From Bryum argenteum (Eukaryota > Streptophyta > Bryopsida > Bryales > Bryaceae), in assembly GCA_037043015.1 (NCBI GenBank), contig CM073325.1:6799001-6863000 (forward strand): DNA of 64,000 bases, given 5' to 3'. A program made the position numbers and the translations under genes. Positions 1-64,000 of this stretch are shown here, in pieces; within the stretch, counting starts at the first letter, position 1; each line of letters begins with the position of its first letter. The notes beneath the pieces were generated by a model. That model was not told the origin of the DNA and did not search any database. It saw only the letters and a list, made by a program, of their open reading frames with translations.

Positions 1-289
1 CATAGAACCTGGCACAATCGCACGCTCGCCGTGCCTCATCTACAGAAGCGTAATTTCCCATCCACATTTTCCATTTGAAACGTGGAGGCCTGTACTCCGC
101 CACGAACTTTTTGATATTCGGCCTGTACTCCGCCACGAACTTTTTTTTATCCGGCCTGAATCGTATTCCACCTTCCTTACAATCCACATCCTCGTTCTCC
201 CTGCATTCAAAAATGCCACTTGCAGTTTTGACAGTTAATTCAAGAACGACCAGAGCTTGCAAAACGTCCGGATCATAGTATAATGTCAT
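1..289 (-). CDS. AP2/ERF-like domain protein, 5' part, runs off left edge
   Basis: Reading leftwards from an ATG at 289, the frame stays open to the window edge (96 codons), with an in-frame TAG just upstream of the ATG. The second half resembles an AP2/ERF DNA-binding domain: a GIRFRP start, KKFVAEYRPPR strand, then KMWMGNYASVDEARRACDCARF, which matches the usual W-G-x-(Y/F)-x-(T/S)-x-E-E-A-A-R-A-Y-D pattern. Proteins of this family are nuclear transcription factors. A 33-bp in-frame duplication repeats the KKFVAEYRP strand, which is abnormal for the fold. The ATG lies only 76 bp past the stop of the hydrolase gene on the same strand. An AG acceptor at 201-202 could instead join the AP2 exon to that gene in phase. 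Domain call fairly sure; gene boundaries unsure. Confidence 0.6.
   Translation of the reverse strand, partial: MTLYYDPDVLQALVVLELTVKTASGIFECRENEDVDCKEGGIRFRPDKKKFVAEYRPNIKKFVAEYRPPRFKWKMWMGNYASVDEARRACDCARFY
87..145. repeat. 33-bp in-frame tandem duplication inside the AP2-like domain
   Basis: The 26-base block ggcctgtactccgccacgaa plus following Ts occurs at 87-112 and again at 120-145, a period of 33 bp. On the minus strand it encodes KKFVAEYRP twice, separated by N-I. It adds 11 residues to the beta-sheet of the AP2-like domain without breaking the frame. Confidence 0.8.
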
Positions 290-364
290 AGTTTCTAAAA
301 TCTATGTGTACGAGAACACGTAAGATATTTAGAACGTTACACCTTATGATAGAGTGCATGTGCC

Positions 365-3300
365 TCAGAGCTCTCGTGTCGTCTGAGCACCAACAAGTAT
401 ATGAGCACCAACAAGTACATGATAGGTATGACTCAAGAAGTTAGAGGAAATGTACTTGCTACGATCGCATGGTATATTAGAGTCGATCATCGGAAGGGTA
501 GCATGCTCAGGAGTCGCAGAGACAATGGCAGATCCGGAAGATCCTTCCTCCCGAAAGCTGAGGCTTTTGGCAGCTTCAAATAGGCCAACATTCTGAGCAG
601 GTAGATTTTTGGTATTTGAATAAATTTTAAACGGCTCATTCAGGCGTTGGCGGACATGCTCCAATAAAACCCTGTAACCAGTATGATCCTTTGAATTTGG
701 TCGGCAAACTTCGAAATGGTTGTCTTTATCAATCTTGTGCCACTCCCAGCTGTGTGCTGCTCCTTCACATGATTTTTCAGTGACCAAGACAGACTCCTGC
801 ACAAGGAAATCGAGAACGTTGGAGTTTCTATACTCTCGAGTGAAAATATTACAACGTGACCCAAAATATAGTGTACATGTAGCTCTACGGTCTCTCTTTG
901 CTGGGACAGACCCGTATAGTCGTTCGACCTCGACATTAGACAGAAGTTTCCCATCAAAACTGTAGACATTCAATAAGTTTGTGAGCACATGTAGACTTCA
1001 GGAGCTACCACTGTTAGTCGCTATGCACAACACCAATACACAATCACATTAGATACTGATAGTGGACGAAGTCGTGTAGATGGTCTTGATGAGATTTGGT
1101 GGGGTACCTTGCTCATGGGTTTTCCTTCAAGAAATGCAAGAATTTGCACCTTCTCTGGAAGCGCACTTTCAAAATCTGCGCTCAGCTTGTTCATGTCTGC
1201 AACAAAATGCGTGTCTCCCTCAAGCGAGTGCAGAAAGGAACTTTTTTTTAACGGAGTAAGCTTCCTGCATTTGGAGACGTAGGTCTCAAATTCCTGATCG
1301 GTAGAAGCATGAGGCACACTGTAAAATACAATCTTTGCCAATCCCTCCAAGAACTTCTCGCACTTCCAAGCCTCTAAGTGCTTTCCGATGTTGTTTTGAA
1401 TAAAGTGACGAGCCTTGGTAACCAAATATTTGATCAGCACACCTCCAAAACTATGGCCGATCAAGAATATCGCCTCCCCACTTTCACCAAGCTTCCACTC
1501 AGGGCTGCATATAAGTCACGACCGTATACAAATGATTAAATGATGAATCGAGTGTAAGCCTCAGGTGGATATGCACATACCTGCATTGCTATTCCAGTTT
1601 ACAAGTATGTATTTTCAGGCTATCTCAAAATCATGACAATTGCTCATCTGTGCATATAAAAATTGCTCGGATATAATTGCAAAGTTACACCAAGCGCTCT
1701 CGGTCCCCAACACCAGAATTCCAATTCAAATCATGACGATTTCTCTCCCCTACGAGCACCTGCTGGGAGTTAGCTTGTAAAGAAACAGTGATAGAGACCA
1801 CAACTGGATAGGAGGCTACCTGTGAACCAAAAACTTGACGAGATTCTCCCCTATTTCATGTCGATTGCAGATGTTGCTCAAACTTAAGTTCTCATCAAGC
1901 GACACAGAAAGGACGCGTATATTCTCTGCACCCAAGTCCTCCGGCAACCACTTTTGCGGCCAAATGAGCTTGTTGTCACGTGTCATCCATGTCCTCCTCC
2001 ATTCGTCAGGAACCTTGCGAAAACCGTGGAAGAAGATCAACGTAGCACGAACAGCAAGAAGAGAAGTGGGAATGTGGTCAAGTTGTGGATGCAGTTGATG
2101 CACGGCAAAGATCTGCTGAATCGAACTTTCCTGTACATTAGCCCCATTACAACGCATCAACCACGTGGCTCTTAAGTTACACAAGCTATAAAATGCGATT
2201 TATACAAAATGACAAGGACAGTCTACTATGGTGGTTTGCTGACATTACAGTCTTAAGATATCGTGATGGTTCGTGTTTCGTTCAAGTACTGTAAGATGTT
2301 GTTACCTCTTCACGGCCACAATCCGTCTCGGTTTGCACGATGTCGGGTTCCATGTTCTGGCTTGGGACAATGAAATCGTCACTATGATACCGTTGTATAT
2401 AATACTGAGCCCGCTCAAGCTCCTCAACAATTCTTGAGAACGTTGGTCGCGTTTTTAGACAACCAGCAATAATATACTTTAGAATAATCGGCGTAGTCTC
2501 TGGAATACTATACTCCGAGGTCTTGTCAGACCTTTTGTATCCGGTCAGTATCTCCAAACAAGTCAGACCGAATTCTGACGCTTTCTGACTCTCCGACTCC
2601 AGATGTGGCAGCCTTGAGCATCCAAAACCACCCAACTTTACAACTACATCACCCGGTCGAAAGGCCTCAGTCTTGTTCCGATCAGTCAGCTTGAACAGTA
2701 CATTGTCACGCTTGAGTGAATATGAGACGCCCATTTCATGCAAGTAAAGCATGCCTTTCGCTATTTGCAGCATCAAATCGACTGCTACATGAAGTGAGAG
2801 TGGAGTACCGCTCTTGGTCCTAAAAATGAGCTTGTCAAGATCACCGTCCAGAACCTCCATTACTAAAAACAGGTATTTCTCTTCAATCCAGAAGCCAATC
2901 AAGTCTACTACATGTGGATGTTGAAGGCGTGCAAGATCGGGTGGATTCTGGTCCACGATGTCACACCTCTTCAGTACGCAAGGCTGTGGATTTCCGCCAT
3001 CAGAGAAGCTAGTTCTTATAACATATCCACTAGGACTGACACTTAGCAAGTCGCGACTTAGGTCGATCACAAGGTTGTCTCCAATGAGATCTTGCAATCC
3101 AGATACCTGCGAAAAATGAATATTCAGTAGAGATAAAATTCTAGTTCATGTAACATGAAAGTTATCGACAAGTAAAAATGAAGATAACTAAGAGAGTTAA
3201 ATCATATTCAATTGATATATAGAATTCAATCAAAACCATAAAGTGAAGGCAAAAGATACAAATGAACCTGACATTGTATTCGTACCAAAAAAGAATCTTC

Positions 3301-3508
3301 AAATAATTGTAGTATGTATAATATTGAATCAAGATTCAAGTTTCACCTTGGGTGGCTTACTTAAATCAATTTTGAAGTCCCTCTTTGTCAAAACCTTTTC
3401 ATTAGAAGGGTAATTGTGCGTCAAAAAGAAGCTAGTACAACTCTTGCTAGAATCGTGCTCTATATTGATGTCATATGTTCCCACACTACTATCACTTGAA
3501 GAAACCAT
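365..3508 (-). CDS. pseudokinase-alpha/beta-hydrolase protein (left-arm copy)
   Basis: Modelled exons: 3508-3347, 3106-2306, 2112-1820, 1504-1108 and 796-365 (about 694 aa). All junctions have GT/AG and matching phases, and most match the right-arm copy at 28069-30863. Residues about 55-320 are a compact protein-kinase-like domain with a VLKR lysine. The HRD motif is replaced (SYSLKRDN) and DFG reads GGFG, so it is a pseudokinase. The next three exons are a SERAC1/DUF676-type alpha/beta hydrolase: an FFHGF oxyanion-type strand, the nucleophile elbow GHSFGG, and a late DNHFEVCRP histidine. Such hydrolase domains form the N-terminus of one bryophyte NLR class; here no NB-ARC follows. The start ATG is the first in frame. 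An alternative acceptor at 3494 would splice it to the kinase exon upstream instead. The last exon could also use donor 456/455 rather than its own stop. Confidence 0.7.
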
Positions 3509-3631
3509 TGAATTTTCAAGGCCAAAATTGCCTAATTATGCAACCATCATCGACTGCAATTGAACATCAAGCAGATAGTTTCATTTTTGTCATATAACTA
3601 ATCACATTTACTAAAATAGCTCATGTTATAC

Positions 3632-6143
3632 TCAAATTTGACGAACAACAATTGCTTGCAAAGAGTTGATCATGGTTACCTTGCACAAGCGCAACTTGCG
3701 TTGAATATGAGAGCCCCTCCATCTTTTCCCCCGAAGACGTTCGCAAACAACATCTACAATTTCTTCACGAAAGCCCACTTCTCCACCTCCATGATAAATA
3801 AAACCATTTATTCTTCTAAATGTCTTAAAAACTCCATACCACTCTTCAATGTCTAATCTCTTATCTTCTTTGGCCCATCCATGCCACACAGATTCCCACA
3901 TCTTCTTCTTCTCTACATCATGCACTTCTTCAAACGATATGTTAAGATACACCGGAAGAATCTCAAGATTTGGATTCTTTGTCATAGCTACGAATTCGAG
4001 CATTGGCCATTTTGATCTTGTGAAAAATTCCTCAGAGAGAACCACCACTCCAACTTCACACTGCTCAACCGCTTCAAATATAAGTTTTCGACAATTCTCT
4101 CCAACCGGTAGACTAGAACGTCGCCAATCGAAAACCGGGTATATACCACATTCCTCCAAGTCCACACACAATTGTTCCACGAAGTCTTTCTCGGCACCAC
4201 TGTGGCTTAAATAAAACTTGTGTTTTGCTAGAGCTGTAATTTCATTCCTACACATACAAACAAGAAATATGGCAGTTGATAATATGGTCCAAACTAAATA
4301 TCATTGTCGTGAGAACAAACATGAGAGAATAATTCTAGGTAATTTTAAAGCATTTGTAACCTCACTAATTCCAAAGTCCTGACCTTATTGCAATGCCACC
4401 ATCTGCTCCAGCCGCACTTGAAGCTAGAACTGAAGATTTGGACTGCATATTGTTAAAAATAATGTTTTCCAACTTTTTGTAAATAACTGAAAACTCAGGC
4501 CTTTGAGATCTATTTGCACTCCAACATTCCTCCACAAGATCAACCAACTCCTTTGGAGACACTCTTGGAAGAATCGGCCTCAACCCGTTCATTATCTCAT
4601 AGTAGAATTCACTTAAGGATCCTATGAAATCTCCAAATGGTGCCTCAAGAGTCAAAATATGTGAACAAGTCATAGCAAAACTATATGCATCTACTTTGAA
4701 CCACTCCACCTCTTCTAATCTCGAGTGTGCACTTGGCTGAAGCTCTGGAGCTATGCATAGATTTTGCTCAACTTTCCCCTTACGAATTGATCCATCGGGA
4801 TCCATCAATTTCACACAATAATAGTCCTCATGATATGGAGATCTCAATGTTCTCACAACCACATTGCTTGGTTTCAAATCACAATGTGCAAAACCATTTT
4901 CATGAAGAAATCTAACCCCTTCTGCAATTTGCCATATGATGTCAAGGGCAACTTCAAGTGAAAAGTTTATACCTTTCCGAGAAATTATCAACTCAAACAG
5001 GCTCTTCTCCATGAGCTCCATTGCAATAAAATCTTCTCCAATTCCCTCCCCGTTGCCACAACACATACAATCCACAATACGAGGATGCTTCAATTGTGTC
5101 ATCATCAATGCTTTCTCTATGAGCATAGTCTTGGGGCTCTTCACAAAAAATTCCTCAAAAAATTCCTTCTTTGCACAAGGCACCCCCAACCAACTTGTCT
5201 CTATTACTTGATTTCCATAACCAGCTCCAAAGAACTTGCAACTTCCCCATGTTCCCTTTGGCGTTTTCTTTTCCTCCCACAAAATTGATTCAAAGGCTTC
5301 TGTAGCATTAGTTTTCATTCCCTTATTAAACCAGGACTTATGATTGATCTTCTTAAACAAGAATCGAGCAAGATACTGCCTCTTCATAGAAAAATCTGGA
5401 TCTAGATCTGAAAAGAATAATCGAGAATATGAAGAAGTGCTATACCACCCCTCGTTTGCAAGGACTTCAAGCCTCGTCTTCACCTCTTCCTCATCTTCGT
5501 GACCATCCCCACAAGATTCAGCAACGTTCAGTGGGAATGCACATTGCATTGTAGAGGTAACTCCTGAATATTTCTTAGCACACTCAAGAATATTTATCCC
5601 CACGGAATTTATATGACACACAATATTTGTAAATGTTGCCGTATTACCAAGTTGAAAGACTGCAGCTGCACACCAGTCTTCTTCTCCACACTGCTCCACA
5701 AGTATATCTGCCTTCTTGTAATACCGATGCAACGCTGCCAAAAGTGGTGCGAAGGCGGGTTTGTACTTCCCGCAAGACTCCACTACCTCCCGGACGCATA
5801 CAATCTTGACTGAAAGCTTCGCTGCCAAAATCTTGCATTGCCTTCCATTCAATACATTCCCTCGTCTTACGACGCCCTCGATCTTCTGCACAATATCCTC
5901 ACACAATCGCACAAAGTCTACATCACCTGAGGACGAGCTTGAGCTATCCAGTTTCTGCCGCTTCAACATATTTCCAACCAGTTGGAGCTCGTTGATTTCT
6001 CGAGCGTTTCTATCGTGGTCGATAATTTTGTATGAATCGTTCCTGGCTCGCATCTTCTCAGCAAGCTCGTCCTCCATAGCTCGAATCTTCTCAGCACGCT
6101 CTTTCTCCATGGCTCGCATCTTCTCAGAATCCTCGTCTTCCAT
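3632..6143 (-). CDS. MLKL-like kinase fused to a TIR domain
   Basis: Exon 1 is 6143-4384 and exon 2 begins at 4247. The phase-2 junction AG/G gives I-R-N-E. Reading exon 2 to its own stop gives about 791 aa; an alternative donor at 3680/3679 leads to a stop within a few codons. The N-terminus is charged and repetitive (R-A-M-E-x-E). Residues about 75-190 form an all-alpha segment like DUF1221, the HeLo-type domain of plant MLKL proteins. Residues about 300-560 are a kinase fold with degenerate motifs: AKKEF, HCDLKPSN for HRDLKxxN, DPDG for DFG, and APE kept. Residues about 595-735 are a TIR domain with FYLSHSGAEKDF, a BB-loop-like segment, and SKWPMLEF holding the putative NADase glutamate. 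No NB-ARC or LRR follows. The TIR exon matches the one at 31957-32563 in sequence and phase. Likely role (inference): cell-death or immune signalling. Confidence 0.75.
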
Positions 6144-6407
6144 GACTCGAACTGCTCACAATCTGGCTCTGGCTGTTGTTTGATCCGTTGTGATTTGGGA
6201 CTTAGTCATCAAGGCAATACATATGCAACATCCACTAGTGATAGCAATCAGTTGGCAGTTTTGGAGCAGTTTTGGAGGCTGTGCTACGAGGATGTTGTGT
6301 CACGGCTCAAAACGAAAGTCCAGACAACTGCATGCCATGACAGCCAAGCGACTCTTGACGTAACACTGTAACTCCAATCTTGTTATATATTATTCTTCAG
6401 TTACCAC

Positions 6408-6626
6408 TCAGGTTCCCTTGAGGTGTAATTGGCTACTTGATAGTCTTGAAGTTTGCGAAAAACATGGCAATGTCAAATCTTCCCAGGGTAACAAGAACAT
6501 CTGCAATACAGAACCACTCCATTTAGCATATAATGTAGTGTACTCTAGTTGTACAAATTGACTTGCAAGCCAATGTACATGGACAAGAAAGTACGTGTCT
6601 CTATCTCTAATACACTGCTCAAACAT
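6408..6626 (-). other. conserved short ORF upstream of the kinase-TIR gene
   Basis: A 72-codon frame starting MFEQC and containing DTYFLVHVHWL lies about 270-480 bp upstream of the kinase start. A related stretch sits at the matching place upstream of the right-arm kinase (25537-25632; MFEEC, HTYFLVNVHWL), but its frame stops earlier. Both copies keep a ttgcag acceptor-like site downstream. It could be a 5' leader exon, an upstream ORF, or the remains of another gene carried along in the duplication. I do not recognise the protein. Confidence 0.35.
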
Positions 6627-8052
6627 CGAACATATCCTTCGTGAGTATCACCATGTAGAATTGGTGGTATTGCTCTCTAGTACCTTCAGAAAAAAATCAT
6701 AGGCCTTCAAACGCTTATCCAACCTAACATCTCTGTCTGCAACAAGCTCTAATTGATGAGTCGTAAGTCACAGCAATTGTACGCATCGACAGTGCCCTGG
6801 GTACTTGCAAATCCTTCTTCTTCTCACAGAGGATACAAACAGAGCATAAGAAGTGACACCACTTCTCGAGAAATCAAACAACAACGTTGAAAACGCCAGA
6901 AGTACCACTTGAACGAGAAACAATGTGAGCCCCGCATGCACCTAACACTAACCTCAGTAGTAAAGTGCGAATTTGAAAAGCCAGACCTCTTTCACCTTCC
7001 CGAGCTATACTAGCAGATGCGCACTAGTAGTTAATTAATAAAATCCAGCAAGTCAATCTGTTCTCGGTACATGTGTTTAACATCTGCCAAATCAGCTCTG
7101 AGCTCCTCCACCTGCTTTCAAATCTCAAGTTAGATAGGCATCGATATGCATAAAATAAAAAAACCTCGAAAACATACCTGCGCCCTTCCACTTTGGATTC
7201 ATCAATTCAACAACTATTTGAATCGATATTTGCTGACTCTATCAAGTAAAGTTGAAGAAGTGTAGCGATCATATTACCTCTTCATCACGCTCTCCCATGA
7301 GCTCTAAGGCTGAGGTGTGCCTGCGGCGTAAAACTCCAACTCCGCCCGCACAACAAATTGGCTTCTGCTCTTAGTGCTTCACACTGGCAAGCAAACGAAA
7401 CAAGGTTGGATTGCGACAAGGAAACAGAGAGAACGAAGGGCCTGGCATGTGTAACAAAAGACAAATATGACTATGAAGGAAGTAAACGTCCATTCATATT
7501 ACCTAACAAATTGATCATGCGAGCATCGCCGCTTTTTCCGGTCTTACGCGCACGAGATATGAGTAGCTCCGACACCTGCGGTACTTCGATAGTGCTCGTC
7601 CTGTCTGAGGAGCTCATGCTGATGCACAAATGTCTAGATCAGCTTCCGCCATCGTGGAGGAAAAGTTGAGCAGACCAACATGTCTTGATCGAAATAATTG
7701 GGACCTCATCCAGTTCCGACAAAAAGCACTCGCAAACCCTTACAACCCCAGCCAGCATACCTAACCTGGTGTTTTTTGCTCTACGGCTACGGAGATATGA
7801 AGGGTTGTCATTAAGGTCTAGCAAACGTTGAGAGATAAATCAACCCGAGGTTCGACCTCCCACTTTTCAGGAACATCGAGAGCGCAGAAGACTCACTTGA
7901 ACTTTGCCTAGTACTTAACTTGTCGAGTAGAGATTCCGAGCATGTACGATCCAAGTTGGAAGGACTCTGACACACGCAACAGTGGGTACGTATCTTGGGT
8001 GGGCAGAAGGCTCTGTACCACATGTGCCGGAACATACAATGGGCAGATGGTA
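6627..8052. other. upstream part of the left inverted arm, no clear gene
   Basis: No convincing gene was seen. Parts match the reverse complement of 24.7-25.6 kb: the block around 6840-6890 pairs with 25255-25305, and the block around 7550-7660 pairs with 24750-24850. It therefore belongs to the inverted duplication and probably holds promoter and 5' leader sequence of the kinase-TIR gene. The open frames here have no family likeness. Confidence 0.4.
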
Positions 8053-8425
8053 ACTTTACCCTTCTTTAACGCATGAGGTGACCTGGGGGTCATATTCCAA
8101 CAGAATCTCCTCTCTAGCTCTCAATGTACTCAACTTTTCATTTATATTTTGATGTCAAACTGGTCACCTTCTTTTGATGCATTCAAAAAGTGAAATTTTA
8201 GAATTCAAATCACAATTTGTATGAGTGATTTTGTGCTTTGAAAGGATTGTGGTAGGTAGGTTGGGGTTGTACATAACCTTGTAGGAGGTTGCAAGCTCAT
8301 CATTGATTGGATCATTCATGATGCCCAAGTTTTAAAAGTGCACTATTCATGATGCCCAAGTCCAAAAGATGTTGTAATCCAACTTTGGGTTGCCCCTTCA
8401 GACCCCAAGGACTTTTAAGGGTTAA
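8053..8425 (+). mobile_element. MITE copy 1 (degenerate left end)
   Basis: About 330 bp from about 8090 is closely similar to the element at 37613-37982. Shared blocks include the gatgcattcaaaaagtgaaa segment and the duplicated tcatgatgcccaag segment. The right end retains ttttaagggttaa; the left end is worn. No coding capacity is seen. Confidence 0.6.
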
Positions 8426-9246
8426 TGTGTTTCTCAAACATTTACTACATTGTTTGGTTAGAAAATAAGAAAGTAAGGGTAAGTCTAGTGGTCGCAAGCG
8501 CGCCAGGAGCTTCACGCTCCATATGCACACCAAAAAATAAGTATAGAATTCCTACGTGACAACTAACAGTAATTTGAGGTTGAAACTTTATAGATTCATA
8601 GATTTGAGGTTGAAAACATTGTTTTTTTTTTTTTGATTGGTGCTAAAGCAAGCTTCAATACATTGCCAAAGTAAGCAATGTCTGCACAAAAAGCAATGTT
8701 TGTAACATTGCAAACCCCCCTCTTTTCTAGTGGTGACTTGCGCACTACAATAACGCAATAGTTCAAAGTATTTGGTGCCACAATTTCAATTGTACTTATA
8801 GTAGTAACCATATTTTAGGGCCTAAATTTATTCTATATTGTGAGGGTTACAACAACTATTCTAGACTACCTCTATTTGACTTTCCAATTGAAGGCCTACC
8901 TCCCCTCTAGGGCGGGACATTGAGGGGCTAACACCGCACTGCCCGTCCGATGTACTTGCCTCTGAACACGCTCGTCCACAGCCCCTCGTTGATAGTTGTT
9001 TCTGAGCCCTTGATCGTAAGGTCGAGGCTTCCGACCCCCATTCCCATTGGAGACTCTAGTCAACACCGTAAAGACCTGACAACGAAATTGTTAAAGGAGC
9101 AAATGGCGCCTTATTTGGCATGACAGACCACTTCGCGACGAGAGGGCGCCTTATACTCCAATATCTTCTTTTTCTTTTAGATTTCTTTTTTTTTTCCTTT
9201 TAGATTTCATTTGTTTTCGTTGCTGCGTCTTTACGCCGGGCAACGA

Positions 9247-9337
9247 CCGAGTGGAGAGGCGTTACGCAAATGAGGGGCCCACCCTCGGCCTACCGGCCTC
9301 GGTGAGCCCCTCATTTGCGTAACGCCTCTCCACTCGG
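9247..9337. repeat. 31-bp perfect inverted repeat (hairpin) in a GC-rich island
   Basis: Bases 9247-9277 are the exact reverse complement of 9307-9337, with a 29-base loop that is itself partly self-complementary (cctcggcc / ggcctcgg). The surrounding 8.9-9.4 kb is visibly richer in GC than its flanks and contains no convincing ORF. Confidence 0.85.
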
Positions 9338-9789
9338 GCATCACCCTTCACATTATTGCACGGGTGAAATGTGCAGGGCTCGTCATGGCGCAGGATTGAG
9401 GGGTGTGTTCACAATAGTTATCGAATTTGTCCTTGCGCATCTCCAAAATTCAAGGTAGACATCACCGACGAATCGGTAGTTGATCATAGCAGTGCATGGA
9501 AAGATTGAAGAGAAGTATGAGGCACAACATCCTTGTCTATACTACAGCGACACAACATCAATCGATGCCCTGTTTAACGGTGAGTTTCTTTTAAGCTCAA
9601 TCCTAGCATCGAAGCCTTCATCACAATTGCTTCATTTTAAACACATGCAAGAACTTTCGATGCCAAGTTGGTTTATACTAGTAAAACCTAGTCACGCCGG
9701 AGAATCATGCCATGGCAATGCATGCCATGGCAACTGATATGCTATTCAATTGTGTCATTACTCAAGGGGACACGCTCGCCTTGTGGTTT

Positions 9790-9880
9790 ATGATTCTCAG
9801 TCTTGTATCGTTGGCTTAACGAACAGACACTCTAATCACGCCGGTCCTGAAAAAGGATTGGAGTTTTTATCTATCTATTT
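9790..9880 (+). repeat. dispersed repeat, copy A (LTR-like fragment)
   Basis: The stretch containing cagacactctaatcacg, followed by cctgaaaaaggattggagtt and a TA-rich run, is the reverse complement of 22975-23060. At 22975 the TA-rich run reads tttatatataaaaactcc, like a core promoter. These may be remains of the same retroelement terminal repeat. Ends are not defined. Confidence 0.45.
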
Positions 9881-10379
9881 ATTTATGATTCTCGCTTCTT
9901 TGTTATTCTTGGCATACTTTTCCATAATTACCATAATCACTGAAGCCTTGTATCTTCGTTCTTCTATAGTGCTCAATACGGTCATGCACTATGCAATTTT
10001 CTCCCCACTCTCATCATACTCTTGATTTAATCGTTGCTTTTAAAAATCGCAGGTCTCTCACTCTATTAGGAAGCCTTGGTCCGGGGGCAAGAGTATGATA
10101 TGGGTACCACTAAGATGCGTCTCATTAGGTGTGACCTATGTGTATATGTATCAGAAATTCCTTTTTTGACCACATGTATACAACTATAATCATGTCACCT
10201 ATAATACCATCTAGTTAGAATAAATTTTCAATATATTTCTATAAAAAAGTGGTTTTAAAAAATTCCATTATTTCTGGAGGAGGTAATCATATCATGCCCT
10301 TACCCTCTAGCTACAATGAGTTGGCTTTGAGTTGACTTACAAACGCTGGATCAGAATTAAGGAGCTCACCGCCGAGCGA

Positions 10380-11070
10380 ACCATGCGCTTGACCCCTAAA
10401 GTAGAATAGAGCTCAAAATGGATCATTTGGAATCTGGTCAGCCCCTTGTTTACTATATTTAGATATTATGATATTGCAACCTTGTGCAGGTTGTAGAGTT
10501 TTTCCATACCTTTCAGAAAAGTCATTTCATGCTTCAAAATTCCTCATACTTTAGGAGATATTTATAGTCAAATTTTCAAAACACTATTTGAAATGTTCCC
10601 AAAAGTGCCCAAACTACTAAATATGCTCGTTTATTCTTAAATTTTGCCTAAAATAAATAAAATCGCACGAACTTAAAAAATTCATCAAATACCGAGAGCT
10701 TACTTTTTGTCAAGTTTTATTCTCCTGAGCTTAGAAATAAGGTTTTAAGGCATGCTCTCACCATTTGGATCTTTCATCCAATGATTTTGCACATGCCATT
10801 TTTATAATCAAAGAGGTGCCTTTGAAGTTTAATTTCAACATACCTCAATGTGAAAATTCAAGCATTTCTTTAGGTTCAGTAGGTCGCATGAGGGTAAAAG
10901 TTCCATACATATGTTCCTAACTAACTTAAGAACAATAATTTGAAGAGGCCACAGTTCAAATTTACCCTTAAAATTGGTTTTTCAGGCCCCCAAAACTGCC
11001 ATAACACCTCAAAACCACCCTCTTCCAATGGGCAAGTTGGAAATTTTCAATTTTCAATTTCAGACCAGGC
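10380..11070 (+). repeat. dispersed AT-rich repeat family, copy 1
   Basis: Blocks such as cttgtttactatatttag, aagtcatttcatgcttcaaa and aatatgctcgtttattct recur in reverse orientation at about 19860-20410. A third, more diverged copy lies at about 42690-43210. The end of copy 1, near aatttgaagaggccacagttcaaattta, matches the end of the third copy. No ORF or clear terminal repeats were seen, so the class is unknown. Confidence 0.6.
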
Positions 11071-11164
11071 CCGCCTGATCAAGCGGCGGAGTGTTCCCCA
11101 TCGGAGAGCTGCGAACGGGCTGCCACCGTGGCTGAAGCGCACTGCCATCAATGGCGTTGGCTGG

Positions 11165-12619
11165 GCTTAATAGAATGAAATGTAAGCATCTCCATTCCTA
11201 CCTCGAGCAGGCAAGAAATGAGCATCACTCATATTCTTGTGAAACCGCGGCAACAGAATTCCTCTTAGCTGTGAGACGGGCCAAGTCCCTTGTGGAAAAA
11301 AAACTCTCACAGTAAATGGCTTCTCACAGCTTTGGAGCTCTGGGAATGTTCTTAACATTTTATGGAGGTGCTTACGGATTTATTCTGGTGGGCTGCCATC
11401 ATGAGTTCGGGAGGCAAAAAAATGGTTGAGGAGCGAGACGACAAGGGTAAAGAGCCAGTTGTAGCGAAGGTTGAAGAGAAGTGCCTTTCTAAGCAATTGT
11501 CTGAGGCACAGCGTAAAGACAAGATCACCTTAAGAAAAATGGTTAGAGCATTAGTGCAGAGCAACATCCTAAGGATAGGCGATCCAGAGCATCAACTGGC
11601 TATACTCTTAGATGAACGTCTCAGTGATCAAAGTATGTTAGATGAACGTCTTAATCATCAAATTATGGGGAACCCACCAGCAATTCTCGAGAAATTCTCT
11701 ATTCCTCGCGCAAGCAAGATCAAATCATGGTTCAGTAAGAGCTCGACCAAGAGTGGGCAAAATGGTTCTGTTCTTTCGTGTGAGTGGGTGTACAAGAAGC
11801 GTTTTGCTGTGAAGCTGTGCAAGCGGAGTACATTTAAAGCGGAGCGTGGTATGTTTAAGCATGAGTATGATATCTTGGATAAATGTCGTAGTCCTTTCAT
11901 AGTTGGAGTAGTAGGGTATTGGATTTAGGCGGAGATAGTAAAAATGGTATTTTGCCCATCCTTTTTATGGAAGAAATGGAGTGTGACTTCGAAGGGCTTG
12001 TCAAGAAAGCCAAAGAGCAGAAGTTACGAAAAGGAACGAAAGGATTCTCAGCGCTTGAGACAATCAAGTTGATGCTTCCTATAGCCAAGGCCCTTCGGTT
12101 TCTACATGGCGAAGAGGTAGATGTAGCTCATAGAGACATCAAGCCAAGAAACATCATGTGCAGCAATGTAAGCGCTAAGGACTTTGATGATGCCATTGTG
12201 AAGCTTCTTGACTTCGGTGAAGCCACATTTGAAGCCTCCAAATCCTTAAAAGTTGACAAAGTAGGCACATCTGGATACATGGATCCCGTGATGTCCATTA
12301 TAGATCCGAAGACAGGGAAGAGGAAGCCGTATGATGTGTTAAAGGCCAGGGCCCAGGAGTGCAGACGAAGCTGGATGCTGGAGAGAAACCACCGTTGCCG
12401 GATGATTTGCCAGAGTACTTGAGCTTCATCGTGCAGTGTTGCTGGTGGCGAGACCAACCTCGTCGGCCTTCATTCGAGGACATATGTAAAATGCTTCATC
12501 ATGCCAAGCTTTTGCTCCTTGATAAGAATTACTCTGATGACCTAGACAATCTATTTTGCTACGAGGATGAGGGCGGTATAAACCGCAGCTTTGGTGACCA
12601 ACGGTTTCTCCAATATTAA
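11165..12619 (+). pseudogene. broken kinase, paralogue of the 16.3-18.5 kb kinase
   Basis: The sequence follows the intact kinase at 16305-18541 through most of its length but has several lesions. One is a frame change near 11300 (run of A). Another is a CAA-to-TAA stop just before MEVLTDLFWW at 11362. There is a frame change and stop after GVVGYWI (about 11927), and a deletion near 12345 removing the DVFSFAVVFVELL region (subdomain IX). HRDIKPRN and DFGEA remain readable in the middle piece (11919-12422), and the tail PSFEDICKML follows in another frame (12359-12619). The 5' leader exons of the intact gene are not found upstream. It cannot encode a whole kinase. Confidence 0.85.
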
Positions 12620-12629
12620 AGAAGATTCT

Positions 12630-15600
12630 CACTTCATTGGGCCTAATGGGGGAATTGCAAAGTTGAGCCTCGTGCTCTAAGAAGACTTTTATTACAGGTC
12701 CCTATTTATTGACCATCATTTATTGCTATATTGTAACAAGGCAATCAAGTGGAAGATGGTTCTTGTAAAGCACGAAGTTGATGCACGTTCACTTCTCAAG
12801 AGACTTAGCTCTTTTTATGCTCTTTAGACCACTTGACAAACATTGGCTCTCTTGTAAAGGATGCCTCATTTAAGAGGCAAGTCTGATATATGTGTCAAAC
12901 ACCCAAGTCAGACTTGGGTGTTTGACACATTCTATTGCCTCGTGTTTACAAGGACAAGATGTAATTTAGACACGGTCATCCACAACCAAGCACTTGTTGT
13001 AAAGTAGTGACTTTTGCTAATGCACAAATCTACATATTCTACAGTTGAAATTGTGAAATTTTAAATATTTTAAACTTTCTTATAAGATGTTTTAAAATCT
13101 TCAAACTATGAGATCTTTAGAGTATTGGTATGAGAAATAATACAATAGAACTCTTCAGTGCATAGTTTTGAGCTAAGACTATGTTTTTATACAAATGCAA
13201 AAACGTATATGTTATGAGGATACATTGCACAATAGAGTTACCTACCATTATTGTATTCATTTTAAAATGGTGTAAGACTTATGAAATCATTTGTGAGGTT
13301 TGAAATAGGGAGAGGAACACAAAAATTCAATTATCAAAATACATAAAACATTCTAATATTTGGGTAAGTCTCAAATGAACATTTGTTTGGAGGACTTTCA
13401 TGTGACTTTTACTAAAAGTCAAGCAAAGAGTAACCATCCATAAGTAGCATCATGTTTTTCAACTCTTTCTTTAACGCATGATTGTAGATAGAATACCCTT
13501 TTATAACTAGGAGTTTTAGATATCGGCTATAACATTAGACTTAACCACATACCCTTCTTGCCCTCGTAAATTTTTTATATGTTAGGCATCTGAAATTGCT
13601 ACCTACTTCATACCAAAATTCATGTTTAATTGGTCCACAATTTGGCCTTCATAATACCCATGAGATTTATTTGTTATATTATTTGGTGTTTGGATGCTCA
13701 TAGCATATACACTACAAATCCAAATAAAGTTTTGTACTTGCATATAAAACAAGGACAAATTTCACCACTCTACTTAGTTTTCATTTTTTAATTTTCATCT
13801 TTCATCTTTCAGTTTTCATTTGTTAAATTTTCAATTTTCTCTCTACATTTAGGCGTGCCAACCCTTGAAATTCAAGATTGAACCAAAAGTGGTGAATTGG
13901 GCCTTTAGAAGTTTAAATCTCCCCACAAAGAAGGAACAACCATCTTAGATTGAGCATGAAAGACTATCTTTGGTTTCACATAATTGGCTTGCATTAGTAA
14001 AACATGCCCAATGTTTGAGAACCCAAAAACAATAGTTGCGTTCAATAAAATGCATGTCATTGACTCATATCGTATCACATGGGTCTGCATTATTTACCAC
14101 ACAAACTAGACTTGATTTGAGACCCCACCCAAAAAAATTCATTTAAAACAGAGTATGGATGACGAAGCTATGGCCCTCCAAAGTTGCTCTTTGTCATCCT
14201 TTGTGTTGATTTTTGATACATGGCACGTTTTGGGGTCAAACTTCTATAGTTTATTTTTTGAACAATGTACACTTTGACAATGTTGTTTCTCACCACAACC
14301 ATGTTTATTTTGCCAAATGATAATCTAATGTATGTATTCTTAGCCTTAAAGTTGTAAACTCTCCCTACTCGCTTTGGTCAATATCAAAACTAGGTAGCTA
14401 ATTTAAAGCTTATGATCTAACTTATTTCATTAATTTTCTTATTTTCAACCACATAAATAGGTGAACTATCAAAACTTTGGAGTTGAAAGCTTTCAAATTT
14501 AACATTAGAACTTAGAATCTTTAGTTTCTTATTTATTTTCAATTTTGTACAATTAGGTTCAAAGGCTTTTGAGTGATTTGTAAGAACTTTAGAATTTGAT
14601 ACTTTAGGGTTAGGTTTGGGTTTTTGTTATATTAACATTAACTCCTAGTTATTTTTAAAAAGATTTCTTTCCTACTTCTTACATTTGAACCTTGTGGTGG
14701 GACCCGAGGTCCCATACAAATTTTAAAAATTTATAGTTGCCATTGTTTCATCAATACTTAACACCTAGAGTTCTTTGTGTATTTAGGAGCTTGAAAACTT
14801 TTGCGATTTTCTACCTGTATGCACTCCCTAAGGTGTGATTTGTTTTACTTATTTTAGACTTCTATATGTAAAGTCTTGTACCCAACATTATTTTTAATTA
14901 TTATTTCAAACATAAACGTTGGGTGTTAACCATTTGCAAGATCGTGACATGCAAAATTTGTGCAGACGTTTATTTGCGCATTGCTCAGTAGACATTGCCT
15001 CCATGGTGCAAAGGAAGATGTGAAGATTGTTATCCCAAAAAAATTGGTCATAGCTTTTCTCATGTAGGTAATCAAGTTGGATATGCTAATCCAAAATCTT
15101 AGAGACTCATTTCACTTTTTTAATCTTCATGCAAATAATAATCTAGAAGAACATCAAAAAAGATTGATATTGTGAAATATGCATCATTTTAGATATAATT
15201 GGTGTAAAAAATATCCAGTCCAAATGAATGGCTTGTAATGGCAAAACATGCACCATGTTTAAACGTCTACAACCAAAGCTATACCCACTAAAATGCATGT
15301 CATAAATTCATACCACCTTGAATGTATTTGTAATTCCTACCACTCAATTAGACTTGATTTTGGACCCAATCAAAAAAGATTCACCAAAGCCAAACTTTAG
15401 ATTAAAAAGTTATGACCCGTCAAAATTTTAGCTTGTCACTTTAAAATGTTGAATTTTGAGATTTGGGGCATTTGCGGTTCAAAATTACACATTCTTCTGA
15501 AAATGTAGCAAACATGCCCATATCTAAGTGGCATCCCATTTCCAAGCTCAAAATAAATAGGCAAAAACATAAAAATTACACAAGGCACGGATCGTCCTTC

Positions 15601-15700
15601 ACATGTTGCAAAAACCACCGATTTGTATCAACTTGCTGCATTGTTTATCTCGTACGATCATTTGAATTTGGATACAAAATGAGTGTTCACTGCTATTTGC
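12630..15700. other. AT-rich intergenic DNA
   Basis: No gene is supported on either strand. Long AT-rich runs and short meaningless frames fill the interval. The one notable structure is the palindrome at 12891-12929. Confidence 0.5.
12891..12929. repeat. 39-bp near-perfect palindrome with an outer stem
   Basis: Bases 12891-12909 (tgtgtcaaacacccaagtc) are the exact reverse complement of 12911-12929, with one central base. Outside this, gaggcaa (about 12874-12880) pairs with ttgcctc further on. It lies about 270 bp past the end of the broken kinase. Confidence 0.85.
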
Positions 15701-15894
15701 TTAATAAAAATAAAAAACAAGCACTTACTACAATTTAGAATTACTCAAAATCAAAATTATGAGATGTATTATTTTGAGACTTTCAATGTATATGTTACTT
15801 GCCATCACAACTTTCCACATACTTCGACGACCATACTTTCTCCATAGGATTCCTGTGTGGTATACTAGAAGTGCCTTGGTTATGAGTGACTGTC

Positions 15895-15965
15895 TACTGA
15901 ACATCCTTGTATACACATAAACAAATAACTGTCTACCTAACATTCTTGTATACACATAAACAATA
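15895..15965. repeat. short direct repeat, about 35 bp unit
   Basis: The phrase ttgtatacacataaacaa occurs twice, each time preceded by a related actgtctacy-gaacat segment. It gives a spurious repetitive frame on the minus strand (YVYTRM twice), which I do not regard as coding. Confidence 0.6.
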
Positions 15966-16304
15966 GAATGTGCCAAATACCCAGGTCTAATATGATTCCT
16001 AAAATCTATCATTGCATAGGGATACTTATCTGAACCCTACATTCCAACAGAATTGAACACATGCACTAAGTGCCGGATGAAATGAGGCATCCTTTACAGC
16101 AGTGATCTAGAGAGCATAGCAAGAGGTGAGGCTGCCCTCTTAAGAAGTGAACCCTGCCACTTGGTTCTGAAAATTGTAAAGCTATACACACATGGTCACT
16201 ATAGTGACCCTCAATGAAACTCATCGTAGTGTACAGAATGAGACTCAAATTCGTAACTTCCTCCTTCGGGCACAATGAAAACGCAAGTGAAATGTGAATC
16301 TCCT

Positions 16305-18541
16305 CTAGGCCTGCAAAAAATGTCTGTCATCGATATTGCGTTCCATGCCGTCTCCATCCTCATAGCAGAAGAGGCCGGCACGATCGTTAAAGAAGTTCTC
16401 ATCATGGAGCAGGAGTTTGGCATTTTGAAGCATGGAGCATATGTCCTCAAATGAAGGCCGAGCATGTGGATCTGCACACCAACAACATTCCACAATGAAG
16501 CTCATGTATTCTGGCAATTGAGGAAGTGCGGGTCTCAGTCCACGATTTAGCATCTCTTGTACTGCTCTGCCGCGATCAATGCCGGTATCTCCCCAAGGAT
16601 GTCTCCAAGTCAGAAGCTCTACAAACACCACAGCAAAACTAAAGACATCAGCCTTCAACAAATCATACCCCTCGGGGTTCCTCTTCCTCCTCCTTGTCAT
16701 CGAATCCATAGTCCACATCGTGGGATCCATGTATCCATCTGTGCCTGCAACTCCGATTTCATCAAGTAGGACGTCTGAGGCATTTAATGTGGCTTCACCA
16801 AAGTCAATAAGCTTTACAAAGGAATCATCAAAGTCCCCACTTATATTGCTGCACATAATGTTTTGTGGCTTGATGTCTCTATGAGCTACATCTTCGCCAT
16901 GCAGAAACCGAAGGGCCTTAGCTACAGGAAGCATCAACTTGATTGTCTCCAGCGCTGAGAATCCCTCTGCTCGTAATTCCCTGTACCTTGTAATGAGCCC
17001 TTCCAAGTCAGACTCCATTGCTTCCATCAAAAGGAAGGGACAATTAGCCCACGGCCACAACTCAAGTTCCCAATATCCTACTACTCCGACTATATAAGGA
17101 CTACGATATTTGTCCAAGATATCAAACTCATGCTTGAACACATCCTCCACTATATCATTGTTCGGTTGCCGCATCTTCACAACAAATTCCTTTTCGTACA
17201 CCCACGGAAACCTCAAAACAACCCCATTCTGCCCACTCTTGGTCGAACCTTTCTTGATAAAAGTCAAGCTGCATCGGATACGAAATTTGAAATTCGTCAA
17301 AAATTGTGGTGACTTCATACTTCGACCATTAAGACGATCTTCTAGCAGTACAGCCAATTGATGCTCCGGGTCACCTTCTCGTAGAACGTCCTTCTGCAAT
17401 ATTGTTTCGACCATTGTTTCCAGAGTGTCCTTGTCACACTGTGCCTTCAACGATAGCTGAGAAAAAAATCTCTCTGCTCGCTCTTGCTGATCAATGGAAA
17501 GAGTTTCAAGGTTACAGGGGTTGTTGACTCCTAAGCTCATGATGTGAGCCCCCCAACATAAATCCATACCCACTTCATGAAAATGTTGAGAACATTCCCA
17601 AAGCTCCAAAGCTTTGAGAAGCCATTTGCTGTGAGCGCTTTCATCCACGAGGAATTTGGCCCGTTTTACAGCTAAGAGGAATTCTCTTGCCGCAAATTCG
17701 CAAGATTTTGGGTGATGCTTCCTTCTTTCATGCACGAGGTAGGATAGAAGAAGATCACATTTGTTTTTGTTTAGCCGCAGAAAATCTGCTTCAGCGTGCC
17801 AATCATTCTCCCTCCATGTCTGAAGAAGTTCACTTATGTAGAGGCAATCTGAGATGATATCTATGCACGATGCGTAATTACAACGGACAGATACATTGAA
17901 GTGAACACTCACATCAGGATTGCTCCTGGGAATTGGTTCGTCTCCTGTCGAACACCACATGATATTCAAATTAACTTAGTTAAGTAGTTTCAGAAAACCT
18001 GGGCCTCTACCAAACAAATAAATGCACGTGACTGTACTTCCTAGATATGTGTTGAACACTCATGAACAAGTAGATCCACAAAAGACCAGATTTTTGAGGA
18101 GTGGAGTAAGCAGGGGCAAGAGTGGAGATTGAAGAGTCACATACCATAGCATTCGTTGATGACTACAGTTTGACTACCACTGCAAGTCCCCTGCTTTCAC
18201 CGAAAACCACAAAAGTTCAGAAACAACGATAAATCACCTACTAGTGACTGCTGAAAAACCCTTGTGAGTGCCAATGGAAATTGGGCACTTTACAAATCCA
18301 AGCTGAAACCAAAGTGAAGGTGCTCACTTTTAACTAGGCAGTGGCACCGAAATGTCAACATTATCAGAAGCAATATTGAGTATGGAGGTATGAAAATCGA
18401 TACTCTTACAAGGATGTATCAACTAATAGTTTACAGAATAGAACTCATTAATTGACAAGAGGTAGTCTGAAACAGATTCCATCTACCATGATCCAAATGA
18501 ATACTCGAACTGATACAGTCCGACCCACTTACCTCATCCAT
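16305..18541 (-). CDS. intact protein kinase with N-terminal helical domain
   Basis: Modelled exons: 18541-18533 (nine bases, M-D-E), 18190-18145 and 17944-16305, giving 564 aa. Phases fit at both junctions. Residues about 25-160 are helical and cysteine/leucine-rich, like the four-helix N-termini of plant MLKL-type or NLR-associated kinases. The kinase domain (about residues 240-520) keeps every catalytic element: VVKM lysine, HRDIKPQN (about 373), DFGEA (about 399), a D-G-Y-M-D-P activation-loop end in place of APE, and DVFSFAVVFVEL. It should therefore be active, unlike the pseudokinases in the flanking arms. It is convergent with its broken paralogue at 11.2-12.6 kb, and a second copy of its 5' leader lies at 19.3-20.6 kb. 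Substrate and pathway unknown. Confidence 0.8.
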
Positions 18542-19859
18542 AGCAATGCGATGTGTGGAGGAATTTGCAGAACGTCCTCAAGCATGAAAACACGCTCAAT
18601 ATTGAACATCTAAAGCTCCTTAAAGCCCCTTAAGCATGTAGACGACGACAACTGTAGTCTCTGATATTGCACGCGTCGAAATTCCAAGATGCTCTGTTTA
18701 CCGACAGATTGATTGATTTCTCTACGTCTCTAATGTGGTTGTAATGAGATCATTGCGATGGCATTTAGGCTGATAAAAGCCGATCTGAAGTTGCTGTCCT
18801 GTCTGCAATAGGACGCAGAACAACAAGAACAGTGATAAGCTCAGAGATTGAGCAAGGTGATTATCTACGGAATATCACGGGGTGCGCTCTATGAAAGCAA
18901 ACACAGCCGACAACTCTACCAAGGCTAGGGTTCCTCACTAACTCCCTCCTCCCTAGCCAAGTGAAATTAACGCATCATGCCTTTCAACCATGATATACAG
19001 CATGCGAGTGCAAGTAGCACCAAGTAAGATCTTACTTCTACTTTATATAAATATGCAGATGAAGGTCTCAGCACATACCCTACTTATCGTCTCAGCAGGC
19101 TTGCCCGGTGTCTGCAGCTCCAGATCAGGCGATTTCGTAAGGAGGATGACCGTGCAAAGGCTTCATTGGCGAACTGCGGTGTCGGTATGCACTTCTCCCA
19201 GCAAGTCGGGAGCCGAAGCAGGCATTGGAAATCCTCCGCAAGAAACACGATCGATGTTACTCCCGAGTCATCAACGGAGCTGGATAGGGAGACACCATAT
19301 GATATTCATAGATTAATTAAGTTGTATTGAACCTGCAAATGACCAAGTTCTTCAGGGCTACTACCACACACTTCTAACTGCATTTATAATTACACTGGCT
19401 AAGTATGTGTATAACTCATGAACGATAAGACCTACAGCTTTTTGGGGTGGAATGAGCAGGGGCAAGAGTGGAGGATGAAGACTCGCATACCATCGCATTT
19501 AGAAGTGCATACATTTTGCATACCCCTGGAGGTCCCCTGCTTCCAAAAAACCACTAGAATTCAGATTAAACAAGTAACTACTCAACATCCCTTGTTACTG
19601 ACAAGTCAGTTTTGCTTGCTTCATTTGTACATTGTGTATTTTCCAGCTGGAAGTGAAACGAGAGTTCGTAGTTTAGATCAGGCACTGGGACTGGAACTAA
19701 AGTCGAACATTGACAGAAGCTTTTTGAAGAATGGAATTATGAAAACAATATTCTTACAAGGAGGTTCCGATAACACTTTAACCCCTACAGTCGACTGTTG
19801 GTACTCGTCAAATCCACACTCTTTCGATGCAAGACCAAAATTCTAACTTTTGACGTAAT

Positions 19860-20410
19860 CTCAAGTATATACCCATAAGATCTTATACCTAACTTGTTCA
19901 TGTATGTGTGTACCAAAATATAGTTCCAAATTCCTTACCAATTGTGAGATCGTAACATTCAAAGTTGAAAAATAAGTCTTTTTCTTTGTTGCAAAATGGG
20001 TTCGAAGTTTTTTGTGAGCCAAAAAATCAATTTCAAGAGTGAATTTAAACTAGGCTCTTTAGATTCTATTTTTAAGTACAAAAAATAAAACTTGAAAAGA
20101 AGTAAAACCGCAATTTTTGGTGAATTTTTGAAGTTCTGGTTATCTTATTTTGGGCAGATTTTGAGAATAAACGAGCATATTTTGCAGTTTGGGCAGTTTT
20201 GGGCATATTTCAAATAGTTTTCAAACTTTGACTCAAAATATCTCTCAAAGAAAAAGAAAGAGGAATTTTGAAGCATGAAATGACTTTTCGGAAAGGTATA
20301 AAAAATCTCTTCAACCTGAAAAAAATTTCAATTTCATACAAGCTAAATATAGTAAACAAGGACCAGACCCCAAACGACCCGATTGGGGCTCTTCTCGACA
20401 TTCGGGTTGA
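19860..20410 (-). repeat. dispersed AT-rich repeat family, copy 2 (reverse)
   Basis: It is the reverse complement of the repeat at about 10.4 kb, sharing ctaaatatagtaaacaag, tgaagcatgaaatgac and agaataaacgagcatatt. Its other end (ttgtgagatcgtaacatt) matches the end of the copy at 43.1 kb. It sits inside the duplicated kinase leader, so it arrived after that duplication or was lost from the other copy. Confidence 0.6.
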
Positions 20411-20454
20411 GCATAATAGAGTACATTACATGACGTATCGAAGATGATTAGGTA

Positions 20455-20540
20455 GTCCGAAACAAACTCAATGCAACATAAATACGTGAATGATCCAGTC
20501 CGAAACAAACTCAATGCAACATAAATACGTGAATGATCCA
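20455..20540. repeat. exact 43-bp tandem duplication
   Basis: The 43-base unit starting gtccgaaacaaactcaatgc is present twice with no visible difference (20455-20497 and 20498-20540). It lies just downstream of the mini-exon relic at 20557 on the minus strand. Confidence 0.9.
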
Positions 20541-21907
20541 GGCTAAGCTCATTTACCTCACCCATAGCAATGTGATTTGTGGAGGAATCTGCTATACGTC
20601 CTCAACTTGAAAACAGGTACAGTAATGAACACTTATAGCTCCTGCAGCATGTTGACGATGAGTTAGCCACACATTGGGGTCTATTGCTGTCCTGCAGTCT
20701 GAAATTCGATGCAAAACATTAAGAATCAGAAACCTGCACTCAAAAGATCTCTCAAGCTCTGAGGTAGATTGCTCGAAATTAACGCAATACCAGAAACAGC
20801 TCAGTAAAGCTTCAACCTAGAGGTATATTAAAGTTCTCAAGTCTAATTGTCCGTGTACCAATTATTAAGATTGTAAGGTGTCAATTTAGGGCATGATTGT
20901 AGAAACACCTAGATGTCCACCTTCAAAATTCTTAACAAATCATAAAAAAGTCCAGATTTGATGATTCCACTCAATCTAGTCTTCCACTTCCTTTCCAAGT
21001 AATCAAAAATGCTCACAAATAATCATAAATGCCCTAAACTAGATATCGAGCCATTATTGAGCAGTGCACGAGAAATTAGGGTTACATGCTGAATCCTACT
21101 AAAACGATGATAAGCTCAGATATGTGAGCAAGGAGATGACAAAACTTTTCGGCATAGGAGAGATTCAAGTGCGGGACTAGATATTCCAGATTAAACAGCA
21201 ATTTACTGTCTATAAGCAAAGGTCTGCTGCTCCCGTTATCCTCTAGAGTTATTCACTAGTGAGTGGAAGCCACAATGCCTTTCAAGCAATAAATTCGACC
21301 TGCCTGTGCACGTCGCACTTAAATCTTACTAAAGTTCTAGTAAATTGTGCATATGAAGGTCTCAGCACATACCTCAGATGATCGCCTCAGCAAGCTTGCA
21401 CGGTGTCTGCAGCTCCAAACCAGTGAGGTCAGCCCGACTATGCTAAGTGCTGTGTCGGTAACACTTCTCCTAACTGGTCCGGGAGTGCGCAAGTCGAATC
21501 GTCGAATGCCGAAGCAACACTTGAATTCCGCGTCCTCAACGGATCTGGATCGATAATCGGTAGGAGAGTTAAACAGAAGTAGCCTAAAAGCCCGTTTCCA
21601 TGTGCTGTACAGTACGCCCGACCGGTATTTCCGATGGGGAGCAGGTCAGTTCCATTTTTCCCAGCGCGCCGTTCCTGTGACGGGAGCCTGCAATATTCGG
21701 GCTTGCCGGAGAGTGAGGGCATGCAGCCCGAACAGTAGTTGAAGAACCTGGCTTGAGTTTTCGGCACTCTTTGAACTTGTCGGATCTTATTTGGTGATAA
21801 GTAGTGCTCCATGATGAGGGTGGAGCACTGATCCTTAGGGCCCATTCCCATGTGACACCCGTCCCCATAAAATTGAGCGGGTCTCCAAAAGGCACGACAT
21901 GCAGACA

Positions 21908-22196
21908 ACATTATATTTGGATGTCAAATTAGTCACCTTCTTATGATGCATTCAAAAAGTGAAATGCTACAATTCAAATCCCAATTTGTATGAGTGCTTT
22001 TGTGCTTTGGAAGGATTGTGGTTGGTAGGTTGAATTGTACATAAACATGTTGAAGGTTGCAAGCTCATCATTGATTGGTCCATTCATGATGCCCAAGTTT
22101 CAAAAGTGCACTATTCATGATACCCAAGTCCAAAAGATGCTGCGATCCAATTTTGGGTTGCCCGTTTCAAACCCCAAGCACCTTTTAAGGGTTTAC
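21908..22196 (+). mobile_element. MITE copy 2 (terminal repeats lost)
   Basis: This is closely similar to the internal part of the elements at 8.1-8.4 kb and 37.6-38.0 kb, from the gatgtcaaat block to cttttaagggttta. The left terminal inverted repeat is missing. Confidence 0.6.
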
Positions 22197-22974
22197 AGGC
22201 CCCTTTGAAGATTGAGGTGGTATTGTGTAGGACACGAGCTTTGTGCACCACCTGCCTAATTTGCACCTTGAAAAGTGGCCCGCGATAGATTATTGGGGAG
22301 CTACAGTGAAAATGCGGGTACGGGTCTCACATGCGAATGAGCCCTTACTTTTTAATATTTTCTCTCCTCCACATGAATGTACGGTCGAGTGTCCTAAAAC
22401 CACCACCTTCCCCATCTCTGATATGTAGACCTTTCTTAAACCACCACAGTTGATATCCAGAAACACCAAATATTGACCAATCCCTGCAAAGAAAAAGCTG
22501 GTGGTTTTGGGTACCGCATGGTGTGACAATGGGAAAACCTACAGATCGGGTTTGGGTCACGAAGTACTTTTACCTTCAGAAATTTGTATCTATTTCAGTA
22601 TTGGGCAGAAAATTCCGAAAAAAATTGCATTCTGTTAGAAAATAACTTTCCTACATGGGAAAAATATACCCCAAGAATAACTCTGCAAAAAAAAGCTCAT
22701 AATCCTTAAGTTGGTGGTTTTAGGGCAGTCGACCTTAGCCACTGACACTCGTTCTATTTCCCGACAAACGCTCTAAAATTGTTTGAAGGGAAGCTGGGCT
22801 ACTGTGGTGCAAAGTCCATCGACTACAGTCGATTCGTGAGATATATATAATCTACAGGTTCCATGGCTCCGGAGATGCCTGCGGATATCCTAGAGGCATC
22901 ATAATTTGAACAGTCGAGCTCGGAGTTCTGACCATCCATCGACTGAAGATTTTATTATTATTTTATTGTTTTAT

Positions 22975-23060
22975 TAAGGGACTCTTTATATATAAAAACT
23001 CCGGTCCTTTTTCAGGGCCAACGTGATTAGAGTGTCTGTTTGTCAAGCCAACGACCTAAA
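22975..23060 (-). repeat. dispersed repeat, copy B (LTR-like fragment)
   Basis: It is the reverse complement of 9790-9880. It contains tttatatataaaaactccgg, a TATA-like core, on the plus strand, followed by cgtgattagagtgtctgtt. No retroelement coding region is seen nearby. Confidence 0.45.
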
Positions 23061-23098
23061 GCCCACCGGACAGAAGGACCTTGGTGCAGGGACTCTTT

Positions 23099-23240
23099 AC
23101 ATGGGGAGTCAAGGTGAACAAATCTGCAAGGAGAGTGAAGGTGAACAATCTGCAAGGGGAGTCAAGGTGAACAAATTTGCAAGGAGAGTCAAGGTGAACA
23201 AATTTGCAAGGGGAGTGAAGGTGAACAAATCTGTAAGCCA
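23099..23240. repeat. about 30-bp tandem repeat, five imperfect units
   Basis: Units of the form gagtcaaggtgaacaaattt plus gcaagg are repeated about five times with small changes. On the plus strand this reads as a VNKFAR-type repetitive frame, but I treat that as a by-product of the repeat rather than a gene. Confidence 0.85.
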
Positions 23241-23289
23241 ATTAATTCATATTTTGAGCCCAATTGGCTCCATTGGCCACCTGGAGAGC

Positions 23290-24740
23290 ACATAAAACAA
23301 TTATTGAATTGGAGGTTAATTTCCCATGTGTAAAGCCCTTGGGCCATGGGACCGGTTCGTATTATTTGCTACAGACCATGCTTTTGATTTGTTCATGTTG
23401 AAGTATTTTAGTGAAATTATGATTTTGTATGTTTTCGAGTTCCCCTTTCTTCATTTTTTTGTTAATGGTTCTCTATCTCCAAACTTCCATTCCGAACTCG
23501 TATCTTTTATTAAGAGTTCCTCGTCCCCCAACTCTCCTTATTGGATTCCATCATTCTTTCCTTGTCCCCATCCCCTATTCCTATTTTTTGTTTCCGGTTT
23601 CTATTTCCCCTATGTACCATTGATCTCCACTTCACTCATTCTCTGCTCCCATTTTCATGTTCCATATTATTCCTTGTCCCTTTGACTCCTTATATTGTTA
23701 GGGTTTAAATAACTCTTAATAACAAACAAATACCACTTACGGAAACCCTTCAAAATCTTTTAAAATCTTTTAAACTCTTCATGCCGTGTATACATGACCA
23801 GATGATGATGACCATGACCATGACCATGCATGTATGGATGGCAAAGGACAAACAAATCGTATTCTTTTATATATTGAGATTTTCGTTGTAGAGACTAATA
23901 AAAAGAAATCTTTTGTGCAAGAGATGAAGAGATGTAACTAGCTCTAGGCTTCATTGTGTTCAGCAAAGCCAGACCATGGTTCGAGCTAAGAAATGTGTCA
24001 GGGGTTATAAGCAGACAAGAAACTATGATACATCTATATATCAACGGGACGGTCTTCATTTTGGCACCATGTCTCTTGGAATCGATTGAGTAGCGATGCT
24101 TTGATATGCAAGTTCTTGATGCATGCTTTTTGAGTTTTGTTCCAAGCGAGTCTTCTAGAATCAATGATTCCAGGATTCATGATCCCCAGGCACCCAAACG
24201 ATGGCTTCTGTTTTCTCTTTTGACCATCTTGTGGTGGTGAAAACCAAAGCATTACAAGCTTGCCACAAATTCTGAAATTTCCTCACTTGGAAGCATTGCA
24301 CAGAATGCCTAGCCAGTTAGGAGGAATGTAGTTCTTTTTCTTTTGTCGAGTCACTCAATGTAATCGTACACCGCCTTCAGAAAGATATCTGCGACAGTTC
24401 TCCCACAACCACCTGCCCGTGTTCTTTTGGGCACATGCGGTACAGTGCCCACTGCTAATCCAAGATACGTACCTGCCGTTGCGTATGGCATCCGTAGCCC
24501 TTCAAACTCGTCTCGTGTTTGCACAGAAAAAGTCTACGGGAGAGGGTTTCGTGTGATTTTGCTTTGCTCTCGACGTTCCTGAGTTCCAGAAGGCTGAAAC
24601 TGGGGTTGCTTGCTACATCTCCTTTCGTGCTCTCTTAACGTACGCTCCACCATAGTGACAACCCCACATATCCCTGTAGCCTTAGAGCAGAAGTTATTTC
24701 GTCTCGGACTTGTTGATCTGCTCACGATCTCTTTCATTTC
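23290..24740. other. intergenic DNA, no supported gene
   Basis: Short frames on both strands show no family likeness. A small accatg microsatellite lies at about 23810-23830. Confidence 0.4.
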
Positions 24741-26010
24741 CATGAACGGCTGAAGCCTATCCGAACATCTATGCTTCAGTGTGGAGCTCTTCAGACAGGA
24801 CGAGCAGTATTGAAGTACCACAGGTGTAGGCGCTACTCACATCTTCGCGCGCGTAGGATCAGCGGCAGCGGTTGCTAGACGGCAGTCCCTGCAGGATCAG
24901 TTTGTTAGGTAAGTGTTTGGGGTTGAGATTCCTCAAGCAACACTTGTTCGTCAATTTACACACTTTGCTTAACTGCCGAGAGTCACTTTTGATATTTGCT
25001 TAGACATTTACTTCCCTTAACGTTGTGTTCAACAGATGCTAGGTCCTTCGTTCTCACTGTTCCCTAGTCGCAACTGTGATTGACTGTCTACTTGCTCTTT
25101 CAGAGGGTGCGCATCTGCTAGAATACCCCGGAATGGTGAATGGTACCTGGCTTTCACTCTACACTACTGAGGTTAGTGTTGCGTGCATGCGGGGTTTCAC
25201 GTCGTCTTCATTCCACTCTTACTCAAAGGGTATCTAGCTTTCTTGGTTGACCTGACGAGAAGTGGTGTCACATCTTATGCTCTGTTTATGTCCTTTGTGA
25301 GGAGGATCGATTTGCGAGTACGTAGGGCACTGTCGGTGCGCAGTCGGTACGCACAAGTGTTGTGACATAAGACTGATTCTATCAGAGCTTGTTGCAGACA
25401 GAAATGGTAGGTTTAGATATCTGGATGGAGGGTAATATATATTGCTGAAGGTTCTGGAGAGCATTACCATCGGGTTAGTATGACTTTATCATATTGATTT
25501 CCATGAAGTTTCTGTTTTCCATGAAGTTTCTGTTCGATGTTTGAGGAGTGCGTAAAAGATGGACACACGTACTTTCTTGTCAATGTCCATTGGCTTGTGA
25601 GTCATTCTGTGCAACTCGACTTCACTGCATAATATGTTGAACTCATTGGTTCTGTTTTGCAGACGTATCCGTTAAACTGGGATGCATTCTTGTAAATTGG
25701 GGAAGATTGAAAATTCCAGTCTCTTTTCAAACTTCAAGATTTTTAAGTCCGCGAATACATCTCAAATAGCACCTGAATGGTAACTGAAAATAATATACGA
25801 TTCAAAGATTGGAGTTCTAGGAAACCGACAAGAGTCATTAGCTTGGCTGTCATTGCATGTAGTGATTGTAGTCGTGTAGACTTTCAATTTGTACCGCACT
25901 CTAACATCCTTGTAGCACAATCTTATAACTTGCCAGGTGATTGCCATTTCTAGTGGATTCAGCATTAGTGCTTTGGCTAAGAAGTTCAAAGTCACAACGG
26001 ATGAATCGAC
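24740..26010 (+). promoter_or_regulatory. upstream part of the right inverted arm (probable promoter and leader)
   Basis: It is similar to the reverse complement of about 6150-7670. Examples are the ctcttcagacaggacgagca block near 24790 and the agaagtggtgtcacatctta block near 25260. It contains the short MFEEC frame (25537-25632), matching 6408-6626. It lies directly upstream of the pseudokinase-hydrolase gene, so it is a likely promoter and 5' leader, but no core element can be fixed. Confidence 0.4.
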
Positions 26011-29000
26011 ATGATGGATTCAATGCGGTTTGAGTCATCAAGAAGTTTCAACCACGATGACAGGGCTCCTGAAATTGAAATTGAAATTGAAACTGACAAG
26101 TTCCAAACGGTTGGAAATTTGTCGAAGGGCCAGGAAGTTAGTGCAAGCTCGTCCTCAAGTGAAGTAGACTTTGTGCTACTGTGCGAGGACATTGTGAAGA
26201 AGATAAAAGAGATTTTGAAACGCAGAATTGTGTTGAATAGGAGACAATGCGATACTTTGGCAATGAAGCTCTCAGAAAAGGTTGCTTGCATCCGGGAGGT
26301 AGTGGAGTCTTGCGGGAGGGACAAAGACGCCCTTGAGCCACTTTTAAAAACGTTGTATCGATATTACCGGAAGGCAGAAGTACTTGTGGAGCAATGTGGA
26401 GGCGAAGACTGGTTAGTAGCAGCAGTTTTTCAACTTGGTAATACGGCTTCATTTTCATATATTGAGCGTCATATCAATCTTGTGGGAATAGGTATTCTTG
26501 AGCATGCCAAGAAATATTCAGCTGTACCCAGCACTACGAATCAAAGTGCATTCCTACCGGAAGTAGCTGAATCTTGTGGCACGAGGGAACTCAAAGATGA
26601 GGATGACCTGAGGGTGTTGCTTGAATCCTCAAAATCTTCCTTGTATTGGAAGAGCTTTACGAGAATCCTTTCACAGAAAGATTCAAAGTTGCAAAAAGAT
26701 TCAAAGTTGCATCTTGCTCGATACTTGTTGAAGAAGACACGCTTCAATATGAAAACTAAACCTTTGAGGCATTCAGAAAACAAGAATGAGTCAGGGATGC
26801 GGAAAGGTTCTTTGTTGAAGAAGAGGAACTATTATTCACTCTTCAAGCATAGAAGTGAACCTCATGAATGGAAAGTCTTGAAATCAATTTTGTGGAAGAG
26901 GAATAATGTGTCTTCAAGGACATGGGTTCAAGATTCCAAGTTTCTTGAAGATGGATATGGTCAAGGTTTATGGGAGACAAGTTGGTTGGGGGTGCCATGT
27001 GCTATGAAGACGTTTCATGTAGGTTTGAGGCCCATGTTCATGACGGAAGCATTGATTATGGCAAGGTTAAAATATCCTTCCATTGTGGATTTTATATGTT
27101 GTGGTTATGGATCTCAAAAAGGAGATCGATTTATTGCAATGGAGCTTATGGAGAAGAGCTTGTTTGACTTGATTGAGGAACGGGAAAGTAGTGGTGCTTA
27201 CTTTTCACTTGATGTTGGTCTTGATATCATATGGCAAATGGCAGACGGAGTAAGGTTTTTACATGGAGTTGATGTTGCACACTCTAAGTTGGAGCCCAAG
27301 AATGTGGTTGTGAGAACATTGGAATCTCCATACCATGAGGATTATTATTGTGTGAAATTGATGAATTTTGGAAGCTGCAAGGTGGAATATTTAAATGTGC
27401 AGACCCCAGCGGTAATGGATAAAATGAGGTGGTTTAAAAAAGATGCACATGACTTTGCCATGACTTGTGAACATGTCCTAAGTCTCAGTGAACCATTCAA
27501 GAATTTTTCAGAGTTGGACATACACAAGATTGTGATAGCGAAAGAGCAAAGGCCCAATCTCATAAGAGTATGTCACGAGTTGCTTGATCTTATGAAGGAA
27601 TGTTTGAGTGAAGATGTGACTTGGTTCCCCAAAATTTGTGAAAAGTTGAAAAATATTATATTGAACAATATGCTAATGCCTTTCCGTACGGTCCCTCCGA
27701 AGAACATCAATATGGGAGTGTATGACATCAAGGAAAGCCAAGACCAAACCAAGGAAGGAGACACTAGCTCCTCCACACGAGGAGAAGTTTCTCTTGTTGA
27801 TGAAATGGTTTCAACAAGGAGTGATTCCAAAAATGATGTAAGTTACTCATTGTGAAACTTGAATTATGTATCAATGTCATTCACATTAGAATTCCAAGAG
27901 GACAAAGTTTGGTCAACTCATACTTCTTGCATCTATTGCATGAGTTTGAGATTGAATTATGTATTTTAGGTTGCATGCTAACTTCATAAATAGTTGCAAT
28001 TTTTGATTGCAAGTACCTTCTCAATTGATCGATGAAATCAAGCTATTACTAAGTTTCATTTATTGCAGACATTTGGATTGCGGAATCTCATGGGGGACAA
28101 CTTTGTGATTGATCTGAGTAAGGATTTGCTTAGTGTCACTCCCAGTGGATATGTGATAAGAACCAGCTTCACTGACGGACATGGAGTATCACAGCCTTGC
28201 ATCCTAAAGAGGTGTGACGTCGTGGACGAGAGTCCACCCGATCTAGCACGACTTCAACATCCACATGTGGTGCATTTGATGGACTTTTGGATTGAAGAGA
28301 ATTTCTTGTTTTTAGTGATGGAGGTTCTGGATGGTGATCTCACAATGCTCATTCTGAGGACCGCGAACAGTACTCCAATCTCACTTCATGTAGCAGTCGA
28401 TTTGATGCTGCAAATAGCGAAAGGCATGCTTTACTTGCATAAAATGGGCGTCTCATATACACTTCAGTGTGACAATGTACTGTACAAGTTGACGGATCGG
28501 AACAAGACCGAGGCTTTTCGAGTGAATGATGTGCTTGTAAAGTTGGGTGGTTTTGGATGCTCAAGGCCGCCACATCTGGAGTCGGAGAGTCAGAGTGCGG
28601 CAGATTTCGGTCTGACTTGTTTGGAGATACTGACCGGATACAAAAGGTCTGACAAGACATCGGAGTCGAGTATTCCAGAGGCTACGCCGCCTATTCTAAA
28701 GGATATTATTGCTAGTTGTCTAAAAACGCGACCAACGTTCTCAAGAATTGTTGAGGAGCTAGAGCGGGCTCAGTCTCATATACAACGGACTTATAGTGAC
28801 GATTTCATTGTCCCAAGCCAGAATATGGAACCCGACATCGTGCAAACCGAGACGGATTGTGGCCCTGAAGAGGTAACATCAAATTCTTACAGTGCTAGAC
28901 TGAAACTCAAACCATCGAGATACTTGGTAGTTGTAGTGTCTTCAAACAACCATAGTCGACTGTCCTTGCCGCTTTGTTGCCGCTTTGTTTCGATGGCATT

Positions 29001-30863
29001 CAGTAATTTGTGTTTATGAGCCACATGGTTGACACGTTTTTCATGAGGCTAATGTACAATAAAGTTTGGTTCACCAGATCTTCGTCGTGCACCAATTGCA
29101 TCCACGACTTGGCGACACTTGCACTTCTGTTCGTGCTACCTTGGTCTTCTTCCATGGCTTGCGCAAGGTTTCCGAAGAATGGAGAGAGACATGGATGACA
29201 CGTGATAACACGCTTGTATGGCCGGAAACGTGGTTGCCGGAGGACTTGGGTGCAGAGAATATACGCGTCCTTTCTGTGTCGTTCGAAGAGAACCCAACTG
29301 CGAACAACAACTGCAATCGAGATGAGATAGGCAAGAATCTTGTTGAGAGTCTGGTTCTCAGGTAGTCTTCTATCCAATCGTGGTCCCTAAAAGCTGTTTC
29401 GAATTTCAGCAGTTGCTCGTCATGGTTTGGGATCAAATTTGTTTCGGAGGCCGGGAGAGTTCTACTATGGAATTGTATACTTCTGATGTCTTTGTCACGA
29501 TTTTTGGATAGCTTGAAAACATTCAGTCATGATTTGCTATAGCTTGCAGACTATGTGCATGATTGTGCTCTTGAGGCTCAGACGTGACTCATCATTAAAC
29601 CATTTGTCGTTTGTCGTTGCTTGTATATATGCAGCCCCGATTGGAAGCTTGGTGAAAGTGGGGAAGCGATTTTCTTGATCGGCCATAGCTTCGGAGGTGT
29701 GCTGATCAAATACTTGGTTACCGAGGCTGGAAACTCGATTAAGAACAACACAGGCCAGCAAGAGGCGCTGAAGTGCGCGAAGTTCTTGGGGAGATTGGCA
29801 AAGATTGTATTTTACAGTGTGCCTCATGCTTCTACCGGTCAGGAATTTGAGAACTATGTCTCCAAATGCAAGAAGATTGCTCCGTTGAAGCGAAGCTCCT
29901 TTCTGCAGTCGCTTAAGGGAGACACACATTTTGTTGCAGAAATGAACAGGCTGAGTACCGATTTTGAAACTGCCATGCCAGAGAAGCTGCAGATTCTTGC
30001 ATTTCTTGAAGGGAAAGCCATGAGCAAGGTACTTCACTAGATTCTTGAAGATTTTCGGATCTCATCTAGATCATCTAGAAGACTTTGTCTATTATCAATA
30101 TCTATTGTGATCCTACATCGAGATTGTGATTGCGCATAACGGCCAACAACCATAGCTCCTGAACTTGACATGTGGTCATGAGTTTACGAAGTGTATTTGC
30201 ACTTTTTGTTCATTCGCACAGAATTGGTAGAACAACAAATAAATCTGCTTCCTGGTATAGCTACGTGTTCCCTATATTCAGGGTCACCGTATAATATTTC
30301 ACTCGTTGAAGTACAAAAGCTTGAAGAGCTACTAAAGCTACATTTTGGATTTGCTTGTGCAGGAATTTGTCTTGGTTACCGAAAAATCATGTGCAATTGC
30401 ATCAAAGATCTGTGAGTGGCACAAGATTGATAAAGACAACCATTTCGAAGTTTGCCGACCGAATTCAAAGAATCATGCCGGTTACAAGATTTTACTGGAG
30501 CATCTTCACCAACATCTGGATGTACTGTCTAGCACACATGATTCAGATGTCACACCTATGCTTGAGAGACGTCAAAGTGACGACGTGTCCAAAGCTTCTG
30601 AAGCTTTTCCTGCTGAAAATGTCAGCTATCGGGCGGAGAGTTCCTCTGGATCTGCCATTTTCTCTGCGACTCCTGAGCATTCAACCCTTCCGAATAGCGA
30701 CTCTGATACAGAAAGCCATCGTAGCAGGTACATCCTCTCTTTCTTCTTCAGTGATACGTATCACACTCCTGGGTGTTCATGTTCTTCAGAAGACACTAAA
30801 GCTTCTAGGCACATGCAATCGATTGCTAGGTGTCAATTTAAAAGTATATGTGTTCTCATGTAG
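26011..30863 (+). CDS. four-helix-pseudokinase-pseudokinase-alpha/beta-hydrolase protein
   Basis: Modelled exons: 26011-27837, 28069-28872, 29078-29361, 29635-30028 and 30363-30863, phases consistent, about 1269 aa. Residues about 50-170 are the DUF1221/HeLo-like helical domain of plant MLKL relatives. Residues about 300-560 are pseudokinase 1: the HRD loop reads HSKLEPKN (no catalytic Asp) and DFG reads NFG. Residues about 615-870 are pseudokinase 2: the loop reads YTLQCDN and DFG reads GGFG, with almost no activation loop. Residues about 880-1170 are a SERAC1-like alpha/beta hydrolase with FFHGL, GHSFGG (Ser about 990) and DNHFEVCRP (His about 1130), so the hydrolase looks catalytically competent. 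The end is uncertain: either the stop at 30861-30863, or a conserved donor at 30727/30728 leading on to the TIR-NB-ARC-LRR exons. It is the inverted counterpart of the left-arm genes. Confidence 0.75.
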
Positions 30864-31328
30864 TGAGAGATTTTAGAGAGACAGTGATGTGATCTGCATG
30901 TCCTGCGGGTCTGGTTCTGTCCTGATTGCATTGTAAACAAGTCAGTCTGGTAAAAAAGGAGGTTTGAATTTGAAGCAAACCTACGTCGGAAAAGCATTAA
31001 ACCGTGGGCGTCACCTTCGGCTGGTTTCTGGGTCTCTACCTGCTGTGGACCTTGTGTCGGAGTACCTGGGTAGAACTTGGTCAGTGAACTTCGGAGGAGA
31101 GCGAGGATGATTATTTTGTGCCCAGTTCTTACATTGTAATCAGGTTGTGTGTCTGAGCAAATTGTGTGTGAGGATAAGTTGCACAATCAAGGTAGGTGTT
31201 TTGAAACTCCTTGGTCTGCCCGGCGTCACTTAGTTACATGCTACCGCTCAAAGGTGTTTGGGTTCTGTGAGGTCATAAGTATGTTATGTAGACGTGCTTA
31301 TTGATTCTTCGTCGTGGAGTACCCGTAG

Positions 31329-31398
31329 TGCTTCGAGATGGACAGAGATTGGCGGATGTGGAAAAGTAGATCTATCTGAGAAAGAAGATCTATCTGAG
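31329..31398 (+). other. candidate linking exon between hydrolase and TIR modules
   Basis: A 70-base segment runs from an AG at 31327-31328 to the strong donor GAG/GTGAGT at 31398. Entered in phase 2, as the donor at 30727 requires, it reads S-A-S-R-W-T-E-I then ending DLSEKEDLSE. It leaves in phase 0, as the next exon at 31650 requires. Its frame contains no Met back to the preceding stop, so it cannot start a protein. It is either a linker in a fused gene or a 5' untranslated exon of the downstream gene. Confidence 0.4.
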
Positions 31399-31613
31399 GT
31401 GAGTTTAATCCCCTTCCAATTTTGTGAATACTGAACTTAACTATCTTAGTTACAACTTCAATCCCGACATGGGCAAAGAGTTCACCATAATGATGATATT
31501 CTTATATTACAAAGAATGAAAAGTATATCATAGGAATTTCATGCATGATTTGAAGAATGGTTGATAGATTTACACAAGAGAATTGCTTCTAATTGAATCA
31601 AGGACTATGAAGT

Positions 31614-34600
31614 ATGGTAGGCTTTCTAATCTATGTTGATGAACTACAGCTACTTGAATCCGTGGATGTAGAAGCCGACCCTTCAAGTGACAATGACCAC
31701 TATTGGTGAGTTGTTGGTACACTGTTTTGTAGATATGGTAAAAGGTTTGAGTAGCATAGTAAAATATATGCATTATTTTGCTCTATCATGCGCTATCATA
31801 CGGCAATCTTATGTAAGAGCATTTGTGTTATATTTGAAAATGCAACTCTTGTTTGTGACAATTGTGGAGATAATGGAAGGATACATGAGCCATTGAATTC
31901 TTGGTGGTGGGTTTTTTGAGAATCATATGTGTGTTTTACATTTGTTGGTGTTGTAGGGAACCACAATTGGAACCAAAGCACAAGATATTCTTGAGCCATA
32001 GTTGGGCTCAAAAAGACTTCGCGGAACAATTGTGCCTGGATTTGGAAAGACATCATTATTATCCATTTTTCGACAAACAACGAGATAGCTTACCAAAGGG
32101 GAGAAAATTCTCGGAACTTATCTTCCACGCTGCAGAGCAATGTGATGTTGCGGTATTGATCTTGTCCGAAGACTTTTTTACACGTTCAAAGTGGCCCATG
32201 CTAGAGTTGGTGCGTTTTTCGGAAGTTCAGAAGGAAAACTCTAGTAGGCTTTCTATTCTCCCTGTATACTTGGGAGTATCACGAGATGAATGCACAAAGA
32301 ATGAGGCAAGACGTTCATATTGGCTCTCTATGTGGAGAAAGTGGGCACAAATTGACGATAGAATAGATGTTGACAAGTGGAAGGAAGCATTGGGAGTACT
32401 TGCTTTCTCAAGTGGAATTGAATATGTGAAGGATTTGGGAGAAGTTATGTTGAGAAAAGAGATTGTAAATGCTATACAACATTTGGTTCCACCACAAATG
32501 CATTGGAGTGCTAGTGAGGACTTTGTTCCACCTCAAATTCAAGGGTCAACTCGAATCTGCAAGGTAATTAAATCTCCTACTAGAGTGCAACTTGTGCACA
32601 ATTGAGAAAAAATTGCATGAGGGAAGTGTGGACATGATCTAACAAGGCATATTGAGGAACAAAAATTGTAGTCCAAGCAAGGGCTTGTATCTAATAAGGT
32701 GGTTTGTATTGTTGTGGTTGAATGTAGGTAATTATTGAAAAGTTTGTACAGACGAAACCGTCGCAAATGTATCACGCTCGAATAGTGGGTGTATATGGCA
32801 TGGGGGGAGTTGGGAAGACGACTTTTTGCAAAGTTCTTTGTAATGTACTCTTTACGAAGTTCCAAGGGAAAGTGTGTCATGCGGAATTGGGAATGAGAAG
32901 TTCATTTGAGTTGTGGAATCAAGTACGGAAGGATTTGACCAACATATATCATGGCGATTTGACGATCTTAACCGACAACGAGATGGTTTGAATCATTTCT
33001 TGCTATTGTAGAGTATAATGGCATCTAGTTGTGTAATATGTATTTGTGCTTCTTTTCTTTTCGTGGGGTTGAAGAGAGCACAAGGAATGATGTATATAAA
33101 CATCAAATGTGGTGGAATTTTGAGTTGGCTAAGGAGGAGAGTGATTGAATTGACAAACATGCTAATCAATTATCTTGTGTTGCTTTGGTACCATTGCAGG
33201 CTACAAATTTGGCAGTCAAAGAACGTATACGTCAACCAGTATTTTTAGCTCTCGACAATGTGTGCCAAGAGTCAATTCAAGAAGCCAATGGTTATTTAGA
33301 AGTGTGTGCCCGTAATGGTAGCATTGTGATGGTAACTGCTCGCACTGTCGATGTCCTTCATCGCTTAGGCATTGATGAAAGAGATCGCTTGGAAATGCCG
33401 GAGTTGGATGAGGAAGATGCAAAACAACTATTTCTCTATCATACAACTTGTGGAGTTGAATTCTTCGATGAAGATGATAACCAAAAAGTCTTACATTGTG
33501 TCAAACAATGTAAGTTTCATAAAGGTGCAAATATGGGTGAGCATTTTCATCCTTTAGCACTGCAGGTTTTGGGAGCTCAATTGGGAAGTTTGGGACCGTA
33601 TCCATCAATATGGATGGAGAACCTACAACAAAAACGTAATCAATTTGGAGAGGAGCACCCAATATTTAATGTCCTTCGAGGAGCTTATGACTCCTTACAG
33701 GAAGAGGATCAACTTTTATTTATGGACATTGTTCTCTTCAACTCATCTCAAAAATCGACTGGTTTTTACCATGTCAATCCTCTCTTAGGAGATATGCGCC
33801 AGATGTTTTATCTTGACATATACGAATGGTTAAGTATCGTACATGGAGTTCAAGTCCAAATTGTTAAGAATCGGGTAAGGACCTTGAGCCCTTATTCTCA
33901 TGATGAAGTTATAACGAGTTGGGTGCACTGTTTTTTACAAACTGCTCATGTACGTGAACATGTCAATAGTTTAATAAAGTTTTGGTTTCATGTGTGTGGA
34001 AATTTCAGTTGCAAGGTCTCAAGGCCAAGTCATTACTTCAAGATATTGGTGACACTTCTCATGGTGTGAGTATTCATGATTTGTATTTTGAGTTGATCGA
34101 AATGGAGGTGAAAAGTGGTGCTTGGGATACTGCACGTTTGGTGTGGTATAATGGGGAAGAAGCTCATCATTTGGTCCCTAGAGTGGGGCCAAGAGAGGAC
34201 TTCAAAAGATTTTCTTTGAAGTATGATGCCTCTGTGTATGTCTCTGGATGGAAGAAAACGCTTGAAGGAATCAGGTGGCAAAACTTATCTAAGGTTGAGG
34301 TGCTACAACTCTTCATTAGTGACATCGAGGTCTTGAATGTGGGAGATCTACCAAACTTGAAAAGCATGGTGTTGAAATGGGGAGACCGTGATATTCACCC
34401 TAATCACCATGTTAACTTGATCGGACTCAGGGAGTTGAGGAATCTTGGATGGCTTGAATTATGGAACATTCATCATGCATGCTTTGTGGAAATTGAATGG
34501 TTGACATCACTTCAGGTATTGCGGTTAGGTACATGGAGAAAACAAGAGAGAGGGCCACTATCACCAGTGATGGTTGCTCAACTACCAAATCTACACAGGC

Positions 34601-35088
34601 TCACAAAGTTGCAGGTTTTACAGCTTGATTCTATACCAATCAAAAGTTTACCAAGCCTCGAATGCCTTGCACTACTCAAAGCATTGTGTTGCACCGAACT
34701 GCATTTGGCAAGGTTACCGGATCTCTCGGGGTTATCATTGTTGGAAAGTATCGACCTTTGTTCGTGTCACGAGCTGACAACTTTGGATAACTTTGGAAAT
34801 CTACCTGCATTGAGGTATCTCAACGTCTTTGCTTGTTCCAAGTTAGAGAGGTTGCCGGATCTCAGGAGCTCCAAGAAACTTCGATTCCTTGTCCTATGCC
34901 GTAGTGGAATCCGCCTCTTCTCAAAAGACATAGCAATTCTCGCTAAATTGGAATTCAATGTGCGGGTTTTTGATGATGACCAGTTTAACTTTTCGGAGAT
35001 GTTAGAGAAGATGCCGTTCTTAGAGGTGGTGAAGATGATTGAAGCGCACCAAGTTAAATCCTCAATCACAAGTGAGATAGTGGGTTAG
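31614..35088 (+). CDS. TIR-NB-ARC-LRR immune receptor (TNL)
   Basis: Modelled exons: 31614-31705, 31957-32563, 32728-32985, 33200-33874 and 34009-35088 (about 903 aa if translation starts at ATG 31614). The TIR domain has KIFLSHSWAQKDF, DKQRDSLPKG, and SKWPMLEL with the putative NADase glutamate. The NB-ARC has P-loop GMGGVGKTT (about 257-265), Walker-B-like VFLALDN, RNBS-B VMVTAR, GLPL-like HPLALQVLG, and IHD in place of MHD. The LRR part has about ten repeats (LSKVEVLQL, LPNLKSMVL, LTKLQVLQL, LSLLESIDL, LPALRYLNV). Plant TNLs sense pathogens in the cytoplasm and signal through NAD+-derived nucleotides. An AG at 31648-31649 allows the first exon to start instead at 31650 and be spliced from upstream exons. 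In that case no Met precedes the TIR and the gene would have to be fused to the hydrolase gene upstream. Confidence 0.85.
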
Positions 35089-37612
35089 GCTTGTAGCCAT
35101 GACTGTATGCATCAAGACATAAATTTTGTCATGGTGTCTAAGAGTCTTAGAGTAACATGAGTTATAGTTACTTAGTATAAATGGTTTCTTTTGCAAGAAA
35201 TACACTATGTGGAGAGTATGTTTGGTAAGGCAATTGCAGGTTTCGGGATTGATTTCTTGAAACATGTGGTAATTTTTATTTTTGGATCTAACTTTTTTAA
35301 TTGGAATCTCCTATGTCTTGATGATTCTTATAAGCAAGTGCAAGGGGTTTTTAACGCATCAAAGATTGTGATGAGGTTATTGCATATGCTAGTTTTTGAA
35401 AACTAAACTCTTTGCTGAAGAATGTTTGATATTCGCATCTATATCGTATAAAATATTTTTAGACTTTTGCTTACTATATGGCAAAGAACCATATTAGGTA
35501 CACTTTCAAGTTGAGTGTGGTCACCACATAAATTGAAGAGTGAGCAACTTTCTATAACTTTGACAAGAATTTCTTAAACTTCCTTTGAAATACCAACACT
35601 TCATACTAGAGAGGAAACTTTGAACACACATGTGAGCCCTTTGATCATCTTCTAGGAAAGTGTCACACAAGTGTTGTAGTTGACATGGTAACCAAACATG
35701 ACAAATCTTTATAGATCATGTCTTCTTAAATCATAGAATCTTTAACTTTGACGTTTGTAAGAGAAAGATCTATACCTCCGTTTGATGTTCTTCAGTTCTT
35801 TTTAAATCTCAAGCACTGTACAAAAGCCCAATATAGTAGGTATTGAGATCTCATTGTGGAGAAATTGCACCATATTTTTCTTGTAAAAGTGCATTCTTCT
35901 TGCCTCAATACTCCTTTGCTTAAACAAGGCTTGACCTTAGTTGCAAACTTAGATCATTCTTGTAAATGTCGGTCATGATCATACAATTCCCTTTCTTCCA
36001 GTTGATGAGCTAATAATAGAGACAACTCTTGTAATTGCGCATTCAGGATTTCTTATACCTTACATGCTCTTAATTTGATGAAAAAAGAAAAGAAAGATAA
36101 TATATGTACTAGCATTTAATTGGGACAATTGCAAAGGTCTTTATTGAAAGGTTGTGATATGGTGCGAAGAAGTTCTTTTTTCAATTCATTAATTAAATTA
36201 AAATTGTAAAGCATCAAAGCAAATTCATATGATGCTTGCAAATATAAGTTTAGGATAATTACTATCTTTTTAAAATAAAATAGGAAATATAAAGATTGGG
36301 GGTAAATTGCTTGATTCTGATCATCATAAAGGCGTTGACACATACTTTCCAAACTCATGGAGGTCCTCTACACTCCCTATGAACTAATACAACTTTAATT
36401 GATATTGTTTATGTGAGCACTTTAACCCCTAAACGTTCCCAATGTCAAAGAACGACATTTTGGATCAAAGGTAGAAACTCCGAAGAGCCATAACTTCCTC
36501 ATCCGGACGTCGTTTTGGACAAATTCACTTGCCCGGTCACAAATCAAGTCTAGTTTGGGTGGTAATAATTTCACATCCAATAAATATAGTATGAATAAAT
36601 GGCATGAATTTTGTGAAGGTAGCTTATGTTTTGGGTTTTCAAACATATGGCATTTTTTACCATTGCAAGGCAATTGTGTAAGATTAAAAATAGTTCTTCA
36701 CAATTTTTTTTCACATAGTGTGATCTTTAGATAGATTTGAAGAACTTTGTAGTTGAAAGATTTTTGATTTGGATAGCTTTGGTCTTGGATATGCAATGAT
36801 GTTTCTACGATGAAAAAAGTGAAAAAATGGATGAGTTTTGAGGAGCTCCACCGTTAACTTTGGGATGGATTCAAATTATAGTCTAGTTTTAGTGGTAGAA
36901 ACCTCAACCCAATTAAAGATGTATCGAAGATAAGGCATGGATTTCAGTGCAAGGGGTCTAGTTTTGGACTAATTTTTCTTTGTAAAATGTTTGGGAGTTT
37001 TCACCATTGCAAGGCTACTATTTGAGCCAAGATATTTTTTTGATGAATGTTTTTGGCACAATAGAGTTTTGGATTTTGCAATCTATAAGGTCTCATGAGT
37101 CAAGTTTTGGTCCACATGATATATTACAAATCTATTACAAGTTTGTACACTTGAGATCTAAACAACTTATCTTTATTTTCATCTATGATATTTTTTTGAA
37201 AAAAAAGTTTTTGGCAAAGAATACCCTAAAAACGTTTAGAGATTAAACACCAATAAGTACTCAATCAACCAAAGTAGTAACTCATTTAGTCATTTTATTC
37301 GACATTGTTTTCACGTTTCTATGAGACTTTCATAATTTCGCAAATTGTTTACGGATGATTTAAGAGGCATCCAAGATTCTTTGAGCTCTTAAGTATCTTT
37401 TGTAATATCATAGAGGGAATTTATATACTTGCATGTAATGGGGGATAACTTCAAAGATCTACCTTATAAAGGTGTAAGTTGTTACAAAATATGATTTATC
37501 TCAAACCTTGATAATTTGTAGCATATGTATAGATATAACAGAATTGGACGATCCTTCCTACCCACTAAAGTACCAACCTACAAACTTACCTACCTACCTA
37601 CTTTTATGTTTT
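35089..37612. other. AT-rich intergenic DNA
   Basis: No gene supported. The first few hundred bases are the likely 3' untranslated region of the TNL. The rest is AT-rich with only short frames. Confidence 0.5.
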
Positions 37613-37982
37613 TTAACCCTTAAACGCCTAAACGGCCTCGAGGGGGCCGTTTCCAACAGAATCTCCTCTGTAGCTCTCAAATACAATAACTTTTCACTAA
37701 TATTTTGATGTAAAACTGGTCACCTTCTTCTCATGCATTCAAAAAGTGAAATTTTAGAATTCAAATCACAATTTGTATAAGTGATTTTGTGCTTTGAAAG
37801 GATTGTGGTAGGTAGGTTGGGGTTGTACAATACTTGTAGGAGGTTGCAAGCTCATCATTGATTGGATCATTCATGATGCCCAAGTTCAAAAAGTACACTA
37901 TTAATGATGCCCAAGTGCAAAAAATGCTGTGATCCAATATTGGGCTGCCCAAATCCGTATAGCTAGGCGTTTAAGGGTTAAG
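37613..37982 (+). mobile_element. 370-bp piggyBac-like MITE with perfect 18-bp terminal inverted repeats
   Basis: The left end ttaacccttaaacgccta (37613-37630) is the exact reverse complement of the right end at 37965-37982. Both termini carry TTAA followed inward by CCC, the arrangement of piggyBac-type elements and their TTAA target duplication. There is no transposase frame. Internal sequence is shared with the copies at 8.1-8.4 kb and 21.9-22.2 kb. This is the best-preserved of the three. Confidence 0.85.
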
Positions 37983-38334
37983 TTATATAACGAGCATGTA
38001 TAAAAATAATAAACATAATACCGTTTGAGGAATACATATATCTTCTCCGTCGAGACGACGGGGACCTTGCTAGTAGTCTATATTTGATCTGGTTCCACTT
38101 TTTTACTTTATTTTCAATGCATGTTAATCACTTAATCCTTTACATTCATTACTTAGTCCATGTGTCTCAAAAAAGTGTCGTGTATGTTCAAACACTTAAT
38201 TTGGTGACTGTAAGGAAATTTTATGAGATCAACGAATAAATAATTTGCATAGTATGTGAATTTTGAAGATTTGTCCATGAACAGGTGTTTTGTTATAATG
38301 AGAATATTCAAATTACCAATTAAATGGCAGTTGA

Positions 38335-38630
38335 GCATGAGTCGAGCTAAATGTATTCACAAATTGGGTACTTCAATGAAGCTCGACGAAACAACCAATC
38401 GCCGGCATCTTTAATAACCATATTTTACTCAAATTTTGTCCAAATTAGGCAATGAGGTGTTTTTTGACATCTACTTTTTCTGTAGATGTCCATATACAAT
38501 TAAACACCTCAATTGCTGAATTTGGACAAATTTTGAGTAATATATGGTCGTTTAAAAATACCGATGGTTGGTTGTTTTGTTCAGTTTTAGTGAGGTACCC
38601 AATTTGGGGTACATTGAGCACGACTCATGC
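38335..38630. mobile_element. foldback element with about 140-bp arms
   Basis: The segment folds back on itself. The outer ends are gcatgagtcgagc (38335-38347) and gcacgactcatgc (38618-38630). The inner ends are gacatctac (38466-38474) and gtagatgtc (38482-38490), separated by only seven bases. Between these, stretches such as actcaaattttgtccaaatt pair along the arms with scattered mismatches. It could be a foldback MITE or a small-RNA precursor. Confidence 0.8.
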
Positions 38631-39453
38631 AAGCTAAACAATATTTTCCCAAAATCATTGAATCTTCCCAATATAACCCAGTACTTGTTCATGTGCTTAC
38701 AAACAATAGCGCCTAGACCATGTCTTTACTCCTTAGGCAATGATTATCAATACCAAGTTAACATTATTTTGAATGAATGTTTCTTGAAGAAGGTTCTAGA
38801 ATCATTATCACCATTTTAACTCAAATAGATATACACAAGTTCATATCGTATCATTGTAATTACTAATAATGAATGTGAATGTAATAAATTTGAAATAAAC
38901 AATGCTAACATTGAAATATCTCTTAAGTTGTACATAGTGTTGAAATGGAAAATTGATTTTGAATGGAGGTTGTGAAAGAAACTAGGGAAGAAAGAGATAA
39001 CAAAATGACCATAGGAAACTTCCCAACATATGCTTTCAATTCTCCTAAATACATAGTTAATACTTTCTCATGAACTATGCTTTCTTTTACTTTTTTTTTT
39101 TTGCTTTGCACCATAATTTATAGCGAAAGGATTTATCTTGGGTCGTGTGCTTCTCCATTAATGTGGACTCTGACTTCAATATAAATTTAAATTACAACAA
39201 CAACTTCATTTGGTGGTGATTATACTTCGAGTTTTCTATGATAAATTGCCGTTGATCATGCACGTAAGCATTAGAATGCAATCAACAATCAACAAAAGCA
39301 CTTGTATGCAAATTGAGTCTCATTAATCTTGTGTAAAAACAATTTCACAATTCGCACCTAGAGTAACAACTCCTGTTCCACCACATAAGAAACCCAAATC
39401 ACCTCATCAAAGACAGCCATCGTTTCATATTCACACAGTCACGAACATAAATC

Positions 39454-40578
39454 TCAATCTAGGTAGATGGGGCTTCGAGGTGAAGAGGAGTCATCATCCC
39501 CAAGGCCATCGAAATCTTGAGAAGGAAGTGGTGATTCAGGCGAAGATGATGGCGAAGCACTGCCGGAAGCTGTAGTGGTATTACCACGAGAATCTGAGAT
39601 TGGGGTGCGGAAACATGGGGTGCCAGTTGGACATGTACGCATCGGAGCCAGTTTGCTGGAAGATGCTTCCATAGGATTAGCAGTAACGTTTCGCAGTCTC
39701 TTGCGAGCATCCTCACCATCGTGCACAGACAGAGGGCTTGAATACCTCGGCGTTGGAACGTTCAGATTCAGACTGTGGTGGCCTCGAACCATGGCATCCG
39801 AGATCGGTGTCCGAGTCTCTGCAGGTTGCTTGTTTCGATCTTGCTTGACTCCAGCTTTCAGATCCATCACGGCCTCCACGAGATCGTCCTTGATGACCAT
39901 AAGCTCACTGATAGTATCGTCCATCTCACTGACATTATTTACCTCTGGTAATCGCTCCTCGATTACCTGCACCAGCTTCGCTCTCTTCCGAGCTTCAACC
40001 CTCAGTGCCTCGAGCACGCGCTCTTGATTCTTCTGAATCGCCTCCAATCCTGTCTGAAGCGCACTCAGTTGGGACTGCACCGATTCCTCCGCTTTCCGCT
40101 TCTGCTGTCTGCGGTCCTCCCTGGCAGCACGAGATTCTTCCGTCAGGCTCGAGATCTTGGCCCTGAGATCCTCGACTTGCTTGCGAGATTCCTGCACGTC
40201 CTTCATCGCACAACGATACGGATCCAACTTAACGCTGTCGGTATCATGGCCCGGCCACAAGGATAGAAACCCCTTGTGCCCGGCTGAATCGACACTTGGT
40301 ACCGGGTACAACACTGTTGTCCTTGGTGATGCTTCGGAAATATTCTCGGTCTGCGTCGAGGCTTGTGTTGTTGTTGTTGGCTTCTGCCATACCATCTCTC
40401 CGAGGCTCTCGAGGCTCATGTCGAGGAACTCTTCGAATTCCTTTTGCTTTCGCATCTCCTCTTGTGTTGGACGGTATGCTGGCGGTACTCCGTTTTCTTC
40501 TGTTGGTACTGTCGCTGGCGGTACTCCCTTTTCTTCTGTTGTTACTGTCGCTGGCAGTTTCGATGATGAACCACCCAT
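39454..40578 (-). CDS. coiled-coil protein with N-terminal myristoylation-like motif
   Basis: A single 374-residue frame. It starts M-G-G-S-S-S-K, a good N-myristoylation pattern (Gly2, Ser/Lys following), followed by a 12-residue near-repeat (PATVTTEEKGVP / PATVPTEENGVP). Residues about 130-250 form a long charged coiled coil (VEDLRAKISSLTEESRAAREDRRQQ and onward). The C-terminus is Ser/Pro/Asp-rich. A long 374-codon frame with a normal composition shift supports coding. A splice acceptor (ttttcag) lies about eight bases before the ATG, and a donor at 41153/41152 marks a probable 5' untranslated exon. I recognise no family. Membrane-anchored scaffold is a guess. Confidence 0.7.
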   Translation of the reverse strand: MGGSSSKLPATVTTEEKGVPPATVPTEENGVPPAYRPTQEEMRKQKEFEEFLDMSLESLGEMVWQKPTTTTQASTQTENISEASPRTTVLYPVPSVDSAGHKGFLSLWPGHDTDSVKLDPYRCAMKDVQESRKQVEDLRAKISSLTEESRAAREDRRQQKRKAEESVQSQLSALQTGLEAIQKNQERVLEALRVEARKRAKLVQVIEERLPEVNNVSEMDDTISELMVIKDDLVEAVMDLKAGVKQDRNKQPAETRTPISDAMVRGHHSLNLNVPTPRYSSPLSVHDGEDARKRLRNVTANPMEASSSKLAPMRTCPTGTPCFRTPISDSRGNTTTASGSASPSSSPESPLPSQDFDGLGDDDSSSPRSPIYLD

Positions 40579-41152
40579 GGTTGTTGCTGAAAATGATTTG
40601 CTAACTTAGCACACTGAGAAACAGAGTCAAGCCAATTTTCTTTCAGAGTTCACGTCAGTGAACGATGGAGTGGTTAATCTCCTTCATGCATACTTCAGAA
40701 GGATATGCATGTTAAACAAGACAAATTGATTCTCATCGTAAACAGATGTGAACATTCTGAACCTACATTAGAAGTTGAAAAAGAACATTGCCTTTGACTT
40801 CTTTTGTTACTCCAGGGGTTTGAATACACGAACACCTTAATCTAACATGACGAAGCCTTGACTGACATTCATTACAAGGAAGGTGAATAATTTCTGCTTT
40901 TATTCTAACACCAGAGAATGTAAACTGCATCAAATATATTCAAAGAAAGATGCAAGCCCGACTATAAAAACAGGAGAGCTTCTTCGTTTCTATCGAAATT
41001 AAGCGAGGTAGCTACCCTCTTATTGTTTCTAGCTTCAGATACATGTTAGTTGAAGAAAAAGAAAACTATGTCGTCTTGATTGAAACTACAGCAGCAAAGA
41101 TATAAGCCTTGCATTGAATCTTTGCAAAGGAGAACAGAGGAATAATGCGTAC

Positions 41153-41340
41153 CTTGGTTTGTATGCGGCTCTGTCCACACACAAGCAATACTGCAACAGC
41201 GGCAACTTCCAAACCCCAAGAGCTCCAGTAAGGTATACCAAGAGCATTATGTAATGCAGGAGAGCTCTATTTTCATTGCCGAAGTTGGTCATCACTGCTT
41301 GTTCGGCTATTTCTATCACAAAAGGAGTGGTGGTTTTGCT
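41153..41340 (-). other. probable 5' untranslated exon of the coiled-coil gene
   Basis: A donor CCAAG/GTACGC at 41153/41152 lies on the same strand, upstream of the acceptor beside the coiled-coil start codon. The exon carries a short frame with a hydrophobic stretch (YIMLLVYLTGALGVW) that is not in frame with the main protein and would act as an upstream ORF. The left limit is a guess. Confidence 0.35.
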
Positions 41341-41399
41341 TGAGATGACTGACTGTTCTAGCGTTATTTTATGAAGGGATTGGTTTCTTTTTCATTTGT

Positions 41400-43400
41400 T
41401 TATTGAGGTTAAGTGGAAGTTCTAGCTGTAGTTTGAAATTAACTTTTCATACATTGTAGGGTGCTTCTTGCATGTGGGTGGTGGTCATGCTATTGAGGTA
41501 GTAGATGCGACATTGCACAATAGAGTTACCTACCATGTCCGTAATTATCTTAAATTATGAAGAATTTACAAAATCATAGGTAAGGCTTATAAACAGCGGA
41601 GGTGTACCAAACTCTATAATCATTGAAAAGCATTGAAAAACCCCCACAACAATCTGGCCAAGGTTAAACTATATAATTGCTTGGGGAACCGTTCATTTGA
41701 AATCTAATTCAATACACATTGAACCAAAAAGCGACTATCTATAATTATCATCTGTACTTGAAGTAAATGGATTAACTTTTTTGACTAAAAGTAGGGGAGA
41801 GTGGCTACGAGAATTGTTGGTACCCTCTAACCCTCCTTGCCCTTGTAAATACAGTGGTGCTTGGATTCGATAAACATTTTCGGACAGGCAAAAACGTTGA
41901 TCTTATCCAAGCGTTGACCAAAACGCAACAATGCCTCTTTGCATAATAAAGAGACATGGACAAAGTTCTTAACTAGACGTTGATCTTAACGAGGTTGATC
42001 TTATCCAGGTACCACTGTATATATATTGTTTCAAATATTTGAAGTGATTTCCACCTCATTTCAATATCAAAATTAGATTCATCCACCTTTGCCTTCAATT
42101 TACTCATAAAAAATAACTTACGATAATTTTGTTTCAAGACTTGAAGAAAAGTAGTTACAAATCCAAAAGAAAATTTGTATACATGCATCTAACACTTGAT
42201 TCACCAGATTATTGAGGAAAAGCTTTAGTTTGAATTTTTAGAGAGCAACTAATTATGGATGAAGGAGTATGGCTCCTCAAAATCCATGTAATCTTTTAGT
42301 TTATGTAACGTAGAAATAATCACCAAAATCATTCGAATCAAAAATCTTCCAGCTAGAAAGTTGTTGAAACACATTTCAAGATCATAATCATGTAGAAATG
42401 GAATTACAAAAAGATAGATTTGATTTTATATTATTGTCTTACAATGGTAAAATATGCCTCTAGGGGTTAAGATGTTATATAATAACAATTCACAGCTCTT
42501 CAGTTTCAAAGTTCGCCTTTTTTCGTAAGTTGTTATTTTCAATTAAAAACAAAAGTGAAAAACTTTCTATCATTCACTTTAAGATAATAAATACAAGATA
42601 ATCACAAAGTGACAGGAGTTACATTCATTGTCTATTTTTACATCTTAAAATCTTTTTGATTTGCCACACAAGAGTAGGAGATCTCAAGGCAAGAATTTAC
42701 TTTAGGAGATATTTATAGTCAAAGTTAAAAAACACTATCCGAAATTTGCCCAAATTTTGATATATTTTCAAAATTTGCCCTGAATCAATCAAATCGCAAA
42801 AACTTCAAAAATTCACCATAACTTGAGATTTTACCTTTTTTTTTTTTTTTTTTTTTTTTTTGGGTTAAAAAGGGCTATAATGCATGATGTCACCAATGGA
42901 GTTTTCAATCCAATATTTTTTTACATGCGTAAAAATTACATAGACATTTTCCTAGCTCAATTAAGAAGAAGAATTTGAAGAGCCTCTAGTCAAATTTACT
43001 ACCAAAAATGGTTTTTACTGGCCCTTGAAACTTTACTCACCCTCTTTACAACAAGGAAAAAAGAAACAAAAAAATTCCCAACTTTAAACATTACGATCTC
43101 ACAAATGATAAGGAATCTAAAATTAAGGTTTCTTTGATACATATACACGTAAAAATTAAGTACTAGATTCTACGATTACACACCTAAAAATGAATCATAA
43201 AATTAAGATTCTCCTCTTGCATTTAAAAAGGGCAGTTTTAAGGGTAAAGCATGCAAATAGTGCCTTGAAGCTTTAGGGGGTGGAATACCTGTACATTTAC
43301 TTGTCCATTTTGTGCACTTCTTAGGCCATGAAACAAAGTCATCCTTAATCATGCTGCCTACAATTCCAGTCACCAACAGTCTAAATAAGTGCCCAGTAGG
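41400..43400. other. AT-rich intergenic DNA with a third dispersed-repeat copy
   Basis: No gene supported. A run of about 25 T lies near 42838-42861. The block 42690-43210 belongs to the repeat family seen at 10.4 and 19.9 kb (gagatatttatagtcaaa, aaaacttcaaaaattcacca). Confidence 0.5.
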
Positions 43401-44604
43401 TTATCTCAAATCTACCCATACCGAACATGATTACCGACCAAGCCGGTAAGCCGGTAAGCCGGTAAGCCTGTTCTCACACACGACGACGAACCTTCCATGA
43501 CCTCTTCATGGAACCCGCGCCCGCGCGCCCCATTTCAACGCTGCAATTTGCTTTCGAGAATCTCGCACGACAAAAGCATCATCACCACACACCTCCTCCG
43601 ATGATTCGCTATTACAATTCACACCATTTATGCTCTCTTGGGTGCTACGCCCACTTCGCTTTCAAATCTCTTGCCTCCCAACCATAACGCAACATGCACA
43701 GCAATTGCAGACAATTGCTCCGCATCATGCAAACATAGCAAACTCAGAGAATCGCAATGAAGAATCAGATGATCGACGCTCTTTAGAAACCTCCGAGACT
43801 CGTCACGGAACTGGTACGTCGGAACTCGTTACAAGAAGTTCTTGCTTTACTAGAATATAATAAGCAATCTCTTGTTTCTTAATGCATAGAAATATCGTTC
43901 TTTTTTCACTCTGTTGGCGGAATTAGGGTACATGTGTCGATTGGACATATTGTCGGTAAATACTGTAAGCGTGATGGTTTGCGCGGCAAACCGACAGAGT
44001 TCAATTGAGCACAGAGGATACTTGTTGATTGGATTTTAGTTGTCGATTGACTTTTTAGCTAGAGCGATTGCATGAGTCCATTTGAAGCTCACTGCACCAA
44101 CGGTGATACTCTTGAATTGACGAGTGTATAGAATTTCTTTTAAACTAATTAATGGTTTTAGTCACAAAATCAGTCGTTTAGAGCAACTGGTATTTCACGG
44201 TTCGTCGTTGAATAATGGATCACGCTCTCCTTGAGGGGAGGACATTAGCATTAGTTACCCGGCTTTCCCGCTTGGGAGAAGCTCTCTTTTTAGTACAGAA
44301 TTTGGACTTTTATACATGATTCAGTTGCGAAGACGAGAGCGGCAGAGCTTGTGATTGATCATGCACTTAATTTGTTTCATTACCTGATTTAGACTGCATC
44401 GTATTGTTTTGGTTTGGCAATGAAAATGTCTAGATCACACGTAAATTAGATATTATTGCGGGATGATAGTGACGGTTTGATTTTTGGAGGTCACTCATGT
44501 TCTTTGATCTAGGTCACAGAGCTGTTGGGTTATCGTGAGGTGCCAGTTCTTGAAAGTTCAATGTGTATCAATGCAGAGTTCTGGGAGCAGAGCATTCTGG
44601 AATC

Positions 44605-47600
44605 ATGCCGAGTGTTCACGATAACATCGACAGAACTCCTATGCTGTTACAAAGAGTTAGGAGTGAGAATGGGGGCACGGTTTTAGATATTGAGCTCTCG
44701 ACACAAGTTTCAAGCGACAGTACTGGCCCTCTGTCAAACGAGGATGGGGTTCGTGAAGCAGGAAGAGGACATGGAACGCATGAACATCTTTTGAAATCGG
44801 GCCCTTTGGGCATGTGCAATGATCCATTCTGCACAAGCTGTCCATATTCGACTGTTGGATTCAAAGCAGATTACCACCGGAACCTCTCCAAGCACGCCCA
44901 GGTTCATATGTTCAACGAATAGGAATTGTTTATCGTTTTCCACCTCATTCCTGCAAATGTTTGAATGGTGAACGACAGAAAGAGGCTGGAAACCTGAGGA
45001 AGCTTATGTAGCGTGTAAGAGAACTATGAGGTTGTCATCTTTTGCTATAATTCTTTTGTCATGAGGCTTCGAGCTGATCTTGTTTACTATCTCTGGTAAT
45101 GGCTGCAGGATCTTGAAACAAGGGGAAGGTTCTGGAAATCCGCTCCGCCATGGCTCAAATCTATCAACATATTTCCGATACTGAATCCCCATTCCAAGAC
45201 AGTGCAAGTTTGGAACCAAATCTTTGTGGTCGCGTGCTTGATGGGGATCTTCTTGGACCCTTTGTTCTTTTTCCTGCTCTCGGTTGACCCGGTACGTTTC
45301 GTCTTCTGTAGAAATATCCGACTTTAATGACCGCTGTTGAAAGTCTTGCGCATGAAAACGTAGTTCTCAAGTGTTTTGCTCTGCATCCCAACTGATCAAA
45401 CTCGCAGAGTGCACATAGTAGTTTGTGTTACTAAGTTCTTTCTTGGGTGTTCTGTTGTACAGCACAACAAATGTATTGTTTTGAACTTTAGTGCAGCTGC
45501 ATCTTTAACGGGGTTGAGAAGTCTAGTGGACGTAATCTACGTATGTCACGTTATTCTTCAGGTGAGTTGCATGCGGACTGTGTTTCGTAGACTGGAAGAG
45601 GTGCAACTTTGTTTTGAAATGCTTCGCTAAATGATCTTTTGTATAGTTGGTCCTCTACATCGAAGAAATGAAGTATTTCGCGGAATATTAGCTGCTAACA
45701 CGCCGTTACACACAAAACTAGAATCGTAACTCTGGTCCTCGGTTCGTATTCCATTTCTGATGCATTGGAACTTGTTATTGAGCCTTTTTTGTGCAGTTCA
45801 GGTTAGCGTACAAAAGTAAAGATGGGGTGCTTGTGAGTGATCCGAAAGCCATCACGTCTCGGTATCTGAAGGGTTGGTTTTCTATCGATTTACTGGCATG
45901 TTTACCATTGCCGCAGGTACTGATCAACTCAGTTGATGCTGAAATATTATCATTAGAGTGACTAGATTACTCATCGGTACAATTTAGTGGTATGGTTTTT
46001 GTTTCGAAGGAACTGCTGCTTATCCATTTTTCTGTGTTGGTTTTTGTGCCTCATGCTTTTTGTTCCTATCTGCAGATTATGATCATGATCGTAATTCCCA
46101 GGATGAACAATCAAACTGCCACGGCCGCAGGCAGCTTCAAAGACACGCTTCGAGTCACAGTATTATTGCAGAATATCCCGAGGATAATCAGATTCTACCG
46201 TCTTGTTGCTGGGCGTTCACCAACTGGATTTGTATTTGAAACCGCATGGGCAAATTTTACCCTGAATTTGTTCCTGTATTTTCTCACGGCTCACGTTGTA
46301 GGATCCTGCTGGTACTTTTTTGGAGTTCAGGTACCACCTTAACACCCTGGGATCAATTGGATTATGTAAAAATTGCCCCAATGATGTGTCTTTCCTTGAT
46401 TATTCTCATTCATGTAAATTGCACCATTAATGTGAGATGTTCCTCATGTCTACATTGCAAATGTTAAATTTCTGCATTGCAATTGTGTGCATATCTGATG
46501 GTAGAGCTTGGCTGCAGCGTGTAAATGCATGTCTTCGACTGGCTTGCAAGGCTGAAGAACAGAGTTTGGGCTGTAAGACGAATTTCCTTGACTGCGGAAC
46601 TGGTCTTCAAGGCGCAATTGGGACTCGCGCAGAATGGATCAGTAAAACAACGGCATTCAACAGTTGTCTAATTACTGATTCTGACCCAAATTTCCAATAC
46701 GGCATCTACCAACCTATGGGTTACCAGGTGCAGAATCCTATCTAATTTCAAAGTTCAAGCGGATGTCACTTTTAAGTAGGTCGTTTCAGCAAGTCTTACC
46801 TTAAAGATACCTGACCTTGTTCCCACATTTGCATTGCAGGTTGCGCAAGACCATTCAATTGTCGACAAGTATATATATTCTGTGTATTGGGGATTTGCGG
46901 TACGTGTCTGATGTGTACGATACTTGTCACCATACTTGCTGCTGGAAGTGTGTTATGTGACAGAATCCCTCTTGTTATGTGATTGTACCTGCAGCAAGTC
47001 AGTACTTTAGCGGGTAATTTGGTGCCAAGTTTATATGCCTGGGAGGCGCTCTTTGCCATGGGAGTTGGAGCGCTGGGATTGCTAATGTTTGCATTACTTA
47101 TTGGCAACATGCAAAATTTTCTTCAATCCCTCGACCGCAGGTTTGATGACTATTATTGTAGCCATGATATTAGGAATCCTTGTATGAGTGCTTTCTCTTG
47201 ACAACGTCGTAGTGGGTTTTCAGAGGTTTATGCGAAACGTTTTAAATCGGTCGTCTCTTTTATTTCTGCAGGAGACATGAAATGCAAATGAGACGCTACG
47301 ATGTTGAGAACTTTATGGAACGACGAGGATTGCCTCTTGCAATAAGAAGGTACGAGTATGATATTTTATATTCCCCCTGCCTACCAAGTTCTGTGAAATT
47401 AGCGCTCTTATTTATTTTAGATGGATTGTTTCATAGAGTTTTCACTCTGTTTGTGTGCCTCGTTGCTGCACGCAAGCCAGTCCTACTTGTTTCTTTCCTT
47501 TTAAAGTCTTGATTAGAGAAATGTTGCTCATCACTGTTGTAAGTTCGAGACATGATCCTCATTCGTTTGAATTGGAAACTATACACGTTCATGGGTTGCA

Positions 47601-49146
47601 GGCAGGTGCGCGTAGCTGAGCGCTTTAGGTGGGTAACAACTCGTGGTGTGGACGATGGTGAGATACTAAGCGGTCTTCCAGAGGATCTACAAATGGCAAT
47701 CAAATGTCATCTTTGTCGTCAACTTTTGAAGGAGGTGGATCTCTTCTTGCCTTGCTTCTTGATATCATTGAAAGTTCTATGTTTCTTCCTTCGTATCTGA
47801 AGTGAGCAAAGTTTACGTATGTTTAACAAGCATCATAGAGTACACGATTGTACTAAAGTAGAGAATGCTGCTTTTTCATAGTAATCAATCTGTGTCTACT
47901 CTTATATGTATACAATAATATTCACAATTGAATAGAGCTGAGGTTTCTGGGGTAGAAATAGTTAAGGATGACGTACTATCATGTTAAGTACCTTACTTAA
48001 TCTCCACAATCTTCTTTGATGTTCTGATGGTGTTAGCGTATGCTCCTACCGCGTGTGATGTTTCGAGGAGGATCGGACCGTAAGAGTTGTTTATCATCTT
48101 TTTGGCAGGTTCGCTTGTTTCAAGATGTGGAAGAAGGCGTGAAATTGGCCATTTATGAGCGATTGCACAGAAAACAGTACGTGGCGGACACCAGGCTTTT
48201 GCGGAAAGGGAATCCTGTGAAGCGGATGTATTTCATCATACGCGGCACATTGTCTTGTGATGATCAACCGATGCTAATCAGCTTTCTAAATAAAAATGCC
48301 GACGAGCACCAAGACAATGCGAACCAGTTTTGCGGTGAAGAGCTTCTGCTTTGGCATCTCGAGAATTCCTCAAAGGTTGACGCATCTGGTAAGTTTATCT
48401 TCATACATCCATGCCTTGGTAGCCGTAAAACAAGGTATGTTGGAGACTGATTGATTCTTGCTTCTTGTCAGGTCGCAGAAGAGGCTCCTTCTGGACAGTT
48501 GGACAACATGCCATAGCTAGTCAAGACGTAGTCTGTAAGGATAACGTGGATTGTTTTATCTTGGAGGGAGATGATGCGGCCTTCATCTGTAAACACTTTG
48601 GTCGACTCTTGCGCACACCGCGAGTTCGAGGAATCCTCAGGTTCGGTCCTTACTTAAAGCCGAACAATCTTGTAGTTGTTCCTATGATGGCTCTATTACT
48701 TTTCATGGTCGACCGATGCTGTTCTTGGCTTGAAAGCGAAAGCCTGTGTGACCAATTGGCACTGCTTTGTCAGTACCTTAAAATCTTAAGTAATGTTAGA
48801 GCTCGAATGCCCAGCCTTGGATCTGCACTTCAAGCGCTGACATCCTTTTACTGAATCAGGAAATCTCAATGTTGGAACTTAAAATTTTATTTTTGCCACT
48901 TGAGGACCATATCCTGAGTGGAATAATTTGTATCCTGTGTGGAATAAGTTGCAAGTTGGCTCAACAATCATCTGACGATAACTGAATCGTGAATGCAGGT
49001 ACGAGTCGACGTCGTGCAGATTGTGGGCTGCTGTGAAGATTCAAGCGGCCTGGAGATACAGAAAGGCTAAGAAACTGAAACAGCGGCGAGCAGCCAGTCG
49101 AGGGGTTCTCCACCGCGTTCCAACCCATAATACCATATCCAGATAA
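44605..49146 (+). CDS. cyclic nucleotide-gated channel, group IVa (CNGC19/20-like)
   Basis: Thirteen coding exons fit in phase: 44605-44901, 45109-45291, 45463-45561, 45797-45916, 46076-46330, 46518-46727, 46840-46899, 46995-47140, 47272-47349, 47602-47734, 48109-48388, 48472-48640 and 48999-49146 (725 aa). The N-terminal GPLGMCNDPFCTSCP cysteine motif is characteristic of the CNGC19/20 group. Six-helix channel features follow: FETAWANFTLNLFLYFLTAHVVGSCWYFFG is the S5 region, and QVSTLAGN at about 409 is the pore filter. A C-linker and a cyclic-nucleotide-binding domain come next (YFIIRGTLS; RGSFWTVGQHAIAS as phosphate cassette region). Last is an IQ motif (VKIQAAWRYRKAKK) for calmodulin. Family role: plasma-membrane or tonoplast Ca2+ entry in defence. 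An upstream exon near 43630-43810 is probably 5' untranslated. Confidence 0.92.
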
Positions 49147-49485
49147 GTTGGCGTGGTGGAAAATGATCATTCGTGAAAGTTGTCCCGTAGTGAGATTATG
49201 AGCTGTACACCTACACCAAATTTGGTAGTGAATTTGCGCAAGCATTTCAGAGATCGCAATACTCAACACGCCTGCTTACAAAGTCAGCATGTTACCCGTT
49301 TCTGTCTACGTACTTCGGATAGCTCTCCTGCATGTGGTATCAGGACTGGTTGGGATACCTTTCACGGTCATCGAGGAAGACGGCCCTTCGAGTAGGCTTG
49401 GCAGAATGTTACTTATGTTACTTATACAAAACGAAACCTTGAAGGAGAGCTGAATCGATGCCGCAGCTTGAAGTGAAGATACTTC

Positions 49486-52400
49486 TCAACCTGCCTTGGA
49501 TCGCGTACCAGAGAAAGCGAAGTTATACAAAGGACCAAGGTTTGTCCTTCTTGCACGTTCGTCATGCCGCTTGGTGTCAATGTTACGCGTTGGCTTTCTG
49601 CGGTTAGTCAACCTTCTGGGAGGGGTAGACAGGACGCTGCTACTCACAAAATGCTTCACGATCTGCTTCGGGGACATGAGATTCAGCTTGGGTTTGAAAT
49701 GGACAGAAGGCTTGAACTCTCCGGTGATGCTCTCGAAGGATTCTGCTTCCCAACCGGGAGAGTGCTGGCGGGGGAGTATCTGATTTTTGGGGGTGAAGTT
49801 GGTATCGGAGGTTTTCATTCTCTTCACCGTCGTCAACGTGGCCCGTTTCGTATCTGAGGGTGGCATGGCCCTCTTGAGCTGCTCACAGTGCTCGCACTCC
49901 TCCTCGTCCGTGTTGCTGCCCGTGGATTCGGCGTCCCAAGGCAGAGCTGGTGCTTGTGCTCGCGATCTTCTCTCAGGTTTCTTCTTTACTACTTCGGTTG
50001 CTGCTGCTGCTACTACTTTGGGCTTTTCCTGGAGGGTCCTTTTCTCTCTTGGCGTGTGGTTTGCTGTCTCGACCTTCCTTTTTGCCATTCCGGCCTTTTT
50101 GCGAGGGTCGCCTCCTTTACCAGTGAGCATCCACCTGACCAGTATCATAATTTATTAGACGAATTGCTCAGTTTCTATCATAGCTCGGTGTCTGAACAAC
50201 AAACGGTTGACATCGATACCAGCTACGATCAACTAGAAGCAATTGTCAATGTAAGCTTATTATTTCAATGAAATGCAAGGTCTAGAGGATGGAGATTCAA
50301 CTCACAAGTCCCATAAACGCCTCATTCGTAATGCATGATTCTCGATCTCTACTACACACTGTTGTTTCAACCAAATCCACAGAAAATAATGAGTTTAAAG
50401 ATGTCGGTTCAAAGATGGAGCTTCAGGACCGCTCAGGGTAATGTTGAGGTCAGATTCGTGCTTGATTATCCTGAAATTACTCCCGTAGAATAATCTAATC
50501 ACTTTTCTTTCCCAATCCATTCAGTGGTTATATGTACGAATCTGAACGGCCCTGGAGCTCCCTCTCGTATGTCTACAATCAATCTCTACACAGAATTTTC
50601 AGCTCTTATCCCAGATAGGAATTTCTGCAGAAGTCTGCAATTTTGGCTTCTTGCATGAAATGCATCCCTTTGGATTAACTTATTTTTCAGTTGTTTTATC
50701 TTCAAAGAACTGTGTAGCATGCCCTAGAGGAGTTCCTCATGAAAGGCACGCGCTTGTTCATTTTCTTACATTTTTTTGCTCTACCTGCTAGAATTTCATA
50801 AAAGAACTGAAGCATTCTAGAAGCTAGAATGATGAAAATGACAACTGCCCTGACAAGTTGTAGTAAGCACTACAGAAGTACTAATGAAAATCGCATCGAA
50901 TTCAGACATGATGCTACAGAGCAGTAGTGTTGAATGAAAGAACCACGAAACATAAAGAACCATAGTTGATAAATGGAAAGTGATAGTACCTCTGCCCATG
51001 GCTTGGTATCAAGAGAGATACAAAGATGCCGCCATGAAATGAAGTGAGAAGACAGCACATCATGTTCCACCTGCAAAAATGTACCTCTTAACCTCTCATA
51101 TGCAATCTAATGTATTGCAATATCTCACTCTTACCAATGCTTGGAAACAGGGGACACTAAGAGGTCGTAGAACTAAACAAGAGAATGCAAACATTCAAAG
51201 CTTTTCTACTAAAACAATGTAGAACGGAGTTACATACCGGGAGACCAATCCGAAGTTTCAAAACCGTGTGGGCACTTGCCTCGTACTCTTTCATATAATT
51301 CTCAATGATGCTTGACATACTGCAAACAAAAAGGAGGGAATGTTGACTTCAGGCAGTAAAGAAGAAAACAAAGTTCTTTGAAGCATCTAAGAGGCAAATT
51401 TTACTGAGAGCGAAGTTCAAAATCTAAGAACACCTTGACCAACAATTTCAGAATGTTGAGAAACTTGATTTGTAGCTGATCAGAAGACTAATATCATTTC
51501 ACTAAAGATCTATGGATTACAAACGTCTTATTTCGAATCATTTTAAGTAACTCAAGAGAACTACTTTCTTTTTTCACGTAGGTTACCTGTCGAATCGAAA
51601 TTTCTTTGTCATCAGTCGAGGATTTGAACTGATTCCAAATGCTCCGTACTTGCCTTTGCATTGGACTAATAGCACTGTGTGGTAAGACACTTGTCCAGAT
51701 TTGGTCAACTGACACAGAAAACAAACATGGATTTTAAAACGAAGTGAACTTATCAATACAAAAAAATCTCCGCAAACATGAAAACAATCGAAGAGACAAA
51801 GTTCACAAAACAAAAAGTTACAGTCTTACAGTCTTCTGACTATCAAATGGATGGTATTTACATGAGTTAACCTTCCTCATGTATTGTTGGTTGCTGGAAT
51901 GTAGTACCGGCAAAGAAGAGTCTGAAGCTACCTATGAAGAGATTTGATCTATCCCTAAGCATGAAAATGGTTATACTCATGAACACGATGGAGGTATCGA
52001 AAGTATCTTCATGAGTTAGTGAGACAAATACCTCATCCACATACTTGGTTTTGAAACTAACTGGTATACGATCCACTGAAAGGAGTCCAGCCTGCAAAAA
52101 GGTTCAATATCTTTTTGCATTATAATTGTCGTATCAATCAGCTATAACCTACTGTTCTACATCAATCAGTAACATGAAAATATTGCCCCACGCCCGTAAT
52201 ATGAAGTATTAGAACACGATAGTATAATTGAATGTTAGTACTCACAGTAAGGTAGAGGGCGAGAAACACAGCCTCCACAGGCTTGATTGGCTCCGGCTTG
52301 TATACAATCTGAGGGATCGTAAATGAGCACTTCATCAATTTGTGTACATTTTCAAAGAGAGCAGGAAGTACTTCATTTGTTATGTACTGCAATTTAAGTA

Positions 52401-53563
52401 GGTTGTGTGAGACTCCTCTATTCTGTTCATTTAGAGCAACATCTGGTGATGGATCTATCTGAATGATAATGGCTAATCGGATCACATATATTCAAGCCAT
52501 TATTCCTCGTCCGTAAGCTCAACTAAAATGAATCCAAAATAGAATTGGTAGACAAGTCAGGTTCTAGATCTGAAGGTGTCCATTTCTTCCTGAACATGCC
52601 ATATAAGAACTTGGGTCTTTTTGCAAAGGAACTGTGAGTTCAGAAAGATGGGAGCTTACCCTCCTGGCCGTGGCCATGAGGCGACATAATGGCCGATGTT
52701 TGTTTGCTTGAAGCGATGTTTCTGAATTCGGCTTGTACGTAAAACCAGCCAGAAACTGTTTCATACAACATCCACATTAAGCTACTAGCAAAGTTATATT
52801 AAAAGTACCACTTGCAGTAATCGATGTTATCAATCACAATGTAATGCTATCGATAGCCGATAACGTAGAAAATCGGATCAACACATGTCCAGGTGATCAA
52901 TCTAAAGAAGGTCGAAGTGTAAGAGAACCTGCTTCACAGCATGGAGGCGCTGCTTAGTAGGAAGCTCAAAGAAGTTGGAGGGCAACTTGGGTCCACAGTT
53001 TGCTGCTGCAGATGCAGCTTCTACCCCAGAAGCCCACAAATTACGTTCACTGTTTGCAGCTGCCTGCACAGCAACATTCATTAGAAAGGTCAAAATAGCA
53101 CCAAGAATGGGGGCTTTTCTCCACAAGGAGAGAAAAGAGAATGAGAGGAAGGTCCATTAAAAATTACCCTTGCATGGCTCTGTTTCCGCTGAAGCAACAC
53201 AAACTCCTCATCATCATCAAGGTGACTCGGGTGATGCAGCAGCACGGTGGGTTTGTGCGAGGTGCAAGTGGAAGGAGTGAGTTCATCCTCCTCCACATCG
53301 TCCGTGGGTGACGAGGTGTTGTTGGTGGTGTCGGTGGTGACATCCTCCGTGCTGAAGCCGTTCGACTGCGGGGAGCTGCATGTCACGAAGTCCCGCACTG
53401 CACGCGCCGTTTTGTTGAATTGAGTGAAGATGATGTCGATGAGGCCACTGCTGCTCCTCTTGTGGAAGGAGGATCTGAGGGAGGAGGATTGGAAGGGCGA
53501 TGCCCAGCCAAGTGCTGCGTCTCCGAAGTCGTCCGAGTGGGTACTGAATGAATCCTTGGACAT
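49486..53563 (-). CDS. vasohibin-like protein, catalytic Cys apparently replaced
   Basis: Ten exons fit in phase: 53563-53168, 53063-52929, 52755-52660, 52386-52246, 52091-52032, 51708-51587, 51319-51238, 51070-50990, 50572-50538 and 50134-49486 (598 aa). The middle follows vasohibins (tubulin tyrosine carboxypeptidases) in order: HRPLCRLMATA, VEAVFLALYLT, IPVSFKTKY, YHTVLLVQCKGKYGAFGIS, LRIGLP and WRHLCISLD. The basic C-terminal tail also fits. The triad His (about 286) and Ser (about 303) are present at the usual 17-residue spacing. The Cys position, PIKCLEAV in animals, reads PIKPVEAV here (about 245), after a 20-odd residue insertion containing a different Cys. It may be inactive or use another residue. 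The N-terminal 130 residues are acidic, Ser/Thr-rich and unassigned. It is convergent with the CNGC gene, 340 bp between stops. Confidence 0.8.
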
Positions 53564-54145
53564 CTCATCTGTCTACCTGCAGCCAGCCATACTGACTCCC
53601 TTTCTTGAATCAATCTCAATGGAACCCATTTTGTCAGTTGCTCCAAGTCTGTTTTGAGATTAGCATAAAAAGAGTGTGTGTTTGACCTTGATGTTTTATG
53701 CCCACTCAACATGGTTTAACAATAGTGCTGTAAGACTACTAATCTTTGTGGGGTGAAAAGTATTTTAGTTTCCACTCAGTCATTGAGGCGTTAGAGACGA
53801 CCACATATCAAGATGGAACAAAGAGCCGATTTTTCAAACATAATGAATGTTCGAAACCGGAAACATGTGTATGATTCATGTCAACATCAACGAGAGATCT
53901 CCTGAAGGGCATGCATCGGTTTTAATGAGAAATACCTGATATGATTTGTCCAAAGGAGTTGAATGTGGCGTCTGGTCATGGATCATCCTCACTGCCAAGA
54001 ACAAAATTCGATCAAACAAATATCATGATACATTCGTTATATACGAGAGAATGTAGTAAGTTAACACACCGATAATAGGAATAAGCAATCAAACAAATTC
54101 GTGCTCCCATGTAAGCATTTGAAAATTTTAAAGTAACAGATCAAC

Positions 54146-54917
54146 CTATTCGTTAACAAACAACTGAACGAGGTTCCAGGAATGAATGCTCTTCGTCAAG
54201 AGATTGACGCCCCTCTGCAAGCTCAGTTCTAAATTGTAGAACTCTATCATAATGGAGGAGCTTGCAACAAAGAACCAAGAGTGGCGTGGTTTACCTACAA
54301 GAGAATAATGACATATGTCAAGAATGCAGCAATTATGAAACGACCAGTGTATGATGATCTTGAGCATACGAATCGAAGCAGTATGAAAATGTCGAGCTTG
54401 AAGTCATACTACCATCACACTAAGAAATGGATTCGGAAGTGTCCGAAGCGAGATACCAGCAGTCAACTTAAAAACCGAGCCAACTGTGTACAGTATGTGC
54501 ACTTTTAAACTATGAACAACCCTATTTCCATTCAACAAAGCACCTTAAGCCCCAATCATACCTGAATACGGAGTTGCTAATTGCGATGTAACCCAAGTGA
54601 GTGCATGCTTACAGGAGATGCATTAGGTCAAAGAACCCGCTTCTATTATATGAGCCACTAATTTGCACAACTTCCAGAAATGTATGATTGTCAGCTTCAG
54701 CATCGTCTTGGTCATCTATTGGTTTTAGCATTGCATGCCACAGTGAGAGCTTCTTCGGCTTCATGTTTCCACATTCATCAGTGATTGTAAGAGCTGCAAA
54801 TTTCATGGAGATGTCGGAGATCAGGTAGTGGAATTTCATAAGCAGAATCGAACCCAACTTTATAGGGTTTTGCAGAGAAGGCTGCCAGTACACAAACATC
54901 ATCTTGTCATGTGACAA
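54146..54917 (-). CDS. hypothetical, one or more exons of an unrecognised protein
   Basis: A 102-codon frame (54917-54609) reads naturally like protein: KFAALTITDECGNMKPKKLSLWHAML, then PIDDQDDAEADNHTFLEVVQISGS. A second stretch at about 54290-54146, behind a ttgtag acceptor, reads PRHSWFFVASSSIMIEFYNLELSL. Another at about 53992-53937 (RMIHDQTPHSTPLDKSYQ) sits between splice-like sites. They may be exons of one gene or an upstream untranslated part of the vasohibin-like gene, but I cannot connect them confidently and recognise no family. Confidence 0.3.
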
Positions 54918-54959
54918 ATCGATATTAATGAAGCTTTAAATTAGTGTGGTAAATGGTGA

Positions 54960-56268
54960 GTGACATAGTAATGTCAACATACACTACCATACCTCTTTAC
55001 AATCTATTGTAGAAAATTTGTTTTTTATTTCTTGTTTGTATTAACATTACCATTTGTGAACAAGTTTTGAAGAACACTTTACTACAACTCCTTCACAACT
55101 AAGGCATCATAGAAAAGTTGCACGGGATAAAAGTTTCTACTATTGCATGAAAGATGTTAATTGTTGAATATCCTTGATGCGAAACGCCCAAAATTCTCAA
55201 AAGTAACCTTCTTCTATTTCAAGATCAAGACAAATTCAATCTAAGCATCCTTTAGAAAACTCAACCGTAGGATCTTAAAGTTTACTTAACCTTCTACCCA
55301 CTATAAAAATTTGAAATGCTTATTCATTTTCATTTGTGAGATTATAACGGTCAAAGTTAGCTTCTTTTTTTTTCTTTTTTTTTTTTTTTTTTTTTTTTTT
55401 GCATTACCTATGTGATACTTGGGTGGTACTTCCACTAGTAAAAATGTGCACAAAATTTGATAGTCCCAATTTTGGTTCAAGTGAAAGGATGTCAAGTTGA
55501 CCTTTTGAGTGACAGGCCTACATTTTTAATTAGGAAGAACAACGCTTAAAACTGTATTCTAAGTGACACGCTCTCAAATGTGACTTGTCCCATTGGATAT
55601 TTTTTGCAAACTGTCACTTAAGACAAGTGAAAACCAAAATAACAAAAATTCTTGTCTTTTTGGACGTCACCTTTCGGCATTTTCCTTTTAGTGTTGGTTA
55701 ATACTCATGTGAGTTTTAGGTACTATTTAAAATCTTTAATGGAAAACACAAACCAAAATTTTCAAAATCAAATCACTAATTTGGCCTTTTTTTTTGGTTG
55801 ACTTGCATACAACGGATTTCCTTGAATCTGGATCTTATCTAGAATAGTTAAATTATTTGAAACTCATCCCAAGAGAAATCACTCAAGGTAGAGTGCTCAA
55901 TAATGGAAGAGCATCGATATGGCTCTCTAGAATTATTCACTCAAAGGTACATAGAAACTTCACAATCCAATTTTCCATGCACTCACATTGAACATTATAG
56001 GGTACCATTCTAGGACATTATTTTTAAAACACATATGAGTCTACCTTCAAACATTATTAGCAAATTGTAAAAGAAATCAATAGCAATGGTTCATCTAAGT
56101 CTCTCCTTTCACTTACTTTGCCCATGCACAAAAACTACTTACAATTTTACATTCACTTCAGATTTCCTTCGCTTAAAAATTTAAGCCATTCTTGAGCATG
56201 TTACTGTACGTTACTGTAGCAATGAAGAACAGTCCTCCAGGTTGCTGCTCAAGTCGATGTCGGTGTAG
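54960..56268. other. AT-rich intergenic DNA
   Basis: No gene supported. A T-rich run of about 40 bases lies near 55360-55400. The last part may hold the promoter of the SDR gene. Confidence 0.5.
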
Positions 56269-56549
56269 GTGATGGTTTTACGTGTTTGCACTTTACGCTT
56301 TACGTGCTGCTTCGTTGCAATGGAGGGTGAAGCTGCAACTGAAGGTCTCATCCACCTGAAAGTGCAATGCCTCATTACTCACGTCACCTCCGCTGACAAT
56401 GGGATCCTCCATTTGCAAAACAACATCCAGAACCTTCAAGCAATCCAGTTCAAATTGCTTGTAGCAGGCTCAAGCTTCGGTGTTGGAAACAAACAGATCA
56501 AACAACAAGCAACTCGCCGTCTCTCTTGCTTGCAAGCTCAGAAACCGCA

Positions 56550-58740
56550 ATGTTTCTCCAACAGGTTCGCTTCGCATTCTTGGGATTGGTGAACTTGCCT
56601 CTGATTCCTAGCACCTGTTTGGCTATGTAATTTCGGCCTTCACAAGGTTGAAGCATTGTCAACTAGATTGTGGACATGGAAAGCTTTGCCTTGAGTTTCG
56701 TATCTTGCAAAGTGGCAGTTGATTTGTCTATTGCAGCAAGTGTTGTACTTAGAGGATCAAAGAGAAGAGATTGCTGTAATCTTAACATTGTACTGGCTTG
56801 ATGGAACTATAAGTATATCGGTGCCTTTGATGCAGGCTTACAGAACTGCAGCGTTCATTTCCTATGGGTACATGAACTTCACACGAGGCGCCTTCCTGTA
56901 AGAAACTTCTCACTCCTTTTCAGCACGAAACAGGTGTTTCTAAACAATCACTCACTTTTCGGGATCTCGATTGTTTGATACTTCTGTTGTGAGTGAGCAG
57001 CAAGCATTCGAAGGAGTTTCAGAATGAGGATATGGCAGTAGACTTGACGGACAAGCAATGCGTGGTGACGGGTGCCAATCAAGGTATCGGCTTTGCCTCT
57101 GCTGAAGCTCTGGCAGCCAGGTACGAATTAGGGTTTTGAGCTTTACTTTTCTCATCATAGAGGACCCTGAAATGCTCATGGTCTTTAGTGATTTGCGCAT
57201 CTAACTTAGGGTTTTGTGATAATGCATTCAACAGTTGCTAGATTGGCTATTGACCTCAATCGTGTACTGTTTATGATATATGTGGGTGCAGAGGTGCAAC
57301 TGTACACTTGGTGTGTCGGTCGAAGGAAAGAGGGGAGAAAGCAGTGGAGGAGATTAAGGCTAAAACTGGAAATCCAAACGTGTCTCTCGAGGTAACGATG
57401 ATCAGGCTCATCACAATCTCGTTCTGTCGGTGGTGTTTTCAGTTAACTTATTGGAATCTTTTGAAAACAGGTGTGCGATTTAGCATCACTGCAGCAAGTC
57501 AAAGACTTCGCCTCCAAGTATATATCAACTGAAAAGCCCCTTCACATTCTGGTACCGCGCGTGTACACTAATGCAAAGTTCCCGTTTTTTCTGGCATGTA
57601 AAGAATCACAACTGAAAGGATATAAATTTGTATAGTCCTATTGGTGATTTTTGGTTGTGATGTGCAGGTGAACAATGCAGGGCTAATGGAGAACGAACGC
57701 ACTCAAACTGTTGATGGGTAAGAAGAAGCATTTCAACTGAACTTGAATGGTAATTTGAATGACGGTAAGTGACGGTTCGTTTTTGATGATGATGCGAAAT
57801 GTGCAGCTTGGAGAAGAACTTCGCAGTGAACGTGGCGAGTGTGTATGCCTTGACGGAGCTTTTGATGCCTGCATTGCAACGAGCTTCCCCTGATTCTTGT
57901 GTTATTTCAGTCGCTTCCGGAGGCATGTACACCGAAAACCTCACTGAAAACTTACAGGTATGCTTGAAAAGACGAACTCCCCACCTAAAGTTCTGCTCCA
58001 AAGTTTAGAGCTTACGAGTGTCGAGGACAGTATCAAGCTGATATGAAGCTTAGAAAGTAGCATCATGGGTATCAGGAAGATCCAGACCAATGTGCCTTTT
58101 AACCATTCGACATCCATGAATGTGCAGTATGAAGACAAGAAAACGTTCGATGGAACAGCACAATACGCACGAAACAAGCGCGTGCAGGTTTGAGTCATCG
58201 CAAGCTCACTTGGTGACTGTTAACATGAACTGAAGTGGAAAAGCACTAGAAAAGGAATACACACAGGTATTAATAAATCGTGGCCGATGGTGCAGGTTGC
58301 TTTAACAGAGCACTGGGCCGAAAAGCACTCCGGGGTGGGGTTCTACTCCATGCACCCAGGCTGGGTCAGTACAGAAGGTGTCAAGAAAAGCATGCCCGGT
58401 TTCTACTCCAAGTACTCATCATCCTCTTCCTGCTCATTCCATTGCATATAAATTATCCATTGCTTTTGCAGTTTGATTCGATTCTGAGACCAAGAAATGA
58501 GTAATCTAAGATGTCGCGTTCAGGTTTCAAACATCGTTGAGGTTGTTGGATGAAGGCGCGGACACAATCACGTGGCTGGGTTTGCAACCACACTCCAAGC
58601 TCCAGAATGGGGCCTTCTACTTCGACCGAAAAGTGGCACCCAAGCACCTTCCGGGGTTCGGCACCAAGTACTCACCGCAGCTTGTAGCATCTGTGGTCTC
58701 CAAAATCCATTCTCTCTGTGGACTGCCTCCTCCGCAGTGA
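56550..58740 (+). CDS. short-chain dehydrogenase/reductase, DHRS12-like
   Basis: Ten exons fit in phase: 56550-56564 (M-F-L-Q-Q), 56836-56897, 57001-57120, 57292-57391, 57471-57551, 57668-57717, 57807-57957, 58128-58187, 58296-58411 and 58524-58740 (323 aa). The Rossmann motif TGANQGIG begins at about 49. NNAG, the VASGGMY serine segment, and the catalytic Tyr/Lys pair YARNK (about 206 and 210) are intact. The N-terminus (YRTAAFISYGYMNFTRGAF) and the C-terminal GAFYFDRKVAPKHLPG match plant members of the DHRS12 group. It should be an active NAD(P)-dependent oxidoreductase; its substrate is unknown for the family. The start is set by the tiny first exon, which matches the MFLQ start of plant homologues. 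Bases 56269-56549 are probably 5' untranslated. Confidence 0.92.
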
Positions 58741-59385
58741 TCGTGCCACTCCCTGTTTCTTTTAATGAAGAGGCACAATTCATTTAGGTGGCAAATTTGT
58801 ACTATGAGTTTCTCTCCTGCCACTTCACTTTTCCTTCTTCTGTCAAAATGACTGCAAATTATTCATACTTTACACCAGGCGATGGATCCTTGTATGATTT
58901 GGAGAGCCCCTGCTGTCTGTGAGCTAAGTTCTTTTCGATGTTCAATGCTATAATATGCATATCTAGTGTAGAATTTCACGTTCGAAGTTATCATGTGTCG
59001 TTCATAATCAAAAGAATATTTATCATTTAACAATATTTTTAGAATTCTGTGTCAACCAAGAGGAGTTATAGAGATTTAGCTCTATGTAGTTGCCGAATAC
59101 TCATGTACTTTGAAGCTTGAGTATAAAATGATAAGCGTGCTTTGATGTTGTAGAGGTCCACCAATTTGAATAGCAAAAAGAATCTCCGTCAGCTAAAAGA
59201 TTCGGAAACAAAGAAAACAACTGAAAGTACACTGCAAAATGGGCATGCAAAGTTTTAAAATAGAGATACGGCACTGTTCATGGTGTTCACGCGCATTGAT
59301 TCACAGAACGGACATGGTCACTGTTCAAAGCAATCGAAAAAAACATGAAAAATCAACGCTCACCCGAAATATTCTCGTTCCCTGG

Positions 59386-59395
59386 TATATATAAA
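59386..59395 (+). promoter_or_regulatory. TATA box of the WAT1-related gene
   Basis: The sequence tatatataaa lies 285 bases upstream of the start codon at 59680, in otherwise mixed sequence. This is a sensible position for a core promoter with a leader of about 250 bases. Confidence 0.5.
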
Positions 59396-59679
59396 CATGC
59401 ACAAGGCAAGAATCTATCACTTTCCAACACACTTTTTGGCTAAATTTGAGTTTCTAAAAGTTCGAAGTCTTCGATGGACACATCAAAGATGCATGCAGCA
59501 AGCTTGGGCACTCAACACAAACCCCGCGCTGCACGTTCCGAGTTCCATCCGAGCTCTTAATTGCCGGCCAGCACTCAATTGAAATTACTTCAGAATCATA
59601 CTTGGGTCGGCCCACGGCCGGATCATTCGTAGTATAGACGAGGAGAGACAGGAGGAGATTCTTTTCAGTCGACGGAGAG

Positions 59680-62077
59680 ATGGGGTCGTCCTGGGAATTG
59701 CTGATGAAGGCCAGGGTTCATGTGGCCATGGTTCTTGTGGGCTTTGGCTATGGCGGCTACTTCGTGCTCACAAAAGCCTGCTTGACGGGTGGCGTAGACC
59801 CATTCCTGTTCGCCGTTTACCGCGATGGCATTGGCTGCCTCTTCCTCTTCCTTGTTGCCTCCTGCTTTGAAAGGTACTCTCCTTTCTTTTCTTTCGATCA
59901 ATCTTCTTTCCTTTTTGACGTAAATGAAATTGAAATTTATAGATTTGCACACACTGATTGGAAATTTCAGGGTAGAGGTCTAAGAGCTATCATTTCTTAA
60001 GCTTTACCCATCTACAGTAGCTTATTGTTTCGGATCGGTGATTCGTCCGTTCTGATTATTTTAGGGTTGTGGACATGGCAGGCAACACTGGACGAAGATG
60101 ACATGGGAAGTTGCAGGGCTTATACTTGCGCTGGCAATCGTTGGGTACGTGATGCTGGGTTCGAATATAGATAAAGACATCATTCGTATATGAACAGTAT
60201 CCTGACCGTAGCTAGCATGCATGCTGTCTTGACTTACACAAAACTATCACGGGGTTGGATCAAACGTCATGTTGTTGCATGTTGATGCAACTTGTACTTG
60301 AATTCACATGCTATAATTTCTTCGTGCTTCAGACATACTGGGATCGAAGTGCATAGTTAGAAACCTGAGCGTAGATAGCATGCATGCTGCTGAAAGTAAT
60401 AGATCAAATCCATGGTCTTAAAACTACCACGGAGTTCTATCAAAGTGAAATGTTGATGTGACTTGTACCTGGAGTAAGGATTGACAGCTGATGCTGCCAT
60501 TTTGGATTGTAATGAGGTTTAAGTTTTGCATGCCTGCAGGGTTTATTGTCAGCAGGCATTTTTCTTACGCGGATTGCAACTCACGAGTGTGATATTTTCA
60601 TCGATCGTGCTGAATTGCATCCCTGTCTGGACACTCCTCGTATCAGTGGTATTTCGGTGAGTGAACCACTCATTTCGTGTTCTAAAATCTCCTTTACCCT
60701 GCACTTTTATTAAGGAAGTGTATGGTACAGGATAGAAGAGGTTTCAGTCAAGAGGAGAGACGGACAAGCCAAAGTGCTGGCCATCCTATTCTGCTTTTTA
60801 GGGGCAACTGTGTTGACTCTATACAAGGGCCCTGTCGTATACGGAGATCCCGCACCTGTTGGAGCTTTGCCAGGGTTGGAAATTGATTCATGGCGACTTG
60901 GTGCACTCTACTGTTTCGGCTGTAGTATATGTGTCGGCCTTTTCATCAACTTGCAGGTTCTCCCTCAGCTCCTTGTAATGCTATTTGGACAAAATGGCGG
61001 TCTTCCAAGCACCATTTGTCATACCAATATCTGCAGCAGTATGTTGCACGGTCACTCTCTTTTTGTTATATCAACAATGTTCTCTGTAATATCACCAACT
61101 TTCATGACGGAAGTCATAGAACCTTGAAGCTTTTGGCCCACAATGGCCTAAAGTCATAGTTATGGAACAATTCATACCCGTCATCTTCGCGGAATATCGC
61201 CATTTATGGAATTGGGTTCTGTGGATAGATGAACTTGGTGAGCTTATACTTGTTGCATTGCAGATTCCAGCACTGAAACGATTTCCTGCTCCATTCACAT
61301 TGATGTCTCTTTCCGCCCTGCTCGGGACTTTCATGTTCGCTTTCACTGCTTCTTTTCGAATTAAAACGGCCTCCGAGTGGATTCTTGCCCCTGGACCAGA
61401 CCTCTATTCAGCCATATATGCGGTAAGCCATTATTTTAAGCCTCCATTATCGCATACCGACACAATTGGATGTCTTTTATAGCTTGACTTTTGTATTTCG
61501 TTTCGTTTGCATATGATAGATAGATTGAGTATAAGCAATTGTGATGTGCAGGGAGTAGTGGCATCAGGGTTGTGCCTCCTTCTGGGATGTTGGGTTAATC
61601 ACCAGAGCGGCCCAATTTTCGTTGCAGCATACGCTCCGACACAAGCCTTATTCTCCAGTGTTTGCAGTGTTATCTTCCTCCACGATAGGCTTTATACTGG
61701 AAGGTAGGCTCTCGTGCTCTTCTGATTGTAGCTTTTATAGCTGAAGGTGCCCTTGTGGGCTTTACATCAGCTTGTTCATTGTGGTAACTTCAAGTGATCC
61801 CCTATCAGATTAACTGTTTTCTCATGAAAATTCAGTGCATTCGTCTTTGTCATCTTAGTGCAGGTCTTGATCGCTTGATTAGACCCCGTGTTGGTTTTTA
61901 ACAGAGAATAATGCATGGTGTTTTGGCAGTATACTTGGTGCTCTGTTAGTTGCTATTGGTCTATTTCTTGTGGTTTGGGGAGCGCAAGAAGGTCAACGTT
62001 TGAATGCTCTTTCACTTCCACAAAGGAAGCAATCCTCTGTAGATACATCGCCCTTGGTGGAGCCTCTATTACTGTAA
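59680..62077 (+). CDS. WAT1-related (EamA/DMT family) membrane transporter
   Basis: Seven exons fit in phase: 59680-59873, 60082-60144, 60540-60656, 60731-60956, 61264-61422, 61552-61703 and 61930-62077 (352 aa). About ten hydrophobic helices are spread through two EamA repeats. The first opens HVAMVLVGFGYGGYFVLTKACL, with VYCQQAFFLRGLQLTS and VLNCIPVWTLLVS following. The second has GVVASGLCLLLGCWVNHQSGP and FVAAYAPTQALFSSV, then SILGALLVAIGLFLVVWG. These are family signatures of plant WAT1/UMAMIT-type transporters, which move amino acids, auxin or related small molecules across the plasma membrane or tonoplast. The C-terminal cytoplasmic tail ends in a hydrophobic L-L-L. The substrate cannot be told from sequence. 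Confidence 0.92.
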
Positions 62078-63707
62078 GTGAACTTCAGTGCTGACATCTG
62101 AAAGTTGACCCTCTTCTAAAGTAGAAGTTTGGAATGCTTATGTCGTCGTTTTCTCATGCAGAACCTGAACATATCAACAAACATTAGCATTCTATTCTTG
62201 AGGAGCTGCATCGATACCGTTGTTCATTATCAGGTATTATAGTACCACGAGAGGTAAGAAAATATTCAGGTGAATGCTGCTCATGCATTCTTTGTAGATT
62301 AAGTTCAAGAACAGCGATTTCTTACATTTTTTAAAGAATTGTACTTAAGCCAGAGGTACTCAGTTGGAGAAGATCATGTGCATTTCTGCTACATCTCTGA
62401 GGGCGCTCTTGACCTTGGGACACTGTTCGTAGTGACTGGTAGTCATTCTTTGGTGAATCTGTCTACTGTACTAGCCTGTGAAGCTTATTGCGGATTATGC
62501 AAAGTTGTAACATAATATCCTTCAATATGAGGTACAGAGTTGATGATATACTACGTAAAAGCTTGTGCTTACAGATCTACAGATTTCTGAGAGAACTACT
62601 TTATTATGGAGATTGTAGCAGTGATGGAACTGGAAGTTGATTACATTTGGAGACGTCGTTCACAACTTTTGATTTCATTGCACTTCAAACCATTTGTTTT
62701 CTGTCGTGTTTGTTAGTGTTCTCTGCCGAGTTATACTTTTATGTTTAAAAGATTTATGTTTTGATGTTAAGGTTCCATTTTCGAAGGACCAAGTTTTTAT
62801 GGTCTTGTCGTAATCGTCTTGAAAGGCTAATTTCCATCGATTACTTGGTGAATGACGAATTCCTACTGGAATGTCAATCGCCTTCTTGCGATCTATGTAA
62901 GCATTGATTCAGCATGCCCAACTTGCATACACTTAAAGTTTCAGAAATTCTCTTAGTCTAAGATATAGCCTTAGGAAGACTAAAGATCATCAATTAGATT
63001 TCATCAAAAAAACTCACCGAATTTCACATCTTCAAATGTGTAAGTAGATTTGCTCATATTGACTGGATTATGGCTGAAGCGCTTTATGTTGACGACACAT
63101 CAGGAATGTGCAAGCCCTACAGAGATGTTCGTCAAACGAATTTCGACGAACTTCAGCATCAAAAATTTCAGTGGAGATGGACTATACATACCTGCATGTT
63201 TTGATCTTATTCTAATTCAAGACGGATTATAATCTCAAAATGAAATAACCAAATGAGTCTTTCAAAATACATTAAATAGCACAAAGTCATGATAAGATCC
63301 CAGTTCATATTTGATGCATTTTTAGAATCTTATGCTACTCAACAGAAAGAGAATCATGAGTTTCAACTTCGAAGTAAAGATGCCCTTAAGAGTTCCTCGC
63401 CTCAAGCATCCCCGCAACAACGAGGAATGCCACTCATACCAAAGTTCGCAAAAGATGTACATGTCCAGATGGAAAAAGAGAAAAAGCTCTCAACTGCTCA
63501 GAATCCACTACTCTTGTGGTTTCATAGCCCAGTCACTGGTATCCTAAAGAAGTCTTGCATTCAGCCAAAATTAAGATTCTGAGAAAAAGAATCGAGGCTT
63601 TGCAGAAATGGGTCCTAAATTCCGAGGTAGTTTGACAAAATTACTTGTACAGAGGTGGCGCTTATGTCACTTTGAAGGCCTTGTAATCACATCACTTATT
63701 TCTTTCC
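62078..63707. other. 3' region of the transporter gene and intergenic DNA
   Basis: No further gene is supported. Short frames on the plus strand near 63050 and 63290 have no family likeness. Confidence 0.45.
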
Positions 63708-63806
63708 TCATCTTGGCAGCAGCCGGTATTCAGGAGGGACAGAGCTGTAGAGACGCTTGATGTTGGGGCAGAGACCACGAATAGTGGCCAAACCAGCGGC
63801 TGTGAT
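63708..63806 (-). CDS. last exon of an LRR (RNI-type) protein, continues off the right edge
   Basis: Behind a good acceptor (ggatatgcag at 63816-63807), a 32-codon exon in phase 0 ends in TGA at 63710-63708. It reads as one leucine-rich repeat of the cysteine-containing type (ITAAGLATIRGLCPNIKRLY) and a short tail. F-box/LRR and AMN1-like proteins end this way. The rest of the gene lies at or beyond the right edge; I found no convincing further exon in the last 190 bases. Confidence 0.6.
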   Translation of the reverse strand: MTAAGLATIRGLCPNIKRLYSSVPPEYRLLPR

Positions 63807-64000
63807 CTGCATATCCACACCAAAAGCTCAGCCCACATTGACTAATATTTAATAGCTCAACTAAAGAAAACTTGACTAAGAAGACGCAAGCAACTGAACA
63901 CGCAATAAAACATTACTTCGGCATGCTAAAAACTTCAAACATGCTTATGATGGAGAAAACTTCGAAGGAACTACAATCTCACGAATGCTGAATCCCCAGA

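What the first reader, a model, noticed from the sequence alone, without database searches (positions are those of the whole stretch)
26011..35088. Possible single gene: MLKL-like + two pseudokinases + alpha/beta hydrolase + TIR + NB-ARC + LRR
Seen: the hydrolase exon has a donor at 30727/30728 (phase 2). Candidate exons 31329-31398 (in 2, out 0) and 31650-31705 (in 0, out 2) then lead to the TIR exon at 31957 (in 2). Both candidate exons end in textbook GTGAGT donors. Joined, the eleven exons total 6420 bases, an unbroken frame of about 2139 residues. If the acceptor at 31649 is used, no Met precedes the TIR, so the TIR-NB-ARC-LRR part would need upstream coding exons. Known: kinase, hydrolase and TIR are separate N-terminal classes of bryophyte NLRs. 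I know of no NLR with all of them together.
Basis: partly seen in the sequence, partly recalled or inferred. Interest (0 to 1): 0.88.

Follow-up and report, generated by a model that had tools for sequence, protein, structure and literature searches.

The report
Moss immune receptor fused to MLKL genes
In a plant genome whose closest annotated relatives are moss proteins, an immune-receptor gene that has lost its own start codon sits in frame behind a cell-death-type protein, a second inactive kinase and a hydrolase, so the receptor is probably made as the tail of one giant fused protein, although no RNA evidence was available to prove it.

Summary
The eleven exons are there as described and join into 6420 bases, 2139 residues, with no internal stop. 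The open frame alone proves little: 234 of 300 random gaps of like composition could also be bridged in frame. Comparison with relatives is stronger. Of 12 related TIR-NLR copies on C8, 11 have a first coding exon with ATG; this locus has none in frame. Intron 5 is chimeric: its front matches a sister gene in the same window, its back the 5' region of free-standing TIR-NLRs. The sister gene and a Ceratodon protein continue from the hydrolase into an AP2-like domain that is missing here. A C3 relative, grouped with this one in the TIR tree, also has kinase exons in phase upstream of its TIR exon. The TIR and NB-ARC here look selectively maintained. So the receptor has most likely been captured by the upstream gene (about 0.6). 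The full 2139-residue product is less sure (about 0.4), because several relatives of the MLKL exon read through the supposed donor to a stop. Evidence is genomic only; transcripts must decide.

The parts
26011..27837 (+). Exon 1: MLKL-like protein (predicted helices 54-169, then pseudokinase; HSK for HRD, NFG for DFG)
27838..27855 (+). Read-through tail VSYSL and stop if exon 1 is not spliced; aligned by eye with the VSKL.IVKLES stop of other MLKL copies
28069..28872 (+). Exon 2: second MLKL-type pseudokinase (PK2; GFG for DFG, no catalytic Asp)
29078..29361 (+). Exon 3: alpha/beta-hydrolase-like part 1
29635..30028 (+). Exon 4: alpha/beta-hydrolase-like part 2 with GHSFGG
30363..30727 (+). 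Exon 5: hydrolase end (DNHFEVCRP) and tail; phase-2 donor at the place where paralog B can be joined to an AP2-like exon
30728..31328 (+). Intron 5, chimeric: to 30877 homologous to paralog B exon5/intron5, from 31037 homologous to the 5' region of free-standing TIR-NLRs; junction 30878-31036
31329..31398 (+). Exon 6: 3' part derived from the first coding exon of TIR-NLRs; start codon lost or out of frame
31650..31705 (+). Exon 7: small exon shared with the TIR-NLR family (LLESVDVEADPSSDNDHYW)
31957..32563 (+). Exon 8: TIR domain, WPMLEL with the putative catalytic Glu
32728..32985 (+). Exon 9: NB-ARC with P-loop GMGGVGKTT
33200..33874 (+). Exon 10: NB-ARC, rest
34009..35088 (+). Exon 11: SIHDL motif and weak LRRs, stop
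4384..6143 (-). Paralog B: MLKL-like exon, in phase with the TIR exon at 3680-4247
3680..4247 (-). Paralog B: TIR exon without an in-frame start codon before the TIR
2306..3106 (-). Paralog B: PK2 exon (81% identical to exon 2; no Met near its start)
456..2112 (-). Paralog B: hydrolase exons
1..199 (-). Paralog B: AP2-like exon (below Pfam's cut-off) in phase after the hydrolase; runs on outside the window

Best explanation
A TIR-NB-ARC-LRR gene was captured by a PK2-hydrolase gene. Recombination inside intron 5 replaced the ancestral AP2-like exon with the 5' region and body of a TIR-NLR. The old hydrolase donor (30728) then splices to the TIR-NLR's first-exon acceptor (31328), or directly to the TIR exon. 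The TIR-NLR's own in-frame start codon has gone, so the receptor is made as the C-terminal part of a fusion carrying at least PK2 and hydrolase, and probably the MLKL exon too. Proposed action (inferred): LRR/NB-ARC senses and oligomerises, the TIR makes an NAD-derived signal, and the N-terminal MLKL helix bundles are brought together at the membrane. Shown: exons, homologies, the chimeric intron, the absent in-frame start, low dN/dS. Inferred: the transcript, the protein and its action. Confidence is for PK2-hydrolase-TIR-NLR in one transcript; for all eleven exons about 0.4.
For: First coding exon with ATG and donor in 11 of 12 C8 copies (10 by script; L044 by eye; none found within 1.5 kb for L050), not found here; ATG 31338 and 31356 are out of frame and meet a stop. 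Chimeric intron 5. Paralog B has a GT at the same hydrolase position and an AP2-like exon in phase behind it, and Ceratodon P0004 is PK2-hydrolase-AP2-like (both AP2 matches below Pfam's cut-off, B's splicing inferred, P0004's gene structure not seen); no AP2 match under E 4 in the window outside 1-199. In a TIR tree of 13 sequences A, C3a and C3b group with support 1.000; at C3 a kinase exon and a PK2-tail exon lie in phase upstream of the TIR exon. A's TIR after the split from C3a: dS 0.45, dN 0.064, ratio 0.14 (bootstrap 0.07-0.34); NB-ARC branch ratio 0.26 (0.12-0.66). A against B: PK2 ratio 0.45 (p 6e-4), hydrolase 0.41 (p 2e-7), MLKL 0.56 (p 1e-6). In B the PK2 exon has no Met near its start, so it needs an upstream exon; the MLKL-PK2 gap is 231 b in A and 240 b in B.
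Against: No transcript. Acceptor 31328 (gtggagtacccgtag) looks the weakest of the set by eye. The locus still carries sequence homologous to the 5' region of free-standing TIR-NLRs (31037-31341), so a separate promoter may survive. An in-frame bridge is easy by chance. Four MLKL copies reach their own stop just past the exon 1 donor position. None of the four Ceratodon PK2-hydrolase proteins found has a TIR or NB-ARC match. C3 is partly degenerate (NB-ARC in pieces; C3a branch ratio 0.89, but with bootstrap 0.32-13.6), and its PK2-tail exon holds an in-frame ATG.
Confidence: 0.6

Rival explanations
1. Two or three neighbouring genes: MLKL (26011-27855), PK2-hydrolase (to the stop at 30861-30863) and a TIR-NLR with a new start, e.g. 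ATG 31614 from a transcription start inside the former intron.
For: Each unit has an open frame by itself; ATG 31614 opens MVGFLIYVDELQ in frame with exon 7; TIR-NLR 5' sequence is still present; four MLKL copies end just past the exon 1 donor position.
Against: ATG 31614 is ATA at C3 and a stop follows there (by eye); the start would have to lie in what is an intron in the relatives; the stop at 30863 lies in sequence homologous to paralog B's exon5/intron5 stretch; the B PK2 exon has no Met near its start.
Confidence: 0.25
2. The TIR-NLR here is a start-less relic: transcribed or not, it makes no receptor, and the upstream gene ends near 30863.
For: No in-frame AUG in its own first exon; C3, its closest relative in the TIR tree, is partly degenerate.
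Against: 873 codons of TIR-NB-ARC-LRR remain open with P-loop, TIR Glu and SIHDL motif; low dN/dS on the A branch for TIR and NB-ARC, although the branch may include time before the start was lost.
Confidence: 0.1
3. The fusion is real but the upstream module is an integrated decoy: the MLKL-pseudokinase-hydrolase part baits pathogen effectors and the TIR-NLR does the signalling. (Concerns mechanism, so it does not exclude the gene structure above.)
For: Both kinases look catalytically dead; kinases and transcription factors are reported as integrated domains of non-flowering plant NLRs (PMC11218826, passages).
Against: The hydrolase keeps GHSFGG and the His motif and, with PK2, evolves under constraint; the helix bundle is predicted to be kept.
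Confidence: 0.3

Closest known systems
TIR-NB-ARC-LRR receptors (TNL) of mosses
   Same: TIR, NB-ARC, LRR order; phase-0 intron between NB-ARC and LRR exons; 12 C8 copies 67-70% identical in the TIR; Ceratodon P0003 38% over 857 residues
   Different: In-frame start lost; preceded in phase by MLKL, PK2 and hydrolase exons; TIR/NB-ARC intron is phase 0, whereas PMC3352924 (passages) gives phase 2 for TNLs
PK-NBS-LRR (moss) and hydrolase-NBS-LRR (liverwort) classes, PMC3352924
   Same: Kinase or hydrolase N-terminal to an NLR; phase-0 intron before the NBS; exon shuffling proposed by those authors
   Different: As described there each carries one N-terminal domain; here MLKL, PK2, hydrolase and TIR would be together
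Plant MLKL proteins (AtMLKL2/3, PDB 6lba, 6ka4)
   Same: Exon 1 matches over helix bundle and kinase
   Different: Here perhaps followed by further exons; four related copies in this genome end in a stop there
Ceratodon purpureus M758_7G098500 (P0004)
   Same: PK2-hydrolase, 56% identity over 98% of the region
   Different: Continues into an AP2-like domain (below cut-off), no TIR-NLR

Membership tests
TNL | TIR-NB-ARC-LRR order with intact P-loop | tested here: met
   (LRR matches below Pfam's cut-off)
TNL | Phase-2 intron between TIR and NBS (as stated in PMC3352924, passages) | tested here: not met
   phase 0 here
TNL | TIR NADase activity | not testable with these tools
   putative Glu in WPMLEL present (role recalled)
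TNL | Own start codon upstream of the TIR | tested here: not met
   none in frame in exons 6-7 or by joining 31191 to 31329; ATG 31614 in the intron remains possible
Plant MLKL | N-terminal four-helix bundle plus kinase homologous to AtMLKL | tested here: met
   profile E 5.3e-55 over both parts; model helices 54-169, block pLDDT up to 92, whole-model mean only 60; Foldseek ranks 1-2
Plant MLKL | Tetramer and membrane activity | not testable with these tools
   none
Alpha/beta-hydrolase NLR domain (HNL type) | Hydrolase family match over the curated cut-off | tested here: inconclusive
   PF12697 18.4 bits against 26.3; GHSFGG and His motif invariant in 5 sequences; one PDB match, E 0.1
HNL / PNL | Hydrolase or kinase directly before NB-ARC | tested here: not met
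   TIR lies between
NLR with integrated decoy | Integrated domain binds an effector | not testable with these tools
   none

The most novel reading that the evidence does not exclude
One 2139-residue protein joins an MLKL-type pore former, a second pseudokinase, a hydrolase and a complete TIR-NB-ARC-LRR receptor: a sensor and a candidate cell-death executor in one chain, built by exon capture after the receptor lost its own start codon.
Probability: 0.38. Interest if true: 0.86.

Novelty: new variant of a known kind. Interest (0 to 1): 0.7.

Why it matters
[quoted passage not shown] A natural fusion of MLKL and TNL would be direct evidence that the two work together, and gives a ready test object. 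The locus also shows a stage of NLR class formation: relatives with AP2-like, TIR or TIR-TIR exons around the same modules, and a traceable exchange point inside an intron.

Tried and rejected
Rejected: the unbroken frame as evidence by itself. Rejected as ancestral: ATG 31614 (by eye). Rejected: a start in the presumed 5' exon of the TIR-NLR; joining 31191 to 31329 gives no in-frame AUG. Left open: exon 1/exon 2 as two genes. Led nowhere: structure of the PK2-hydrolase family from P0004 (mean pLDDT 39, not searched further); PDB profile search with the hydrolase (one hit, E 0.1); sequence behind the C6 MLKL copy (L071: no match to the gene's segments); L073 (C7) was fetched and not analysed. 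The TIR part was computed with this locus out of frame and is discarded; one search repeats it. In one search, 10 of the 12 C8 copies were used for the TIR; L045 (short hit) and L048 (in-frame stops) were left out; in the NB part, L045 was left out. Genome searches score only the best candidates (72 of 270, 74 of 171, 71 of 207), so copy counts are lower bounds. Protein searches: 3 hits among 4386 candidates, 4 among 7987, capped, 33 among 7931; they need shared 5-residue words and the database's cover of mosses is unknown to me. Novelty searches: in one open-access library; passages of PMC11218826, PMC7145615, PMC3352924, PMC9950082 and PMC9104254 seen, none in full; subscription journals and preprints not covered.
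Full report
Setting. The window is C5:6799001-6863000 of an unnamed 258.8 Mb assembly in 25 contigs. The proteins found for the PK2-hydrolase region all come from the moss Ceratodon purpureus, so a moss is likely; the species was not determined.

Observation. The eleven exons with phases and GT/AG ends were verified. The joined CDS has 6420 bases and 2139 residues with no internal stop. Pfam finds two kinase domains, TIR and NB-ARC over their cut-offs; LRR and hydrolase matches are below theirs. Exon 1 is MLKL-like: best single-sequence PDB matches are 6lba and 6ka4, a 24-sequence profile matches 6lba from helix bundle to kinase (E 5.3e-55), and the AlphaFold model (mean pLDDT 60, helix bundle better) has AtMLKL3 and AtMLKL2 as Foldseek ranks 1 and 2. 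A profile of four Ceratodon PK2-hydrolase proteins also has plant MLKLs as best PDB match, over the PK2 kinase. Both kinases lack catalytic residues: HSK and NFG in exon 1, no Asp and GFG in PK2. The hydrolase keeps GHSFGG and DNHFEVCRP; the TIR keeps the Glu in WPMLEL; NB-ARC keeps GMGGVGKTT and SIHDL (motif roles recalled).

Chance. In 300 first-order Markov sequences of the 1229-base gap, 234 allowed an in-frame bridge of one or two exons under the same splice-site rules. The frame alone is therefore no argument. Exon 5 also joins the TIR exon directly in frame.

The TIR-NLR part by itself. Twelve C8 copies (L040-L048, L050-L052; TIR 67-70% identical) were compared over 1.5 kb upstream of the TIR. 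The homologue of exon 7 was found by script in 8 of 12 (L040, L041, L045-L048, L050, L051) and by eye in L043, L044 and L052; L042 has similar sequence without AG at the acceptor. A short first coding exon with ATG and donor, such as MKRRRGSEVDLSE|gtaagt, is present in 11 of 12 (10 by script; L044 by eye); L050 shows none there. L057 on C2 has one too. Exon 6 here is homologous to the 3' part of that exon, but the ATG is gone or shifted: ATG 31338 and 31356 are in the wrong frame and soon meet a stop, and the right frame is open back past acceptor 31328 to a stop at 31276 with no Met. Joining the presumed 5' exon end 31191 to 31329 gives no in-frame Met either. Window 31037-31341 is homologous to the 5' region of free-standing copies (L052 69% over 310 b, L047 67% over 313 b).

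The upstream gene. PK2-hydrolase was found at three C5 places: here (A), on the minus strand of the same window (B, PK2 81% identical) and at C5:6776186-6778621 (C); more distant hydrolase matches lie on C4 near 23.70 Mb (34-40% identity). B has a GT at the same hydrolase position (CAA|gtacat) and an AP2-like exon in phase behind it (Pfam AP2 25.7 against 33.3 bits). Ceratodon P0004 is PK2-hydrolase-AP2-like (25.8 bits), so AP2 is the likely ancestral end. C ends in a stop without AP2, yet its last residues resemble the tail that follows AP2 in P0004 (by eye). Of the other Ceratodon proteins, P0001 ends in a kinase related to exon 1's, P0002 has a weak ankyrin match, P0005 starts with DUF7748; none of the four has a TIR or NB-ARC match. 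In A no AP2 match is seen. A matches B over 30700-30877 and TIR-NLR 5' sequence from 31037, which places the exchange inside intron 5.

A second locus. C3:22952403-22956762 (minus strand) has a kinase exon with HRD and DFG (28% to exon 1's kinase), then an exon homologous to the tail of PK2, then the exon 7 homologue, then two TIR domains in one exon. All are in phase. Its TIRs and A's group with support 1.000 in a 13-sequence tree. C3 looks degenerate behind the TIRs: a stop ends the second TIR and NB-ARC lies in pieces. Its PK2-tail exon contains an in-frame ATG. B also joins an MLKL-like exon in phase to a TIR exon, with flanks resembling a C4 TIR-NLR (L064, by eye). So TIR exons in phase behind kinase exons, without the usual ATG exon, occur at three loci in this genome.

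Selection. After the split from C3a, A's TIR has dS 0.45, dN 0.064, ratio 0.14 (bootstrap 0.07-0.34); measured against the C8 groups instead it is 0.27 (0.13-0.71); C3a has 0.89 (0.32-13.6, so poorly determined). A's NB-ARC branch has 0.26 (0.12-0.66), like the C8 groups (0.28, 0.21). A start-less relic would not be expected to look like this unless the loss is recent; the branch also covers time before the loss if the loss at C3 was independent. Between A and B the ratios are 0.45 (PK2), 0.41 (hydrolase) and 0.56 (MLKL), each below 1 by Fisher's test; introns are 71-78% identical over aligned positions.

Exon 1 to exon 2. For: the PK2 exon of B has no Met near its start, so it needs an upstream exon, and the tail exon that fits in phase is the MLKL tail; A and B share the arrangement with gaps of 231 and 240 b. 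Against: nine MLKL copies were examined. In seven the donor position reads GTN-AGY (L010, L011, L013, L016, L017, L019, L024), which is also Val-Ser; two of these (GTC, GTT) are poor donors. Four (L016, L017, L019 on C7, L024 on C3) continue into the shared tail VSKL(S/P/L)IVKLES and a stop; L010 and L013 reach other stops, L011 stays open longer, and in L012 and L021 the match ends before the site. B carries SKPPKVKLES and a stop too (by eye). In A the tail is shifted (VSYSL, stop). I put this junction at about 0.65, hence about 0.4 for the whole chain.

Mechanism. Inferred only. Some TNLs form tetrameric resistosomes (PMC9950082, passage), and the solved AtMLKLs are titled tetramers. A fusion would place several helix bundles on one receptor assembly. 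The TIR would supply the NAD-derived signal and the LRR the recognition. The decoy reading is a serious alternative.

Known context. PMC3352924 (abstract and passages) describes PNL in moss and HNL in liverwort and suggests exon shuffling. PMC11218826 (passages) lists TIR-, hydrolase- and kinase-type NLRs, MLKL as an NLR-associated protein, and an expansion of integrated domains in mosses including Ceratodon. In the listings and passages I saw no receptor combines MLKL, hydrolase and TIR.

Noticed in passing
window 1-6143, minus strand: Paralog B: MLKL-like exon in phase with a TIR exon, then PK2-hydrolase-AP2-like; the order of modules differs from the finding's locus.
   Followed up: yes
G000:C3:22952403-22956762 (L054, L055, L072, L074): Kinase exon, PK2 tail, TIR-TIR in phase, NB-ARC degenerate.
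   Followed up: yes
G000:C5:6776186-6778621 (L070): Third PK2-hydrolase copy, ending in a stop without AP2 but with a tail like the one after AP2 in Ceratodon P0004.
   Followed up: partly
window 16305-17975 minus; 11356-12422 plus: Further kinase frames with HRD and DFG residues, perhaps MLKL-like (one 556-aa frame, Pkinase E 5e-29; the other in two overlapping frames, not searched).
   Followed up: partly
G000:C5:16738038-16739966, minus: TIR and kinase matches both reported in an open frame of 855 aa: possibly a TIR-kinase protein in one exon.
   Followed up: no
MLKL copies L016, L017, L019, L024 and window 27838-27870: The stretch around the MLKL stop (GTGAAACTTGAATCTTGATTC) looks, by eye, more alike between copies than the coding part; reason unknown.
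   Followed up: no
P0006 (505 aa, contig of 2787 b): Close relative of exon 1 (72%) in a public assembly; its contig could not be read here and may show what follows exon 1.
   Followed up: no
window 39454-40602, minus: Long frame with a weak, sub-cut-off match to Syntaxin 6 N-terminal (E 1.4e-4).
   Followed up: no
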